Source of the DNA: a virus
Virus record (IMG/VR): IMGVR_UViG_3300015245_000043
Location: 1 to 52,167 of that record
Length of the DNA stretch: 52,167 bases
Strand: one strand, 5' to 3'
This document shows positions 1-52,167 of the stretch, one piece after another. Every line of letters starts with the position of its first letter. Within the stretch, counting starts at the first letter, position 1. The position numbers and the translations under genes are program-made. A model generated the notes under the pieces. It worked only from the letters and a program-made list of their open reading frames with translations. It did not search any database and had not been told where the DNA came from.

Positions 1-205
1 AGATTGCCGTTGATAAATGCATTCACCTTCTTGATGCCAATGGCTTGCCACGCGACCGAGAGCCAGGTGCCCCACGACTGGGCGTAGGCCGGATAGGTAA
101 CGGCGAGACCGCCTCCCTCCGAGGTGTCGTTTGGATCGTACATCGGAGTCGCATTGGCGAAGCGCTCCTGGTTGTCGGGAGGGGTGAAGTTCATCGTCCG
201 GGCAT
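1..205 (-). other. GMC oxidoreductase-like coding fragment (partial, probably foreign)
   Basis: An open frame on the minus strand runs off the left edge. It reads NFTPPDNQERFANATPMYDP, then a GG.LAVTYPAYAQSWGTWL stretch, AWQAIGI and AFINGN. This spacing resembles the middle of fungal GMC flavoprotein oxidoreductases (FTPP, NAT..YDP, GGPL.V.Y..Y..P..TWL, .AIGI, GfnsG). No FAD-binding or catalytic motif falls within the fragment, so the assignment rests on my recollection of that family pattern. The frame runs without a stop into the restriction-enzyme-like reading frame to its right, which suggests an artificial or recent fusion near 195-215. If correct, this is not phage DNA and marks a chimeric contig end. 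Confidence 0.4.
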
Positions 206-246
206 AAAACTCCAGCATGTTATCGCAGAATTCAACCATCCATTGC

Positions 247-786
247 TTACGCGAATATTTGGAATTGATCGTTACACGATTCGAATTGGCGATTTGAATT
301 TGCCCCCAGCCCAAAGCGCCTATTGTTAAGCAATCCCCATCCCAAAAACTCGATTGAAACAAATTTCACCTGCTCAATAATTGCCTTTAGGCCGTCAACG
401 TCATAGGAAACCATCAAGATAACAAAGTAGTTCCTATCGTCCTCGTAAAACCGTGCGAGCCGCTCGACAGAAATCAGATTCGGCATGTTGAATTTGGTGC
501 TCAGTCGATGCGTCTTAACATCAACAACATTATAGAATCCGTCGCAATCTTCAAACGCCAAGTCCGCCATTGCTCGTCGTGCAAATTCGGAAGAATACTT
601 AGCACACAATTGTTCGCCCAAAATCCCTTGTAAATTATCAGACAAGATATCTTGAATGGCGTCGCCGACGGCGCGTGGACTGTTTACTGTAGAACCGGAC
701 AGAAAGGCTTCTTGTTCATTAAGAAACGTTTTGATTCGTTCCTCGATAGCCTCATACTGGTCGCTGTAAAAGATCTTACTTTTCAT
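247..786 (-). CDS. Type II restriction endonuclease-like protein, probably frameshifted
   Basis: The 179-residue frame lies 19 bases downstream of the methyltransferase fragment, as in a restriction-modification operon. A PD-(D/E)XK-like core is visible near residues 75-95: ADLAF, about ten residues, then VVDVKTH. The C terminus looks wrong. After a run of five G (minus strand, 303-307) the current frame soon stops, whereas another frame continues as IQIANSNRVTINSKYSRKQW and MVEFCDNMLEFY, which reads like a natural endonuclease C terminus. Removing one G would join the two. The gene is either a pseudogene or carries a sequencing error. The local base composition is clearly more AT-rich than the phage. 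Specificity cannot be told from the sequence. Confidence 0.55.
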   Translation of the reverse strand: MKSKIFYSDQYEAIEERIKTFLNEQEAFLSGSTVNSPRAVGDAIQDILSDNLQGILGEQLCAKYSSEFARRAMADLAFEDCDGFYNVVDVKTHRLSTKFNMPNLISVERLARFYEDDRNYFVILMVSYDVDGLKAIIEQVKFVSIEFLGWGLLNNRRFGLGANSNRQFESCNDQFQIFA

Positions 787-805
787 GGGCGAGCTTCGAG
801 AGGGT

Positions 806-1327
806 TCAAAATCCGAACTGATCTTGAGTTACGTTGGCGGGTTTTTTTCGTGGTGCGTCTTTCTTCTGATCCGTAAGGGTGTTGCGCTCCCAGAAAACCT
901 TGTCGTGATAGCCTTGAATTGAATTATCGCGCTCCACTAATGCAAGACGCTTTTCTGCGAGACAGCAATAAGTCTCGTCAATCTCTACTCCAACAAACTT
1001 TCGATTAAGCTTCTTGGCGACCACGGAGGTTGTACCAGAACCAAGGAAAGGATCAAAGACGACATCCCCAGCATTTGAACTCGCGAGCATTAGCTTGGCG
1101 ATTAGCTTCTCTGGCTTCTGTGTAGGATGGTCTGTGTTTTCCGGCATTGACCAAAACGGTACTGTAATGTCAGTCCATAGGTTCGAAGGATGGGTGAACC
1201 GAAAGTCTCCATTTTCAGTCCGTGCCCAGTCCTTTGGTTTTCCGTCTTCGCGGGTGTATGGTGCGCCGTCGACACTGTCCCTACACTTCCAACCAAGGGG
1301 TATCCCAATGTCAAAAGGCTGGATCAC
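806..1327 (-). CDS. DNA methyltransferase (N4-cytosine/N6-adenine type), 5' truncated
   Basis: This is the C-terminal part of a restriction-modification methyltransferase. It shows SNLWTDITVPFWSMPENTDH followed by HPTQKP, then the S-adenosylmethionine-binding loop DPFLGSGTTS and GVEIDETYC, in the order expected for the beta class. In that class the catalytic (D/N/S)PP(Y/W) motif lies upstream, and it is absent. Credible methyltransferase sequence begins at about GAPYTREDGKP (near 1265). The residues before it, up to the ATG at 1327, are encoded by phage DNA read backwards, so the true gene was cut at the junction. It precedes the endonuclease by 19 bases. It cannot be a functional enzyme as it stands in this window. 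Confidence 0.75.
   Translation of the reverse strand: MIQPFDIGIPLGWKCRDSVDGAPYTREDGKPKDWARTENGDFRFTHPSNLWTDITVPFWSMPENTDHPTQKPEKLIAKLMLASSNAGDVVFDPFLGSGTTSVVAKKLNRKFVGVEIDETYCCLAEKRLALVERDNSIQGYHDKVFWERNTLTDQKKDAPRKKPANVTQDQFGF
1260..1275. other. Junction between restriction-modification DNA and phage DNA
   Basis: Methyltransferase coding sense ends about here. From GTCGACAC (1268-1275) onward the sequence aligns with the leader of the second proline-rich gene, where GTCGACAC lies at 51541-51548, followed in both copies by a similar spacer, an AAGGG-like ribosome binding site and an ATG. The switch is inferred from protein homology on the left and paralogous leader homology on the right. Confidence 0.55.
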
Positions 1328-1943
1328 TTTCGAGTTTGAGACGACGCCGGGCGCTGTCCCGACGCCGCCGATCTACTACCCGCCGCCGGGTCAGCCGGCG
1401 CACCCCATCGCGCCTGGCGGCCCGCCGCCCGAAGTGTGGCCGCCGCAGCCGCCGGTCGGCATCTGGCCGTCGCCGCCGGTCTATCCGTCACAGGGGTTGC
1501 CGATCGCGCCGGGTCATCCGTCACATCCCATCGTGATCCCGCCTGGCGGCATCGTCATGCCGCCCATCGTGATCGATGGCAAGCCGACGCCGCCGATCTA
1601 CTATCCGCCGCAGGTGTGGCCGTCGCCGCGTCCAATTCCGGGGCACCCGATTGTGCTGCCGCCGGACGTGAAGCCGCCGGTCATGTGGCCGCCGTCGCCG
1701 CCGGACGTGGCGACACCGCCCATCGTGATCCCGCCCGGCGGTATCGTCATGCCGCCGATCTACAACGACGGCGTCGTGACACCGCCGATCTACTACCCGC
1801 CGGTCGTCGATAACACCTTGCCGGCGCCGCCAGGACAGCCGCTCGTGCCGGGAATGCCGTTGCCGCCGTCGGCTCAGCCGAAGCCGACACCGCCAGCGGG
1901 CGCGCCGCCTGCGAGCGGTGCCAAGCCGGTGCCGGGTCACTGA
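1308..1943 (+). CDS. Proline-rich repeat protein (HPIVIPP / PPIYYPP type)
   Basis: The product has 211 residues and is almost entirely proline, glycine and hydrophobic residues arranged in short repeats: PTPPIYYPP, HPSHPIVIPPGGIVMPPI, PGHPIVLPP. A longer repeat unit of about 75 bases occurs twice (around 1527-1605 and 1717-1800), encoding HPIVIPPGGIVMPPI and a PPIYYPP block. No signal peptide or membrane segment is visible. The start at 1308 has AAGGGG 8 bases upstream. The lipoprotein gene follows 5 bases after the stop. It is paralogous to the gene at 51578-52123. Function is unknown; such repeats suggest an extended polyproline-II rod, perhaps virion-associated or at the cell surface, but that is inference. 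Confidence 0.8.
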   Translation: MSKGWITFEFETTPGAVPTPPIYYPPPGQPAHPIAPGGPPPEVWPPQPPVGIWPSPPVYPSQGLPIAPGHPSHPIVIPPGGIVMPPIVIDGKPTPPIYYPPQVWPSPRPIPGHPIVLPPDVKPPVMWPPSPPDVATPPIVIPPGGIVMPPIYNDGVVTPPIYYPPVVDNTLPAPPGQPLVPGMPLPPSAQPKPTPPAGAPPASGAKPVPGH

Positions 1944-1948
1944 CACAA

Positions 1949-2131
1949 ATGAGGGTCGTCATCATCCTGATGGCGGCCCTCTTGTCGGCGTGCGCGTCGA
2001 GCAGCCCGCCCAACGCCATCGGCGCCATCATGTCGCCGCTCTGCGTGTTCAATTGCGTCACGGTCATCCACTACGCCAACGGCGTCGAGACGATGACCGA
2101 AAGTCCGCGCATTACGAAGGTGAACCACTAG
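1949..2131 (+). CDS. Small predicted lipoprotein
   Basis: This 60-residue protein has a short N-terminal hydrophobic stretch ending in ALLSAC, a good lipobox that would place a lipid-modified Cys near residue 15. The mature part contains PLCVFNCVTVIHYANG. The product of 51327-51494 has the matching pattern (PVCVMFCF, then a tyrosine, then a glycine-rich tail), so the two are paralogues. It follows the proline-rich gene by 5 bases, so translation is probably coupled. It overlaps the convergent gene at 2128 by 4 bases. The likely site is the inner leaflet of the outer membrane or the periplasmic face. A superinfection-exclusion or spanin-like role is possible but nothing in the sequence proves it. 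Confidence 0.7.
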   Translation: MRVVIILMAALLSACASSSPPNAIGAIMSPLCVFNCVTVIHYANGVETMTESPRITKVNH

Positions 2132-2151
2132 CGGCTGCTCTCGCTGCTCTC
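2128..2151. repeat. 24-bp direct repeat, copy 1 (second copy is the window end)
   Basis: These 24 bases (CTAGCGG at the left, GCTCTC at the right) are identical to 52144-52167. On the minus strand they encode the last residues, ESSESSR, and the stop of the gene at 2128-2349. Because the second copy lies exactly at the window end, the match is a strong hint of circular continuity. Confidence 0.9.
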
Positions 2152-2349
2152 CTGATGCCCGACGCCGCCGACGAGCGGCCCATGAAACTCGACGACCAGC
2201 GCGTCGTTGATCTTCAACCGAACAGCCTTATGATAGAACGCGGAGCCGCCGGTTTCGTGGCGCGTCTCCTTCCATAGCTTCGCCTGCTCCTCCAGGTTTT
2301 TGTAGTCCTCGTAGGACAGGTGCATGTAGATGACGGCGGGCTTGCTCAT
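2128..2349 (-). CDS. Hypothetical small phage protein
   Basis: This is a 73-residue protein from the ATG at 2349; an in-frame ATG at 2355 lies inside the ribosome binding site, which puts GAGGGAG 6 bases before the chosen start. The sequence begins MSKPAVIYMHLSYEDYKNL and has a mixed alpha/beta character with charged helices. The C terminus is the serine-rich ESSESSR encoded by the repeat. No domain is recognised. It is the last gene of the early minus-strand operon and converges on the lipoprotein gene with a 4-base overlap. Confidence 0.7.
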   Translation of the reverse strand: MSKPAVIYMHLSYEDYKNLEEQAKLWKETRHETGGSAFYHKAVRLKINDALVVEFHGPLVGGVGHQESSESSR

Positions 2350-2361
2350 CTTCATCTCCCT

Positions 2362-2691
2362 CTAGGACAATGGTCCACGTTGCCATACCGTGATTGGCGA
2401 ACAGTGCAATGTATCGCGTGACGATGGGACTGGCAGTCGCGGCGCCTTCTTGATCAATCCTTCTTTTGCGAGCTTGGCAAAAATTGGCCCCATCGCTCTC
2501 TCATCATGCGTCCACACATGGGGGTAGCGAACGTGCATCAGGGCGCGAACGTCGTCAGCCGTGAATTCACATTTGTCGCGCACTACTAGCCTCGCACAGT
2601 GATCCGCCGCCGCCATCCATGCCGGGTCAGCATGTCGTTTAACCCGATCCATTCCCTCTTTTTTAAGAGCCTCGCCGTCCTCGCGGCTCAT
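2362..2691 (-). CDS. Winged-helix-like phage hypothetical protein
   Basis: This 109-residue protein starts at an ATG that overlaps the polymerase stop (ATGA, 2688-2691). An upstream in-frame start exists but lies inside the polymerase gene. The pattern GMDRVKRHADPAWMAAA, then F-x-ADDVRALM and FAKLAKEGLIKKAPRL, resembles a small winged-helix family commonly found beside phage replication genes, in which a helix, a turn and a basic recognition helix precede a short tail. The C-terminal PITVWQRG is also typical of the family. Biochemical function is unknown. Tight coupling to the polymerase suggests a replication-associated role. Confidence 0.7.
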   Translation of the reverse strand: MSREDGEALKKEGMDRVKRHADPAWMAAADHCARLVVRDKCEFTADDVRALMHVRYPHVWTHDERAMGPIFAKLAKEGLIKKAPRLPVPSSRDTLHCSPITVWQRGPLS

Positions 2692-4697
2692 TTGCGATAC
2701 CTCGGCCCCGACCAGCCCGCGACCTTCAACGGGCAGTCGCCGATCCACTCCGGCGTCACGTTCAAGAGCGCGATGAATTCGGTGAGCGACTTGTCGCCCA
2801 TGATCAGATCGCCATCGCCGACTTCGGAGACGATCTCATCATGGACGTGCAGCACAACCGGATAGCCGGCGGCCTCGACGCGCAGAATGCCGGCGGCCAG
2901 GACATCGCGCGCGAGTGCCTGCGTCGCGTTCTCCGTCAGCTTTCCGCCGTAGGTGTACATGCGACACCATTGGTAGGTGATCGGGTTCACTCCGGTGAAC
3001 GTGATCTGCTCGCGCTCGTAGGGACCGTCATCGCCCTCGACGACGACGGTCTCGATCTTCGGATGCAGGTAGGCGAGGAAGCGGCCCGACGGCAGCTTCA
3101 TGTAGAGGACGCTGCCCTTGACGCCGAAGCGCAGGCCGCTGCGATGCTGGTAGACCGTGCCGGGGTTCTCGATGGCGTTCTTGGCCGCCTCATCCATCGC
3201 GCGCCATAGCTCCGTGATCTCCGGGTTGGTCGCGCGGTAGGTCTCGATGGCAAGCTGCGCGTCGTAGTCGTCGATGACGACGCCTTCCTTGGCGATCCGG
3301 TTTTGCAGGTTGCGCCAGCCGCATTGGTAGCCGCAGGAGAGGACCAGGGTCTTGCCCAGGAAGCGCTCGCCGTCGTCGATGTCGGCGACCGCCTTGTGGT
3401 AGACGTGCGACGCCATGACCTTGTAGGGATCGCTGCCGGTCCTGAACAGGTGCAGGACGATCTTGGCGCTCGCCAGCCAGGCCAGAATGCGCGCCTCGAT
3501 CGCGTTCCAGTCGGCGACCAGCAGCTTCTTGCCGCGCGCCGCGATGACGCAGCCGCGCAGCAGCGACGCGATCAGGTCGAGCGGCGGCCCATGCAGCGCC
3601 TCGATGCCGGTGAGGTCGAGCGTGCGGTCGGCCGCCTTCACATCCTCGACCGTCGCTTCGAGGTCGGCCGGCAGCAGATGCCCGCGCGGGAAATTATGAG
3701 GTTGCAGGAGATGCCCGGCCCATCGGCCGGTCTGGCGGGCGCCGTAGTAGCGCAGCACGCCTCTGATGCGGCCGTCGCGGTTGCTGGCGCGCTGCATCAC
3801 CGCCAGCTTGGCCGTCGACGACTTGCTGGCCTCCTGACGGATCGTCAGCACGGCGCGGACGGCGTCGGTCAGGTCGTCGCGTTTCAGCAGCCGCACCAGC
3901 GTGTACTTGTCGATGCTGTCGAGATCGTCATCGAGGTCGGCGTGCAGCGCCAGCCATTTGAGCAGGTCGTTGCGCTTGCGCGTGTTGGCAACCATGCCTT
4001 TCGTCAGTTCGCGAACGTCGTGATCGAGCCTGGCCGCCGCCTTGCCGACGACGGTCAGCGCGGCATGTACCAGGTCGTGATCGAGCAGCATGCCGCGCTC
4101 GTTGATCTTCTGATCGATCAGGTAGATGGCGCGCTCCTCGTCTGGCATCGGCCGCAGCCGCGATCCGATGGCGCGCTCCGTCGCGATGTCCTGCATGCAG
4201 TAATCGCCAAGCCGTAGCTGCATCGTCTCGTCATCCCACCAGATGACGGAGCCGTCGACGTTGACCAGGCGCGGCCGGCACATCTTCAACATCAGCTTGC
4301 GGCCATCCATGTCCTTCCGCATGTTGATGCCGAGAGCTTCGGCCGCCTTGTCGAGCGCTGCCGGCAAGCCCTGCGTCAGCGCTTGCGCCTGCGTACACCA
4401 GGTCTGCTCGACCGGCAGCGGCGGCCAGCCCTGGCGGTACGTCAGGATGCCGTTCCAGACGATCCGCTCGAAGGCCGCGTTCCAGGCGCGGAACATCCCG
4501 CCGGCCCGCGCATGCTCCTGTAGCTCCTTGGGAAGCGTCTGGCCTCGACGCCACAGGGAAATAGGGCCGAAGTCGAAGGCCCAGGCCATGCACCAGACAT
4601 CGGTCGTCGGATGCTCGACGTACTTGTAGACGCCGACTTTCGGAAGATCGACCTGGCTGCGGGTCTCGAAATCGATCGAGCAGATCGGCGCGGTCAT
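2688..4697 (-). CDS. DNA polymerase family A with 3'-5' exonuclease
   Basis: This is a 669-residue replicative polymerase. At the N terminus lies the DEDD proofreading domain: exo I is IDFETRS (Asp9, Glu11), exo II is the WNAAFER region near residue 70, and exo III is YCMQD near residue 170. Polymerase motif A is ADWNAIEARIL (about residue 400), motif B is LGKTLVLSCGYQCG (about 450) and motif C is VLHVHDEIV (about 630). There is no 5'-3' exonuclease domain, as is usual in phage enzymes of this length. It overlaps its neighbours on both sides by 4 bases (ATGA), so it is translated as part of the early operon together with the DUF2815, DUF2800 and SNF2-helicase genes. It would copy phage DNA in the cytoplasm. 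Confidence 0.93.
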   Translation of the reverse strand: MTAPICSIDFETRSQVDLPKVGVYKYVEHPTTDVWCMAWAFDFGPISLWRRGQTLPKELQEHARAGGMFRAWNAAFERIVWNGILTYRQGWPPLPVEQTWCTQAQALTQGLPAALDKAAEALGINMRKDMDGRKLMLKMCRPRLVNVDGSVIWWDDETMQLRLGDYCMQDIATERAIGSRLRPMPDEERAIYLIDQKINERGMLLDHDLVHAALTVVGKAAARLDHDVRELTKGMVANTRKRNDLLKWLALHADLDDDLDSIDKYTLVRLLKRDDLTDAVRAVLTIRQEASKSSTAKLAVMQRASNRDGRIRGVLRYYGARQTGRWAGHLLQPHNFPRGHLLPADLEATVEDVKAADRTLDLTGIEALHGPPLDLIASLLRGCVIAARGKKLLVADWNAIEARILAWLASAKIVLHLFRTGSDPYKVMASHVYHKAVADIDDGERFLGKTLVLSCGYQCGWRNLQNRIAKEGVVIDDYDAQLAIETYRATNPEITELWRAMDEAAKNAIENPGTVYQHRSGLRFGVKGSVLYMKLPSGRFLAYLHPKIETVVVEGDDGPYEREQITFTGVNPITYQWCRMYTYGGKLTENATQALARDVLAAGILRVEAAGYPVVLHVHDEIVSEVGDGDLIMGDKSLTEFIALLNVTPEWIGDCPLKVAGWSGPRYRK

Positions 4698-4957
4698 TTT
4701 ATCAGTTCATCGAGGTCGACGTGATCGAGGTCGAGCCGCCACTTCAATTCCGCGACGCCACTGGCGGCGAGATCGAAGCAGCCGTTGATCCGCTCCAGCG
4801 AGGTCGTCTTGGCGGCGTCGCGCCGGTAGCCCTCGACCGTGTTGAAGGTGATGTTGACGCCGTCGCGATACCATTGCAGCGCGTCGACCAGGTGGCGCAC
4901 GCCGGCAGGCGTGATCCTGCCGGCGGCGTCGTAGACTAGCTGTAGATCACTATCCAC
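4694..4957 (-). CDS. Hypothetical protein upstream of the DNA polymerase
   Basis: This 87-residue helical protein is acidic at its C terminus (DLDHVDLDELIK). The start is taken as GTG at 4957; no ATG is suitably placed. A GGAG lies rather far upstream (about 15 bases) inside the GTGTCGGG motif of the 21-base gap after the DUF2815 gene. The stop overlaps the polymerase start by 4 bases. No family is recognised. It is most likely a replication-associated accessory protein by position only. Confidence 0.6.
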   Translation of the reverse strand: MDSDLQLVYDAAGRITPAGVRHLVDALQWYRDGVNITFNTVEGYRRDAAKTTSLERINGCFDLAASGVAELKWRLDLDHVDLDELIK

Positions 4958-4981
4958 GACGGTAACCCGACACTCCGATCA
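4956..4981 (-). promoter_or_regulatory. GTGTCGGG-type intergenic site
   Basis: Read on the minus strand, the gap between the DUF2815 stop and the next start contains CGGAGTGTCGGGTTACCGTC. An almost identical block lies in the gap upstream of the SNF2 helicase (9703-9730), in the same orientation relative to transcription. The CCCGACAC core is at 4966-4973. Its role is inferred: a binding site for a phage regulator or a conserved translation leader. Confidence 0.45.
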
Positions 4982-5575
4982 AAACGGAATGCCGCTGTCG
5001 TTGCCGCCGCCGACCGGCCCGGCGCCGGCACCAGCAAGCGGCGTGAAGTCCTGCTCGATGGTGCGACGGTTGTCGAGACGCGGCCCGTCCTTGATCTTCT
5101 GCATGTTGCCGAGACCGAAGGAGACGCCGCGCTTGCCGACGCGCTCCCAGGCGAAGGCGTTGACCGTCGCGTGAACGTAGCAACCGCTGTAGATCACGTT
5201 CGGATCGATGACCGCCTGGCGTGCCTGGTCGCACAGGCCCGGCGGGAATTGCGACTGGCAATTGATCGCGACGCTCCCTTCGGGGAAGCCGGGGATTTTC
5301 GCGTCATTCTCTTTCAGGACTTTGAACGGCCAGTTTTCGAGCGGGATCGCCCGCGCCTTGGCCTCGCCGAACGCCTCGACCGCCGCCCGCCAGATCAGGT
5401 TCTTTAGCGCCGTGATGTCGATGCCCGGCGCGAACACCAGGACGCAGCTATAGTTGCTCTTGGTCGCGTCGAAGCGCGACACCTTCGGCCGGAACAGGTT
5501 GGCGAAGCTGAGCCGGGCTTCCGGCGTCAGGATGAATTGGCTCTTAACCGGAGCCGTCGGGTTTGGTAGCGCCAT
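4979..5575 (-). CDS. DUF2815 family single-stranded DNA-binding protein
   Basis: This 198-residue protein matches the DUF2815 pattern: SQFILTPEARLSFANLFRPK, the VFAPG strand, NPFDF-like lid residues, SGCYVHATVNAFAW and VSFGLGNMQKIKDG. The family has an OB fold and is regarded as a phage single-strand-binding protein. The C terminus is acidic and aromatic (GGGNDSGIPF), the type of tail single-strand-binding proteins use to contact polymerases and nucleases. The start has GAGGAG about 8 bases upstream. It overlaps the DUF2800 C-terminal gene by 32 bases and lies two genes before the polymerase, which fits a role in coating replication intermediates. Confidence 0.88.
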   Translation of the reverse strand: MALPNPTAPVKSQFILTPEARLSFANLFRPKVSRFDATKSNYSCVLVFAPGIDITALKNLIWRAAVEAFGEAKARAIPLENWPFKVLKENDAKIPGFPEGSVAINCQSQFPPGLCDQARQAVIDPNVIYSGCYVHATVNAFAWERVGKRGVSFGLGNMQKIKDGPRLDNRRTIEQDFTPLAGAGAGPVGGGNDSGIPF

Positions 5576-6059
5576 CTTTAGTCTCCTCAGTTTTCAACGA
5601 TGCTGCCGGAGCCGCCGGCAGTTCGGGAAAGGCCGTGAACCCCTGTGACGGGACCGGCGGCCTGACATCGTCATCAGACGCGAGGGTCGTGCCTGACGAG
5701 ATCATCTGCGCGTAGAGCGCGACGATGCCGCGCTTCTCTTTCGGTAGCTTCTTCTCGATTTGCGCGGGCGAGCGCAGGCTGATCTCCACGATCGCCTCGT
5801 CGGACAAGCCGATCTCGTGCAGCGCCGCGATGATGTGACGGTCCTCGTCGATCCATTGCCGGCGCCCGCGCTTCATCACCAGCTTGTAGCCGGGGATCAC
5901 GACGCCATGCTCAGCGGCGGCGTGCGCGCACTCGCGCACCAGCTTGATCCAATCCTCGACCAGGTCGAGCTTCGGCAGCAGCATGGCAAGCTGCTCCGGC
6001 GTCATCATGCGCGGATCGGCGAGCGCCTGCGGCGGCTTATTGAGGGTCAGAGCGGACAT
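5544..6059 (-). CDS. DUF2800 protein, C-terminal half (separate gene)
   Basis: The 171-residue product corresponds to the C-terminal part of DUF2800 proteins: MTPEQLAMLLPKLDLVEDWI, then GVVIPGYKLVMKRGRRQWID, SPAQIEKKL and a proline-rich end. In most phages this is fused to the nuclease half. Here it has its own ATG at 6059, 13 bases upstream of the end of the preceding frame, with a modest AGGTG ribosome binding site about 5 bases before it. Reinitiation or coupling would give equal amounts of both halves. It overlaps the DUF2815 start by 32 bases. This is either a natural gene split or a one-base frameshift. Confidence 0.8.
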   Translation of the reverse strand: MSALTLNKPPQALADPRMMTPEQLAMLLPKLDLVEDWIKLVRECAHAAAEHGVVIPGYKLVMKRGRRQWIDEDRHIIAALHEIGLSDEAIVEISLRSPAQIEKKLPKEKRGIVALYAQMISSGTTLASDDDVRPPVPSQGFTAFPELPAAPAASLKTEETKDGATKPDGSG

Positions 6060-6832
6060 GGCGACACCTGTGTGAGATCGGGAAATTGGAGCGCGACTTG
6101 CGCGAGTGCATGGTCGCGGTAGGCGACACAGACGCCAGCAGCCCGACACCAGCGACACCAGGAACCGGCGCGCAGGGGCGCCAGCGGATTGTCGGTCGCC
6201 TCTGCCGCCTTCAAGAGGTCCATGCTCCAGTCGTAGACATCGATCAGGTCGACGCGCCAGCGCCGCACAGGCCCGGCCGAATGGCGGGCGCGCGGCTGCA
6301 CGATGACAAGCTCGACCGCCTCGATGTTCAAGCCGGCCAGGTTGATGACGGCGCCGTAGCCGTAGTAGAGAAGCTGTCGGTTGCCGACGACTTCGACCAG
6401 GACGCCCTTGCCGCCCTTGAAGTCGTAGACGCGCACGACGTTGTCGCGGCAGCGGACCAGGATGGCGTCGTTGGTCCCGTACATGCCGGGACGCAGGCGA
6501 TCGAGGTCGAAGCGTTTCTCGATCAGCAGTTCGCCGCCGTACTCGTGCTGATCGGCCCGCACGACCTGCACGTAGAGCTTGACCGCCTCGACCATCTCCT
6601 CGTCTAGCTCGATGCCCTCCCATTGGAACAGTATCCAATCCGGCTCCAGGCCGGTCGTCAGCCATTGCTCGCCGGCCCGGTGCATTGCCGTGCCTTCGAG
6701 CGCGTAGATGCTGGCGCCGGACCATAGCTCTTTCGGCAGCGAGCGGATCAGACCAGGACTGCCGGGACACTCCATCCAACGGTCAGCGGTCGATGCGCCT
6801 AGCTCTGCGTGCGGTCGTGCGGTTTCGGTCAT
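6047..6832 (-). CDS. DUF2800 / Cas4-RecB-like nuclease, N-terminal half
   Basis: This 261-residue protein shows the PD-(D/E)XK core as GTNDAILV, then VRVYDFKGGKGVLVEVVGN and RQLLYYGYGA, with the QLxxY motif typical of RecB-like nucleases. A CRWC...C cluster near residue 230 recalls the iron-sulfur cysteines of Cas4-type members. The family is a phage recombination or replication nuclease. The frame ends after QVSPCPL, just where homologues continue into the domain encoded by the next gene. The start at 6832 overlaps the stop of the membrane protein gene (ATGA). The paired genes probably make a two-chain enzyme unless the split is an error. Confidence 0.82.
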   Translation of the reverse strand: MTETARPHAELGASTADRWMECPGSPGLIRSLPKELWSGASIYALEGTAMHRAGEQWLTTGLEPDWILFQWEGIELDEEMVEAVKLYVQVVRADQHEYGGELLIEKRFDLDRLRPGMYGTNDAILVRCRDNVVRVYDFKGGKGVLVEVVGNRQLLYYGYGAVINLAGLNIEAVELVIVQPRARHSAGPVRRWRVDLIDVYDWSMDLLKAAEATDNPLAPLRAGSWCRWCRAAGVCVAYRDHALAQVALQFPDLTQVSPCPL

Positions 6833-7029
6833 GTCAGTGTGACGGGCGCCTGGAACACGCCTAGCGCGTGCAGGATGCAGAGGATCACCAGGATTGCGAA
6901 CACCGCCCGCACGATCAGCCATATTTGCGGGAACGGCGGCGTAATGTACTTCAAGACAACCTCGACGACGATCCACAGGATCAGCAGGATCAGCAGGCAG
7001 ACGATGAAAGGCAGGACCGCGAACGACAT
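6829..7029 (-). CDS. Small membrane protein
   Basis: The 66-residue product has two hydrophobic segments (about residues 5-27 and 38-58, rich in Leu, Ile and Val), separated by KYITPPFPQIW. The start at 7029 is supported by AGGAGGG with good spacing. A longer frame upstream overlaps the zinc-ribbon gene and lacks a ribosome binding site. It lies inside the replication operon, which is unusual for a holin, so a membrane anchor or host-takeover role is as likely. Function is unknown. Confidence 0.65.
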   Translation of the reverse strand: MSFAVLPFIVCLLILLILWIVVEVVLKYITPPFPQIWLIVRAVFAILVILCILHALGVFQAPVTLT

Positions 7030-7043
7030 AGGACTTCCCTCCT

Positions 7044-7256
7044 CTAACTGCGCTTCTCCTCGTCGCGCGCCCGAACGGCGTCGACGATCTCTTTGCCGAA
7101 TTCGTTGTTGGCGCAGACCGGGCAGAAGATCATGTCGACGTTCTCGTAGTGCGCCATGCGATGATCGCAGATCATGCAAGCCTCGCCGCTCAGATCGACG
7201 ATCATCTTTAGAGCGGGGTACTTGCTCAGATCAGGTCGTGCTTCCTCAGCAGCCAT
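7044..7256 (-). CDS. Small zinc-ribbon protein
   Basis: This 70-residue protein contains CMICDHRMAHYENVDMIFC followed by PVC, a CxxC...CxxC arrangement expected to bind one zinc ion. The C-terminal part is a charged helix (EIVDAVRARDEEKRS). The start at 7256 is preceded by GGAGGG at 8 bases. It overlaps the upstream gene by 31 bases. Zinc ribbons of this kind often bind nucleic acid or a protein partner, but no specific function can be assigned. Confidence 0.65.
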   Translation of the reverse strand: MAAEEARPDLSKYPALKMIVDLSGEACMICDHRMAHYENVDMIFCPVCANNEFGKEIVDAVRARDEEKRS

Positions 7257-7420
7257 ACTGGAACCCTCCATAGACGATCGCTCTCGCGCTCGCATTGCGA
7301 CTTCGGAAGCCAGATGTCGATCGGCTCCTGCTTCCCCATCGGTACCGCGCGCACGCACCAGGCCAGGCCGGTCTCGGTGACGAAGTCGGCGACGAAATCT
7401 TCGAGGTCATCCGTCGGCAT
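7226..7420 (-). CDS. Hypothetical protein
   Basis: This 64-residue protein begins MPTDDLEDFVADFV and ends RVPVWLLRKHDLI, alternating likely strands and acidic or basic patches. The start has GGAGCG about 6 bases upstream and overlaps the preceding gene by 14 bases. No family is recognised. Membership of the early replication operon is the only functional clue. Confidence 0.55.
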   Translation of the reverse strand: MPTDDLEDFVADFVTETGLAWCVRAVPMGKQEPIDIWLPKSQCERESDRLWRVPVWLLRKHDLI

Positions 7421-7646
7421 CGACGCGCTCCAGCCGGCGCAGCGCCTTCGCCAGGTCGAGGATCGCGGGACTGGCGAAGTATCGCCACGCCTCGCCGATG
7501 CCGCCGTGCTTCTCGACGGCGCGCTGGCGCACGTGCTTCTCGGCCAGCAGCAGCGACGCCTGGCAGGACTTCACGTGATCCTGCACAACCTCGACGCCCG
7601 CCATGACGACGCGCGCCATGTCCTTCGCGAGCGACGGCGCCGGCAT
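7407..7646 (-). CDS. Hypothetical helical protein
   Basis: The 79-residue product begins MPAPSLAKDMARVV and is predominantly helical (VEVVQDHVKSCQASLLLAEK, then HGGIGEAWRYF). The start at 7646 follows the upstream stop by two bases, so translation is probably coupled; an in-frame upstream ATG lies within the previous gene. No known domain is seen. Confidence 0.58.
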   Translation of the reverse strand: MPAPSLAKDMARVVMAGVEVVQDHVKSCQASLLLAEKHVRQRAVEKHGGIGEAWRYFASPAILDLAKALRRLERVDADG

Positions 7647-7648
7647 GC

Positions 7649-8323
7649 TCACAGCATCATTTCCTGGTTGGCCTTGGCGACGACTTCGGCCCAACGCTCC
7701 TTTGGCAACGAGGAGAATTGCGTCGTGCCGTAGCCTTTCAGCAATTCGGTGAGCCGGTTCGGACCATCGGCGCCGTACTTGTTCATGTAGGCGCGCAGCA
7801 CCGCCTTGACCTGGTCCTCGGTGTACATGCTGGTCACCGCTGCCGCCGGCTGCTCCGGCGGGACCGGCGACGCCGTCGCTGCCGGGACCGGCGACACGCC
7901 CGCCGCTGGCTTGGCGCGATTGAGGAAGTCGGGCATGCCCGGCTCCGGCGCAACGGTCGCGGGCTTGGGCGGCGCCGCCGCTGGTGCAGAGGCAGGCGGC
8001 TCCTGCACCGTCGACGGCGCCCCCAACGGATCAGGCGTCTGCACCTGTCCGTTCCCTGCCGCCGCCGCCGGCTTGCGCCCGCGCGGCTTCGGCGGTGTCT
8101 CGGTCAATTGCTCCTGCGCCTGTCCCGCCATCGCCTTCTCGATCAGCCCGGTGACGCGATCGATCGACACCGAGAAGCGGTCGAGCGCGGCGATGATCAG
8201 CGGCTCCGTCGCGTGCTGCGGCTGCTCCTGCTCGCCGTGAAAGACGACGCGCTGTTGCTGGCCTAGCATCAGACCTTGAAGGTGCTGCACGATGGACGTG
8301 AATTCAGTGAGTGTCAGCGGCAT
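7649..8323 (-). CDS. Phage protein with Ala/Pro linker and C-terminal helical domain
   Basis: The 224-residue protein has three parts: an N-terminal helical region to about residue 75 (LTEFTSIVQHLQGLMLGQ), a long alanine- and proline-rich linker (about 75-165), and a small C-terminal domain with the pattern DQVKAVLRAYMNKYGADG, LLKGYGTTQFSSLP and WAEVVAKANQE. Similar C-terminal domains recur in phage proteins encoded near recombination genes. It overlaps the helicase end by 20 bases and has a strong GGAG 8 bases before its start. A linker joining an oligomerisation region to a protein- or DNA-contacting domain is the most reasonable reading. Confidence 0.6.
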   Translation of the reverse strand: MPLTLTEFTSIVQHLQGLMLGQQQRVVFHGEQEQPQHATEPLIIAALDRFSVSIDRVTGLIEKAMAGQAQEQLTETPPKPRGRKPAAAAGNGQVQTPDPLGAPSTVQEPPASAPAAAPPKPATVAPEPGMPDFLNRAKPAAGVSPVPAATASPVPPEQPAAAVTSMYTEDQVKAVLRAYMNKYGADGPNRLTELLKGYGTTQFSSLPKERWAEVVAKANQEMML

Positions 8324-9698
8324 CGGTCGTCTCCTCGAAATCAGGGAATAGCTGAGCCAGGATGGCAGTCTTGCGCGCGACGACGCGCATGATGATCTCG
8401 TCGAGCGAGCCGGCGAGCGTCATGAACCGCGCCAGCACGGCGCGGGTCTGACCGAGACGCGCGCAGCGGCGTGCCGCCTGCACGTTGACGGTCGGTGTCC
8501 AAGAGGCTTCCGCGAACACGACATGCGCGGCGGCGGTGAGGGTGATGGCGCGATGTCCGATGTCGAGTTGAATGAGCAGCACGCGACAAGCGACGGCGCG
8601 CTGAAAGTTATCGATCGCCGCCTGGCGCAGCGTCGGCGGGATGTCGCCGTGTATCAGCGCACAGCCGAAGCCTTGCAGCATCGAGTGCAGCACGGTCGCG
8701 ACCTGGCGGTGATGGAAAAACACGACGACCTTGTCGAGACCGCCGAAGGCAAGCTCCTCCGTCAGCCATTCCGCGACCAGCCCGGCCTTGGCTTCGCCGT
8801 AGAGCCGGCGGATCGTCGCCAGCGGTAGCTCGCTGTCCTCATTCAAGAGGATGTTGGCGAGAACGCCGTTGCGATCGTCCTCGCTCTCCTTGATCTCCAT
8901 CGCCGCGACCAGCAGCTTGCGAACGATCTCGATCTCAGGATGGTCGGCTTCGATCCGCGCCAGCACGTCGCCGGGATCGAGGGTGACGGTCGAGAAGCGC
9001 AGCGGCGGAAGCTCCGGCAAGACTTCGGCCAAGGTCCGGCGCAGCGCGAACGGTCGTAGCTGTTCGCGCAAGCTGTTCATGTTGCGGGCGCCGATGATCT
9101 TCGGCGGCAGCGGTGCCGGCCGGTCCTCGACGACGCAGTAGCGATTGATGAAAGAGATGTACGACATGATGGCGCCGTCGGCGAGCCGCAGCGGATCGGG
9201 GAACATCGCGACCAGGAGCGCGTAGAGTTCGCCGGGATGGTTCGGGCAAGGCGTGCCGCTGAGCGCCCATACCCGCTGCGCCTGGCGCGCCATGCCCCTC
9301 GACGACAAGATGTTCTGCGTCCGCTTGGCGCCGTGATTTTTGATCGCCTGTACCTCGTCGAGGATCATCAGGTCGAAGCGCGCGTCGCGCATCTGGTAGA
9401 TGAACCGGCCCGGCACCGAGAACAGGTCGTAGTTCACGACCATGAACCTGGCCGGCGAGATGGCGTCGTTGCGGAGGATCGATGCCGTCGAGCCGGGCGA
9501 CCATTCGGCGATCTCGCGCGTCCAATTGATCAGCGCGATGTTCGGCGCCACGACCAGGACCGACGCCGCCTTGATCAAGTCGGCGGCCAGGATCGCCTCG
9601 CACGACTTGCCGACGCCCATCTCGTCGAATAGCGCGCCGTAGCGCCGCTCAGCGAGGAAGCGGGCGCCGACGTGTTGGTAGGGGAACGGTAGTCCCAT
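8304..9698 (-). CDS. SNF2-type DEAD/DEAH superfamily 2 helicase
   Basis: This 464-residue protein is counted from the ATG at 9698, which starts MGLPFPYQHVGARFLAE. Motif I is DEMGVGKS (25-32), motif II is DEVQ near residue 120, motif III is SGTP near 155, and motif VI is QAARRCARLGQ near 420. This is the order and spacing of compact phage SNF2-like ATPases, which remodel protein-DNA complexes or anneal forked DNA rather than simply unwind it. A longer frame extends upstream but would overlap the RuvC-like gene. The 26-base leader holds a GTGTCGGG site instead of a clear ribosome binding site. It neighbours the DUF2800 and DUF2815 genes, a frequent phage replication/recombination set. Confidence 0.88.
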   Translation of the reverse strand: MGLPFPYQHVGARFLAERRYGALFDEMGVGKSCEAILAADLIKAASVLVVAPNIALINWTREIAEWSPGSTASILRNDAISPARFMVVNYDLFSVPGRFIYQMRDARFDLMILDEVQAIKNHGAKRTQNILSSRGMARQAQRVWALSGTPCPNHPGELYALLVAMFPDPLRLADGAIMSYISFINRYCVVEDRPAPLPPKIIGARNMNSLREQLRPFALRRTLAEVLPELPPLRFSTVTLDPGDVLARIEADHPEIEIVRKLLVAAMEIKESEDDRNGVLANILLNEDSELPLATIRRLYGEAKAGLVAEWLTEELAFGGLDKVVVFFHHRQVATVLHSMLQGFGCALIHGDIPPTLRQAAIDNFQRAVACRVLLIQLDIGHRAITLTAAAHVVFAEASWTPTVNVQAARRCARLGQTRAVLARFMTLAGSLDEIIMRVVARKTAILAQLFPDFEETTDAADTH

Positions 9699-9702
9699 AG
9701 TC

Positions 9703-9730
9703 CGACAGTACCCCGACACTCCGGTCAAAA
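9703..9730 (-). promoter_or_regulatory. GTGTCGGG-type intergenic site
   Basis: On the minus strand the gap between the RuvC-like stop and the helicase start reads CCGGAGTGTCGGGGTACTGT. It aligns over about 25 bases with the site at 4956-4981 and includes the preceding TTTTGA stop context. The core CCCGACAC is at 9712-9719. Possible roles are an operator, a stoperator-like repressor site or a leader element. Confidence 0.45.
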
Positions 9731-10231
9731 TAAAGGATGCTTCGGCGCCAGCGTCAGCAGCGCCCATCGGGCGAGCAGGAACGCGGCGGCCTTGTTGTGG
9801 CTGTTCTTGTGCGCCAGCGCCTTCGCCAGCATCGGATTGATTTCAAGAGCGCGCTGGCGCGCCCCTTCGGGACCGCCGCGCACTTTCATCTCGCGCGTCC
9901 AGGCCGACGGCGCGACCAGTTCGCAGGGCAGGCCGATGCCGGCGCAGCAGCCCTCGGCGATGCCGCGTGCGTGCATCAAAAGCCCGCCGGTCATCGGACT
10001 GCGTTGCTTCCCCTCCGGCCGCCCGACCGGCTGCACCGCCTCGATCACGACGATGTCGGGCGCCCATCGACGCAGGATGTTGGCGATGAGAGCCGGCTGC
10101 GGCACGGTGCGCTTCCCCTTCCCTCGCTTGACGACGACGGCGGTCTGCTCGTCGAAGTCGACTGCGCCGTCGGCGCCGATCCGGCAGAGCGTCGGCCGGA
10201 CGCCGGGATCGATGCCGACGACGATCAGCAT
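9725..10231 (-). CDS. RuvC-like resolvase fold protein with altered active site
   Basis: This 168-residue protein starts MLIVVGIDPGVRPTL, with the first catalytic Asp of the RuvC fold, and has VVIEAVQPVG carrying the expected Glu near residue 60. The PSAWTREMK segment matches the phage RuvC-like pattern. At the C terminus, where homologues have an acidic pair (D-H-G-R-A-E-A), it reads SHNKAAAFLLARWA, so both acids appear to be replaced. The gene may encode an inactive or structure-binding variant. The stop of the preceding gene overlaps its ATG by one base (TAATG). It would act on branched DNA from replication or recombination. Confidence 0.68.
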   Translation of the reverse strand: MLIVVGIDPGVRPTLCRIGADGAVDFDEQTAVVVKRGKGKRTVPQPALIANILRRWAPDIVVIEAVQPVGRPEGKQRSPMTGGLLMHARGIAEGCCAGIGLPCELVAPSAWTREMKVRGGPEGARQRALEINPMLAKALAHKNSHNKAAAFLLARWALLTLAPKHPLF

Positions 10232-10467
10232 TATCCGTCGGCCGCCTTCTTGGCCCGCTGCACCTTCTTGACCAGGCGCCCGATGATCTGCTCCAAGAGA
10301 GCGCCCGGCTGCGGCGGCAGCGAGAAGTGTCCCGACATGCCGCTCGCCAGGATGGCGAAGTGCAGCCGCCGAACCTGCTTCCTGCTCTTGCCGCCGACCG
10401 GCTTCCGCAGCAGGTCGGTGACCATGATCGAGGTCCGGTCGTCGATCTTGTAGGTGTGCTGTGTCAC
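10231..10467 (-). CDS. Hypothetical basic protein
   Basis: This 78-residue protein starts at GTG (10467), overlapping the upstream stop by 4 bases. It is strongly basic (LLRKPVGGKSRKQVRRLHF, IIGRLVKKVQRAKK), which suggests nucleic-acid binding. No family is recognised. It is immediately followed by the RuvC-like gene. Confidence 0.55.
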   Translation of the reverse strand: MTQHTYKIDDRTSIMVTDLLRKPVGGKSRKQVRRLHFAILASGMSGHFSLPPQPGALLEQIIGRLVKKVQRAKKAADG

Positions 10468-10634
10468 GCTCTCGTCGCCTCGCAGTAGCAGCCGTAGATT
10501 TCAAACCAGACTATCCAGGCATCGCGGTCTCCGGCGCGCACCCGTCCTAGCAGGCGTGCGTCATCGGCGCGTTGTGCCATCACCGTCGCCGGGTCGAGCA
10601 GCCGACGGCGCAGGCAGGTCAATTCGCGGTCCAT
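10464..10634 (-). CDS. Small hypothetical protein
   Basis: A 56-residue frame from the ATG at 10634 begins MDRELTCLRRRLLDPATVMA and contains WIVWFEIYGCYCEA. An AAGGTG lies about 6 bases upstream. A start at 10664 is possible but has no better ribosome binding site. The stop overlaps the next gene start by 4 bases. Function is unknown. Confidence 0.5.
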   Translation of the reverse strand: MDRELTCLRRRLLDPATVMAQRADDARLLGRVRAGDRDAWIVWFEIYGCYCEATRA

Positions 10635-10791
10635 GCCCCTCACCTTCAAATGCGAGACAGCCAATCGGGACGTTGTACAACACCCGCCCCGTCCTCAACC
10701 GTAGGTCGCACGTCTCCGAAACGAAGGCGTGCGCCACGACAATACCAGCCGGCGCCCCGTCCGGTGTATTGGCCCAAAGTCCATCTATCAC
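10561..10791 (-). CDS. Possible small gene between HTH regulator and early genes
   Basis: A 76-residue frame from a GTG at 10791 reads MIDGLWANTPDGAPAGIVVA, then VSETCDLRLRTGRVLYNVPIG. It is the only plausible coding sense in 10665-10823 and has a strand-rich, protein-like composition. Its end overlaps the next gene by more than 70 bases in another frame and the start codon is uncertain, so it may be an accidental frame. Confidence 0.35.
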   Translation of the reverse strand: MIDGLWANTPDGAPAGIVVAHAFVSETCDLRLRTGRVLYNVPIGCLAFEGEGHGPRIDLPAPSAARPGDGDGTTRR

Positions 10792-10823
10792 GACCGCCGT
10801 TTTTCCGAGATAATGCCGGCGGG

Positions 10824-11075
10824 TCAGCGATCCTGCATGATGTAGTCCCATACGTTCATCCCCGGTGCGCGATGGTGCAGGGTGATCAGGACTTCGGCCA
10901 ATCGTTCGGCCGGCAGCGTTCGGCGACGCTTCCATTGCCCGATCTGAGAGTAAGTCAGCGGGTAGAAGCCCAAGTCGCGGTGTGCCACGATCAACGGCTG
11001 GTCGCCGCCGGCCGCCGAGATCAGCCGGTGAACGTCCCACCTGGCCTTGGGCTTTACTGGCCCTGGCTTTCGCAT
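10824..11075 (-). CDS. Cro-like HTH regulator at the head of the early operon
   Basis: This 83-residue basic protein is counted from the ATG at 11075, which has GGAGGG 4 bases upstream. The N terminus is MRKPGPVKPKARWDVHRLIS. A helix-turn-helix is seen as LTYSQIGQWKRRRTLPAERL, where the turn and the basic recognition helix are clear. It is the first gene transcribed leftward from the divergent promoter region facing the XRE repressor, the classic position of Cro. It probably binds the CCCTACGG operators in the 250-base gap. Assignment as Cro is from context. Confidence 0.7.
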   Translation of the reverse strand: MRKPGPVKPKARWDVHRLISAAGGDQPLIVAHRDLGFYPLTYSQIGQWKRRRTLPAERLAEVLITLHHRAPGMNVWDYIMQDR

Positions 11076-11113
11076 CGGTCCCTCCCAAAGCGAGACCATT
11101 GTCGGTCTGTTAA

Positions 11114-11130
11114 CCCTACGGTAAGCCGAC
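11114..11130. promoter_or_regulatory. Putative operator O1 (CCCTACGGTAAGCCGAC)
   Basis: This 17-base sequence recurs exactly at 11206-11222 and is framed by GTCGG (11101-11105) and CCGAC (11126-11130), giving a dyad. It covers the predicted -10 of the leftward promoter. It is a natural site for repressor or Cro binding (inference). Confidence 0.6.
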
Positions 11131-11147
11131 CGTGATCAATATGTCAA
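11119..11147 (-). promoter_or_regulatory. Predicted leftward early promoter
   Basis: On the minus strand a perfect -35 TTGACA lies at 11147-11142, followed after 17-18 bases by a weak -10 (TTACCG or TACCGT) that sits inside operator O1. It would drive the early operon starting at the Cro-like gene. The overlap with the operator suggests repression in the lysogen. Confidence 0.5.
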
Positions 11148-11196
11148 TAGGGTGAACAAGCCGTTTTCGGAGGTCGCCAGGCGGCCGATCGGCGTC

Positions 11197-11227
11197 GTTT
11201 TGTCGCCCTACGGTAAGCCGACAAAAC
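11197..11227. promoter_or_regulatory. Putative operator O2 with 9-bp inverted arms
   Basis: GTTTTGTCG (11197-11205) and CGACAAAAC (11219-11227) form perfect inverted arms around a second copy of CCCTACGGTAAGCCGAC (11206-11222). It lies 92 bases from O1 and upstream of the rightward lysogeny operon, so it may control the repressor promoter. No convincing -35/-10 pair was seen for the rightward direction. Confidence 0.6.
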
Positions 11228-11325
11228 CCCTTCCCCTAATTAGGAGGAAGGTCTATCCTGTAACAGGTTGTCACTCATCATGACAGCCCACGTTAGGCAA
11301 TTAAATCACGGAAGGAATGCTCACG

Positions 11326-11853
11326 ATGTCCAAGAAGAAATCTTCTCAGGAGCGCTCTGTGCGCTCCTCGGAAGAAGGCACGAAAGAGAGTAAGGCTTTT
11401 TTGCCGCCTATCCCTTTCATGCACACAACACCCGCCATCTTCTCGAAGCGTCTGACCGCTCTCCTCAATCGGAAGGGTTGGTCGCAGAGCGATTTGGCGG
11501 CAGCGATTTGGGGAAGAAAAGAGGACAGTCGAGGGTTCAAGGTTGCAAAGAAGCGCGACCTGATCTCTAGCTACTGCAAGGGCGAGATGCTTCCTAGCCG
11601 TCTCAATCTCGAAAAGATTGTCGACGCCTTGGGATGCACGATCGCCGATCTCCTTCCGCCGATCACTCAGCAAGAGCCGATGGTCGACGAAGGCGTCATC
11701 TCGCGGCAGACCAAGAAGGATGATCCTCGTAGCATCATCTGGAATGCGCGCCTCGTGCTGACCAAGGATGTCGCCGATTTCTTCGAGGAGCTTTACGTGC
11801 GCTTTGATGAGGCGCGTCAGAAAGGCGAAACCTTCAAACTTCCACGATGGTGA
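11326..11853 (+). CDS. XRE-family repressor (CI-like)
   Basis: This 175-residue protein is counted from the second ATG (11326), which places GGAAGGA 9 bases upstream; the first ATG (11317) abuts that site. After a polar N-terminal tail, an XRE helix-turn-helix occupies about residues 40-100: FSKRLTALLNRKGWSQSDLA, then ISSYCKGEMLPSRLNLEKIV and DALGCTIADLLPP. There is no peptidase motif of the LexA type, so cleavage-based induction is not obvious. It is divergent from the Cro-like gene and leads the operon that ends in the integrase, which fits a lysogeny repressor. The end overlaps the next gene. Confidence 0.78.
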   Translation: MSKKKSSQERSVRSSEEGTKESKAFLPPIPFMHTTPAIFSKRLTALLNRKGWSQSDLAAAIWGRKEDSRGFKVAKKRDLISSYCKGEMLPSRLNLEKIVDALGCTIADLLPPITQQEPMVDEGVISRQTKKDDPRSIIWNARLVLTKDVADFFEELYVRFDEARQKGETFKLPRW

Positions 11854-12278
11854 AAAACATGACGACGCTCGCACATCGCTTTCATAACTACCCTGACGAT
11901 CATCTGTTCACCCGCGCCGAAGCCGCTCGCATCTGCGGCGTCTCGACCGGGGTTCTCTGCAATCACTCCTATGCCGGTCTCCTGCCGTTCATCCCAGGAC
12001 GGCCGATCCACGTCCGCAAACGAGACCTAGAAGTTTACATGAGCATGCTCGCCAACGGTCACTCTAGAAGTCTGCACCGCAGCTTGCGGATCGAGCATGC
12101 CGATCGTCAGGCGTACTCACCTTTGCATGGCGTCGTCGACTTTCAGACGCGAGAGCCTAAGCAGGTCATCGCGACCGTGATCAAGGAGACCGGCTACCTC
12201 TGGAAAAAATACAAGGAGCAGCGGAAGGAGAAGGCCAAGAAGGGCAAGCGACCAGCCTCAGCAGGAGCAGTTAAATGA
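11847..12278 (+). CDS. HTH protein, possible excisionase or regulator
   Basis: This 143-residue protein overlaps the repressor stop. An alternative start is the ATG at 11859. The N-terminal part reads FTRAEAARICGVSTGVLCNH followed by a glycine-rich turn and IHVRKRDLEVYM, the layout of MerR/HTH_17-type winged helices used by excisionases. The C-terminal 50 residues are highly basic (WKKYKEQRKEKAKKGKR). Its position between repressor and integrase supports a recombination-directionality or regulatory role, but an anti-repressor or second repressor is possible. Confidence 0.62.
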   Translation: MVKNMTTLAHRFHNYPDDHLFTRAEAARICGVSTGVLCNHSYAGLLPFIPGRPIHVRKRDLEVYMSMLANGHSRSLHRSLRIEHADRQAYSPLHGVVDFQTREPKQVIATVIKETGYLWKKYKEQRKEKAKKGKRPASAGAVK

Positions 12279-12775
12279 CACAGGCAGACACCCCGAAGCC
12301 GCAAGGCATCGATCTCTACGCCCACCCCAACGGGCAGATCATCATCCGCGTTCCCAAGGGCGACGGCACGCAATGGAGTGTTCACGACCTTGGCACGACC
12401 AACCTGGAGACGGCGCGCAAGGGACTTCGCCGCTACCTCTCCAAGAACAAGATCACTGGTATCGACGCCGAGAAGGCGCTGGTGAACAGCCGCTACGGCC
12501 AGCTAGAGGACAACGGCGTCCCGGTCGCGCGGCAGATCAGGGAGAAGCGCATCGCCAGCGGCGAGTACAAGGCTCACAAGGGCAACGGCCGGGCGCTGGT
12601 GCCATACATCGAGGAGAACGCCGCCAAGGCCCGCGCGGCGCTCGCCCGGCAGCGCGAGCGGTCGAAGCGCATGGAGAGAGCCGGCCCGATGATCGCCGCC
12701 CTGGCGGCCTCTATGGAAGCCGCCGCGATCAACCTGCGCGAGCTACAGTCGATCATCACAGGAGACGACGAATGA
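12275..12775 (+). CDS. Hypothetical protein upstream of integrase
   Basis: This 166-residue protein starts at an ATG overlapping the previous stop by 4 bases and ends overlapping the integrase start by 4 bases. The N-terminal half looks strand-rich (GIDLYAHPNGQIIIRVPKGD). The C-terminal half is helical and basic (KARAALARQRERSKRMERAG). No family is recognised. The strict coupling to integrase suggests a role in integration or lysogeny. Confidence 0.6.
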   Translation: MTQADTPKPQGIDLYAHPNGQIIIRVPKGDGTQWSVHDLGTTNLETARKGLRRYLSKNKITGIDAEKALVNSRYGQLEDNGVPVARQIREKRIASGEYKAHKGNGRALVPYIEENAAKARAALARQRERSKRMERAGPMIAALAASMEAAAINLRELQSIITGDDE

Positions 12776-14061
12776 AACACCAGCGGGCAGGCCGCCCCTC
12801 AACCGGCCCGATCCTGCACAAGCGCGGCGAAGGAAACTACGTGCTGCGCGGGACCAAGAACGGTCAGGACTACCAGGTCAGCACTGGCACCAAGGTGCTG
12901 GCCGAAGCCCAAGCCTTCGAGGACCGTTTCAAAGCGGAGAAGCGTCACCTGGCGGCGCGCGGCGACAAGCTGACGCACGCCGCCGGCTACCTGCAATGGC
13001 GCGAGGAGATCGGCGTGAAGAAAGCCGACGCCCTCGCCAAGATCGACGGCGCCATGTGGCGTCTCGGCATCTACCAGCCGCCCGACGAGCCGGCGGCGCT
13101 GTTGCCGAAGGCCAGTCTAGGCCCGCGCCTGATCGCCGAGATGGCGCACGACGAGGAAGCGATGGACACCTACTGGAATAATCTCCAGGCCGAACCGTTC
13201 ACTTATATGCGCTTCCGCAAGCCGCGCAAGGCGGCGGCGGTGCAGTCGGACGCTAACATCCTGTACCTACAAAGCCTGGTGCTGACGTACTTGAACTTCC
13301 TCATCCGGCGCAAACGCATCGCCTCCGACCTGGTCCCGGTGATCAATTGCCGGAAGGCGTCGGAGCCGCGCGAGGAGGTCTATACCCATGACGAGATCGA
13401 CGCCATCGTCAGCGCGGCGGCGGCGATGTCGCCGCGACCGGACCTTGGTCCGCCCTGCCGGGAGCATCTGTTTGTCGTCATCGCCTACAAGACGATGGCG
13501 CGCAGCGACCGCATCCTCAATGCCCGATGGGACTTGGTCGATTGGGACAATATGAGCTTCGACTTCACCCGCGTCTACTCGCCGATGGGGCGCGAGCGCA
13601 AGCAGCCCGATCGCCGGCATCTGCGCGGGATCAAGCCGGCGCCGTTCGCCGAACTTGACGAGGAGCTATACGACCTGCTTCGATGGGCTTGGAAGTGGAA
13701 GGGCAGCGACACCGACTACGTCCTCGGCTCGAAGGCCAGCCTGTACAAGAAGCTCCAGGCTGTATTACGCGCCGCTGGTCTGGTCGACGAGGAGGGTGAG
13801 GTCAGAGGTTCCGGCCACACCTTCAAGCACACAGGTTTGACCCATCTGCTCGCCGGCAATCGGCGTCTCGGCATTCCGGCAGTCGATCCCCAAAAAGCAT
13901 CCGACATCTCGAATACCTCGGTCCCGACTATTCAGCGCGTCTACTACAAAGTCATCGGCGGTGATCATGCTGAGATCACCCGCAAGAGCCTATCAATCGG
14001 CCGCCAGCGGCAACCCGATAATGTTGCGTCACTGGCGGCCAAGAGGTCGCGTCGATCGTAG
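12772..14061 (+). CDS. int: Tyrosine recombinase (phage integrase)
   Basis: This 429-residue integrase is counted from the ATG at 12772; a longer open frame upstream is the shadow of the previous gene. The N-terminal 60 residues (GNYVLRGTKNGQDYQVSTGT) suit an arm-binding domain, followed by a helical core-binding domain. In the catalytic domain the first Arg lies in KTMARSDRILNARW (about residue 245), box II is GHTFKHTGLTHLL with Lys in place of the usual Arg, as in some alphaproteobacterial integrases, and the nucleophile is in SVPTIQRVYYKV near residue 400. It integrates phage DNA into the host chromosome. Two hairpins follow immediately. Confidence 0.88.
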   Translation: MKHQRAGRPSTGPILHKRGEGNYVLRGTKNGQDYQVSTGTKVLAEAQAFEDRFKAEKRHLAARGDKLTHAAGYLQWREEIGVKKADALAKIDGAMWRLGIYQPPDEPAALLPKASLGPRLIAEMAHDEEAMDTYWNNLQAEPFTYMRFRKPRKAAAVQSDANILYLQSLVLTYLNFLIRRKRIASDLVPVINCRKASEPREEVYTHDEIDAIVSAAAAMSPRPDLGPPCREHLFVVIAYKTMARSDRILNARWDLVDWDNMSFDFTRVYSPMGRERKQPDRRHLRGIKPAPFAELDEELYDLLRWAWKWKGSDTDYVLGSKASLYKKLQAVLRAAGLVDEEGEVRGSGHTFKHTGLTHLLAGNRRLGIPAVDPQKASDISNTSVPTIQRVYYKVIGGDHAEITRKSLSIGRQRQPDNVASLAAKRSRRS

Positions 14062-14067
14062 CTACCT

Positions 14068-14088
14068 CCCCTGAGTGATGCTCAGGGG
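14068..14088 (+). terminator. Hairpin after integrase
   Basis: CCCCTGAG (14068-14075) and CTCAGGGG (14081-14088) form a perfect 8-bp stem with a 5-base loop, 6 bases after the integrase stop. No T-run follows, so it may act together with the next hairpin. Confidence 0.5.
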
Positions 14089-14110
14089 ATCATGTGATCG
14101 GCACGACGGG

Positions 14111-14150
14111 CGGGCGGTCGTTCTTTCGTGAGACGACCGCCCGTTCGCTT
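14111..14150 (+). terminator. Rho-independent-like terminator of the lysogeny operon
   Basis: CGGGCGGTCGT (14111-14121) and ACGACCGCCCG (14133-14143) form a perfect 11-bp stem with an 11-base loop, followed by TTCGCTTTTG. This is a convincing terminator for the rightward operon. Confidence 0.75.
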
Positions 14151-14327
14151 TTGTAGCAAGTCGTCGGCGCCCTGGCATTGATATACGTCAGGCTGACTTT
14201 TGCAATCATTCCAAACAACCTGTCCGGCGACGACCTGTCGTTGCCGTTGACAGGCTGTTGTCGGGTCAGTGTAGGTGTACGAAAACTGTCCGAAACCCCC
14301 CGGACAAAGGCGGAACATCGGGGTGAC

Positions 14328-14342
14328 TGCACGGTAATTGTC
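14328..14342 (+). repeat. 15-bp direct repeat TGCACGGTAATTGTC, copy 1
   Basis: It is identical to 14510-14524, 182 bases away. Both copies adjoin a GTGTCGG-type site. Confidence 0.8.
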
Positions 14343-14509
14343 ACCCGACACTTGGCAGTTTCCGGCCCGACACTTCTCGCGTTGTTCCTACACTTTAGCG
14401 CGTAAATGCTTGACAACGCACCGTCGGTTTAGTGTCGGGGTAAGACAGTGTCTCACTTCAAACCCGACACCGTCACGACACTGAATTCATTCAGAAAGCT
14501 CGTGTCGGT

Positions 14510-14524
14510 TGCACGGTAATTGTC
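14510..14524 (+). repeat. 15-bp direct repeat TGCACGGTAATTGTC, copy 2
   Basis: It is identical to 14328-14342 and lies just beyond the end of the giant virion protein gene. Confidence 0.8.
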
Positions 14525-14541
14525 CGGCAGAGCGCTGATTT

Positions 14542-17500
14542 TCAACGAAAGCCAGCGCTCTCGCCGGTACTCTGCCGGAAACCACTTCCGCTGCTAGCGC
14601 TCTCGCGGAAGCCGGCCGCGCCGCCGCTCTTGCGAGTGTGCTTCTTCCCGGCAAACAGATCGACGATCGCATTTTTCACCATCGGCGCCGCCGACGAGAA
14701 CATGGTCGACGACGCGATGGCTTCGCCGACGACGCCCAGGCGCCCGGCCGGCAGCGCTGAGATGCCGCCCTCGATCAGCGGCAGGACAGTCGAGCCATAG
14801 ATCGCCCGCACCAGCTTGCGCTTCGACGTGTTGGTGTGCGACGTGTCGCGCAGGTACTCCATCGTCGCATCGGCAAGCTGGTAGGGGATGGCGGCGTAGG
14901 CGCCGATGCCAAGGTCGGCGAAGGAGCGGTCGTACTTCAAGCCGCCAACCAGGGTGTTGACGATCGGGTCGAGCAGCCCGAACAGATTGGAGCGCGTCGC
15001 CAGGAGCATCGCCTTGTCGGTATCCGGCCGCTGCTCCCATTGGTCGCCGTTAAGCAGCTTCTCGCGACCATAGCCGAACAGCATCGCCATGCCGGCGGCC
15101 ACGCTGTAGCCAGCCATCATCGAGATCACGCGCGACGGGTCGCCGGTCTTGGCGCCCTGCGCGATCTTGCGGAGGGTCGACTTCTGCACATTGCGCCAGT
15201 AGGCGTAATTGAAGCTCATCAGCGCGAAGATCGCCCGCTGCGAGGTCGTCGCCCGTTCCGCCTTGTCGTACTTCTTCGGGTTCTGGATCGTGTAGTCAAC
15301 CAGGCGCGCGACGGCCTGGCTGTACTGCCGGCCCATCTCGCCGGCCTTCGCCATCTGGTCGATCGTCACGTAGCCGTCGTGATCGGTAAGGAACTTGGCG
15401 AACTTCGGCAGGTTGGCCTCGTCGATGCCAAGCTCGCGTAGCTCCAGCTTCGCGGTCGCGTCGCCGGCAGCGGCGGCTCTGGTCATCTGGTCAAGCTGCG
15501 CCCGGCCGACGATCGTCATCGCCGTGCGCTGGCCGCGCGTCAGCTTCGCCAACAGATTGCGCTCGTAGAATTGCTCCGTGATCCGGCGCTGCCAACGCTT
15601 GAACGCCTGGTCGCCGAAACGGTTGTGCATGATCTGCTCCATCCCACCGCGCGAGATGATGCCGTTCATGCGCGCGAAGTCCTGCGCCTCCTTGTAAAAC
15701 GCGCCGCCTGATAGCTGAGCGAAGGTGTGACCGAATGCCTTGGCGCCGTCGAGCGCGCCCCGGAAACCGCCGCGCGTGACGGCGGCGGTGAACGGTTCCG
15801 AAAGCGACGAGATCGCGCTGAGCGGCAGGAGCGCCACCTGGCCTAGCAGGTTGATCGCCGACGCCAGGTGACTGCTCACCGTGTTGTCGGCGCTGTAGGT
15901 GCCGTGACCAAGGATTGCCTGCGTCAACCGCTGCACGGTCTGAAAGTCCTCGGTGCTGAGACCGTCGCGCGATGCCTGGCGTAGGCGCTCCTGCATCTTC
16001 TCGCCGTTCGGCCCGAAGCGACGCGCGCTCTCGATCCGACGCGCCGACGCGATGCCGTAGCGTTGCAGCAATTCGAGCGGGTCGTGCAGCAGGTACTTCC
16101 GCATTACCTCGTCGGCCTCTTTCGGGAAGCTGCGCGGCTTCTCGTGGCGCTGGCCGAAGCCCAGGCCCGGCCGCGAGAATTCGATGTCGTCGCCGAAGAT
16201 CGCTTGCTGAAACAGCGTCTCCGCTGCCGTCACGTGATCGTCGAAGCCCATCTTCTTGAACATCGAGCCGGCGGCTTTGATGAACCCCTCGCGGTCCTTG
16301 CCGACCGCATCGGTGTCGAGCATGCGCGGCAGGTAGCCTGGCACGTAGCCGATGCCGGCGCCGACCTTCTCGGCATCGAAGTGCCGCAGGTCGAGGAGAT
16401 GGCGAAGCTCCGACCATGCCTTCCTGATCTCCGGCGTGACCCTGCCCGACGGCCGGCGCCGCGCCAGGAGATCGCCTAGCACCGCGCGCTCCTCCGGCTT
16501 CGAGAACCGGCCGAAGGCGGCCTCGATGGCGTTCTCGACCTTGTTGGCAAAGGCGTTGCTCGACCGCTCGACGGCTTCGGCGAAGGTCTCCGGCTGATGA
16601 CGCCCGCTGCCGCGATCGGTCGCGATCATGTCGACGTGTTCGGCCAGCGCCTTGCTGTGCGCGTACTTGGCGCGGATCGCATGCAGCACCGATCCCATCG
16701 GCGTCAAGCCAAGGGCGCGGCCCTCGTCGCGCCCGCGCTTGGCGATGTACGTCGCGCCCGACGCCGTCTTGGTCAAGGCGTTGCCAATGGTGCGGCCCAA
16801 CCCGCCGATGTCACCCGCCAGCTTCCGCCATAGCGCGGGATCAAACATCGGGTTGCTGTAGAAGGTCGACAATCCCTTCGATCCGCTGGTGCGCTCCAGC
16901 ACGCCCTCGATTGCTTCGAGGGTATTCGGGATCACCATCTTGGTCTCAGCACCGCGCGCCGTCTGCAAGGTGCGCTCGACGAAGGTCGGCGCCTCGTAGC
17001 CTGGCGGCGCCGGATGTTCCTTCGCAAACTCAGCGCCCGCGCGCCGCCCGAAGTCGTAGGACGGCCCGGTGCTGCGCCGATCGACGCCATGCACGCCATC
17101 GCGAAAGCCAAGGGCGACGCTAGGCTCCATGTGACTGCCGCCCGGCACCGCCTGCGTGTAGCGCCCCTGCGCGCTCTTGGTCATGCTGTCAATCGCGTTC
17201 TCATAGTCGCTGATCTTCCGCTCGCGAGCGCTCTCGGCAGCACGCTCCTCCTCGGTCGGGAAGGGCGCCTCGGTCTTGCGCTTACTCTCGGCGGTGTACT
17301 CGGCGATCCGTCGCTCTTGCGCTGCCGCCGCCTCTGCGCGCGGCTCCTCTAGCGATGACGTGAATTCCTTCTGCAACCGCTGCGCCGTCGCCTTCTGCTC
17401 CTTCGACGGCTTGAACGGCTCCGCTCCGGTGCGCGGCTGCGACATGCGCGCCTCCGGCGCCGGGCGCGGCGCCTTGCGGTACTTCATCGCCTCCTTACCG

Positions 17501-20500
17501 CTCAGCGGCGCCTCGAATTCGCCCGCGATCTTGTCGATGTTGGCGGCGATCTTCGGTTCGGTTCGGAAGCCAGCGGCCAGGCCGACGAGCTTGTCACCAT
17601 CGTAGAACGCGAACACGCTCCCGTCCTTGTCGGCCTTGACATCGAGACCGTGCTGGTTGACGGCATAGTCATAGAATTTAGCGTTCATCGCGACGACCTT
17701 GTCGCCGACCTTGCCGTACACGGTCGTCAGCTTCTCGCTAACCTGGTGCGCGAAGATGGGCTTGAATTCCTTGGTCGCCGCCTTCCGGCTCTTGTCCATG
17801 AATTCGCGCATCTGCTCTGCGTTGCGCGCGGCTTCCTTGATCGGCAGCTTCGACTTGCCCCACGCCTCGTCGTAGGCGGGATCGAAGCCCTTGCGCCAGA
17901 TCATGTTGCCAGTGCCTTGCCAGTCGCCCGCGCGCACGCGCTGATCGCCGACTTCGATCATGTCGCGCGGCGACGCTTTGTCGATGTCCTCGACGGCATG
18001 GTAACCCTCGCGCAGCGTCGGCGGCTCAGGGTAGCCGGTCTTTTTCAGATGCTCGTAGACGGCGATCTCGATCCTGGCCTTGCGCGCCTTCTCCATCATG
18101 GCGTGACGCTGTTGGTTCATGCCCTGACCCTTGGTCTGCTCCAGGGCATGTTCGGCGCCGGCGATCTCCTCCCGCGCTCGACCGATCATCTCGTCGAAGT
18201 GCTTATCGGTGTACTTGGTCTCGCGGTTCCAATAGGCGTCGACCAGGTTGCGATATTTCTCGCGCGCCTCATTGAGGTCGAGACCCTTCACGCCCTCGAA
18301 AGGCGGTCGATCCGCTTCCGGCGCTGGCTCGACGCGCTCGCCTAGATCAGTCTGCGGCTCTGACACAGGCTCCTCGACGGGCGCCTTGGCCTTCCGCGCA
18401 CGCGCCGGCTTCTTCGGTGCCGGCGTCGGTTGTGTTTCTACCGCCGGTCCCTGAGCTTCCGGTTGTGGCGCTGGCTCTGGCGCTGCCTCAGTCGCAACCT
18501 CTGGCGCAGGTTGCTCCGTTGCTCGCGCCTGTGCAACCGGCTCCTCGACCGGCGTTACTCGCTCCTGTGCAGCCGGCTCCGGCGCCGCAGCGGGACGATG
18601 CTCCGGCGCCGGCTCCGCTGCCGGTTCCGGCTGCGGCGCAGTTCTCGCCGCCGGTCCCGGTGCCTCCTTGATCGCCAGGGGCGCCAGGGGCGCCTCCTGG
18701 CGTGCCTGCGGCCTCTCTGGCGGTGGCTCAGGCCCGCCGGGCGGTGCTTGCCCCTCTCCCCCTGGCGGCGGCTCCTGCGGCCCGCCAGGCGCCTCGCCGG
18801 CCGGCGGCTCCTCGTAGCGCGTGAATTCGCGAGCGGAGAACCCTTCGCCCCTTGGATGATTGACGATCTCGAAGCGCTGGTCGGTCGCCTGCTGCGCCCG
18901 CACGATCCAACGCGCCGCCTGCTTCTGGTCGCCGAAGATGATCGGCCCGCCGCCGGTCGAAAGGACATAGCCATCGGGATCGGTGTGATACCGACCGTCC
19001 TGGTCCGGCGGCTGCGGTGTGTTGGTCGAGCGCTTCCCCTCGTAGCGCTGCCGCGCCCGCGCCTGTGCCTGCTCCTGCTCGCTGCGGCGGTACTGTGTGC
19101 GCTCGCGCTGCGACCGCGCCCTTTCCTCAGCCTGGCGCCGCATCTCCTCGTGGAAGCGGCGCATGACATCCTCGAAGGTCGGACGCGGCCGACCAGGGTG
19201 AGGACCGCCCGGCTGTTCGGGAAACGGCGCACGGCCGACGTGCGGCGGCTCGCCGACATCGGGCGGCGTCATCCGGTAGGTCTGGCGCTGCTCGCGGCCG
19301 ACACCCTCGCCTGGCATGCGCGCCGTCTCCGGCGGACGCGGCCCGCGCACGCGCTGCTGTACGTCCTGTGCCAGGCGCGGCTCCTTGGCGTAGCTCGTCG
19401 TCGAAAGGTTCCGCATCGGCACAACGTAGTCGATCGATCCCTCGACATCGCGGCCGGTCCTGGGATCGTAGCGCCGCACGACCGCATTCTTGCCTTGCTG
19501 CCGGACCACGCGAACCGGGAAGCCCTGGTCGAGGATCACGCGCTCCGGCGAAGCACCCATCGTGCGCCCGGCCGGTGACACGTCGACGGCGCCCGGCGTC
19601 TCGACCGCTCGCGCCCGCTGCCGCTCAGCAAGCGCGAAGGCACCGCCGGCTTCTCTCTGCCCCTGAATATCCGTCGGCGTCATTGGCTGGCGTGCTGCCG
19701 GTGCCGTCAGCCGCGCCGCTCCGGCCTCGATCGCGGGCGCGCCCTGCCCCTCCTCGGCGCGCATGCCGGCGCCGCCTTCGGCTCCCATCGCCCGCGCCTG
19801 GTGCGCGATCTCCTCCGGCGTCAGCCTGGTCGGCTGCGGCTCGATCACCGCCGACAGGTTGTACTTGCCGCTGCGAAGCTCCGTCGCCAGCGGCAGGCGC
19901 TCCTCGGCAGCGTAGCGCTCCGGCGTGATCACACCAGGCAGCGGCTCGCGCGCACGCGGCAGGTTGGCCGCGCCGGGCGCGATCTCGCCTTCTGCGACGC
20001 CAGTGATCTCGCGCCGCAGCGTCTCGACTTCGGCCTCTTGCTGACGCCCCTGCTTCGCCGCCGGCCCGCGCCGCTGCTCCGGCGGAACCGGCGCGCCCCC
20101 TTCGACCGGCGGCTGCTCTGTCATTGACAACCGCTCTTGCGTCGCCGCCGCCTGTCTCGCCTTCTCGACCGGATCGGCTTCGGCGGCCCGCCGCGTCTCC
20201 AGTCGCTTGGTCAGCACGTCGACCTGCTGCGGCGTCAATTGATCGGCGTGCGCGTCGATGAACGCCTGCACGTCGGGAGAGCGCGCGAATTCCGCCTGCT
20301 CCTCCGGCGTGATAGTCGAGACATCGATCGCCTCCGGCCGCACGCCGCGCTTGCGCGACAACCAATTCTTCGCGATCCCGATGAAGCGCCCGGCGATCGG
20401 CAACGCACCGCCGCCGACGGCGCTGGTGACGCCGGCCATAAGCGTCTGCGTCGGATCGTATTCCTTCCGCGCGCCGGTCGAGACCTGCGACCGCTGCACG

Positions 20501-21525
20501 ATTGGATCGGTGAGCAGACCGATCAAGCCATTGACGACGGCTTCGCGCCCGGCGGTCCTGAGCAGCGTCGCGCCGCGCCCGGCCGGGATGTAGTTCTCCG
20601 GTGAGAGCATGCCGCCGCCAAGCTCGCCGCCGACGGCGGCGACGTAGCCGGCGACATCATGCGCGCCCGGCATCGCCTCGTACTGACCGGCGACCTGATG
20701 CTCGCGCGCCAGCCAGCCGCCGTGCATCTGGTCATACTGAGCCTGCGCCCGGTTGCGCTCGCTGCGGAGATCATCGAGCGATCGGCCGGCGAACGGCCCG
20801 CCAAGCGTCTGCTGCGCGACATCGTTCGGGTCCATCGCAGCCGGCGCGATAATCCCGGTCAGCGGATCGCGAACCGGCGCCTGCGGCGAGATGTAGGTCT
20901 TGCTGGCACCGCCCGGCAGCGGCAGCGTCTCCTTGACCGGCATCTGAAAATCGCTGCCAAGCGGAAGCGCGACGTTGCTGCCCTGGCCCTCCGCGTAGGC
21001 GATGATCGCGTCAAGCTGCTCGACCTGGCGCGCGTACTGCTCGCCGGCTTGAACATTCGACCGCGCCTGGCCCAACAAGGTGTTCTCGAAGCCGCGCTCG
21101 CCATGCGCCAGGAAGCGCTCGCCGGCCGTCGGGTCGGCGATTGGCAATTGCGCCGCTGCGGCAATCGTCGGTCCCGGCCGCTGCGCCGTCTGCGTCGCAA
21201 TGTCTGCGGCTTGCACCGTCGGCCCGGCGCGCATCGTCGTGCCGGTGTTCGGATCGTAGGCGGGGATCGCCTGCGGCGGCGTCGGCGCGCCGAAGATGTC
21301 GGGCAGCGTGCGCGCCAGGTCGGCGTGCAGCGTCGGCGATGCCGCCGGTCGCGGCGCTGAGACTTCGGCGTCGCTGAAAGTCCGCTTCGCCGTCGGCGCC
21401 GCTGGCGCTGCCGACTGCTGCGGCGCTGAGACTTCGGCGTCGCTAAAGGTCCGCTTCCTAACAGGCGTCTCGGTCGCCGCTGCCGGCGTGAACAGGAGCG
21501 GGATACTCAGCCGATCATCGGGCAT
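14542..21525 (-). CDS. Giant virion protein (2327 residues), probably ejected with DNA
   Basis: This is the last and largest gene of the late operon. The N terminus carries a direct repeat KRTFSDAEVSAP (about residues 24-35 and 47-58). Long proline-, alanine- and glutamate-rich tracts occupy the middle. A region near 1150-1350 (LDLNEAREKYRNLVDAYWNR and following) and a mostly helical last third (YSNPMFDPALWRKLAG, GYVPGYLPRMLDTDAVGK) appear folded. The C terminus ends in repeated GFR motifs (GSGFRQSTGESAGFR). The plan resembles the large polyvalent or internal virion proteins of podoviruses, packed in the capsid and delivered into the host. No enzymatic motif was recognised with confidence. 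The transglycosylase is on the preceding gene. Confidence 0.75.
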   Translation of the reverse strand: MPDDRLSIPLLFTPAAATETPVRKRTFSDAEVSAPQQSAAPAAPTAKRTFSDAEVSAPRPAASPTLHADLARTLPDIFGAPTPPQAIPAYDPNTGTTMRAGPTVQAADIATQTAQRPGPTIAAAAQLPIADPTAGERFLAHGERGFENTLLGQARSNVQAGEQYARQVEQLDAIIAYAEGQGSNVALPLGSDFQMPVKETLPLPGGASKTYISPQAPVRDPLTGIIAPAAMDPNDVAQQTLGGPFAGRSLDDLRSERNRAQAQYDQMHGGWLAREHQVAGQYEAMPGAHDVAGYVAAVGGELGGGMLSPENYIPAGRGATLLRTAGREAVVNGLIGLLTDPIVQRSQVSTGARKEYDPTQTLMAGVTSAVGGGALPIAGRFIGIAKNWLSRKRGVRPEAIDVSTITPEEQAEFARSPDVQAFIDAHADQLTPQQVDVLTKRLETRRAAEADPVEKARQAAATQERLSMTEQPPVEGGAPVPPEQRRGPAAKQGRQQEAEVETLRREITGVAEGEIAPGAANLPRAREPLPGVITPERYAAEERLPLATELRSGKYNLSAVIEPQPTRLTPEEIAHQARAMGAEGGAGMRAEEGQGAPAIEAGAARLTAPAARQPMTPTDIQGQREAGGAFALAERQRARAVETPGAVDVSPAGRTMGASPERVILDQGFPVRVVRQQGKNAVVRRYDPRTGRDVEGSIDYVVPMRNLSTTSYAKEPRLAQDVQQRVRGPRPPETARMPGEGVGREQRQTYRMTPPDVGEPPHVGRAPFPEQPGGPHPGRPRPTFEDVMRRFHEEMRRQAEERARSQRERTQYRRSEQEQAQARARQRYEGKRSTNTPQPPDQDGRYHTDPDGYVLSTGGGPIIFGDQKQAARWIVRAQQATDQRFEIVNHPRGEGFSAREFTRYEEPPAGEAPGGPQEPPPGGEGQAPPGGPEPPPERPQARQEAPLAPLAIKEAPGPAARTAPQPEPAAEPAPEHRPAAAPEPAAQERVTPVEEPVAQARATEQPAPEVATEAAPEPAPQPEAQGPAVETQPTPAPKKPARARKAKAPVEEPVSEPQTDLGERVEPAPEADRPPFEGVKGLDLNEAREKYRNLVDAYWNRETKYTDKHFDEMIGRAREEIAGAEHALEQTKGQGMNQQRHAMMEKARKARIEIAVYEHLKKTGYPEPPTLREGYHAVEDIDKASPRDMIEVGDQRVRAGDWQGTGNMIWRKGFDPAYDEAWGKSKLPIKEAARNAEQMREFMDKSRKAATKEFKPIFAHQVSEKLTTVYGKVGDKVVAMNAKFYDYAVNQHGLDVKADKDGSVFAFYDGDKLVGLAAGFRTEPKIAANIDKIAGEFEAPLSGKEAMKYRKAPRPAPEARMSQPRTGAEPFKPSKEQKATAQRLQKEFTSSLEEPRAEAAAAQERRIAEYTAESKRKTEAPFPTEEERAAESARERKISDYENAIDSMTKSAQGRYTQAVPGGSHMEPSVALGFRDGVHGVDRRSTGPSYDFGRRAGAEFAKEHPAPPGYEAPTFVERTLQTARGAETKMVIPNTLEAIEGVLERTSGSKGLSTFYSNPMFDPALWRKLAGDIGGLGRTIGNALTKTASGATYIAKRGRDEGRALGLTPMGSVLHAIRAKYAHSKALAEHVDMIATDRGSGRHQPETFAEAVERSSNAFANKVENAIEAAFGRFSKPEERAVLGDLLARRRPSGRVTPEIRKAWSELRHLLDLRHFDAEKVGAGIGYVPGYLPRMLDTDAVGKDREGFIKAAGSMFKKMGFDDHVTAAETLFQQAIFGDDIEFSRPGLGFGQRHEKPRSFPKEADEVMRKYLLHDPLELLQRYGIASARRIESARRFGPNGEKMQERLRQASRDGLSTEDFQTVQRLTQAILGHGTYSADNTVSSHLASAINLLGQVALLPLSAISSLSEPFTAAVTRGGFRGALDGAKAFGHTFAQLSGGAFYKEAQDFARMNGIISRGGMEQIMHNRFGDQAFKRWQRRITEQFYERNLLAKLTRGQRTAMTIVGRAQLDQMTRAAAAGDATAKLELRELGIDEANLPKFAKFLTDHDGYVTIDQMAKAGEMGRQYSQAVARLVDYTIQNPKKYDKAERATTSQRAIFALMSFNYAYWRNVQKSTLRKIAQGAKTGDPSRVISMMAGYSVAAGMAMLFGYGREKLLNGDQWEQRPDTDKAMLLATRSNLFGLLDPIVNTLVGGLKYDRSFADLGIGAYAAIPYQLADATMEYLRDTSHTNTSKRKLVRAIYGSTVLPLIEGGISALPAGRLGVVGEAIASSTMFSSAAPMVKNAIVDLFAGKKHTRKSGGAAGFRESASSGSGFRQSTGESAGFR

Positions 21526-23244
21526 CTACGGCTCCTCCCACTCTGCCCCCGGTACGCCTGTCCAACGCAGCGGCCCATGTGCCGGCGTGTCGTAGACCGT
21601 GCCGACGACGCGGTCCTGCGCGGCCGGCATCGCCGTCGATTGCGCGGGCGCCGCCGCTGACGCGGTTCCGGCGGCAGGCGCAGCCGGCGTCGCGGGCGCC
21701 TGTTTCGGCACCATCGAGAAGTCAGTCGCGTTGAACGGTCCCGACGGATCAGTCGGCTTGGCGATGTCGTAATTGCTATTGAGCCAGTTCAAGCCGGCGA
21801 CGACGGCATCATTGATGTTCCCGTTGCTGGTGTTCCAGGCATCGTCGACCGCCTTGACATAGGCGGTGAGGTCGGCGTCGGGCAACGTGCCTAGCACGTT
21901 CTGCGTGAAGTAATTGATGTCGACGCCAAGCTGGTTGCTGAGCAGTTCGCGAATGCGCTGATCGTCGGCCGGCGTCGGCTGTCCGACCTTGGTCGTCGCG
22001 CCGCCGCTAACCACGTCAGGCATCTTCGGCGCGGTGACCTTTAGCTCCAGCAAGCCAGTGTTCGGATTGCGCTCGTAGACGCTGGCACCGCCGGACACTT
22101 CGAGCGGCGCTTCCGGTTTCGGCGCGGTGTAGACACCGCCTCCCGGCCCGAAGATGTCAGGAACGCCGCCGCTGGCGTCGGCGACTTGAACAGGTTGTTG
22201 CTGCGTCACCGCCGCCTGCGTCGTCTGCGCCTGATCCGGTTGCAGCCCGGCATTGCGGAGGATGTCGGTCACATAGTCAGTCGTCGACGCCGGTCGCCCG
22301 CCGATGCCGCCCTTCTCATAATTACCAGCGCCCCAATTGTAGGCGGTCAGCGCGGCGTCCCAGGTGCCGTACTGCTTCTTCAACCCTGAGAGATACTGCG
22401 CGGCGAAGTGAATGTCGGCGCCAGGATCGACGCCTGGCGTGTAGGGATCGGCGCCGTAGCCTGGCGCGGCGGCGGTGTCGACCATCGTCTGCGCCATGCC
22501 GCGCTCGCCCGACGTGCCAAGGGCATTGAGCCGGAATTTGCTCTCACGCCACAGAACCTCCGTCAGTATCTCCGGCGGGATACCGCTGGCCTCGGCCTCA
22601 TCGAGGATCGTCTGCTTATAGACTTCCGGCGCCTGGTGCGGCGTCGGCTGCACAGGAAGCTGCTCCGATTGAACCGACGCGGTCTGCGGCGCGATCGTGT
22701 CAGCCATCGAGGTCGGCGCCGTCGTCGACGCGAACCGCGACTTCGGCATGACGACCTGCTCGCCTGGTGACAAGGTGATCGGCTTGCCGCGCGAGATGGC
22801 TTCGGCTTCCTGTTGCGATCCCGCGAAGTCGAGACCGGGATCGGTGCCGGTCGCGATCAGCGCGTTGCGCTTGAAGTCGCTGCCGCCGCCGCTATAGGCC
22901 GCGCCCGTCCGCATCAGATCGGCCAGATCGGACGGCTTGTAGTCGGCGCCGATCGCATACTGACTGAGGTACGGCATCGCCTGCCGGTAGTTTTCTTCCG
23001 ACAAGGTCTGTCCCTGCGGGACATTGAATACCGTCGACATCGCCGTCTGTAGGCTCTCCAGCGCCTTGTCGGCGCGCAGCTTGCGGTTGATCTCGTCGTA
23101 GGTCTTGGTCGTCTCGGCTTCGCGGTAGGCGCCAAGCTGCGCCTTGTCACTCGTCGCCGGATCGCCGAACAACGCCAGACCAAGATTGGAGAACCCTGCG
23201 TTCCAAGGGTTGTCAGACGACATCGGGTTGCTGATCTTCGCCAT
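21526..23244 (-). CDS. Internal virion protein with lytic transglycosylase domain
   Basis: This 572-residue protein is counted from the ATG at 23244, which has TAGGAC about 7 bases upstream. An SLT-type transglycosylase lies near residues 215-320: ILTEVLWRESKFRLNALGTS with the catalytic Glu in RESKF, GERGMAQTM, then FAAQYLSGLKKQYGTWDAAL and AYNWGAGNY. This domain cuts peptidoglycan so that the tail can cross the wall during DNA ejection, as in T7 gp16. The remainder is alanine-, proline- and threonine-rich. The stop abuts the start of the giant protein gene, so the two may act together in the ejection apparatus. Confidence 0.88.
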   Translation of the reverse strand: MAKISNPMSSDNPWNAGFSNLGLALFGDPATSDKAQLGAYREAETTKTYDEINRKLRADKALESLQTAMSTVFNVPQGQTLSEENYRQAMPYLSQYAIGADYKPSDLADLMRTGAAYSGGGSDFKRNALIATGTDPGLDFAGSQQEAEAISRGKPITLSPGEQVVMPKSRFASTTAPTSMADTIAPQTASVQSEQLPVQPTPHQAPEVYKQTILDEAEASGIPPEILTEVLWRESKFRLNALGTSGERGMAQTMVDTAAAPGYGADPYTPGVDPGADIHFAAQYLSGLKKQYGTWDAALTAYNWGAGNYEKGGIGGRPASTTDYVTDILRNAGLQPDQAQTTQAAVTQQQPVQVADASGGVPDIFGPGGGVYTAPKPEAPLEVSGGASVYERNPNTGLLELKVTAPKMPDVVSGGATTKVGQPTPADDQRIRELLSNQLGVDINYFTQNVLGTLPDADLTAYVKAVDDAWNTSNGNINDAVVAGLNWLNSNYDIAKPTDPSGPFNATDFSMVPKQAPATPAAPAAGTASAAAPAQSTAMPAAQDRVVGTVYDTPAHGPLRWTGVPGAEWEEP

Positions 23245-23254
23245 GACCATTGTC

Positions 23255-23938
23255 CTACGGATGACTGCCGCCAAGCATCTGGTTGTACCAATTCAAGTTC
23301 TGTGTGTCGGCCGGCGTCATCGCCGGCATCGTCGTGCCGCTCGTCGGCACCTTCATCATCATGCCGCCGGCCGATGACAGCATGTCGCCTAGCGGAACCT
23401 TCGGCTTCGCGCCCTGCACGTTGGCGATGTCCATCTCTCCGGCGTTCTGCCAGCCTTGCATGAAATTCGCCCGCGTGCCGATCTCCTGCCCCAGGTTGGT
23501 CAGCCCCAGGTTTTGCAGCCAGGTGTTCGCATCGAAGCCAGACATCTTCGCCTGCCCGGCAAGTTGCGCCCGCGCCATGTCGAGCTTGGTCCCTAGCTGC
23601 TTCGCGGCCTCGGTCTTGACGATCGTCGGCGTTCCCTCATCAGTTTTGATGATGTTCATCTCTGGCGGCTTGTCGGCGGCGGCGGCCTCGTAGGCTTGCT
23701 GTCGCTTCGCCGTCTCCTCGTCGATTGCCTGGCGCTGCTGCTCCGGTGACAGCTTGTTCAAGCCCTGCTCCCAGGCTCCGAGCGCCTTCTTGCGCTCATC
23801 CTCGACCTTCTTGCGCGTGAAGTCGGCGATGTCGCCGATCTGCTTGCGCTTCTGCACCGCCTGCGCCGTCTGCATCGCCGCTCCGGCAGCGGCGACGGCC
23901 ATGCCGATCATTGCGGTCGTCGAGATAGGTTCGCCCAT
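23255..23938 (-). CDS. Internal virion protein (T7 gp14-like)
   Basis: The 227-residue protein has an N-terminal hydrophobic, alanine/glycine-rich segment (TTAMIGMAVAAAGAAMQTAQ) followed by a long charged helix and a glycine/methionine-rich end (SSAGGMMMKVPTSGTTMPAM). This layout, directly between a gp13-like region and the transglycosylase protein, is that of gp14-type internal proteins that form the outer-membrane part of the ejection channel. The assignment is from layout and order. Confidence 0.65.
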   Translation of the reverse strand: MGEPISTTAMIGMAVAAAGAAMQTAQAVQKRKQIGDIADFTRKKVEDERKKALGAWEQGLNKLSPEQQRQAIDEETAKRQQAYEAAAADKPPEMNIIKTDEGTPTIVKTEAAKQLGTKLDMARAQLAGQAKMSGFDANTWLQNLGLTNLGQEIGTRANFMQGWQNAGEMDIANVQGAKPKVPLGDMLSSAGGMMMKVPTSGTTMPAMTPADTQNLNWYNQMLGGSHP

Positions 23939-23948
23939 CGCGCTGCTC

Positions 23949-24569
23949 CTAGTAGTTCACGGTCCTCGACGCGGCCTTCTTGTATTGATTGCTCACAGGA
24001 TCGAAGGTGTAGCCTGGATAGGGTGTCGTGCCGGAATAGCCGCCGGTCGGCGCCGTCGTCGCCAGGCCCGCCGTCACGTTGCCGAACAAATCGGCGAGCG
24101 GATCGAAGGCCGATGGTTTCGAGAGAAGGTTGGCTTGTGACATCGCCATCTGCGCCGCTGCCGCCGGATCGGCCGTCGCATTCAACGACTGCAAAATCTT
24201 CCCCCTCTCGGCTTCGACGTTGCCCTGCGCCTCCTGCGACTTCTGTAGCCCCTGCTCCGTGATGTTGGTCCGCGCCAGCGCGTAGCGCTTTGACAGGTCG
24301 GCGACGCGCGACGCCGCCTCGCTGGTCTGCGTCGTACCGAATTGTCGAGCGAGAGCATACTTCAATTGCTGTCCGGCCTTGGCGTACTGATCGTCAAGCT
24401 GCGGCAGCGCGAATTCATTGTAGGCTCGCGCCTGGCTCCCATAGAAGTCCGGCGTGAAGCCGGCGAAGGCACCCGCGACCTTGCGCTTGCCCTCAGTGAT
24501 CCGCTTTTGACGGAGCGCTTCTTCCTGCGCGCTGTTGTCGTCGGGACCGCCGCCGCCCATGAACCCCAT
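23949..24569 (-). CDS. Internal virion or tail-associated protein
   Basis: This 206-residue protein has a glycine-rich start (MGFMGGGGPDDN), a central coiled-coil-like region (YAKAGQQLKYALARQF, SKRYALARTNITEQGLQKSQ) and an aromatic, proline/glycine-rich tail (YSGTTPYPGYTFDPVSNQYK). Its place among internal virion genes and its composition suggest a virion protein; a specific family was not recognised. It is separated by 10 bases from the gp14-like gene. Confidence 0.58.
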   Translation of the reverse strand: MGFMGGGGPDDNSAQEEALRQKRITEGKRKVAGAFAGFTPDFYGSQARAYNEFALPQLDDQYAKAGQQLKYALARQFGTTQTSEAASRVADLSKRYALARTNITEQGLQKSQEAQGNVEAERGKILQSLNATADPAAAAQMAMSQANLLSKPSAFDPLADLFGNVTAGLATTAPTGGYSGTTPYPGYTFDPVSNQYKKAASRTVNY

Positions 24570-24572
24570 GAT

Positions 24573-25022
24573 CTACCTCCAGGTGAACATCTTGTAGTCC
24601 TCACCATGCCGGCCGTAGCCGACCAGGTCGCAAGTCTCGACCGCGCCCAGGCGACGCAGCCATTTGTGACCATCGATCTTCTCGGCGAGCGTGATGACAT
24701 CGATCCGATGCCACTCGTCGTGCAGGCGCGGAAAGTCGCGCAGGATCATCTTGCTGACCTGCCGCATCACTTCTGGCCAGCGATCGGTCGAGAAGCCCCA
24801 CAACGACCAGACGCCCGGCCGCTCCGGTATGACACCGCAGGCGTAGACCGGCTCGCCATCGGCCGCTGCCGCGATCCAAGCCAGGCTGCTCCGCTGCATC
24901 ACCGCCGCCGTCAACGCCTCGCGACTATCGCTCCAGCGCAGCGAGAACACTTCTAGCTGGTCGATTGCGCGCATGCGCTGCGCGATGTAGTAGACCGCCT
25001 CGAATGTCGGTTTAACCAACAT
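24573..25022 (-). CDS. gp13-like protein with acetyltransferase-like fold (DUF2833 type)
   Basis: This 149-residue protein is counted from the ATG at 25022, which overlaps the nozzle gene end by 11 bases; the frame extends further upstream but only within that gene. The pattern LAWIAAAADGEPVYACGVIP, PGVWSLWGFSTDRWPEV and DGHKWLRRLGA recalls GNAT-fold proteins of the DUF2833 type, encoded at the position of T7 gene 13 in related phages. A virion assembly role rather than catalysis is usually assumed. Confidence 0.68.
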   Translation of the reverse strand: MLVKPTFEAVYYIAQRMRAIDQLEVFSLRWSDSREALTAAVMQRSSLAWIAAAADGEPVYACGVIPERPGVWSLWGFSTDRWPEVMRQVSKMILRDFPRLHDEWHRIDVITLAEKIDGHKWLRRLGAVETCDLVGYGRHGEDYKMFTWR

Positions 25023-27399
25023 CGGCAAGCTCGTAGTGGATGATGAAATTGGCGAGCCGCGCGGGCGCGGCATCGACACACTCTAGCCGGATGTTCGCGT
25101 GCGTGCCGTAGCCGGCGACCGGAACGCGCTGCATGCTCAGCGTCGGCGCATTGATCTCGGCGACCAGTTCGCGCGCCATCGTGTTCAACGGCTCGAAGCC
25201 AGCGTAGATTTTCCAGTTCCCCTCGACGACCAGGTCGATCGCGTTCCAGTTCTTGAAGTGCGCCGGCTTCTGCACATCGATCAGCGAAAGCTCGACCGCA
25301 AGCAAGCTAGCGTCAATCTCGTCGCCCGTCGGCCCGCCGACCTGGTAAAGCTGATCACCACTCCGACACACCAGCATGTCATCGGCGGTGACGAAATACT
25401 CAGGAACGAAGCCCGGCTTGTAGGTCGACCAGGCCGATACCTTCGAGCCGGGGAATTGCGTATAGGCGTAGATGGTGTCGCCGATCGCCAGCCAATAGCG
25501 CCCGGCGACCGGCTCGATCACGGCCGGCGACTTCGCCGCCTGCGCCGGCCCGACGGTATGGATCGCGGCGACGATGGTCTCGTCGATCGGCGTGCCGATG
25601 TCGTTGACCGCCGCCGCCGTCGAGCTATCGCGCGCTCGCAGGGACCGCACGCCGCTGTCACTGAGATAAAAAACGTCTGCATCTCCGAATTGCTCGACCG
25701 ACGGCGGCGACACCAGGCCAGTGTTCCGCAAGACCTGCTTCTGCACGTTCAACCCCGGATCGACATCGAGCGTCCATATCTGCACATTGCGGCGGGCGAA
25801 CACGGCGACGCCGTTGTAGTAGCGCTCCAGCGCGAGAAGCGTCTGCGACTGGCCGTCCTGATTGACCATGTTGATGAAACCGGCGCCGGTCACATCGGTT
25901 TTCCATTGCGTCGGCTCCTCGACGCCGGAGTAGTGCAAGACGCTCTCAGAGGTCGAGTACATCTTGGTATTGATCGTCTTGACGAAGGCACCAGGCTGAA
26001 ACTCGCTGGCATCGAAGCCGGCGGTCAGCGTGAAGGACGCCGGCAGGATGGTGATGTCGCCGGTCGATTGAACCTCGACGCTGCGCCCGTTGGCATCGGC
26101 GCCCGGCAGATCGGTGACGATATTGATGGTCGTGCCGCTGCGCGTCGCCGTGTACTCCGGCGCCGACACATGCGCGTTGATGCTGTCGACGATGCTCTGC
26201 GCCGTCTCCTCATTACCGCCGGCCCAGGCGATCGGACCATTCGTGATCTCGACGCCGTCGATCTTGATCGACGTGATCTGCGACGCCGCGACGCCGCCGG
26301 TAATGGTGCCGACGTTGGCGATCGTGATGTTAGGACCGTTGTCGGTCGTGACGATCGCCTTGCCGTTGTCGATCGTGTCGTTGGTCTTGCGGATCAACCG
26401 GATCACGCCTAGCGAGCTTTCGGCGGTGTAGGCCGACGGCGCGTTGCCGCCCGCGAAGGCGACGAAGGCGCCAAAGGTCATCTGTGCGGCGGTGCCAGTT
26501 TTCGACGCCACGACCAGCTTACCGTTGTCGACATTCGTGTGCGCCTTGGCCGTCAGCGTGATCACGCCGGCCGCCGCTGCCGCCGTGTAGGGCGACGCCG
26601 CGTTGGCGGTGATGTTGGCGGCGACGGCGGCAGCGGTGACGGCGATGCTGGTGTTGAACGGGACCGGCGCCGTCAGAAGATTAGGCGCGGTCAACGCGCC
26701 GATCTGCACCGCCGTTACCACGCCGCCGGCAGCGGCGGCGGTGATCGTGAAAGAGCCGACCGCCAGCGCGCCGACCAGGTTGGCGTTGATGTTGTTCACG
26801 ACATCGGTCGCCGTCGTCGCGACATCCGTGTTGAACGGGACGTTGCCTGAAAGCAGGTTCTCGTCGAGACCGCTGCCGATCCGCACGGCGTTGACGATGC
26901 CGCCGGCCGCCGCCGCCGTGATCTCGAAGGTGCCGTTGGCCTTGACGCCCGTCACCGTCGTGCCGCCTAGCACCTTGAACTTTCCGCGCGCCCGACCGTC
27001 AAACCAATCGGTGACCAGCGCGCCGTCGTAGAAGTGTGCGACCGTGCCGTCGGCGAATTCAGCACTGACATAGAGCTTGCCGTCGAAGATGTCGTAGGAC
27101 GGGACGCGCACCAGGGCGCTGCCGCCCGACGGATCGACAAGCTGCTGGTAGCCAAGCACGGCATCGAGACCGCCTGGCCTGGCGCCGCTGCCGAACACGT
27201 AGAACTTCCCTAGCAGCGATGCCAGGCCGACCGTGCCGGCGACATTGAGCCAAGGAGCGAAGGAACGCCGCTTGCTGATCTCGCCGCCGCGCGTGATGTG
27301 GCCGTTCTCGCAGACGCGCAAGCTGGCGGCCGGCGCCGTCATCGGATGACGGCGCTTGTCTAGGCCGGCGGCGAAATTGTCGATGATGACATACGGCAT
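25012..27399 (-). CDS. Tail tubular protein B (nozzle)
   Basis: This 795-residue protein begins MPYVIIDNFAAGLDKRRHP, the conserved start of T7 gp12-like nozzle proteins, and ends in beta-rich domains with VFYLSDSGVRSLRARDS. An alanine/threonine/valine-rich insertion near residues 150-460 contains several degenerate repeats (AAAGGIVNAVRIGSG, AAAGGVVTAVQIGA, PFNTDVATTATDVV, PFNTSIAVTAAAVA), perhaps extra immunoglobulin-like or fibre-docking domains. It follows the tubular A gene by 12 bases with a GGGAGG ribosome binding site. It forms the distal part of the short tail. Confidence 0.88.
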   Translation of the reverse strand: MPYVIIDNFAAGLDKRRHPMTAPAASLRVCENGHITRGGEISKRRSFAPWLNVAGTVGLASLLGKFYVFGSGARPGGLDAVLGYQQLVDPSGGSALVRVPSYDIFDGKLYVSAEFADGTVAHFYDGALVTDWFDGRARGKFKVLGGTTVTGVKANGTFEITAAAAGGIVNAVRIGSGLDENLLSGNVPFNTDVATTATDVVNNINANLVGALAVGSFTITAAAAGGVVTAVQIGALTAPNLLTAPVPFNTSIAVTAAAVAANITANAASPYTAAAAAGVITLTAKAHTNVDNGKLVVASKTGTAAQMTFGAFVAFAGGNAPSAYTAESSLGVIRLIRKTNDTIDNGKAIVTTDNGPNITIANVGTITGGVAASQITSIKIDGVEITNGPIAWAGGNEETAQSIVDSINAHVSAPEYTATRSGTTINIVTDLPGADANGRSVEVQSTGDITILPASFTLTAGFDASEFQPGAFVKTINTKMYSTSESVLHYSGVEEPTQWKTDVTGAGFINMVNQDGQSQTLLALERYYNGVAVFARRNVQIWTLDVDPGLNVQKQVLRNTGLVSPPSVEQFGDADVFYLSDSGVRSLRARDSSTAAAVNDIGTPIDETIVAAIHTVGPAQAAKSPAVIEPVAGRYWLAIGDTIYAYTQFPGSKVSAWSTYKPGFVPEYFVTADDMLVCRSGDQLYQVGGPTGDEIDASLLAVELSLIDVQKPAHFKNWNAIDLVVEGNWKIYAGFEPLNTMARELVAEINAPTLSMQRVPVAGYGTHANIRLECVDAAPARLANFIIHYELADVG

Positions 27400-27411
27400 C
27401 GCCGTGCCTCC

Positions 27412-28116
27412 CTAGCGCGGGATCGGCGGCGGCAATCCATAGACCCTCCGGTAGGGATCGATATACACGGCATTTGGCGACAAGCCGCCGACCAGCGGGA
27501 TCACGTTCCTACGCTTGTCGGAGACTTGCTTCGCCTGCATGCGCTGACGAATGCGCTGCGCGGCTTGTAGCTTGGCATTGGCGTCGGCCATCTTGTTGCG
27601 CGCCAGCCATTCCGCCGCCGCGAACAGGATGATCATGTTGTCGTCGAGGATGCAGCGGTCGTTGTCGGCGACGAGCGGCCGATAGGCGAGGTAGCCGTAG
27701 ATGTAGAGCGTGCGCGGCGATGCCGGCGTCGGCCATACCTCGTACTGTCGCGCGTCGACGATCTGCCATTTCAGGACCGGATCGGAGCGATCGGTGTCGC
27801 CGAAGGCGTTGCGATCCTCGAAGTCGATGCCGTAGCCGACCGGCGTGTAGTAGTCGTTGTACTTGTCCCAAAGCTGCCGAACATCCTCGACGAGGAGATC
27901 AGCCGGCCAGGAGTAGATACGTTCGCCCGCCAGCAACGGCTCCGTCCGATAGATACGGAGCATCGGCCAGTCGAAGTCGTTGTAGAGCGTTTCCTGCACG
28001 CGATCGAGCGCGTGCTTCACATGCTCGCGCGTCTGCTGACCCTGCGCCAATTGGATCGACTGCCCGGTCTCCAGCCGGAATTTCTGCACCATCTCGCTGA
28101 GGGTCGTGTCACGCAT
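27412..28116 (-). CDS. Tail tubular protein A (adaptor)
   Basis: This 234-residue protein resembles T7 gp11-like adaptors, which bridge portal and nozzle. Visible features are the helical N terminus with VKHALDRVQETLYNDFDWPM, the YSWPADLLVEDVRQLW segment, the YEVWPTPASPRTLYIYGYLA motif and the helical C-terminal region with DDNMIILFAAAEWLARN. The start follows the upstream stop by 3 bases. The order adaptor-nozzle is that of T7-like tails. Confidence 0.87.
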   Translation of the reverse strand: MRDTTLSEMVQKFRLETGQSIQLAQGQQTREHVKHALDRVQETLYNDFDWPMLRIYRTEPLLAGERIYSWPADLLVEDVRQLWDKYNDYYTPVGYGIDFEDRNAFGDTDRSDPVLKWQIVDARQYEVWPTPASPRTLYIYGYLAYRPLVADNDRCILDDNMIILFAAAEWLARNKMADANAKLQAAQRIRQRMQAKQVSDKRRNVIPLVGGLSPNAVYIDPYRRVYGLPPPIPR

Positions 28117-28119
28117 GCG

Positions 28120-28548
28120 CTAGTCCAGCGGCGTCGCCTGCGGCGCAAGTTCACCGCGCGCCTCGATCTCCTGGCGCTCCTGCTCCATCTCGACCAGCGC
28201 TTCGACTTCCGCAATGGTGCGGGGAAACTGCGGCGCCAGGCCGGGGAACAGCTTGTCGATCAGTTCGCCGTAGCGCGGGTAGGTTTTGAGCAGGCGAATG
28301 CGCTCGCTGACCGCGCCGACCGGCTTCTCACCGTCCTTCACGACGTTGTAGACGGCGTCGTTGCCATTGTGAATTCGACGCAGCACGACGATCTCCGGCG
28401 CCGTCACGCCGGTCCTGTAAACCTCATTCATGGCGTCGCCATTGAGACGGACCAGGCAGGTCGCCGTCTCCATCATCGGCGCCTTCGGAAAAGAAGGCGG
28501 CGTTGCCGCCGCCTCATCAGGAAGCAAGTCCAGGGTTGCTTTTGCCAC
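28120..28548 (-). CDS. Hypothetical protein between capsid and tail genes
   Basis: This 142-residue protein is counted from a GTG at 28548, preceded by GGAG at 5 bases; no ATG is suitably placed. The core reads TCLVRLNGDAMNEVYRTGVT and PEIVVLRRIHNGNDAVYNVV, followed by a charged helical end (VEALVEMEQERQEIEARGEL). Proteins of this kind sit between capsid and adaptor in several podoviruses and have no established function. A head-completion or decoration role is plausible. Confidence 0.6.
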   Translation of the reverse strand: MAKATLDLLPDEAAATPPSFPKAPMMETATCLVRLNGDAMNEVYRTGVTAPEIVVLRRIHNGNDAVYNVVKDGEKPVGAVSERIRLLKTYPRYGELIDKLFPGLAPQFPRTIAEVEALVEMEQERQEIEARGELAPQATPLD

Positions 28549-28556
28549 GTTAGCTC

Positions 28557-29606
28557 CTACGGGACTGCCGCGATGCTCTGGTAGACACCGTGACAATTGA
28601 GTTGGTCGGCCACGACGACACCAGTGAGGGTGACGGCGCGGTAATAGACGTACTTGTTCTCCGGTCGCGCGGGCGCGTGCTGCTTCATCCACTCATCGTC
28701 CATCGCTTCCAAGTAGAGATGCTTCGGATCGATGAAGTAGCAGTAGCGGGTCTGCGCGAGGTCATCGAGCGTCGGGTCATACTTGAACGTGCCGACGCCG
28801 CGCATCGAGATGTCGGACATCCCGATGTCATTCTTGCCGTTGTTCACGAAGCCGGTCTGTGTGTAGACGCCTTTCTCGAAAACCTCGGCTTCGAGGTCGG
28901 CGAGGAAGCCGCTGCCCGCGAGCAGGAGCGACGGGCGCCCGCCGTAGCGGCGAAGCTGCCGGACTTCGGCGCGCAGCGTCTTGGTCAAGGTCTGATCGCT
29001 GAGGTCGGCTTGGATCGCGGCCGGCGCGCGGTTGCGCCACCAGGTCACGGTGCGACGGTCGAGACCGCCGGTCAGGCCGACCGATGGCGTCGTCGTGATG
29101 AACGCCTTGACGCCAGCGATAGCCTTCGGATCGGCGGTGCCGTCACCCCAAAGCTGGCCGTTCAACGACCGGCTCGTGCCTTCGCCCATATCTTCGAGCT
29201 TATCTTCGAGCAGGTTCACCAGGCGCGTCATCTCGGCCTGGTCGTGGTTGGTCGTGTTCTCGCCGGTCGTGCTATCGGTGACCGACGTGCCGTTGATCTT
29301 GAGTTCGGTCCCGGTGATGACGATGCCGCAATGCTCCTCCTTCCAAGGATAGAACACCCGCTTGATGTTCGCCGGGTTAGCGTAGGTGACGGTATCGTCG
29401 TGCGTATAGCCGACCATCTGTGACGTGTAGTCACCCTTCACAGGGAGATCGACGTTGCCCTTGCCGCCTGGGAAGGTTTTCTTGGCGCTGACCATCGCGT
29501 CGAGCAGCGGCTTGTCCTGAATGGTCTGTAGGAATGGCTGACGCTTGATGTAGAAATCGAGCGCCGCGTTCGCGATGTTCGCGAGTTCGCCGGCTGTGAA
29601 TGCCAT
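28557..29606 (-). CDS. Major capsid protein
   Basis: This 349-residue protein follows the scaffold gene and carries the marks of an HK97-fold phage coat protein. The N terminus is helical (AGELANIANAALDFYIKRQP). The E-loop-like region holds KTFPGGKGNVDLPVKGDYTS, and later come VFYPWKEEHCGIVITGTELK and ATWWRN-like (VTWWRNRAPAA) segments. The ribosome binding site GAGGGT lies 4 bases before the ATG. It would form the icosahedral shell. Confidence 0.85.
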   Translation of the reverse strand: MAFTAGELANIANAALDFYIKRQPFLQTIQDKPLLDAMVSAKKTFPGGKGNVDLPVKGDYTSQMVGYTHDDTVTYANPANIKRVFYPWKEEHCGIVITGTELKINGTSVTDSTTGENTTNHDQAEMTRLVNLLEDKLEDMGEGTSRSLNGQLWGDGTADPKAIAGVKAFITTTPSVGLTGGLDRRTVTWWRNRAPAAIQADLSDQTLTKTLRAEVRQLRRYGGRPSLLLAGSGFLADLEAEVFEKGVYTQTGFVNNGKNDIGMSDISMRGVGTFKYDPTLDDLAQTRYCYFIDPKHLYLEAMDDEWMKQHAPARPENKYVYYRAVTLTGVVVADQLNCHGVYQSIAAVP

Positions 29607-29614
29607 CTGACCCT

Positions 29615-30730
29615 CTATTGGTTGAAACGGTAGCGGCCATCCAACCCTTGCTGCGCGGCCTCGCGCAGGTTCTTGGGCGGCGGCGGTGCTACGTTGTTCG
29701 GTGACGGACTGCTCGCGCTCGACGGCTGTCGCGGCGTAGCCGCTGGCCTCGGAGCGTAGCCGGCTAGGACATCATTCACGCGCTTGTAGGCGCGATCGAG
29801 GACGCTGACAGCGGCCTCCGGTGTCCTTGGCTGGCCCTCCTGCGCCAGGATGGCTCGCGCCGCGTCTTGCACCATCGGACGCTTGCGCTCGAAGTCAGGG
29901 TCTCTGGCAATGATGCTGCTTTCCCAGGTTGCCGCTGCACCACGATTACGCTCGACCGCTGTGCTGGCGACTGTCGCTTCTGTCGTCTTGGACGCCCGGC
30001 TTGCTGCCTCGTCGGACAGCCGTGCGCGCACGCGGGCTTGTGCGAGTTCCCGCGCGCTCTGCTCATCCATGAACCCCTGGTCGACCTTCTCAGCCAGGTC
30101 GTCGGGCAAGGTGTGACCGGCCCGCTTCTGTAGCTCTCGATAGATTGGCTCCAATCTTTCGAGCGCAGAGAGCGGATCGGTTTTCATGCGAGCGATCAGA
30201 TCGTAGGCGACGACCATGTCATCGGCCGTGATGCCAAACTGATCCATGTAGGCGGTGATCTTCCCGTACTGTTCGGCCGGGGCGCGAAGCTCCTCGACCT
30301 GCTTGCTCGCCGTCTGGTAGTCGGCGGTCAGCTTCTTCCAACGGGGATGATCGTTGAAGGGCGGCGGCTGTTCGGCATCAGCGGCACCTTCCTTGCTTTC
30401 GCCTCCGGGCTTCTTCGCCTGGGTTACTTGCGCGGTCGGCGCCGCTGCGCCGTTGGCCCGCTCGCTAGGAGCGGGCGCAGCCTTGCCATTGCCCTGATCT
30501 GATGGAGCGGACGGGCGCTCCGTCGCGGTCTTGGTGACAGCCGCCGTCGCGACCTTCATCAGTTCCGCATGCACGTCGAGAGGTTTGTCGCCTGGCGAAG
30601 GCGACGAAGGCTCAGCCGATGTACTCGGTGCAGACGCAGGGGTCGTCGCGGACGGATCGACCGTCGTCGAAGCCGCCGCTGGCGTGCTTGTCTGCTCAGT
30701 TTCCGGTGCCGAAGCCGGCTCGTCGGGCAT
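29615..30730 (-). CDS. Scaffolding protein
   Basis: This 371-residue protein is counted from the ATG at 30730, which has AGGGG 6 bases upstream; a TTG at 30736 is in frame but less likely. The first 130 residues are low-complexity Ser/Thr/Pro/Ala. The middle is helical and charged (YQTASKQVEELRAPAEQYGK, MKTDPLSALERLEPIYRELQ), and the basic C terminus ends in GLDGRYRFNQ. This composition, and its position between portal and capsid, are typical of scaffolds that guide capsid assembly and are then lost. Confidence 0.78.
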   Translation of the reverse strand: MPDEPASAPETEQTSTPAAASTTVDPSATTPASAPSTSAEPSSPSPGDKPLDVHAELMKVATAAVTKTATERPSAPSDQGNGKAAPAPSERANGAAAPTAQVTQAKKPGGESKEGAADAEQPPPFNDHPRWKKLTADYQTASKQVEELRAPAEQYGKITAYMDQFGITADDMVVAYDLIARMKTDPLSALERLEPIYRELQKRAGHTLPDDLAEKVDQGFMDEQSARELAQARVRARLSDEAASRASKTTEATVASTAVERNRGAAATWESSIIARDPDFERKRPMVQDAARAILAQEGQPRTPEAAVSVLDRAYKRVNDVLAGYAPRPAATPRQPSSASSPSPNNVAPPPPKNLREAAQQGLDGRYRFNQ

Positions 30731-30754
30731 GTTCAACCCCTGTCCCTTGTTCGC

Positions 30755-30796
30755 GTCATACTCCTGTCGGGTAACAAACTCAACACTAACCCGACA
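30755..30796 (-). promoter_or_regulatory. Candidate promoter and inverted CCCGACA repeat before scaffold gene
   Basis: TGTCGGGTAA (30765-30774) and TAACCCGACA (30787-30796) form 10-base inverted arms with one mismatch. On the minus strand TTGAGT (30783-30778) and TATGAC (30760-30755) are spaced by exactly 17 bases, a moderate sigma70-type match overlapped by the dyad. This could give extra scaffold and capsid transcription under phage control. Confidence 0.45.
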
Positions 30797-30802
30797 AATT
30801 GA

Positions 30803-33100
30803 TCACGCCGCTCCTCGCTGCGCGACTGACGGCGGCACCGCTACCTGCGGTCGCGTGCGCGGAATTGTCGTCGGCGGTGCAGCGTTCGCGGCGGCGCCTT
30901 GACCAGGCTGCGGCGCGTTGTTGGCGCCCTGCGCGCCCTCGGCGGGCTTGCCACCGCCCGGTCGCGGCGCGCCGGCACTCTCCGGCTGCGCCGAACCGCC
31001 CGCCATCGTGTTCTGCGCGACGATCGACGGGATGTTCTGTGCCATCGCGTCGGTCAGGTCCATGCGATCGTCCATCCGGCGCAACACTTGCTGCGCCAGC
31101 CACATCGGATTGATGCCGGGGATTTGGATCAGGTAGGGCAGGATCATATTCATATTCTGCATCTCCTGCGCCTTGTTCGGGCGGCCCGACGATCCGGCCT
31201 CGACTTCGACGTAGAATTCCGACGCGATGTCGGCCTTGCTCATCTGCGGCCAGATGGCACCCGGCCCGGCAATCTGCTGCACGGTCGGCAGCGTCAATTC
31301 GATCATGCAGACCTGGCCGCCGGCCCGCGCCATGTCGGAGAGGAAGTCATCGAGGTCGTCGATGTTGGATTGCAGCGACGAGAGCCGGCTGCTCTCCGCG
31401 ATCGAGCTTTCGGTCGCCGTGCTGTTGCTGGTGCCGCCCAGGTTAGCCTCCTGAGAGCCGACCACGCGCAGCACATCTTGAAAGACCATGTCGGTATTGT
31501 AGAGCGCCGGATCGATCGGCGGTCCCTTGTACGCCTGTATCAAGTCCTCGACCTTCTGCCCCGGCGACAACGCGCCAATCTCGATGATGGCGTTGTCGGG
31601 GTGAGTTTTCATCGCCGTCTCATCCTCCTCGCTGAGGACGCCGGCCGCGACGATGGTCTTGGGCCGGTTGGCGATCCGATGGCGACGCAGACCCTCGCGG
31701 CAGCGGTTGTACTCGCGCTGCGCCGACATAAGCAGGCGCACGTCGCTGACCGGGAACACCTTGGTCTCGTGTTCGCCGTCGTTGAAGGAGAGCGGGAACC
31801 AAGGCCAGAAGCGTTCCAGCGCCGGACGCGGCGACGCCGGAGCGCGCAGGTAGTCAGGCCAGCCCTCGCAGACCGTAGAGACCGTGCCGCTCTTGCGCTC
31901 GTAAACCTCGTAGACGCAGGCGACGGTCTCGCCGCTGTAGCCGGCCGGCACCGACCCCATCGCTTGCAGCTTGGTCGGACTGACGCCCTGATAACTGTAG
32001 GCGGTGTAATTCGACGAGATGTCGATGCCGTAGATTTCCTCGATCTCGCGCGGCGTCAGAACATATTCCTGCGACACCCGGTTGCAGCCGATGAACCCCT
32101 TCAATTGCTTGCAGCGGCGATCGGGGATGACCGACCACGACGCCGGGTAGTCGATCGTCAACCCTTCACGGATCAGAAGGTCTGGCTCCGATTGAAGGGC
32201 ATCCATCGTCTTGCGTATCTCCTCCATCTCGGCACTCGCCGGATTGAGCTTGTCGTCGGCCACGTCGGCGACGAGCGCCTGTAAGTGTGCCATGCGCTCG
32301 CTGGCGTCGGCGATGCCCTGCACGACTTCGGGCTTGGTCTCCATCACCCGCTGAAAGCCGATCTTCGCGTAGGAGACGCCGCACGTGATCGCGCGCCGCA
32401 CCGCCTGCTTCATCTGATACTTGAACGGCTGCACCTGCTCGTCGGTGTAGTAGGTGAAAACGATCTCCAGGGTGCGCGCCAAGTTCTCGTACATCTTGCG
32501 CTGCGACATGCCCTGCTGAATGTCGGCAAGCGTCTGCACCGCCTGCTGCGTCGCCTGCACCTGTTGCGGCGCCATCATCGGCGGCGCGCCTGGCGCTGCG
32601 CCGCCGGTCGCCGCTACCGCCGCCCCTTGCTGCACGGTCTGCATCGCCAGCATCGCCGACTGCGGATTTTCATCCCATACCGCGAAGTCGAGCCGCTTCT
32701 TGCGGCGGGCGACGAAAGTCGGGTTCTTGGCGTAAAGCGCGCTGACGCGCTGGTTGACATGCCGCTGCACGATGTTCGCGGTGTAGCGGTCGTCGCTCCA
32801 GCCTTGCTGGTCCGGCCATTGCCAGCCGCGCGCGAAGTCCATGTCGACGCGCATTTGCTTGAAGTCCGCCTCGAAGTGTGCCTTGTCGAGCTTCACTTCC
32901 TGCATCAGCTTGGCAACGCCCTGGCGCCGGCTCTCCGGTATGTCGGGCGGCTCGCGCTGCACCTTCGAGCGCCCATCGATCGGCGCCGCCGCGTCCGGCG
33001 TCAGCGCGGGCGACATGCCGCTGGCATCCGGTAGCGGCGCCATGTCACCCGGCGGCATCGGCATCGCGCCGCTCATCGGCATCTCTGGTCCGATCGCCAT
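30803..33100 (-). CDS. Portal protein (P22-like, large)
   Basis: This 765-residue protein lies directly downstream of the large terminase (stop and start adjacent). Portal features include the N-terminal charged region with QEVKLDKAHFEADFKQMRVD and WQWPDQQGWSDDRYTANIVQ, the NPTFVARRKKR segment, the central EYVLTPREIEEIYGIDIS and FWPWFPLSFNDGEHETKVFP, and the long helical barrel-like C terminus. Alanine/proline/glycine-rich tails at both ends are common in this class. It forms the dodecameric DNA gate at one capsid vertex and binds terminase and adaptor. Confidence 0.9.
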   Translation of the reverse strand: MAIGPEMPMSGAMPMPPGDMAPLPDASGMSPALTPDAAAPIDGRSKVQREPPDIPESRRQGVAKLMQEVKLDKAHFEADFKQMRVDMDFARGWQWPDQQGWSDDRYTANIVQRHVNQRVSALYAKNPTFVARRKKRLDFAVWDENPQSAMLAMQTVQQGAAVAATGGAAPGAPPMMAPQQVQATQQAVQTLADIQQGMSQRKMYENLARTLEIVFTYYTDEQVQPFKYQMKQAVRRAITCGVSYAKIGFQRVMETKPEVVQGIADASERMAHLQALVADVADDKLNPASAEMEEIRKTMDALQSEPDLLIREGLTIDYPASWSVIPDRRCKQLKGFIGCNRVSQEYVLTPREIEEIYGIDISSNYTAYSYQGVSPTKLQAMGSVPAGYSGETVACVYEVYERKSGTVSTVCEGWPDYLRAPASPRPALERFWPWFPLSFNDGEHETKVFPVSDVRLLMSAQREYNRCREGLRRHRIANRPKTIVAAGVLSEEDETAMKTHPDNAIIEIGALSPGQKVEDLIQAYKGPPIDPALYNTDMVFQDVLRVVGSQEANLGGTSNSTATESSIAESSRLSSLQSNIDDLDDFLSDMARAGGQVCMIELTLPTVQQIAGPGAIWPQMSKADIASEFYVEVEAGSSGRPNKAQEMQNMNMILPYLIQIPGINPMWLAQQVLRRMDDRMDLTDAMAQNIPSIVAQNTMAGGSAQPESAGAPRPGGGKPAEGAQGANNAPQPGQGAAANAAPPTTIPRTRPQVAVPPSVAQRGAA

Positions 33101-34681
33101 CTAAAACCCCTGGTGTTGCACGACGCGGCGTTCCTTCGCCCGCGTCGCATGCTTCAAGGCGCCGAAAGTGCCGTCGGCGTAGGGCGACGCTTCGCGCGTG
33201 CGCGCCGACGCCCGGTTTTGCAGATTGAGACCGCGCCCCAACAACGAGATGAAATCGACGAAGTCGTCGCGCAGCGCGTTCGGGAAGCCGAATAGCTCCT
33301 CGACGGCGTCGCCATACCAGCCGGCGAAGATCGGGAGATGCACCTTCCCCATCGACATCCGGCCTTGGATCGCCTGCGCCCGCGCCATCTTGTCTTTCGT
33401 CGAGACAAGCTGATGGATCGCGCAGTAGGTGCCGCTCTCCAGCATGCGCTGCCGCAGGAACGGCTCGATCGAGCGGAAGATTTGATCCTTCTCGGCCCAC
33501 CACAGGAGCGGCCCGCGCGCGAAGTAGCTGAGCATCGCTTCGACGACGATCGAGGTCTGCGCCCGCCGCCAGAAGATGTCGGGCAGTATCCACAGGTCGC
33601 CGCTCTCGTCGACGCCAGCCAGGCCGAAGCACGACTTGTCGTTGCGCTGCTCCGCCGACGTTGCAAGGTCCGATGCCCCATAGAGCCGCAGGTTGCTAGG
33701 CTGATCGCCGCGTCGATAGGGATGGATGCAGGAGGCATTGAAGAAGGCGCCCTCGGACGGCGACGGGCGGCCTTGCCAGATCGCGCTAAAGCTCTCCGGG
33801 TTCAGCTTCCGCATGTCCTCCAGGTATTGCTTTGTGAAGCGCTCCGGCCACAGCGGCTCGCCCGGCTTGCGGTCGAGGATGTCACCCTCGTCGGCGAGCG
33901 CGGGGATGTTGATGACCGTCCATTGCTTCGCCAGTTCGGGATCGTAGCAAGGGTTCTTGGGATCGGTCAGGCGGCCGACGACATCGTCCTCGTGCCAGCG
34001 CGTCAGGATGATGATCACCGCTGAGTAGGTGTCCATCAGGCGCGACATTGCGACATCGGTGAACCATGACCAGGTCCGCTCGCGCATCGGCCGGCTGTTG
34101 GCCTCGTCGCGGTCCTTGATCATGTCGTCGAGGACCAGCTTGTGTGCGCCGCGTCCGGTGACTGAGCCGCCCCGGCCGACGAAGAAGATCACGCCGCCCT
34201 GGTTGGTCTGTAGCCGATCGCTGGCGGCGCTGCCGGTGCCAAGCCGCACGTCGGGAAAAACCTGTTGATAAACCGGCTGCGTCATGACCGACCGCACGTC
34301 GCGGCCGAAGTCGAGCGCGAATTCCTCGTTGTAGGTGCCGAAGATGATCGACTGGCGCGGGTTGCGCCCCATCGACCAGGGAATGTACTTGCGCGAGGTC
34401 AGTTCGCTTTTGCCGTGACGCGGCGGCATCGAGATGATGACGCGATGGAGCAGCCCCATCTCGACCGCCATCAGCGTCGACGCCAGGAAACTGTGATGAC
34501 GGTAGGCTTGGTATCGCGAGCGGGAGAGATCATCAGGCGCAGCCACGTCGGCCGACGTGATCTGCGCGAAGGTCAGGAGGTCGCCCTGCGCCCTCTGCAA
34601 CAACGCCAGGCGCCGCAGCGCCGCGTTGCCGATCTCGGCTTGCGCCTGATACTCCCGCTCGACGACATCACTGTGATCCAT
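33101..34681 (-). CDS. terL: Terminase large subunit
   Basis: This 526-residue packaging motor has an ATPase domain with Walker A PPRHGKSE (about 86-93), Walker B LVLDDMIKD (about 185) and the coupling motif IIILTRWHEDD. The RNase H-like nuclease domain starts at LYGASDLATS and carries further acids in WWAEKDQIFRSIEP and DDFVDFISLLG. It cuts concatemers and pumps DNA through the portal. A small-terminase-like gene is separate at 42258-42797. The upstream small gene ends 3 bases before the start. Confidence 0.92.
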   Translation of the reverse strand: MDHSDVVEREYQAQAEIGNAALRRLALLQRAQGDLLTFAQITSADVAAPDDLSRSRYQAYRHHSFLASTLMAVEMGLLHRVIISMPPRHGKSELTSRKYIPWSMGRNPRQSIIFGTYNEEFALDFGRDVRSVMTQPVYQQVFPDVRLGTGSAASDRLQTNQGGVIFFVGRGGSVTGRGAHKLVLDDMIKDRDEANSRPMRERTWSWFTDVAMSRLMDTYSAVIIILTRWHEDDVVGRLTDPKNPCYDPELAKQWTVINIPALADEGDILDRKPGEPLWPERFTKQYLEDMRKLNPESFSAIWQGRPSPSEGAFFNASCIHPYRRGDQPSNLRLYGASDLATSAEQRNDKSCFGLAGVDESGDLWILPDIFWRRAQTSIVVEAMLSYFARGPLLWWAEKDQIFRSIEPFLRQRMLESGTYCAIHQLVSTKDKMARAQAIQGRMSMGKVHLPIFAGWYGDAVEELFGFPNALRDDFVDFISLLGRGLNLQNRASARTREASPYADGTFGALKHATRAKERRVVQHQGF

Positions 34682-34684
34682 CGC

Positions 34685-34939
34685 CTAGCTCAGTGGCCCT
34701 CCGTCCGGCGGCGTCTCTGCCGCCAGCTTGGCCTTGGCGGCGTCGATCAGCTTGCGCTCCTCGGCGGTCGACGCCTCGGTCGCGGCCTCCTGCTCGGCGA
34801 TCATCTGCTCGCGCGTTTTGAGTGTTGGCCCGCCAAGCGGCCCGATCGGAACCTCGCCGCCGCCAACGGCGTCGTCGAGCTTTCGCATCCCCTCTGCCGG
34901 CGGTGTCTCAGCCGGCGCGCCCTGTGTCGTATCGTCCAT
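34685..34939 (-). CDS. Small hypothetical protein before terminase
   Basis: This 84-residue protein is acidic and Ala/Pro/Thr-rich, with a likely helix (MIAEQEAATEASTAEERKLI, then DAAKAKLA). The start has AGGAGAAGC just upstream. It shows no DNA-binding motif, so it is not an obvious small terminase. Position alone suggests a packaging or head role. Confidence 0.55.
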   Translation of the reverse strand: MDDTTQGAPAETPPAEGMRKLDDAVGGGEVPIGPLGGPTLKTREQMIAEQEAATEASTAEERKLIDAAKAKLAAETPPDGGPLS

Positions 34940-34950
34940 GCTTCTCTCCT

Positions 34951-35133
34951 CTATGGTGCAGCCGCCACGTAGGCGGTCGTGCCGGTCGTGATGATGGTCG
35001 TCTGCGCGTTGATCGCGGTGACGAAGGCCGCGTCGGTCACGTAGGCGCCGCGCTCCTGCCCGGCATTGAGCGCGATCAGGGTGTCGGAAGCGACCTTTAG
35101 CCGCTGCCGGATGTCTCGCTTGGTATCAGCCAT
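34951..35133 (-). CDS. Small hypothetical protein, paralogue of 35151-35348
   Basis: This 60-residue protein begins MADTKRDIRQRLKVASDTLI and ends in a Thr/Ala-rich stretch (TTIITTGTTAYVAAAP). The N-terminal (T/K)RDIRQR(L/V)K motif matches the neighbouring product, indicating local duplication. A GGAGGG lies before the start. Function is unknown; the position next to tail and terminase genes suggests a virion role. Confidence 0.55.
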   Translation of the reverse strand: MADTKRDIRQRLKVASDTLIALNAGQERGAYVTDAAFVTAINAQTTIITTGTTAYVAAAP

Positions 35134-35150
35134 TACTCTGTCCCTCCTTT

Positions 35151-35348
35151 CTAGGGTTCGGCGTCAGGGTAGGCGGCAAGATCGGCTTCGATGTCGGCCG
35201 CGTTCTTTTGCAGCTTGTCGAGGAATTCGGCGTCGAGCATCGAGCCTTGCGCCCAGGCGGCGCCGTAGAAACCGATGTCCTCGCTGTTGGTCTTGACGCG
35301 CTGCCGGATGTCGCGTTGCGTCTTGGGCGGCTCTACAGGGTCAGCCAT
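35151..35348 (-). CDS. Small hypothetical protein, paralogue of 34951-35133
   Basis: This 65-residue protein is counted from the ATG at 35348 with GGAGAG upstream; the frame is open further upstream but overlaps the lipoprotein gene. It carries TQRDIRQRVKTNSEDIGFYG and an acidic helix (LQKNAADIEADLAAYP). It is paralogous to the next gene. Function is unknown. Confidence 0.58.
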   Translation of the reverse strand: MADPVEPPKTQRDIRQRVKTNSEDIGFYGAAWAQGSMLDAEFLDKLQKNAADIEADLAAYPDAEP

Positions 35349-35358
35349 GATTACTCTC

Positions 35359-35658
35359 CTAACCTGTCGGTTCGCCAATCGACGGGCGCTGAAACGGATA
35401 GACGCTGCAAGTGCCGTTCGGCCCATTGCTCCATTCACCGCCCGCCCCCTCGCAGATGTCGCGCCAGAACAGGCCATCGACGGTTTTCGAGCGCTGGCCG
35501 TAGCGGTCGGCGGCACTGTGCTTCGGATCGTAAGGCTCGCGCATGTGGTCGTTGCGAGCGCAGCCGCTCAGCGAAAACACGATGACGATGCAGACGATCA
35601 GCCACGCCAAGGCGGCGGCGCCGACCTGAAACCACGTCAGTTCGAATTCGGGCTTCAA
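35359..35658 (-). CDS. Predicted membrane-anchored lipoprotein
   Basis: This 99-residue protein is read from a TTG at 35658 that overlaps the tail fibre stop (TTGA), with AGGTG 6 bases upstream; no ATG is available. The N terminus has a strong hydrophobic segment (VGAAALAWLIVCIVIVFSL) ending in LSGC, a lipobox. The mature part includes KTVDGLFWRDICEGAGGEWS and CSVYPFQRP, with cysteines that could form a disulfide. Location after the tail fibre gene suggests a lysis accessory (Rz1-like) or a superinfection-exclusion protein, but neither is shown. Confidence 0.58.
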   Translation of the reverse strand: MKPEFELTWFQVGAAALAWLIVCIVIVFSLSGCARNDHMREPYDPKHSAADRYGQRSKTVDGLFWRDICEGAGGEWSNGPNGTCSVYPFQRPSIGEPTG

Positions 35659-37673
35659 TTGATCACCTGTACTTTCACGCGGCCGAACCAATCGGCGGTC
35701 ACGGTGATGCCGACCGCCTGCGTTCCCTTGTTGGTAATCCAGAAGGCTGAGTTTGACATATGATGGTGAACCTGCGTCGCGTCGCACCACAGGCCGCCGC
35801 CCGCGCCGGAATTGACGTTGGAGAAAAGCACGTTGACGACATCGCCGACCGCGTAGCCGGCATTGATGATCTTGCAGATGATGTACATCCACACATCGTC
35901 AGGCCGGACGCCCAACAGATGATTGGTGATCGTGTCGGTGCTTAGGACTAACGTCCAATCCGGCGTGATGAAAGAACGCTTGCCTCGGAAGAAGAAGCGC
36001 GCGTCGGCGACGCTGCCAAGGATCAGAGTGCCGGCGTCGCCCGGCGTCGGCAGGTTCAAGGTGACCAGCGGCGTCGCCTTCGAGACGCAGCGGTCGGCAC
36101 CCTGCGCGTTGAAGGCGAGAACGCCTGCGCCCGGCGCCGACATGACTTCGATCTTCCAACCGTCGACCAGGCCGGCGCTCGCCGGGATGGTGATGATGCA
36201 GCCGCCGGCCGCCGTGTAGATGAACGTCTTGCCGTTGTCGGCAAGAGCCGGCGCATGCGCGGCACCAGCGATGATCGAAGCACCGCCGGATGGCGCCGCG
36301 CCGTTGGCCGCCGCCGTGACGTGGCCCTTCTGATCGACCGTGATGTTGGCATTCGTGTAGGCACCCGGCGCGACGGCGGTGTCAGCATGCCCGATGGTCC
36401 GGTTGGCGCTGAGATCACCGCCGCCGGTAATCGGCGCGGTGACGCCGACGGTGCGCGAGGTCGGCACGGCGCCAATGTTGGCGAGCAGCCCGGCGGCGTT
36501 GTTGATGGTCGTGAGCAGACCGCGCATGTAGGCGGTCGCGTCCGAAATCATCGCGGCGGTGAAGGCGGTCCAGGCCCAGGCTCCGGCATTGGCGATCAGC
36601 GACTTGTTGTTGTCGCCGGGATTGGCCGGGACCGGCACCTGGTTGATCGGCGTGTTCGCGATTGCCGTGATCCGGCCCTGCTGATCGATGGTCGCGGTCG
36701 CTGGCCCGTAGGTGCCAGGCACGACGCCCGGCTGATCGGCCAGGCGCACGGTGCGATCGGCGCTGAGGTCGCCGCCGCCGGTCAACCCGGTGCCGGCGAT
36801 GATCTGCCGCGTCGTCGGCGGGACGCCGAAGTAGGCTTGTGCCTGCGCGGCGTTGGCGGTGCCGGTCAAGAACGCCTTGGCATAGGCGGTCGCGTCGCTG
36901 ATCCGCGCGACCAGGAAGGCGAGCCAATTGAAGGCGCCGGCTCCGGTCGCGGTGAGAACCTTGTCGACATCGCCGGCAACCGGCGGCGGCACCGATCCCG
37001 ACCCTGAGATCAAGCCCTGCACCTGACCAAGGGTCGGCACGTCGGTCGGCGCGACGGCGGCGACGGCGCCCTTGATCGTCTTGCCGGCGGCGGTCCATTT
37101 GCCGTCGGCGGTGTCGATCGTCAGCACGTCTTGCAGGACGTAGGCGGTGTGACCGGGATTGACGATCAGACCCTTGCCGGCGACCAGCGGCGGCCCCGGC
37201 ATGCTGGCGGCGGCGGTCTCCGCTGCGGCTTGCGCGGTCTGCGCGCCCTGCTCGTAGAGGAAGGCCGATGACGCGGCATCGGCGGCGGTCGCAGCATCGG
37301 TCGCGCTCGACGCCGCATGCGTCGCGGAGGTCGCGGCATCGTCGGCGGCGGCTTGCGCGCTGAGCGCAGCGGCTTCGGCCGCCGCAACCGAGTTCGCTTC
37401 GGCCTCGCTCATCACCGCCAGCACGCTATCGTCGAGACTGTCGGCGGTGACGACGCCATTGACCAGGCCGCCGTCGTCGCGCTGGATCAGCGCGAGCCGT
37501 TCCTGCAAGAGGTTGATGCCGTCGTTGCTCTGATCGTAGTCGGCGCCGATCCAATCCGCCGGCAGCGGCGCCGTCGGATGATCGGTCTGCCATTGAACGT
37601 AGTCGTAGAGCCGCGTGATTGGCGTTGGGACCGGCGGCGGTACGTCGAGAACCGAAGGCGCGTCGTCTGGCAT
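35655..37673 (-). CDS. Tail fibre protein
   Basis: This 672-residue protein has three parts: an N-terminal virion-binding part with YDYVQWQTDHPTAPLPADWI; an alanine-rich coiled-coil shaft (about residues 85-160, AAEAAALSAQAAADDAATSA); and repeated beta-type fibre modules, two of which contain TGGGDLSA.RT followed by a DQ.G..TA.AN strand pair. The C-terminal part (from about 520) is probably the receptor-binding tip. The start at 37673 has a GGGGGG ribosome binding site within a 15-base leader shared with the gene at 50395. It opens the late operon and determines host attachment. Confidence 0.82.
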   Translation of the reverse strand: MPDDAPSVLDVPPPVPTPITRLYDYVQWQTDHPTAPLPADWIGADYDQSNDGINLLQERLALIQRDDGGLVNGVVTADSLDDSVLAVMSEAEANSVAAAEAAALSAQAAADDAATSATHAASSATDAATAADAASSAFLYEQGAQTAQAAAETAAASMPGPPLVAGKGLIVNPGHTAYVLQDVLTIDTADGKWTAAGKTIKGAVAAVAPTDVPTLGQVQGLISGSGSVPPPVAGDVDKVLTATGAGAFNWLAFLVARISDATAYAKAFLTGTANAAQAQAYFGVPPTTRQIIAGTGLTGGGDLSADRTVRLADQPGVVPGTYGPATATIDQQGRITAIANTPINQVPVPANPGDNNKSLIANAGAWAWTAFTAAMISDATAYMRGLLTTINNAAGLLANIGAVPTSRTVGVTAPITGGGDLSANRTIGHADTAVAPGAYTNANITVDQKGHVTAAANGAAPSGGASIIAGAAHAPALADNGKTFIYTAAGGCIITIPASAGLVDGWKIEVMSAPGAGVLAFNAQGADRCVSKATPLVTLNLPTPGDAGTLILGSVADARFFFRGKRSFITPDWTLVLSTDTITNHLLGVRPDDVWMYIICKIINAGYAVGDVVNVLFSNVNSGAGGGLWCDATQVHHHMSNSAFWITNKGTQAVGITVTADWFGRVKVQVIN

Positions 37674-37674
37674 G

Positions 37675-37689
37675 TGTCGACCCCCCGTC
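37675..37689 (-). promoter_or_regulatory. Shared G-rich leader of the tail fibre gene
   Basis: TGTCGACCCCCCGTC (plus-strand reading) is identical to 50397-50411. In both places it lies one or two bases from a minus-strand ATG, so the transcript reads GACGGGGGGTCGACA before the start. It probably serves as the ribosome binding site and may mark co-regulated late genes. Confidence 0.6.
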
Positions 37690-37848
37690 GGCTTGCGGCT
37701 ATAGCACCATCTCGACACAAAGGGAAGTAGCGCGCCCCGTCGGGTAGGTGTAGCTTTCTGGCGGGACGCTTCGGTTGAGGCGTCGGCGACAACCTGTCGG
37801 CACACCCGACGGGTCGGCGCAGACCGGGCGGAGCGTCCCACCTGACCT
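37690..37848. promoter_or_regulatory. Divergent promoter region between late operon and accessory cluster
   Basis: No gene is seen. This gap must hold the promoters for the leftward late operon and the rightward accessory cluster. It contains CCCGTCGGGTAGGTGTAG (37737 region) and the small dyad CTGTCGGCACACCCGACGGG (37789-37808), related to the dispersed CCCGACAC sites. No clear sigma70 -35/-10 pair was found. Confidence 0.4.
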
Positions 37849-37861
37849 GGAGATTGCGACC
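37849..37861 (+). promoter_or_regulatory. Ribosome-binding cassette GGAGATTGCGACC, copy 1
   Basis: This 13-base sequence directly precedes the ATG at 37862. Identical copies precede ATGs at 43153, 44065 (one extra base) and 44852. GGAG is the Shine-Dalgarno core; conservation of the other nine bases is unusual. Confidence 0.7.
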
Positions 37862-38119
37862 ATGAACGACGAGGGAAACTGCGCCGCCGTGCGCGCGGGC
37901 CGCTGCCCCGACTGCGGCGACGAGCAGATGATCGCCGGCCCTTGGGGCGGCGCTTCCCGCAACCTCTACTGCGCGGTTTGCCTAAGCGCCTGGTGCGCGC
38001 ATGGGATCAAGTACGGCGTGATCTCGGTGCAGCCGGTCGGCAAGATCACGCGCGACGTGATCGAATGGGCGAAGCGCGTCTACCACGACGAGCGATGGCA
38101 CGGCAGCAAACAGCGCTGA
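37862..38119 (+). CDS. Small zinc-ribbon protein
   Basis: This 85-residue protein starts MNDEGNCAAVRAGRCPDCGD, with a CPDC knuckle and a second CAVCLSAWC knuckle about 30 residues later, so one or two zinc ions may be bound. It is the first gene of the rightward accessory cluster and uses the conserved GGAGATTGCGACC leader. Function is unknown; nucleic-acid or protein interaction is the general expectation for such ribbons. Confidence 0.65.
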   Translation: MNDEGNCAAVRAGRCPDCGDEQMIAGPWGGASRNLYCAVCLSAWCAHGIKYGVISVQPVGKITRDVIEWAKRVYHDERWHGSKQR

Positions 38120-38135
38120 CGCTTGGAGGAGATCG

Positions 38136-38393
38136 ATGGCCTACAGGCTACGTGAAACACGGATCATCGCATCGAGCGAGCTACGCGACGCCAACGGCAA
38201 GCGAGCAGAAGTTCTCACCTACGCCGTTCGCAAACTCGGCGACACCTGGCACTACAAGACCGCCGTCATCGGTTGGAAGGGCGAGGAAGGCCGCGCCTGG
38301 TTCGGCGAGTGGCCGGACCAGGAGGCGGCTGAGCGCGGCCACGACGACACCTGTCTCAAAATCCACAACGACCAGGGTGTCACGCTGCAATGA
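38136..38393 (+). CDS. Hypothetical protein
   Basis: This 85-residue protein has a strand-rich N-terminal half (YRLRETRIIASSELRDANGK, VLTYAVRKLGDTWHYKTAVI) and GWKGEEGRAWFGEW, then a short charged helix. GGAGGAG lies 5 bases before the start. It overlaps the next gene by 4 bases. No family is known to me. Confidence 0.6.
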   Translation: MAYRLRETRIIASSELRDANGKRAEVLTYAVRKLGDTWHYKTAVIGWKGEEGRAWFGEWPDQEAAERGHDDTCLKIHNDQGVTLQ

Positions 38394-38599
38394 CGCCGGA
38401 GCGCTTCGAGTTCCTATTTAATTGGACGCTCGACGCCAGCGGCGCGCTCTGGCTCGGCATCGCCATCGGTAGAGGCTGGTGGTGGGGACCGCCACTCGGC
38501 TACATGATTGGCCGCTGGTCCGGCGTCCACTTCACCCGCTGGCTACGCCGCCGCCAGCACGACCATCTACAACGCATGATGCAGGAGCTATCGGAATGA
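38390..38599 (+). CDS. Small tryptophan-rich, possibly membrane protein
   Basis: This 69-residue protein has a hydrophobic, Gly/Trp-rich centre (GALWLGIAIGRGWWWGPPLG) flanked by a basic C-terminal half (WLRRRQHDHLQRMMQEL). One membrane-associated segment is likely. It starts and ends with 4-base overlaps. A host-envelope-directed role is possible but unproven. Confidence 0.55.
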   Translation: MTPERFEFLFNWTLDASGALWLGIAIGRGWWWGPPLGYMIGRWSGVHFTRWLRRRQHDHLQRMMQELSE

Positions 38600-38964
38600 G
38601 ACGCTACGACCACGAGCCGAAGCCAGGTGCCTACGGCGTCTGCGAGCGCTGCGGCGATCCGGCGACGCACCCCGGCCCGTTTGAGCAGGCGAAGCCCGAA
38701 GATCGTCTCGGCGATGCCCCGGTGCAGGCCGACTACCAGAAAATGATGACCGCCATCATGCAAGGCATCGACGAGCTTCTAAATCCCGACAAGGAGACCA
38801 AGGGCCGCGCGACCGGCATCCTGATCATGATGTTCCCCTACGGCGACCACAGCGGGCGCTGCAATTATATGAGCAACGGCGCCGACCGGCGCGGTGTCGT
38901 GATCCTGATGAAAGAGATGATCGCGCGCTTCGAGGGTCAGCCGGACGTGACGGGACGCGCGTGA
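38596..38964 (+). CDS. Hypothetical protein with CERCGD zinc knuckle
   Basis: This 122-residue protein has an N-terminal CERCGDPATHPGPF followed by a helical region (QKMMTAIMQGIDELLN) and ILIMMFPYGDHSGRCNYMSN with GADRRGVVILMKEM. The C-terminal block is reminiscent of small alpha/beta proteins found in many phages but without assigned function. It overlaps its neighbours by 4 bases on each side. Confidence 0.58.
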   Translation: MRRYDHEPKPGAYGVCERCGDPATHPGPFEQAKPEDRLGDAPVQADYQKMMTAIMQGIDELLNPDKETKGRATGILIMMFPYGDHSGRCNYMSNGADRRGVVILMKEMIARFEGQPDVTGRA

Positions 38965-39287
38965 TCTACGTCCTCGAAACCGGCGGCCGGATCGGCATGA
39001 TGCTGCGCCCGCCGATCGCGCCCAACGAGCTAGGCGAGCTATTCCCCGAAGCCTATCCGGGTTGGACCTTGCTGACCTGCCAGGTGATCGAGCTTGCCGG
39101 CCAGCGCTTTCAGATGTTCTACCGCGCCGGCCACGACGGCGAGGTCAATCAGGCGGCATCACAGATCAATCGATCGTGCGGCGACGAGGAATGTATTCAC
39201 GGCACGGTGATCATGCTATCCGGCCCGCACCTGTTCGACGATGACGTGATCGATAAATTCAGCGACCAGGATTGGGGCAACGCATGA
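38961..39287 (+). CDS. Hypothetical protein
   Basis: This 108-residue protein starts at a GTG (38961) within a 4-base overlap. Likely strands alternate (IYVLETGGRIGMMLRPP, TLLTCQVIELAGQRFQMFYR), followed by an acidic C terminus (FDDDVIDKFSDQDW). The highly acidic tail could mimic DNA or contact basic partners, but this is speculation. No family is recognised. Confidence 0.55.
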   Translation: MIYVLETGGRIGMMLRPPIAPNELGELFPEAYPGWTLLTCQVIELAGQRFQMFYRAGHDGEVNQAASQINRSCGDEECIHGTVIMLSGPHLFDDDVIDKFSDQDWGNA

Positions 39288-39481
39288 TCGACGACAAGAC
39301 CAGAGCGCTGATCACGGAGCTTAACGACCTGTTCGCGAACGAATGCGATCTCGACGATGCCGACGACGCCTTCCGCGCGGCGTTCGCCTGCGTCGCCGTT
39401 GCCCGCACGATCGTAACCGAGATGGTCGGCGGCGAGCGCGCGAAGGTCTGGTTCCAGGCGGTGACGGATCGCGTCGCATGA
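39284..39481 (+). CDS. Small acidic helical protein
   Basis: This 65-residue protein is counted from the ATG at 39284, overlapping the previous stop (ATGA). It is acidic in the middle (NECDLDDADDAFRAAF) and helical throughout. Function is unknown. It belongs to the coupled accessory cluster. Confidence 0.52.
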   Translation: MIDDKTRALITELNDLFANECDLDDADDAFRAAFACVAVARTIVTEMVGGERAKVWFQAVTDRVA

Positions 39482-39687
39482 AAGTCCGCACCTTCACGCC
39501 AGCCAAAGGCCCGGAGACCGAAGCGATGCTCGACAAGATGTTCGCCGACACCGCCGGCATGATCGTGATCGCGTTGAAGCCCGACGATCTCGTGCAATGC
39601 GTCGCGCTCGACATGGACAGCAGGCAGGCCGCCGAAGTCCTCTACGAGTGCGCGCTGATGTTCAAGAAGGCGAGCAAGGCGTCATGA
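39478..39687 (+). CDS. Hypothetical protein
   Basis: This 69-residue protein is counted from the ATG at 39478, overlapping the preceding stop by 4 bases. The fold looks alpha/beta (AGMIVIALKPDDLVQCVALD then AAEVLYECALMFKK). The following product has a comparable TIVVLTPDGERASIHM strand pair followed by a helix, so the two may be distant paralogues. Function is unknown. Confidence 0.52.
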   Translation: MKVRTFTPAKGPETEAMLDKMFADTAGMIVIALKPDDLVQCVALDMDSRQAAEVLYECALMFKKASKAS

Positions 39688-39923
39688 CGGATGCCAAGAA
39701 GCGCCCGCTGCAATTGGAGGAGATCGCCGCCGGCCGCCGGATCGAGCAATTCGTGCGCGATCGGCTCGACGCCGGCATGGTGTTGACCATCGTCGTGCTG
39801 ACGCCGGACGGCGAAAGAGCGAGCATCCACATGGCCTGCAACCCGCCGATGGAGCCGGACGCCAAGGCCGTCATGGATGCCGTGCTGACGGCGTTGAAGG
39901 CGGCGCGCGAGGACATGGGATGA
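39684..39923 (+). CDS. Hypothetical protein
   Basis: This 79-residue protein has an N-terminal basic helix (EEIAAGRRIEQFVRDRLDAG), a strand pair (MVLTIVVLTPDGERASIHMA) and a C-terminal helix. It overlaps both neighbours by 4 bases. Function is unknown; its plan parallels the preceding gene product. Confidence 0.52.
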   Translation: MTDAKKRPLQLEEIAAGRRIEQFVRDRLDAGMVLTIVVLTPDGERASIHMACNPPMEPDAKAVMDAVLTALKAAREDMG

Positions 39924-40534
39924 TCGAAGAAGTCCTCCATCCGACGCTGACCAAGCTGGCCGATGTCGAGCCGCTGCGCGCCTGCGGCTCCTGCTCGCTG
40001 TGCTGCAAGCTGGTGCCGGTTGCATCACCGCAAGTCGTGAAGGATGCCGGCGTCTGGTGCGACCATTGTACCAAGCCCGGTTGCGCGATCTACGCGACAC
40101 GGCCGATGCCGTGCCGGGTCTGGTCCTGCTGCTGGCTGCTCGATGCCAACCTGTCGGAGGTCGACGCGCTGGAGCCGCGCAAATGTCACGTCGTCATCGA
40201 TCCGGTCTGCGACGAGGTCATCTTCCGCTCGAATTCGACCGGCGAGGAGCAAATCGAGACGGTCGTGCAGATGTGGTGCGATCCGGCCTACCCCGGCGCC
40301 TGGCGCTCGCCCGCCGTGCGCGCCGCGATCGACTACTACGGCAAGCGCATGAAGATGGCGACGATCATTCGGTTCAACAACAAGACCGGCTTCCTGGTGC
40401 GCCCGCCGTCGCTGTCGCCGACCGGCACCTGGGAGGAGAGCGAGCAGGCGGCACCGATCGACCGCAACGAAATGAGGGACAAATTGAAAGCGCTCGACGG
40501 CGGCGACCACGTCTACGGCGAGGCACACCGATGA
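39920..40534 (+). CDS. YkgJ-like cysteine-cluster protein
   Basis: This 204-residue protein has a cysteine cluster near residues 20-70: CGSCSLCCKL, WCDHCTKPGC and RPMPCRVWSCCW. This CxxC..CC...C pattern belongs to the YkgJ/Fe-S-zinc cluster superfamily, which probably binds a metal or iron-sulfur centre. Related proteins are frequent in phages of Alphaproteobacteria, but their role is not established. The C-terminal 80 residues are less conserved and end in a charged helix. Overlaps of 4 bases on both sides keep it in the accessory cluster. Confidence 0.72.
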   Translation: MIEEVLHPTLTKLADVEPLRACGSCSLCCKLVPVASPQVVKDAGVWCDHCTKPGCAIYATRPMPCRVWSCCWLLDANLSEVDALEPRKCHVVIDPVCDEVIFRSNSTGEEQIETVVQMWCDPAYPGAWRSPAVRAAIDYYGKRMKMATIIRFNNKTGFLVRPPSLSPTGTWEESEQAAPIDRNEMRDKLKALDGGDHVYGEAHR

Positions 40535-40989
40535 TCCGCCGCCCCGGCAACCGGCCGCTGTTCTACATCCTGCGCGACCACAAGGCGCTGCCGACCGATG
40601 ACGTGATCAAGTGGGGCCGGATGCTGGAGGACACGAAGGCGCGCACGGTCGCCTGGACGCTCTTTAATAATTCTGAGCCTTGGATCACGCTCGACCGCCA
40701 GAAGATGCTCGACCGCGAGGCAGCGCGGGTCGAGCTTGGCTTGCGTCCGCACGACATCGAGCAGCTTCGCACGCACTACGCCCGCATCATGGTCTCGACC
40801 GTGTTCCTGGGGCTAGATCACCGATGGGACAGCGGTCCGCCGCTGCTGTTCGAGAGCATGTGCTTCAACGGTCCCTTGGATGAAGCGCAGGAGCGCTACA
40901 CGACCTGGGAGCAGGCGAAGAAGGGTCACAGTGAAATGGTCGAGGCAGTCAAGAACGCGATGGTCGAGGAGGCGGTGAAGGCGCGATGA
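40531..40989 (+). CDS. Conserved phage hypothetical protein (GLDHRW motif)
   Basis: This 152-residue protein is counted from the ATG at 40531. The C-terminal half has VSTVFLGLDHRWDSGPPLLF, ESMCFNGPLDEAQERYTTWE and AKKGHSEMV, a block I recognise as recurrent in phages and plasmids of Alphaproteobacteria without known function. Conserved His, Asp and Glu residues in the block might form a metal or active site. It overlaps the preceding stop by 4 bases. Confidence 0.66.
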   Translation: MIRRPGNRPLFYILRDHKALPTDDVIKWGRMLEDTKARTVAWTLFNNSEPWITLDRQKMLDREAARVELGLRPHDIEQLRTHYARIMVSTVFLGLDHRWDSGPPLLFESMCFNGPLDEAQERYTTWEQAKKGHSEMVEAVKNAMVEEAVKAR

Positions 40990-41210
40990 AGAAACAACCG
41001 GGCATGAAGGCACTGGCGCGGCGCCTGCGGACCGCCCGCATCGAAGCCGGGATCGAGACCAGCGAGGCGGCGGCCAGGATGATTGGGGTGAGGAGTGGTG
41101 TCTACTATCGCCACGAGAACGCGCAGTCGATGCCGACGATCACGCACGCGGCGAAGTACGCCAAGGCGTTCGGGGTGTCGGCGTGCTGGCTGGCATTCGG
41201 CCTGTCATGA
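40986..41210 (+). CDS. XRE-family HTH DNA-binding protein
   Basis: This 74-residue protein is essentially a single XRE/Cro-C1 domain: MKALARRLRTARIEAGIETS, EAARMIGVRSGVYYRHENAQ, then TITHAAKYAKAFGVSACWLA. It may regulate the accessory cluster or another phage promoter. The start overlaps the previous stop by 4 bases. Confidence 0.75.
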   Translation: MKKQPGMKALARRLRTARIEAGIETSEAAARMIGVRSGVYYRHENAQSMPTITHAAKYAKAFGVSACWLAFGLS

Positions 41211-41404
41211 TCACCTTGAAGGTCAAGCCGTCCTGGTCGATCCGCGCCGCCAAGCTGTTCGCGCCCGGCAGCGAGATCGTGCTGATCCGCTTCGCCGACG
41301 ACTTCGAGAGCGTCGAGATCGTACATGACAACAGGATGTCGTCGCGCGCCCTGCTCGAAGCGGCGCAAATGGCACTGGCTCGCGTGATAGGGAGAGTGTC
41401 GTGA
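41207..41404 (+). CDS. Hypothetical protein
   Basis: This 65-residue protein is counted from the ATG at 41207, overlapping the HTH gene by 4 bases. A strand-rich N terminus (ITLKVKPSWSIRAAKLFAPG, SEIVLIRFADD) is followed by a helix (SRALLEAAQMALARVI). Function is unknown. Confidence 0.52.
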   Translation: MITLKVKPSWSIRAAKLFAPGSEIVLIRFADDFESVEIVHDNRMSSRALLEAAQMALARVIGRVS

Positions 41405-41628
41405 GCAAGAAGATGGTCGTGAAGGTGCAGACGCCGATCGTCAGCAACGCACCGAACCCGCCGGCGATGGTCTACGACCAGACGCGCAAGTTCCAGATGT
41501 TCATCGAGAAGAAAGACCTGCCCGACTGGAATTGGATCGTCGAGCGCGGCGGCAAGGCGTTCTACCTGGCGAGGATCAGCGACGACGGGATCACGCTGAT
41601 CCGGCGCGTCAGCGACCGCACATGGTGA
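41401..41628 (+). CDS. Hypothetical protein
   Basis: This 75-residue protein starts at GTG (41401). It contains QTRKFQMFIEKKDLPDWNWI and KAFYLARISDDGITLIRRVS, a small beta-rich fold. It overlaps its neighbours on both sides. Function is unknown. Confidence 0.52.
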   Translation: MSKKMVVKVQTPIVSNAPNPPAMVYDQTRKFQMFIEKKDLPDWNWIVERGGKAFYLARISDDGITLIRRVSDRTW

Positions 41629-41810
41629 AGCAGCCGGGCAATAGCAGCGGCCGGATCGCCAACAAGCGAAAGCCGTTCGGCGCGCACGGCATCGATGATG
41701 CCATCGACGAGGGAGCCAGGATCAACCAGCGTCATCCCGGCTCGCTGCGCGCGACGCGGCGGGCGATCGAGAAGCTGTTGAAGAAGCTGCGGCGGCTTCA
41801 AGAGCATTGA
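41622..41810 (+). CDS. Small basic protein at the end of the accessory cluster
   Basis: This 62-residue, strongly basic protein (NSSGRIANKRKPFGAHG, then RRAIEKLLKKLRRLQEH) overlaps the preceding stop by 7 bases and the convergent gene on the minus strand by 89 bases. It may bind nucleic acid. The overlap with an opposing gene lowers confidence in one of the two. Confidence 0.45.
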   Translation: MVKQPGNSSGRIANKRKPFGAHGIDDAIDEGARINQRHPGSLRATRRAIEKLLKKLRRLQEH

Positions 41811-41976
41811 GCGCTCGCACGACCAGGGCGGCATTCTCCTCGCTGTAGCAGACGGCAACGCGGTGCCGGCCGTAGATGTTATCCGGTTTTTCGCGATCAC
41901 CGATGTCCCATATTTCCGGCGGCAGCGACTTGAAGCTGACGCCGCCCTCGTGGCGATGACTGTAGTAACGGTCCAT
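41722..41976 (-). CDS. Hypothetical protein, convergent to the accessory cluster
   Basis: This 84-residue protein begins MDRYYSHRHEGGVSFKSLPP, then REKPDNIYGRHRVAVCYSEE and NAALVVRALNALEAAAAS. The CYSEENAALVVRALN block is common in small phage proteins that have no assigned function. GAGGAGG precedes the start. The last third is alanine/serine-rich and overlaps the opposite-strand gene. It is expressed against the direction of its neighbours, so it may be an independent unit. Confidence 0.58.
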   Translation of the reverse strand: MDRYYSHRHEGGVSFKSLPPEIWDIGDREKPDNIYGRHRVAVCYSEENAALVVRALNALEAAAASSTASRSPAASRAASRDDAG

Positions 41977-42257
41977 GTCGGCCTCCTCACAATCGATCAG
42001 ACGATAAGGCTGTTACTCGCCAGTGTGCAATAGGATTGAAAGCCTGCGTGGAATTTTTCTCGGTCAACCATATAACCAATCAGCACGCGCGTTCGGGGTG
42101 ACCGGGGTGGGCGGGTTGCGAGCGCCGGCCACGACACGGCGCGGCCGGCGCGCAGCGCGCTGCCTGCGCGCCCCTGCCCGCCAAGGAGGAGGCAGCGCCG
42201 CCCCTCCCTCACTGTGACAGTGCGGCGCTGGATTGCGTTCCTAGTGGGATCAACGGG
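41977..42257. other. Intergenic region with strong hairpins
   Basis: No convincing gene is seen here. It contains a 9-bp stem GGCGCGCAG/CTGCGCGCC (42147-42155 with 42164-42172) and a nested structure: CAGCGCCGC (42193-42201) pairs with GCGGCGCTG (42222-42230), and inside it CACTG (42210-42214) pairs with CAGTG (42218-42222). These may terminate the minus-strand gene at 42258 or form a structured RNA. Confidence 0.45.
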
Positions 42258-42797
42258 TTAGCTCAGCGGATCGGGCGCTAGTGTCCGCTCCCATGCCTCT
42301 AGTCTGGCCTGACCGACGGCGGCAAGGCGCTCTAGCTCGCTCCTCGACATCTCTGCTAGTGCCTTGCCGGGTTGCGGCGCGCCAGGCGCGAACGCTCCCG
42401 CTTCTGGTGTCCCGGTGAGGTAGTAGCCGGCAAGCTCAGCAGCAAACCGCGTCGCCTGCACCAATTCGCGGAGCTTAGCATCGGGCCGCGCCATTTCCTC
42501 ACGAATGCGGAACAGCCCGAAGGGAACAAGCTGCGCCGCAGCGTAGGCGCGCTGTAGCTCGATGACGGCGGCAGCGAAGATCGGTTCCCGCAGCCATCGC
42601 CTGACGGTCTCGACATCGAGCGCCAGGCGCCGCGCGATCTGCGAAGCCCACAACCCATGATAGACCATCAGTTCAACCGCCCCTAGCTGTGCGTCCGTCA
42701 GGCGGTCGAGCGCTCGCAAGTCGCCAGCACCAGGCCCAACCCCGCGCCGGTTCGCCGCAGCCACTCGCCGCAGCGCCAGCCCTGTGTGATCCGTCAT
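42258..42797 (-). CDS. HTH protein, probable small terminase subunit
   Basis: This 179-residue protein has a helix-turn-helix near residues 30-75: LTDAQLGAVELMVYHGLWAS, QIARRLALDVETVRRWLREP, followed by IFAAAVIELQRAYAAAQLVP. This is the layout of phage small-terminase-like HTH proteins (the phBC6A51-type domain). A helical middle would oligomerise. The C-terminal 60 residues (AEMSRSELERLAAVGQARLE) could contact the large subunit. It lies 8 kb from terL on the same strand. It would recognise the packaging site. A transcription regulator is the alternative. Confidence 0.6.
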   Translation of the reverse strand: MTDHTGLALRRVAAANRRGVGPGAGDLRALDRLTDAQLGAVELMVYHGLWASQIARRLALDVETVRRWLREPIFAAAVIELQRAYAAAQLVPFGLFRIREEMARPDAKLRELVQATRFAAELAGYYLTGTPEAGAFAPGAPQPGKALAEMSRSELERLAAVGQARLEAWERTLAPDPLS

Positions 42798-43139
42798 CGC
42801 CGGTCCCTCCTCCGCACTGGCTTACTGCCGGCCGCAGGTCGACTGCAAGCGTTCTCGTCTGTTCTAGGGGTGTGACACTTCGGAGCAAAACTAGTTCCCC
42901 TATGAGAGCGCTATATACTCCGCCGCCGCCGCCAAGCCAGCATCAGGTCAGCACCAGATCAGACACAGATAGTAGCCCTACACGGGATTGGTTTAGCAAA
43001 CACTGTCACACCCCTTTTCGAGGTTTTCTGCCGTTTTCTTGCTTCCACACTACTGAGTAAATCCGTTGTTGATTTCTTATTACTCACTCGTGTAAGGTGT
43101 CGGTTGCCCGTCGACACGGCGGGCGACACTTAACCGACA
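42798..43139. promoter_or_regulatory. Divergent intergenic region before second accessory cluster
   Basis: No gene is supported in these bases. The right part has TTGATT and TAAGGT spaced by 18 bases (43062-43097 region) as a weak rightward promoter, then an inverted pair TGTCGGTT (43098-43105) and AACCGACA (43132-43139) around GTCGACAC. Near 42910 a TATATA box lacks a good -35. The dyad may be an operator related to the dispersed CCCGACAC sites. Confidence 0.45.
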
Positions 43140-43152
43140 GGAGATTGCGACC
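43140..43152 (+). promoter_or_regulatory. Ribosome-binding cassette GGAGATTGCGACC, copy 2
   Basis: It is identical to copy 1 and immediately precedes the ATG at 43153. Confidence 0.7.
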
Positions 43153-43320
43153 ATGTCCAAGAAGGATTTCCAGCTAATCGCCGAGACGCTGCGCGCTCGC
43201 GGCGCTCAGCACCCCATCGCCGTCGCGACCATCGCTCGCGACTTCGCCGACGCTCTCAGGGCGACTAACAGCCGCTTTGACCGCGCCCGCTTCCTTGCTG
43301 CCTGCGGCGTGTCGGAGTAG
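43153..43320 (+). CDS. Small hypothetical protein
   Basis: This 55-residue protein reads MSKKDFQLIAETLRARGA, then IAVATIARDFADALRATNSR and FLAACGVSE. It resembles small helical proteins widespread in phages and plasmids of Alphaproteobacteria (pattern KDFxxIAxxLRxxxP...FxxxNPRFDxxRFLxACGV), whose role is unknown. The GGAGATTGCGACC leader marks its start. It is the first gene of the second accessory cluster. Confidence 0.68.
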   Translation: MSKKDFQLIAETLRARGAQHPIAVATIARDFADALRATNSRFDRARFLAACGVSE

Positions 43321-43325
43321 GGCCG

Positions 43326-43460
43326 ATGAACTACGCCGCTCAGCTACTCGTGGCCGTCGCCTTGACCTTCATCGCGACCGCCTGCATCAGCGCTCCCGCT
43401 GCCATCGTGCAGACCGTGACCGCTGCCATTGAGGAGGTCGCACCCCATGCGTCACGGTAA
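43326..43460 (+). CDS. Small membrane or lipoprotein-like peptide
   Basis: This 44-residue peptide starts MNYAAQLLVAVALTFIATAC, with a hydrophobic segment ending near Cys20 and a short polar tail. ATAC is a weak lipobox. It overlaps the next start. It may be a membrane peptide; the absence of a strong ribosome binding site keeps confidence modest. Confidence 0.42.
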   Translation: MNYAAQLLVAVALTFIATACISAPAAIVQTVTAAIEEVAPHASR

Positions 43461-43713
43461 CGCCCTGATGATCTCCGACGGCGCCAGCAATCCTGCTGGC
43501 GTCGCGCGGGCGCTGGTCGACGCGATCGACGAATGCAGGAAGGAGACACCTTACCGCGATCCGCGCGGCGATCCTGCCGTGATGCTGATCACGCACCAGC
43601 TAGCGTTCCTGCTCAGCCTGCCAACCTGCGAACGGCTCGACGATTGGGATACCTGGCGCAAGCTCTGCCGGGCGCATGTCGACGCCGCAACGGCCGGGAG
43701 GGTTGCAGCATGA
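43447..43713 (+). CDS. Hypothetical protein
   Basis: This 88-residue helical protein is counted from the ATG at 43447, which has GAGGAGG 9 bases upstream. It contains GNALMISDGASNPAGVARAL and VMLITHQLAFLLSLPTCERL, then DDWDTWRKLCRAHVD. Similar small proteins occur in alphaproteobacterial phages; function is unknown. The stop overlaps the next start by 4 bases. Confidence 0.58.
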   Translation: MRHGNALMISDGASNPAGVARALVDAIDECRKETPYRDPRGDPAVMLITHQLAFLLSLPTCERLDDWDTWRKLCRAHVDAATAGRVAA

Positions 43714-43976
43714 CGACACCAGACGAGTATTGGCGCCGGCCCTATCGGGCGCGCGTCGAGACTTCGCACTTTAGCGGCACCTTCACTTTCGACAACGAAG
43801 CCGACGCCGTCGACTACCTGCACCAGCAATTCGCCCGCGTGCGCCGGATCATTCGCAACGGCGAGTACGGGACATCCTGGGTTAACTTCGACTGCTACCG
43901 CTCCTACATCGAAGGCCCGGCCGGGCGCGTCGCCGCTCGCTACGTGCTGTTCGTCGACAAGCTCGAAAGCCATTGA
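43710..43976 (+). CDS. Hypothetical protein
   Basis: This 88-residue protein is strand-rich at its start (YRARVETSHFSGTFTFDNEA), followed by a helix (AVDYLHQQFARVRRIIRN) and VAARYVLFVDKLESH. It overlaps the previous stop by 4 bases. No family is recognised. Confidence 0.55.
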   Translation: MTTPDEYWRRPYRARVETSHFSGTFTFDNEADAVDYLHQQFARVRRIIRNGEYGTSWVNFDCYRSYIEGPAGRVAARYVLFVDKLESH

Positions 43977-43990
43977 AGGTCGAAACGGGG

Positions 43991-44007
43991 TGTTAGCTCT
44001 GCTAACA
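43991..44007 (+). terminator. Small hairpin between accessory genes
   Basis: TGTTAGC (43991-43997) and GCTAACA (44001-44007) form a perfect 7-bp stem with a 3-base loop. No T-run follows, so it may be an attenuator or RNA-stability element rather than a terminator. Confidence 0.35.
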
Positions 44008-44050
44008 TCCTGTCGCGGCGTGACGCGCCGCCTGATGATGACCACACCAA

Positions 44051-44063
44051 GGAGATTGCGACC
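44051..44063 (+). promoter_or_regulatory. Ribosome-binding cassette GGAGATTGCGACC, copy 3
   Basis: It is identical to copies 1 and 2; one extra A separates it from the ATG at 44065. Confidence 0.7.
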
Positions 44064-44064
44064 A

Positions 44065-44418
44065 ATGGCAACGACACGTACTGACCGCCGGACCTATGCC
44101 GGCACTGACTTTCGCGGCTGGTTCCGCCGCAAGCTCAAAGACAGCGCGGGAGACATCGCCCGGCATGGCGCCGACGCGGGCTATCCTCACATCACCTACA
44201 CCAGCGACACCGTGAAAATCTTCGATCGCTTCGGCGCCGAGATTTGGACGATGGCAGTCGAGGACGCGGAAAGCATGGGATGCAAGAACGTCGCCGAGAT
44301 GATCGCCGGCTTCGGCCGCGCCGACATGCTCGCGGACTTCGACCAATTCAAGAACCTGATGGTGTGGTACGCCTGCGAGAAGGTCGCACACGAGATGGAG
44401 GACGGCGACAATGCCTGA
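44065..44418 (+). CDS. Conserved phage hypothetical protein
   Basis: This 117-residue protein contains FRGWFRRKLKDSAGDIARHG, GYPHITYTSDTVKIFDRFGA, EIWTMAVEDAESMGCKNVAE and LMVWYACEKVAHEME. The block is familiar from phages and mobile elements but has no assigned function. The first region is basic and the middle is beta-rich. It carries the GGAGATTGCGACC leader and overlaps the next gene. Confidence 0.64.
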   Translation: MATTRTDRRTYAGTDFRGWFRRKLKDSAGDIARHGADAGYPHITYTSDTVKIFDRFGAEIWTMAVEDAESMGCKNVAEMIAGFGRADMLADFDQFKNLMVWYACEKVAHEMEDGDNA

Positions 44419-44839
44419 ATTCATTCTCGACACTGGCAACGAAGCGGGAGCGGCGGCGTTCGCCGCTCTCGACGAATTCACGCGCGGCTATGTGACCTGC
44501 ATGTTCTTTACTTCGACAGGATCGGGCGACGATGACGATCTAGAGCATGCGACACTGGCAGAGCTAGCGCCGGAGACCTGGACACGGATCGAGACCGATT
44601 GCGCGGCGTTCCAGTTCATCGCGCCACACATGCTGACGATGGCATGCGAGCGCGACGGCTACAACGCCGGTCGCGCTGGTCATGACTTCTGGCTGACGCG
44701 CAACGGACACGGCGCCGGCTTTTGGGATCGTGACGAGCTAGAGGCGAGCGACCTGGGCGACAAACTCTCGACCATCGCCCGCCGCTTCGGCTCCTGCGAC
44801 CTGTATCGCGGCGATGATAACAACCTGTACCTGGCATAG
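44411..44839 (+). CDS. Conserved phage hypothetical protein (AGHDFWLTRNGHGAGFWD motif)
   Basis: The C-terminal half of this 142-residue protein has AGHDFWLTRNGHGAGFWDRD, then DLGDKLSTIARRFGSCDLYR and GDDNNLYLA. This is a very recurrent block in phage and plasmid proteins. The N-terminal half has a helix with YVTCMFFTSTGSGDDDDLEH. Conserved His and Asp residues could form a metal site, but no activity is known. Its stop is followed by the next cassette copy after two bases. Confidence 0.7.
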   Translation: MPEFILDTGNEAGAAAFAALDEFTRGYVTCMFFTSTGSGDDDDLEHATLAELAPETWTRIETDCAAFQFIAPHMLTMACERDGYNAGRAGHDFWLTRNGHGAGFWDRDELEASDLGDKLSTIARRFGSCDLYRGDDNNLYLA

Positions 44840-44851
44840 GAGATTGCGACC
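44839..44851 (+). promoter_or_regulatory. Ribosome-binding cassette GGAGATTGCGACC, copy 4
   Basis: It is identical to the other copies, immediately precedes the ATG at 44852 and begins inside the stop codon of the previous gene. Confidence 0.7.
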
Positions 44852-45313
44852 ATGACTGACGTTCAACAATACACGCACTACGACGCGCCGACGCGGGCGC
44901 AGACCGTGACGATACAATGGGAGCGCGTCGAGGCGCGCGACGATAGCGGCGACACCCCGGAGGAGCGTGACGAAGGCTTCTGGCCGTCCCTCGACAAGGA
45001 CAAGGCTGGCTATGTCGGGGAGGAGAATGCGGCCCGCTTCGATGAACTTTGCGAGGCGGCCGACGCGCGCTTCAAGGGTTGGCGCGATGGCGACTGGTAC
45101 TTTATCGGCGTCGCCGCGCGGGCGCATATCAGCATCCCCATCGGCAGCGGATCGTTCCGCACCATCACTATCGATAGCGGCGGCTTGTGGGGGATCGAGA
45201 GCGACGCAGGCGACTACCTCGACGAGGTATTCGAGGAGGAGAAGGCCAGCCTGCTCGCTGAGCTTGCCACGCTTGGCAAGTGGGCGGCTGAGCAGAAAGG
45301 AGAAGTGACGTGA
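44852..45313 (+). CDS. Conserved phage hypothetical protein (SGGLWGIESD motif)
   Basis: This 153-residue acidic protein contains RDGDWYFIGVAARAHISIPI, GSGSFRTITIDSGGLWGIES, then DAGDYLDEVFEEEKASLLAE. The GLWGIESD block recurs in phage and plasmid accessory proteins of unknown role. The leader is the conserved 13-base cassette. It overlaps the next gene (GTG start) by 4 bases. Confidence 0.66.
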   Translation: MTDVQQYTHYDAPTRAQTVTIQWERVEARDDSGDTPEERDEGFWPSLDKDKAGYVGEENAARFDELCEAADARFKGWRDGDWYFIGVAARAHISIPIGSGSFRTITIDSGGLWGIESDAGDYLDEVFEEEKASLLAELATLGKWAAEQKGEVT

Positions 45314-45564
45314 ATAAGGAGCGACGCGAGCGCCTGCGGAAGGCGATGGCTGCGATCAACGAAGCGCTGGCGGGACAGATCGAGGAGGTCACCGCCGTCG
45401 CCGACGAGGAGCAGGAGGCATTCGACGGCATGCCCGAAGGTCTACAGGCCGGCGAGAAGGGTCAGAAGATGGAGGAGGTCGCGACGCAGCTACGCGACGC
45501 TGCGGAGGCTCTAGAGCAGGCCCGCGACGATCTTGACACGGCGGTCACGGAGGCATGCGAATGA
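45310..45564 (+). CDS. Acidic coiled-coil protein
   Basis: This 84-residue protein starts at GTG (45310). It is predicted to be a helical coiled coil throughout (RLRKAMAAINEALAGQIEEV, TQLRDAAEALEQARDDLDTA). Function is unknown. It overlaps genes on both sides by 4 bases. Confidence 0.6.
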   Translation: MNKERRERLRKAMAAINEALAGQIEEVTAVADEEQEAFDGMPEGLQAGEKGQKMEEVATQLRDAAEALEQARDDLDTAVTEACE

Positions 45565-45674
45565 GCGGCCACTTCAACGGCATGCGGAAGATCGACCGCC
45601 CGCTCTACACCTGGGCGCGCGTGATCGCCGTCGCCCTCGGCTTCCTTCTGATCTACTGGCTGACGAGCAGATAG
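45561..45674 (+). CDS. Single-pass membrane peptide
   Basis: This 37-residue peptide has a basic N terminus (MSGHFNGMRKIDRPLYTWA) and a hydrophobic segment (VIAVALGFLLIYWL) ending in TSR, consistent with one membrane span. The start overlaps the previous stop (ATGA). Function is unknown; a small membrane toxin or exclusion peptide is possible. Confidence 0.48.
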   Translation: MSGHFNGMRKIDRPLYTWARVIAVALGFLLIYWLTSR

Positions 45675-45680
45675 GTCGAA

Positions 45681-45721
45681 ACGCGCGCCAGGAGGTCGCG
45701 CGTAGCACCGTGATGCGGTGC
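45681..45721 (+). promoter_or_regulatory. Double hairpin in accessory-cluster gap
   Basis: ACGCGCG (45681-45687) pairs with CGCGCGT (45697-45703), followed at once by GCACCG (45705-45710) with CGGTGC (45716-45721). There is no T-run. It sits between coupled genes and may attenuate or protect the transcript. The gap opens with AGGTCGAAAC, as does the gap at 43978. Confidence 0.4.
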
Positions 45722-45768
45722 CTGACGAGACCGGCGAGCGAGAGCGAGCCAGACCAGGGAGACCGACG

Positions 45769-46179
45769 ATGGTAGTGCAGCGACGCGATTGGAAGGACAT
45801 CCTAACGGATCGTCGACGCCATCAGAAGCCAACGGAGCCGACGGTCATGATCCCGCGCTGCCGCTGGTGCAAGCGGAAGCTAGAGCGGGCGACGGTCTAC
45901 ATCCACATCGCGCCGGAGTGGCAGGCGACGGACACGGTCGCGACGGTTCGCTACATGGAGCGGATCAAGGCTGGCGAGGTCGTCAGCTTCGATCGCGGCT
46001 ACTACCCTGGTCAATCGATCCATACGCCAGCGAGCGAGCGCCCGATTGTCGGGGTCAGAGTATGGGACGGCAAGAGCTACAGAGGGAAGCCGGCGCGCCT
46101 GCCGATATTCTGCAAGCCGGCCTGCGGCGTCGAATTCGCGCTCGACGCGCACCAGCATGGACATAGAAGGAGAAGCTAG
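45769..46179 (+). CDS. Zinc-binding hypothetical protein
   Basis: This 136-residue protein is counted from the ATG at 45769 with GGGAG upstream. It has CRWCKRKLERATVYIHIAPE near residue 30 and FCKPACGVEFALDAHQHGH at the C terminus; the two CxxC/CxxxC pairs could hold a zinc ion. The middle is strand-rich. It resembles McrA/HNH-less zinc ribbons only in general outline; no active site is seen. Confidence 0.6.
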   Translation: MVVQRRDWKDILTDRRRHQKPTEPTVMIPRCRWCKRKLERATVYIHIAPEWQATDTVATVRYMERIKAGEVVSFDRGYYPGQSIHTPASERPIVGVRVWDGKSYRGKPARLPIFCKPACGVEFALDAHQHGHRRRS

Positions 46180-46440
46180 ATGCCGAAGCTAAGGAACGTG
46201 ACGGCTCACGAAATCGCTGAGGCCGTCAATGCCGCCGAAGATGTCAGCGCGATCTGCACTGGCATCGTCGGGCGCGTGCAGCAAGGCTATTGCGACGAGG
46301 TCGACGAGCCGGTCACGGTCGCGTCGTCGCTGCTATCGGCCAGCCGGTCGCTGGCTGACCTGGCGCACGCGATGCTGATCAAGGGACGGCTGCAAGAGCA
46401 GAAGGCGACGCTAGAGCGCACGCTGCGGAGCAGATCATGA
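46180..46440 (+). CDS. Hypothetical helical protein
   Basis: This 86-residue protein starts right after the previous stop, with GAAGGAG upstream inside that gene. It is helical (HEIAEAVNAAEDVSAICTGI, SASRSLADLAHAMLIKGRLQ). It overlaps the next gene by 4 bases. Function is unknown. Confidence 0.55.
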   Translation: MPKLRNVTAHEIAEAVNAAEDVSAICTGIVGRVQQGYCDEVDEPVTVASSLLSASRSLADLAHAMLIKGRLQEQKATLERTLRSRS

Positions 46441-46622
46441 AATGGTCCTGGTCCTGCGGCCACGAAGCGAGCGAGTGCTGCGCCGAATGCCATCGCCTGC
46501 TTTCGGTCAAATCGACGACGATGGTCGAGATCATCGACGACCTGATCGACGACCTGCGGCGACGCGGGCTTAACGAGAAGGCCGACGCCATCGGTCGCAA
46601 GCTGAATGAGGCACTACGATGA
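46437..46622 (+). CDS. Small cysteine-containing protein
   Basis: This 61-residue protein has an N-terminal CGHEASECCAEC cluster that probably binds zinc and a C-terminal charged helix (MVEIIDDLIDDLRRRGLNEK). It overlaps both neighbours by 4 bases. Function is unknown. Confidence 0.55.
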   Translation: MKWSWSCGHEASECCAECHRLLSVKSTTMVEIIDDLIDDLRRRGLNEKADAIGRKLNEALR

Positions 46623-46852
46623 AACCCGCCGAATTCACGACGCTAGGGACCGCCGCCTTCGGCGAGCGCTGGCGTACCGCCCTGGCCGGCGCCATCGGCA
46701 AGTCGCGCGAGATGGTCTATCAGTACGAGCGCGGCAAGTACCCGATCCCCGACGATGTCGCCGTCAATATCCGCAAGGTCTGCGCCAAGCGGATCGAGAA
46801 GCGGATCGCGGACCTACAGGCGACGCTCCTGCGCTGCGAGCTTGCGGCCTGA
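46619..46852 (+). CDS. Cro/HTH-like DNA-binding protein
   Basis: This 77-residue protein contains FGERWRTALAGAIGKSREMV followed by YQYERGKYPIPDDVAVNIRK, a helix-turn-helix of the type found in phage regulators where a tyrosine-rich recognition helix is followed by a P.P..V turn. It ends the second accessory cluster and converges on the primase-helicase gene 21 bases away. It may autoregulate the cluster. Confidence 0.62.
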   Translation: MKPAEFTTLGTAAFGERWRTALAGAIGKSREMVYQYERGKYPIPDDVAVNIRKVCAKRIEKRIADLQATLLRCELAA

Positions 46853-46873
46853 ATTCCCTACCTGCTGCATAGA

Positions 46874-49111
46874 CTAATCGTCGTCGTCGCCTGCCTCGCC
46901 GGCCGGGTCGAGATAGGTGACGCCGATGCCTCTCTCGACCTTGTCGTCGCGCAGCCATAGGCCGCGCACGCGATGCCGGTACTTCCCTGTCCTGTAGGTC
47001 TGGAACCCCATCTGCTCCATCACGGCGCGGAAGCGGCCGATGCTATGGATGTAGCGGGTGTCGCCGAAGTGGATCGCGTGATAGGAGCGGAAGGCGCTGT
47101 AGAAGTCGTTGACCGTGTCGCCGTTGGCGGCGCCCTCCTTCGGAGCGACGCGCGTGCAGGCGGCTTCGATGAATTCGATCTCCGGCGCGTTGCTGCTGAT
47201 CCAGATCGCCTGCGCGTCGACGCCGGCTCTCGACGGCAGGATGTAGCTGCGGCTGATGACGCCGGAAAGTGCTGAAAGCATGCGGTTTAAGATCCCGCTC
47301 ATCTCTTTTCGATCTGACCAGATCGACGGCCAGGGCGAGTGCTGGCGCTCCTCTCGCTTGTATTGCCGGCGGAATTCCATCACCAGCGCGCGGTCGCGCG
47401 TTCCCTCGCTGAGGTCGGCGGTCGACGGCCAGGAGTTACAGAGGATCACAGGGAAGGTGCAGCAATTGAAGTTCACGTCGTTGACGTACTTCTTGGCGGC
47501 GTTGATCTGCTTGGCCTCGCTGATCATCTTCAAGGGACCGTCGGGTAGCACCGCCTGATAGTTCATGTCGTCGTCGAGAAAGAGCAGCTTGCCCTCTAGC
47601 TCCGAGAGCGCGAAGCGGTCGGTTTTCAGGTTCTCGATCCGGCCGGCTTGCACCGTGCCGGGCGGTAGCATCGCGCGCACGGTCATCAGCAGCCGCGTCT
47701 TGCCGTTGTGGCCGCTGCCCTTGCAGATCAGGTAGCAGCGCGCGTCGCGCCAGGGTGTCAGCGCGTAGCCCATCGCTTCGAGCAGCATGCGCTCGTTGTC
47801 GGCCTGGTCGTAGACGTGCAGCATGCGGCCCGGTCCCTGCCGGACGCTGGTGTCGCCGTTGACGAGCCGCTGCGCGGTCGCGGCGTAGTCGTCATCGCCA
47901 GCGCGCACGATGTAGTAGGTCTCGCTGAGGACATCGGCGAAGGCGGCGTCGAAACGCGGGCAGACGCTTCGCGGATCGTAGTCGACATCGCAGCAGTAGG
48001 TGAGCAGGTCATCGGGATCGTGCGGCTTGAAGATGATGCCGCCATCGGCGGTCGAGATCAGGATCGTGCCGTTGGCGAGATTGAGGATCGGGCGCAGCGC
48101 CATCTCCGGCCGCAGCAGCGGTGAGAGCCGGTCGTGTACTTCGGCTTCGAGCAAGCCCATCGCTTGCGTGACGGCGGTGTTCACGTTCTGCGGCCTGGCG
48201 TCGCCGATGCTCATCATCAGCGCCGGTTGATCGAGCGCGACGTGCTGCATGTCCTTCTTGATCAGGTTGGCGTCGATCCGGTCCCAGGCTTTGCCGCCGT
48301 AGCGCCACCAGGCGGCGTTGTGGAAGGCGAGCTTGCCGAGACCGTAGAGACCGCGCACGGCATCGGCCAGGCGGCGCGGGACATCGTAGGTCCGGTCCAT
48401 GTCGCGCCGTAGCTGCTCGAATGTCATCTGCTTGCGGAGGGTTTTCAGGCTGATCCCGGTCGCGCCCTTGATCCGGTGCAGGAGATCGTCGACCTGGACA
48501 GGCGTCAGGCTGGCGTCGACGATGGCGGTGATCGCCGTCGCGCAGTCGTCGACCGTGCTGTCGGCCGCCAGCAGATCGACGGCGCCGCCGATCTCGACGT
48601 AGCCTGGCGCCGTCGGCGCGACTAGCTCGACCGGCGGCGGGTTGACTTCTACGTCAACCTCGTCGTCGTGATCGAAGTCGAGGTCGTAGATCAGCGTGCA
48701 GCGCCCGCCGCTCTCCTCCCAGGCTTGCTGCGCCAGCCAGCGAAAGCCGACGTGACAGTGAGCCGGATCGATCCCCTGCCATAGCCTGTCGGCGGTCTCG
48801 ACCGCCTTCGGGTCGCTGCTCCATTGGCCGCACCAATCGAGCCAGGCGGCATAACCCTCGCCGCTCTTGGCGGTCGCGGCAACGATGGCATGGCCCATCG
48901 TCACCCAATACTCGCGCGAGCGCGGATCGTTCGGCCGGATCGGCAGGTAGCGCAGCGCCTCGACGACGGCGTCAATCGAGGAAGCGAGGAGATCGCCGGA
49001 CGGCGGCGCGTGACCGTTCGCCTTGGTCGGCTTGCGCGGGCGCTGTAGCGGGACGTAGTCGATCGCGCGGAGCGCGGCGGCGATCCTACCAGTGATCGGC
49101 GAGTTGCTCAT
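46874..49111 (-). CDS. D5-type primase-helicase (helicase chain)
   Basis: This 745-residue protein is counted from the ATG at 49111 (MSNSPITGRIAAAL), with AGGA 9 bases upstream. The N-terminal part holds a PriCT-2-like domain (YWVTMGHAIVAATAKSGEGY, WLDWCGQWSS). The superfamily 3 ATPase occupies about residues 450-600: ICKGSGHNGKTRLLMTV is Walker A, LLFLDDDMNY is Walker B, and ILCNSWPSTADLSEGTRDRA carries the sensor residues. The C terminus has a winged-helix region. It would unwind the origin and partner the separate Prim-Pol product encoded upstream, whose gene end overlaps by 26 bases. Confidence 0.87.
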   Translation of the reverse strand: MSNSPITGRIAAALRAIDYVPLQRPRKPTKANGHAPPSGDLLASSIDAVVEALRYLPIRPNDPRSREYWVTMGHAIVAATAKSGEGYAAWLDWCGQWSSDPKAVETADRLWQGIDPAHCHVGFRWLAQQAWEESGGRCTLIYDLDFDHDDEVDVEVNPPPVELVAPTAPGYVEIGGAVDLLAADSTVDDCATAITAIVDASLTPVQVDDLLHRIKGATGISLKTLRKQMTFEQLRRDMDRTYDVPRRLADAVRGLYGLGKLAFHNAAWWRYGGKAWDRIDANLIKKDMQHVALDQPALMMSIGDARPQNVNTAVTQAMGLLEAEVHDRLSPLLRPEMALRPILNLANGTILISTADGGIIFKPHDPDDLLTYCCDVDYDPRSVCPRFDAAFADVLSETYYIVRAGDDDYAATAQRLVNGDTSVRQGPGRMLHVYDQADNERMLLEAMGYALTPWRDARCYLICKGSGHNGKTRLLMTVRAMLPPGTVQAGRIENLKTDRFALSELEGKLLFLDDDMNYQAVLPDGPLKMISEAKQINAAKKYVNDVNFNCCTFPVILCNSWPSTADLSEGTRDRALVMEFRRQYKREERQHSPWPSIWSDRKEMSGILNRMLSALSGVISRSYILPSRAGVDAQAIWISSNAPEIEFIEAACTRVAPKEGAANGDTVNDFYSAFRSYHAIHFGDTRYIHSIGRFRAVMEQMGFQTYRTGKYRHRVRGLWLRDDKVERGIGVTYLDPAGEAGDDDD

Positions 49112-49748
49112 CGGTGACCGTCCTAACGTGTTCTGCGAGCAGGTCCGTGAGGGTCGGTCGACCGTTGACCGCATGCCAGGTGTAGGGCTTGCCGGTTTTG
49201 GGGTGAATGCCCTCGATGACGAATTGCTGACCGACGCCTAGAAGCTCGACCGCTGAGGTCTGTCCGGTGAAGGCGTTGGCGAATGCCTGGCGCTCTTTCT
49301 TGCGCGCGGTCGCCGGCCGGAACGGGACCAGGAAGCCAGGCGGGCGCCCGATCCTGATGCCGCAGCCGGCGTCGACGATGAACGGCAGCAGCGAGTTATA
49401 CACAGCCTGCGCGAACGTCTCGTCGAGCGTGTCGACATCGATGGCGTGGATATGTCGAGAATTCAAGCCGATGCCGTATGGCTCCGACGACATGCTGTTA
49501 TGCCACTTGACAAGTGTTTCACGTGAAACATCGGCGTGCGTCCATCCCTTGAAGCCGATCCAGCCGTCGGCCAGGCGCAGGCCCGGTATCTTCCCTAGCT
49601 TGTCGGCGGTGATGTTCGGCCCGGCGTCGACGGAGATCGGCGCGCCCGGCGGGATGATGGGAAGCAGGTCCGAAGTGTGACCGAGATCGGCCCATTTCAT
49701 GAACCGATTGACGGCAGGATCGAATTCAGCTACGGGAATGTAGGCCAT
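49086..49748 (-). CDS. Prim-Pol family primase/polymerase (primase chain)
   Basis: This 220-residue protein resembles the AEP-type bifunctional primase/polymerase domain. GIGLNSRHIHAIDVDTLDET carries the D-x-D catalytic pair, then IRIGRPPGFLVPFRPAT and the TSAVELLGVGQQFVIEGIHP block with the conserved His near residue 180. Many phages fuse this domain to a D5 helicase; here it is a separate upstream gene. The start has GAGGT at 6 bases. It would make primers for phage replication. Confidence 0.82.
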   Translation of the reverse strand: MAYIPVAEFDPAVNRFMKWADLGHTSDLLPIIPPGAPISVDAGPNITADKLGKIPGLRLADGWIGFKGWTHADVSRETLVKWHNSMSSEPYGIGLNSRHIHAIDVDTLDETFAQAVYNSLLPFIVDAGCGIRIGRPPGFLVPFRPATARKKERQAFANAFTGQTSAVELLGVGQQFVIEGIHPKTGKPYTWHAVNGRPTLTDLLAEHVRTVTDEQLADHW

Positions 49749-49782
49749 GACATACCTCGTCGTTGGTCACCTGACACTTCCT

Positions 49783-49794
49783 GGTCGCAATCTC
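49783..49794 (-). promoter_or_regulatory. Partial cassette GAGATTGCGACC upstream of the primase
   Basis: Twelve of the 13 cassette bases occur on the minus strand, 35 bases before the primase start. They are not followed by an ATG here; the real ribosome binding site is nearer the start. Confidence 0.45.
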
Positions 49795-49805
49795 GGAATA
49801 GTCAG

Positions 49806-49837
49806 GACAGCGCCCGCCCTCCCAGGCGGGCGTTGTC
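49806..49837 (-). terminator. Strong hairpin before primase operon
   Basis: GACAGCGCCCGCC (49806-49818) pairs with GGCGGGCGTTGTC (49825-49837) through 13 bp with one G-U type pair and a 6-base loop. It follows the minus-strand gene ending at 49842 and probably insulates it from the primase operon. Confidence 0.55.
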
Positions 49838-49841
49838 GCTT

Positions 49842-50030
49842 TCAGCGGAAGCCGTAGGACTTTGCAGTCGATGCGGCGCTTTTGCGGCCGGCGTCAGATT
49901 GTCGCTTATCAGCAGCGTGAAATTCCTTGGCGACCTTCGCAGGCGGGCAGTCGCCCTTGGCGGCGGCGCGGCCCTTCGGCGTGCTGCACATCGCCATGAA
50001 CCGTCGCTGCGGTGCGGAGGTCGATGGCAT
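49842..50030 (-). CDS. Small basic hypothetical protein (DUF3008-like start)
   Basis: This 62-residue protein begins MPSTSAPQRRFMAMCSTPKG, similar to small phage proteins that start MPxxSxxQRRFM, and is basic throughout, with an AKEFHAADKR centre. Its ATG overlaps the preceding stop (TGATG). Function is unknown; related proteins are often near virion genes. Confidence 0.58.
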   Translation of the reverse strand: MPSTSAPQRRFMAMCSTPKGRAAAKGDCPPAKVAKEFHAADKRQSDAGRKSAASTAKSYGFR

Positions 50031-50395
50031 CAGGCGAAGCCGTAGGCGTTGGCCGGATGCAGAGCCGCGCGTTGCCGTCGGCGGCGCGTCGGCGTGAACA
50101 GTGAATTGATCCCGGCGTCGACGCTCGCGGCTTGCGGCATCGCCAGCGGCGCCGTCAGCGCGGCGGCGTCAGGCCCGGTGATCGTCTGCGCCGTCGGCGC
50201 TGGTGCTGGTGCCGCTGCCGGCGTCGGCTGCGGTATGAAAGCCGCGCCCTCGCCCGGCTGGCCGACGATGGTCTCCGGCCCGCTGACCTTGCGTCGCGCG
50301 AGCAGCGTCTTGCCAGCGGAACCGCCGCGCTCCTGGCCGCCGCCGACACCGCCACGTTGATCTGAGCCGGCTACGTGATCGCGTTCGTAGGCCAT
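50030..50395 (-). CDS. Ala/Pro-rich hypothetical protein
   Basis: This 121-residue protein has a Gly/Ser-rich N-terminal part (AYERDHVAGSDQRGGVGGGQ), a KVSGPETIVGQPGEGAAFIP segment, an Ala/Pro tract and an Arg-rich C terminus (FTPTRRRRQRAALHPANAYG). The minus-strand leader is a 15-base G-rich sequence identical to that of the tail fibre gene, hinting at joint late expression and a virion role. No family is recognised. Confidence 0.55.
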   Translation of the reverse strand: MAYERDHVAGSDQRGGVGGGQERGGSAGKTLLARRKVSGPETIVGQPGEGAAFIPQPTPAAAPAPAPTAQTITGPDAAALTAPLAMPQAASVDAGINSLFTPTRRRRQRAALHPANAYGFA

Positions 50396-50396
50396 C

Positions 50397-50411
50397 TGTC
50401 GACCCCCCGTC
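50397..50411 (-). promoter_or_regulatory. Shared G-rich leader, second copy
   Basis: It is identical to 37675-37689. In both cases a minus-strand ATG follows within two bases, with GGGGGG as ribosome binding site. A CCCGACAC site is close by at 50422-50429. Confidence 0.6.
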
Positions 50412-50453
50412 TGGTCGCGACCCCGACACGCTACTCCGGCCGTCATGGTGTCG

Positions 50454-50489
50454 CAATAAAAATCCCCGCGCCGATCGCTCGACGCGGGG
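50454..50489 (-). terminator. Rho-independent terminator of the one-gene unit
   Basis: On the minus strand CCCCGCG (50489-50483) and CGCGGGG (50470-50464) form a 7-bp G+C stem, followed by ATTTTTATT. This is a textbook terminator 12 bases after the stop of the gene at 50501. Confidence 0.85.
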
Positions 50490-50500
50490 TGATCATGAGA

Positions 50501-51055
50501 TCAGGAATGCTCAACGCCTAACTTCTGGTAGTAACGCCGTTGCTTGTCAAGTTTTCGCAGCGCCGTCTCCGCTCGATTGGCCTTCCGTTGCCAGGCGGTG
50601 ATCCGCTCTAGCACCTGACTGTAGCGATCCTGCCGTAGCTGATCGGCGGTCGCCTTCATCTTCGGCTCGCGTTTCAGCTTGCCGTCGAGCCAACCGGACT
50701 TGACGACATAGTCGATCATCTCGCGCTCTAGGAACGCATGCCGCCCCATGCTGTCGTGCGCCTTCTCGTTAGGGTGAAGGCGCCAATGGCAATGGTGCGA
50801 GACGCTGTGAACGATGCAGCGCCAGCCCTCGTCGGGGTTGACGACGCCGCGATAGATCGACGTGCGACGCCGGCCCGACGTGATCCGCAGCGGTGTCTTG
50901 CGCCGCAGCGGTCGCTTCATGGCGAAGCGGTAGAGCAGCTTGACGGCGGTGATCGCCTCGTCGCCATCGAGCTTAGGCAGAGGTCCGTTCGGCCAGGAGC
51001 CGTTGACCGACGCATAGCGTCGCTCGCCGGCCCGTTGTTGGGTCGCAATCTCCAT
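50501..51055 (-). CDS. Conserved phage hypothetical protein in its own transcription unit
   Basis: This 184-residue protein is counted from the second ATG (51055), which has GGAGA at 6 bases; an ATG at 51061 abuts that site. Features are EITSGRRRTSIYRG-like strands (RITSGRRRTSIYRGVVNPDE), a histidine-rich centre (CIVHSVSHHCHWRLHPNEKA, then GRHAFLEREMIDYVVKSGWL) that could bind metal, and a basic C-terminal helix (ERITAWQRKANRAETALRKL). The block is known from other phages but unassigned. A consensus promoter and a terminator bracket it, so it could be expressed in the lysogen, like a moron. The first codons encode a copy of GGAGATTGCGACC. Confidence 0.7.
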   Translation of the reverse strand: MEIATQQRAGERRYASVNGSWPNGPLPKLDGDEAITAVKLLYRFAMKRPLRRKTPLRITSGRRRTSIYRGVVNPDEGWRCIVHSVSHHCHWRLHPNEKAHDSMGRHAFLEREMIDYVVKSGWLDGKLKREPKMKATADQLRQDRYSQVLERITAWQRKANRAETALRKLDKQRRYYQKLGVEHS

Positions 51056-51105
51056 AGTCATTCTCCACGATTTACAAGAGCAAGCCGCCTCTCGGCGACG
51101 CCTTC

Positions 51106-51134
51106 ATTATACCAGTTCCAATAAACAATGTCAA
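51106..51134 (-). promoter_or_regulatory. Consensus sigma70 promoter
   Basis: On the minus strand TTGACA (51134-51129) and TATAAT (51111-51106) are both perfect and separated by 17 bases. It lies about 50 bases upstream of the gene at 50501-51055 and overlaps the stop of the zinc-binding gene. This is the strongest promoter seen in the window. Confidence 0.9.
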
Positions 51135-51349
51135 CCCACTTGATTTGCTCGCTTTTTCTCTTGCTCTCTTTTGAGGAAGCATTTCCAGCAATCCTCGCGC
51201 CCCGGTGCCATGTCATCTTCGACCTGGTTCTGGCAGAGCGGCCCGGTGTAGAGCCAACGCCCGCACAGGCTGCGCCCCTCGCGGAAGAAGTGTGCCTTGC
51301 GCGCCAGGCCCGGCCAGGCCCATCCGTCAACGCTCGACATTGTCGTCAT
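51131..51349 (-). CDS. Small zinc-binding hypothetical protein
   Basis: This 72-residue protein starts at the ATG at 51349 (or 51340). It contains WAWPGLARKAHFFREGRSLC, GRWLYTGPLC and EDCWKCFLKREQEKKR; the cysteines form two pairs (SLCG..., DCxxC) suitable for zinc. Similar small proteins are frequent in phages infecting varied bacteria and have no fixed role. Its start overlaps the end of the lipoprotein gene. Confidence 0.6.
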   Translation of the reverse strand: MTTMSSVDGWAWPGLARKAHFFREGRSLCGRWLYTGPLCQNQVEDDMAPGREDCWKCFLKREQEKKRANQVG

Positions 51350-51494
51350 TGTTTCCGTTGATCTCGTAGTGCTGATGAACTTCAACGAAGCAGAACATCA
51401 CACAGACCGGCTCGATGAACGGCGTGAAGCGGGCGCTGTTGGCGCCGCAGCCGCTCAGCATCAGCGCTAGTAGCAGCCATCGACAAATTGTCAT
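51327..51494 (-). CDS. Small predicted lipoprotein, paralogue of 1949-2131
   Basis: This 55-residue protein is counted from the ATG at 51494, preceded by GGAGGG. The N terminus (TICRWLLLALMLSGC) is a lipoprotein signal with lipobox LSGC. The mature part has EPVCVMFCFVEVHQHYEING, matching the left-end lipoprotein in the PxCVxxC pattern. It is divergent from the proline-rich gene, whereas at the left end the pair is co-directional. Envelope location is expected; function is unknown. Confidence 0.68.
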   Translation of the reverse strand: MTICRWLLLALMLSGCGANSARFTPFIEPVCVMFCFVEVHQHYEINGNNDDNVER

Positions 51495-51516
51495 CACTCC
51501 CTCCTTCACAACAAGA

Positions 51517-51558
51517 TGTCGGGGGAGTATAGGGTGTTCTGTCGACACCATCCCGACA
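51517..51558. promoter_or_regulatory. Inverted TGTCGGG/CCCGACA pair in divergent promoter region
   Basis: TGTCGGG (51517-51523) and CCCGACA (51552-51558) face each other across 28 bases that include TATACT on the minus strand (51531-51526) and GTCGACAC. The region lies between the lipoprotein (leftward) and proline-rich (rightward) genes, so it probably contains both promoters. No good -35 was found. Confidence 0.45.
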
Positions 51559-51577
51559 ACACAAAGGGAGGCTTCCC

Positions 51578-52123
51578 ATGTCTAGAGGGTTCCTAGCCTA
51601 CATCCTGCCGATCGATAGCGACGCGCTTCCGTCGCATCCGATCGCGCCTGGCGGCCCGCCGCCGATCCCGACGCATCCGATCTTCTATCCGCCGGAGGTC
51701 ACGCATCCGATCGTGATCCCGCCCGACGCGGTCGCGCCCGGCGTGCCGTCGCATCCGATCTATCTGCCGCCGCCTGTGCCGGGCCACCCCATCGTGATCC
51801 CGCCGGAGGCTATCGCGCCTGGCGTGCCGACGCATCCGATCTACATTCCGGCGCCGGCACCAGGTCACCCCATCGTGATCCCGCCCGACGCGATCTCGCC
51901 AGGCTCGCCGTCGCATCCGATCTACATCCCGGTCGAGCCGTCGCATCCGATCGTGCTGCCGCCCGGCGCCGGCCAAGGCGGCATCATCGTCGTGCCGCCG
52001 AGTGATACTGGACAGCCGCCGATCGTCATCCCGGCCAACAAGCTCGAAGCCGTGCGAGCGTTCCTGACCGGCAACCTGCCGCCAGCACCCGGCGGCCCGA
52101 CGCCGTCGCCAGTCAAGCGGTAA
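51578..52123 (+). CDS. Proline-rich repeat protein, paralogue of 1308-1943
   Basis: This 181-residue protein is built of units of about 25 residues: PGHPIVIPPEAIAPGVPTHP followed by IYIPAPA, occurring about four times with variation, then QPPIVIPANKLEAVRAFLTG near the C terminus, where the repeats stop. GGGAGG precedes the ATG. The first residues (MSRGFLAYILP) differ from the repeats. As with the left-end paralogue, no signal peptide is evident. An extended rod or surface-adhesive role is possible; nothing more can be said. Confidence 0.8.
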   Translation: MSRGFLAYILPIDSDALPSHPIAPGGPPPIPTHPIFYPPEVTHPIVIPPDAVAPGVPSHPIYLPPPVPGHPIVIPPEAIAPGVPTHPIYIPAPAPGHPIVIPPDAISPGSPSHPIYIPVEPSHPIVLPPGAGQGGIIVVPPSDTGQPPIVIPANKLEAVRAFLTGNLPPAPGGPTPSPVKR

Positions 52124-52143
52124 CGACCTGAGAGAGCGCCCGC

Positions 52144-52167
52144 CTAGCGGCTGCTCTCGCTGCTCTC
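52144..52167. repeat. 24-bp direct repeat, copy 2, at window end
   Basis: It is identical to 2128-2151. On the minus strand it reads ESSESSR-stop, the C terminus of the gene at 2128-2349, so the next bases beyond the window are probably that gene. Confidence 0.9.

Follow-up and report, generated by a model that had tools for sequence, protein, structure and literature searches.

The window, by which we mean the whole stretch of DNA that was analysed, comprises the 52,167 bases of an IMG/VR virus record. On its minus strand a single gene is enclosed by a promoter and a terminator of its own (Table 1). Nowhere but at this promoter does the window match the sigma-70 pattern at 12/12 (0.001 expected analytically, none in 40 shuffles), and the TG at 51114-51113 that precedes the promoter's -10 makes this an extended -10. 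The terminator, CCCCGCGTCGAGCGATCGGCGCGGGG ATTTTTATT, is a hairpin of 11 pairs (p=0.00 in 100 shuffles). The full open reading frame, 50501-51061, encodes 186 aa from ATG 51061, the codon from which residues are numbered here; translation more likely starts at ATG 51055, given the GGAG 7 nt upstream of that codon. A first-pass annotation had seen the perfect promoter, the T-tailed hairpin and a single conserved gene between them; all three hold up, and chance explains neither the promoter nor the terminator nor the gene's conservation. Beyond the view of that annotation was a conserved leader between promoter and gene.

Table 1. Features of the one-gene unit and of its product.
Feature	Position in window	Strand	Remarks
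Sigma-70 type promoter TTGACA-17-TATAAT	51106..51134	(-)	12/12 match, unique within window; -35 TTGACA 51134-51129, 17-nt spacer, -10 TATAAT 51111-51106
5'-terminal RNA hairpin GUCGCC-GAGA-GGCGGC	51084..51099	(-)	starts ~7 nt after -10 (about +1); z -2.4
boxA-like element TGCTCTTGTAAA	51071..51082	(-)	directly after hairpin, 4 nt before Shine-Dalgarno
Shine-Dalgarno GGAG	51063..51066	(-)	sequence; 7 nt before ATG 51055
CDS, 184 aa from ATG 51055 (186 aa from ATG 51061)	50501..51055	(-)	predicted SprT/minigluzincin-like metal-site domain and basic C-terminal helix
Metal-site domain, about residues 16-134		(-)	predicted core
HSVSH (residues 85-89), degenerate HExxH metal-binding helix	50795..50809	(-)	H85, H89 invariant in family
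H102, candidate third metal ligand (SprT-like HG position)	50756..50758	(-)	invariant
E112, glutamate in following helix; candidate gluzincin-type third ligand or relocated base	50726..50728	(-)	invariant
Basic C-terminal helix, residues 139-185	50507..50647	(-)	also found in L124/G026
Intrinsic terminator hairpin with T tail	50464..50489	(-)	sequence and shuffles

A primase/helicase replication operon follows the gene on the same strand. Two overlapping minus-strand ORFs (46874-49111 and 49086-49748) match consecutive parts of the phrog_1156 primase (28-196 and 241-830 of 855) which may mean that the gene is split, that it is frameshifted or that the sequence is in error. On the other side, a small minus-strand ORF (51131-51385) that matches phrog_2358, a phrog of unknown function (E 2e-16), ends at the promoter -35, and the plus-strand ORF at 51578-52123 is proline-rich, with repeats of the type SHPIVIPPDA.APG.PSHPIY.P. 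The window also holds a minus-strand ORF (14542-21525) for a virion protein of 2327 aa that matches phrog_30152 in its C-terminal part, and a terminase that is nearest to those of Microcystis phage Mae-Yong1326-1 and Rhizobium phage RHph_N65. From an integrase-like gene at 12772-14061 (+; phrog_1 at 1e-15, Pfam Phage_integrase at only 0.0066), the window phage may be temperate.

Relatives of the gene are known from viral contigs and from one isolated phage. The family consists of 18 IMG/VR sequences at 29-55% identity and one sequence in an Erythrobacter phage: tblastn against 50,697 phage records returned a single relative, an ORF of Erythrobacter phage vB_EliS-L02, and ~18 further contigs came from pattern-seeded IMG/VR searches with growing alignments. 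The Erythrobacter phage ORF (L002, 3938-4618) is unannotated in its record; Brevundimonas giant phages and Erythrobacter phage XM05 also carry its C-terminal domain. Two pattern-seeded scans of 84,980 species genomes, of limited sensitivity, found no relative, nor did a plasmid search. Synteny is absent: neighbours differ at all family loci, the relatives and the window's phage have no genes beside the family gene in common, and no close relative of the window phage without the insert was found for comparison. Given the lack of shared neighbours, the block behaves as a unit; because promoter, leader, gene and terminator recur jointly in phages with differing neighbour genes, it is almost certainly an autonomous one-gene unit. 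A strong hairpin lies directly 3' of the family gene in 11 of 18 relatives (p<=0.04).

The leader of most relatives is built on one plan: the extended -10, a hairpin 5-7 nt downstream of it, the motif [TG]GCT[GC]TTTGA[AC]A right after the hairpin, and then, after a further ~3-12 nt (4 nt to GGAG in the window), the Shine-Dalgarno sequence. The window's own element is degenerate, matching this family consensus at 10 of 12 positions (~0.002 by chance at that place), and leave-one-out nhmmer did not recover the window's leader or boxA; L002, L003, L004 and L017 are without boxA or without the whole leader. The AT-rich relatives L019 and L023 carry AGTTCTTTTAAATCGTGAATA / GCTATTTAACATTGTGAATA, which likewise resembles boxA and lies some 30-55 nt upstream of the start. 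In the records of the gene family the motif, at no more than one mismatch, is present once or absent, and BLASTN of the leader against phage records gave no match. Since the stems differ in register and the loops in length, RNAalifold on a MAFFT alignment of the leaders yielded no consensus pair; the leader model (R1) is therefore a sequence-only one, and an arm-swap permutation was used in place of RNAalifold. By that test the arms of the hairpin covary: the two arms of one hairpin pair better than arms taken from different leaders (0/5000 for 22 leaders), and an exact permutation on 8 family leaders, chosen independently of the motif, gives p=2e-4.

The same leader stands before other genes. 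An exact-motif scan is dominated by chance matches; when only matches with a promoter are kept, the leader is found ahead of unrelated small ORFs in other phage contigs. An IMG/VR scan for the promoter only, in which the motif was not used, led to 32 places (three of them near-identical copies), in 25 of which a boxA of at least 10/12 lies within 70 nt, where chance would give 1%; these boxA-bearing places lie mostly ahead of unrelated single genes. Of 28 records searched with the sequence model, 24 have one leader and none has two, although a single copy per record may merely reflect the rarity of the cassette. The gene family is absent from 14 of 15 leader-only records, the ORF of the fifteenth sharing only the C-terminal helix and having a phrog_3754 head; in 9 of 13 leader-only units a strong hairpin follows the stop codon (p=0.00). 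We have very little doubt that the leader module is real across phages; a literature search found no description of such a phage leader.

The cargo behind this leader is of zincin-like, SprT/TIGR04338-like, cysteine-protease-like and orphan kinds. Among the proteins so placed, L163, L167 and L124 are phrog_3754 proteins with the motifs GDC.ARA.AIA... and SRHY.A.IDG, from which we read the phrog_3754 head as putatively cysteine-protease-like; in L124/G026 this unrelated head is joined to the basic C-terminal helix of the window protein. L169 and L174 are basic helical proteins in which RWRSRL.RA...DKLE.QR resembles that same helix. Another cargo is an HExxH...HGWQF protein that matches TIGR04338 at 5.5e-11 (below the curated cut-off) and SprT weakly at 1.1e-4; TIGR04338/SprT-like HExxH proteins stand behind the leader in L178, L181 and L115, the contig piece of the last holding the first codons only. 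The TIGR04338 family metallohydrolases of L178 and L181 share with the window protein the promoter-hairpin-boxA leader and an HxxxH with a later His in register; they differ from it in retaining HExxH and HGWQF, and beyond the motif there is no significant sequence similarity.

The yardstick for the motif was a set of leaders from plasmid-borne rrn operons of alphaproteobacteria. The phage consensus matches the rrn boxA, about 190-305 nt before 16S, at 12/12 in Sphingobium and Ruegeria and at 11/12 in Methylobacterium, Acuticoccus, Phyllobacterium and Paracoccus; Ensifer and Aureimonas match at 10/12, and the Azospirillum match is not convincing. In L018 (GGGCTCTTTGACAGGTGAAT) and L009 (TGCTGTTTGACAATCGAATA) the likeness to rrn continues past boxA (GTGAAT, GAATA). 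The rrn antitermination leader (boxB hairpin-boxA) likewise has its hairpin upstream of a boxA of the same alphaproteobacterial sequence; the cassette differs from it in placing boxA directly before the Shine-Dalgarno sequence, in serving one short gene and in being closed by an intrinsic terminator. In E. coli, translation of suhB is repressed by a boxA that lies 6 nt before its Shine-Dalgarno sequence and recruits Nus factors; a Citrobacter koseri ParE-like toxin gene is likewise repressed through boxA and NusB (PMC5725501). The cassette has in common with these boxA-regulated mRNAs an rrn-type boxA a few nt before the Shine-Dalgarno sequence and within ~50 nt of the start codon; it is distinct from them in being phage-encoded, in its alphaproteobacterial type of boxA, in its covarying 5'-terminal hairpin and dedicated promoter, and in being common to unrelated genes. 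We consider it rather likely that the leader motif functions as boxA, and the suhB and toxin precedents would make Nus control the most likely mechanism for the cassette.

The product of the window gene includes HSVSHHCHWRLH, a histidine-rich centre that the first-pass annotation took to suggest a metal site, and comparison within the family supports this: L43, G63, H85, H89, H102, E112 and W124 are invariant across 19 aligned sequences, so that the cluster looks like a genuine, if predicted, metal site. Pfam, NCBIfam, PHROGs, PADLOC and Rfam scans of gene and window were uninformative for the gene: no Pfam or NCBIfam zincin model matches the protein, the SprT-like profile (PF10263) gives no match above cut-off, and profile searches of PDB sequences brought chance-level matches only. 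A reading as IrrE/ImmA (Peptidase_M78) was set aside, one member alone reaching E 0.049. The spacing of H102 is SprT-like (a His some 12-20 residues after HxxxH), in register with the later His of the TIGR04338/SprT-like proteins of L178/L181.

A structure was predicted with AlphaFold2 from the family alignment (whole protein, pLDDT 89.8; core, pLDDT 92.7 and pTM 0.87). The model orders the predicted core as a helix, short strands, the HxxxH helix and the E112 helix, followed by the long basic C-terminal helix; this order fits the minigluzincin pattern (helix, small sheet, HxxxH helix, Glu helix, ~110 residues). Foldseek against the PDB ranks the minigluzincins abylysin and selecase first, second and fourth (top matches 4jiu and 4qhi), at weak E-values of 0.76-2.7; against viral models an unnamed protein comes first (E 4e-5), followed at low probability by SprT-like phage proteins, which are the best named viral matches. 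Since Wss1 and Spartan (SprT) are classed as minigluzincins (PMC4559962), the SprT and minigluzincin pointers agree. We consider a zincin-like fold probable.

The window protein's predicted small alpha-beta core, HxxxH helix and later invariant His and Glu are like those of SprT-like/Spartan metalloproteases (PF10263) and minigluzincins; the window protein differs from them in its lack of a profile match, in its extra basic helix, and in having Ser at position 86, the place of the catalytic Glu of HExxH. Position 86 is hypervariable in the family (S/D/E/M/T/G), its six states requiring 10 changes on the tree; HExxH is intact in two members (HELSH in L017, HEISH in L019). We infer a metal-site domain of SprT/minigluzincin-like kind that lacks the usual general base. 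We do not class the protein as a SprT member, profile and catalytic Glu having both been looked for and neither found. We lean toward regarding it as a pseudo-enzyme rather than an enzyme.

These facts can be assembled into a model, which on balance we prefer to its alternatives and hold with restraint: an autonomous single-gene phage cassette, read by the host and modulated by Nus factors, with a metal-binding SprT/minigluzincin-like product. Host RNA polymerase would transcribe the cassette without phage factors, and the 5' hairpin would protect the end of the transcript. NusB-S10 binding to boxA would modulate expression, either by covering the Shine-Dalgarno sequence (the suhB precedent in E. 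coli) or by keeping Rho off the transcript. The product would bind metal through His85-His89 plus His102 and/or Glu112, and its basic helix would contact nucleic acid or protein; with the catalytic Glu of HExxH missing in the window, the scaffold would be more likely to bind a partner than to cleave peptides by the usual zincin route.

Two alternatives concern the place of the unit in phage life. One is that it is a classical moron, active in a repressed prophage and with an effect on host fitness, exclusion or defence. The first-pass annotation pointed this way, and the architectural half of its proposal stands: like morons and accessory loci of temperate phages, the window unit consists of one gene that has a sigma-70 promoter and a terminator to itself, independent of unrelated neighbours, and the integrase-like gene would suit a temperate phage. 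Prophage expression that changes the host is unsupported, however, there being no relative in the species genomes or plasmids scanned and no known lysogen, and the suggested exclusion or defence role finds no backing in PADLOC, which has no match to the window protein; the cassette also departs from morons in that its genes vary behind a conserved promoter and structured leader. We think this reading improbable as a whole. Still less probable is an analogue of lambda pL-nut-N-tL1, in which the leader would be a nut site, the product an antiterminator, and read-through of the terminator would feed the replication operon. The order of elements in the window (promoter, hairpin/boxA, gene, terminator, replication genes) and the basic helical C-terminus of the product are as this reading would have them, but the gene family is missing from nearly all leader-only phages, there is only one leader copy per record, and in relatives the replication genes do not adjoin the gene. 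Antitermination of the lambda N type was set aside, protein and leader failing to co-occur and genomes failing to carry several nut sites.

The other alternatives concern the product and the leader. An active SprT-like protease, for example one that clears protein from DNA or attacks a host factor, with its base moved to Glu112 or with active Asp/Ser variants, would account for the invariance of H85, H89, H102 and E112; it is in keeping with position 86 being Glu or Asp in 9 of 20 members and with the HExxH SprT/TIGR04338-like protein under the same leader in L178/L181. Against it, the other 11 members have Ser, Met, Thr or Gly at that position, and so many changes on the tree are unlike a conserved zincin enzyme; we judge activity unlikely. 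It is likewise unlikely that the leader is no more than an mRNA-stabilizing 5' hairpin followed by an unstructured ribosome-entry stretch, its likeness to boxA being coincidental: the hairpin at the expected +1 and the motif near the Shine-Dalgarno sequence would be explained, but not the perfect agreement with rrn boxA of Sphingobium and Ruegeria, nor the extension of the likeness into the rrn sequence after boxA in L018 and L009.

For the preferred reading, of a host-read and Nus-modulated cassette, the consequences reach beyond this gene, which itself adds a zincin-like family that keeps the metal site but not the catalytic glutamate. Promoter, hairpin and boxA together provide a sequence handle that picks out one cargo gene per record in dozens of phage records, the products being mostly unannotated orphans. 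It is conceivable, though we put it forward only tentatively, that alphaproteobacterial phages share a standard cassette, a fixed promoter-hairpin-rrn-boxA leader with interchangeable cargo, whose expression is tied to the host's supply of Nus factors, that is, to the rate of rRNA synthesis. The findings suggest that phages borrow the boxA signal of ribosomal RNA to control accessory genes. Should Nus control prove real, the boxA regulation of mRNAs that is represented by suhB and a toxin gene would extend to phage cargo.
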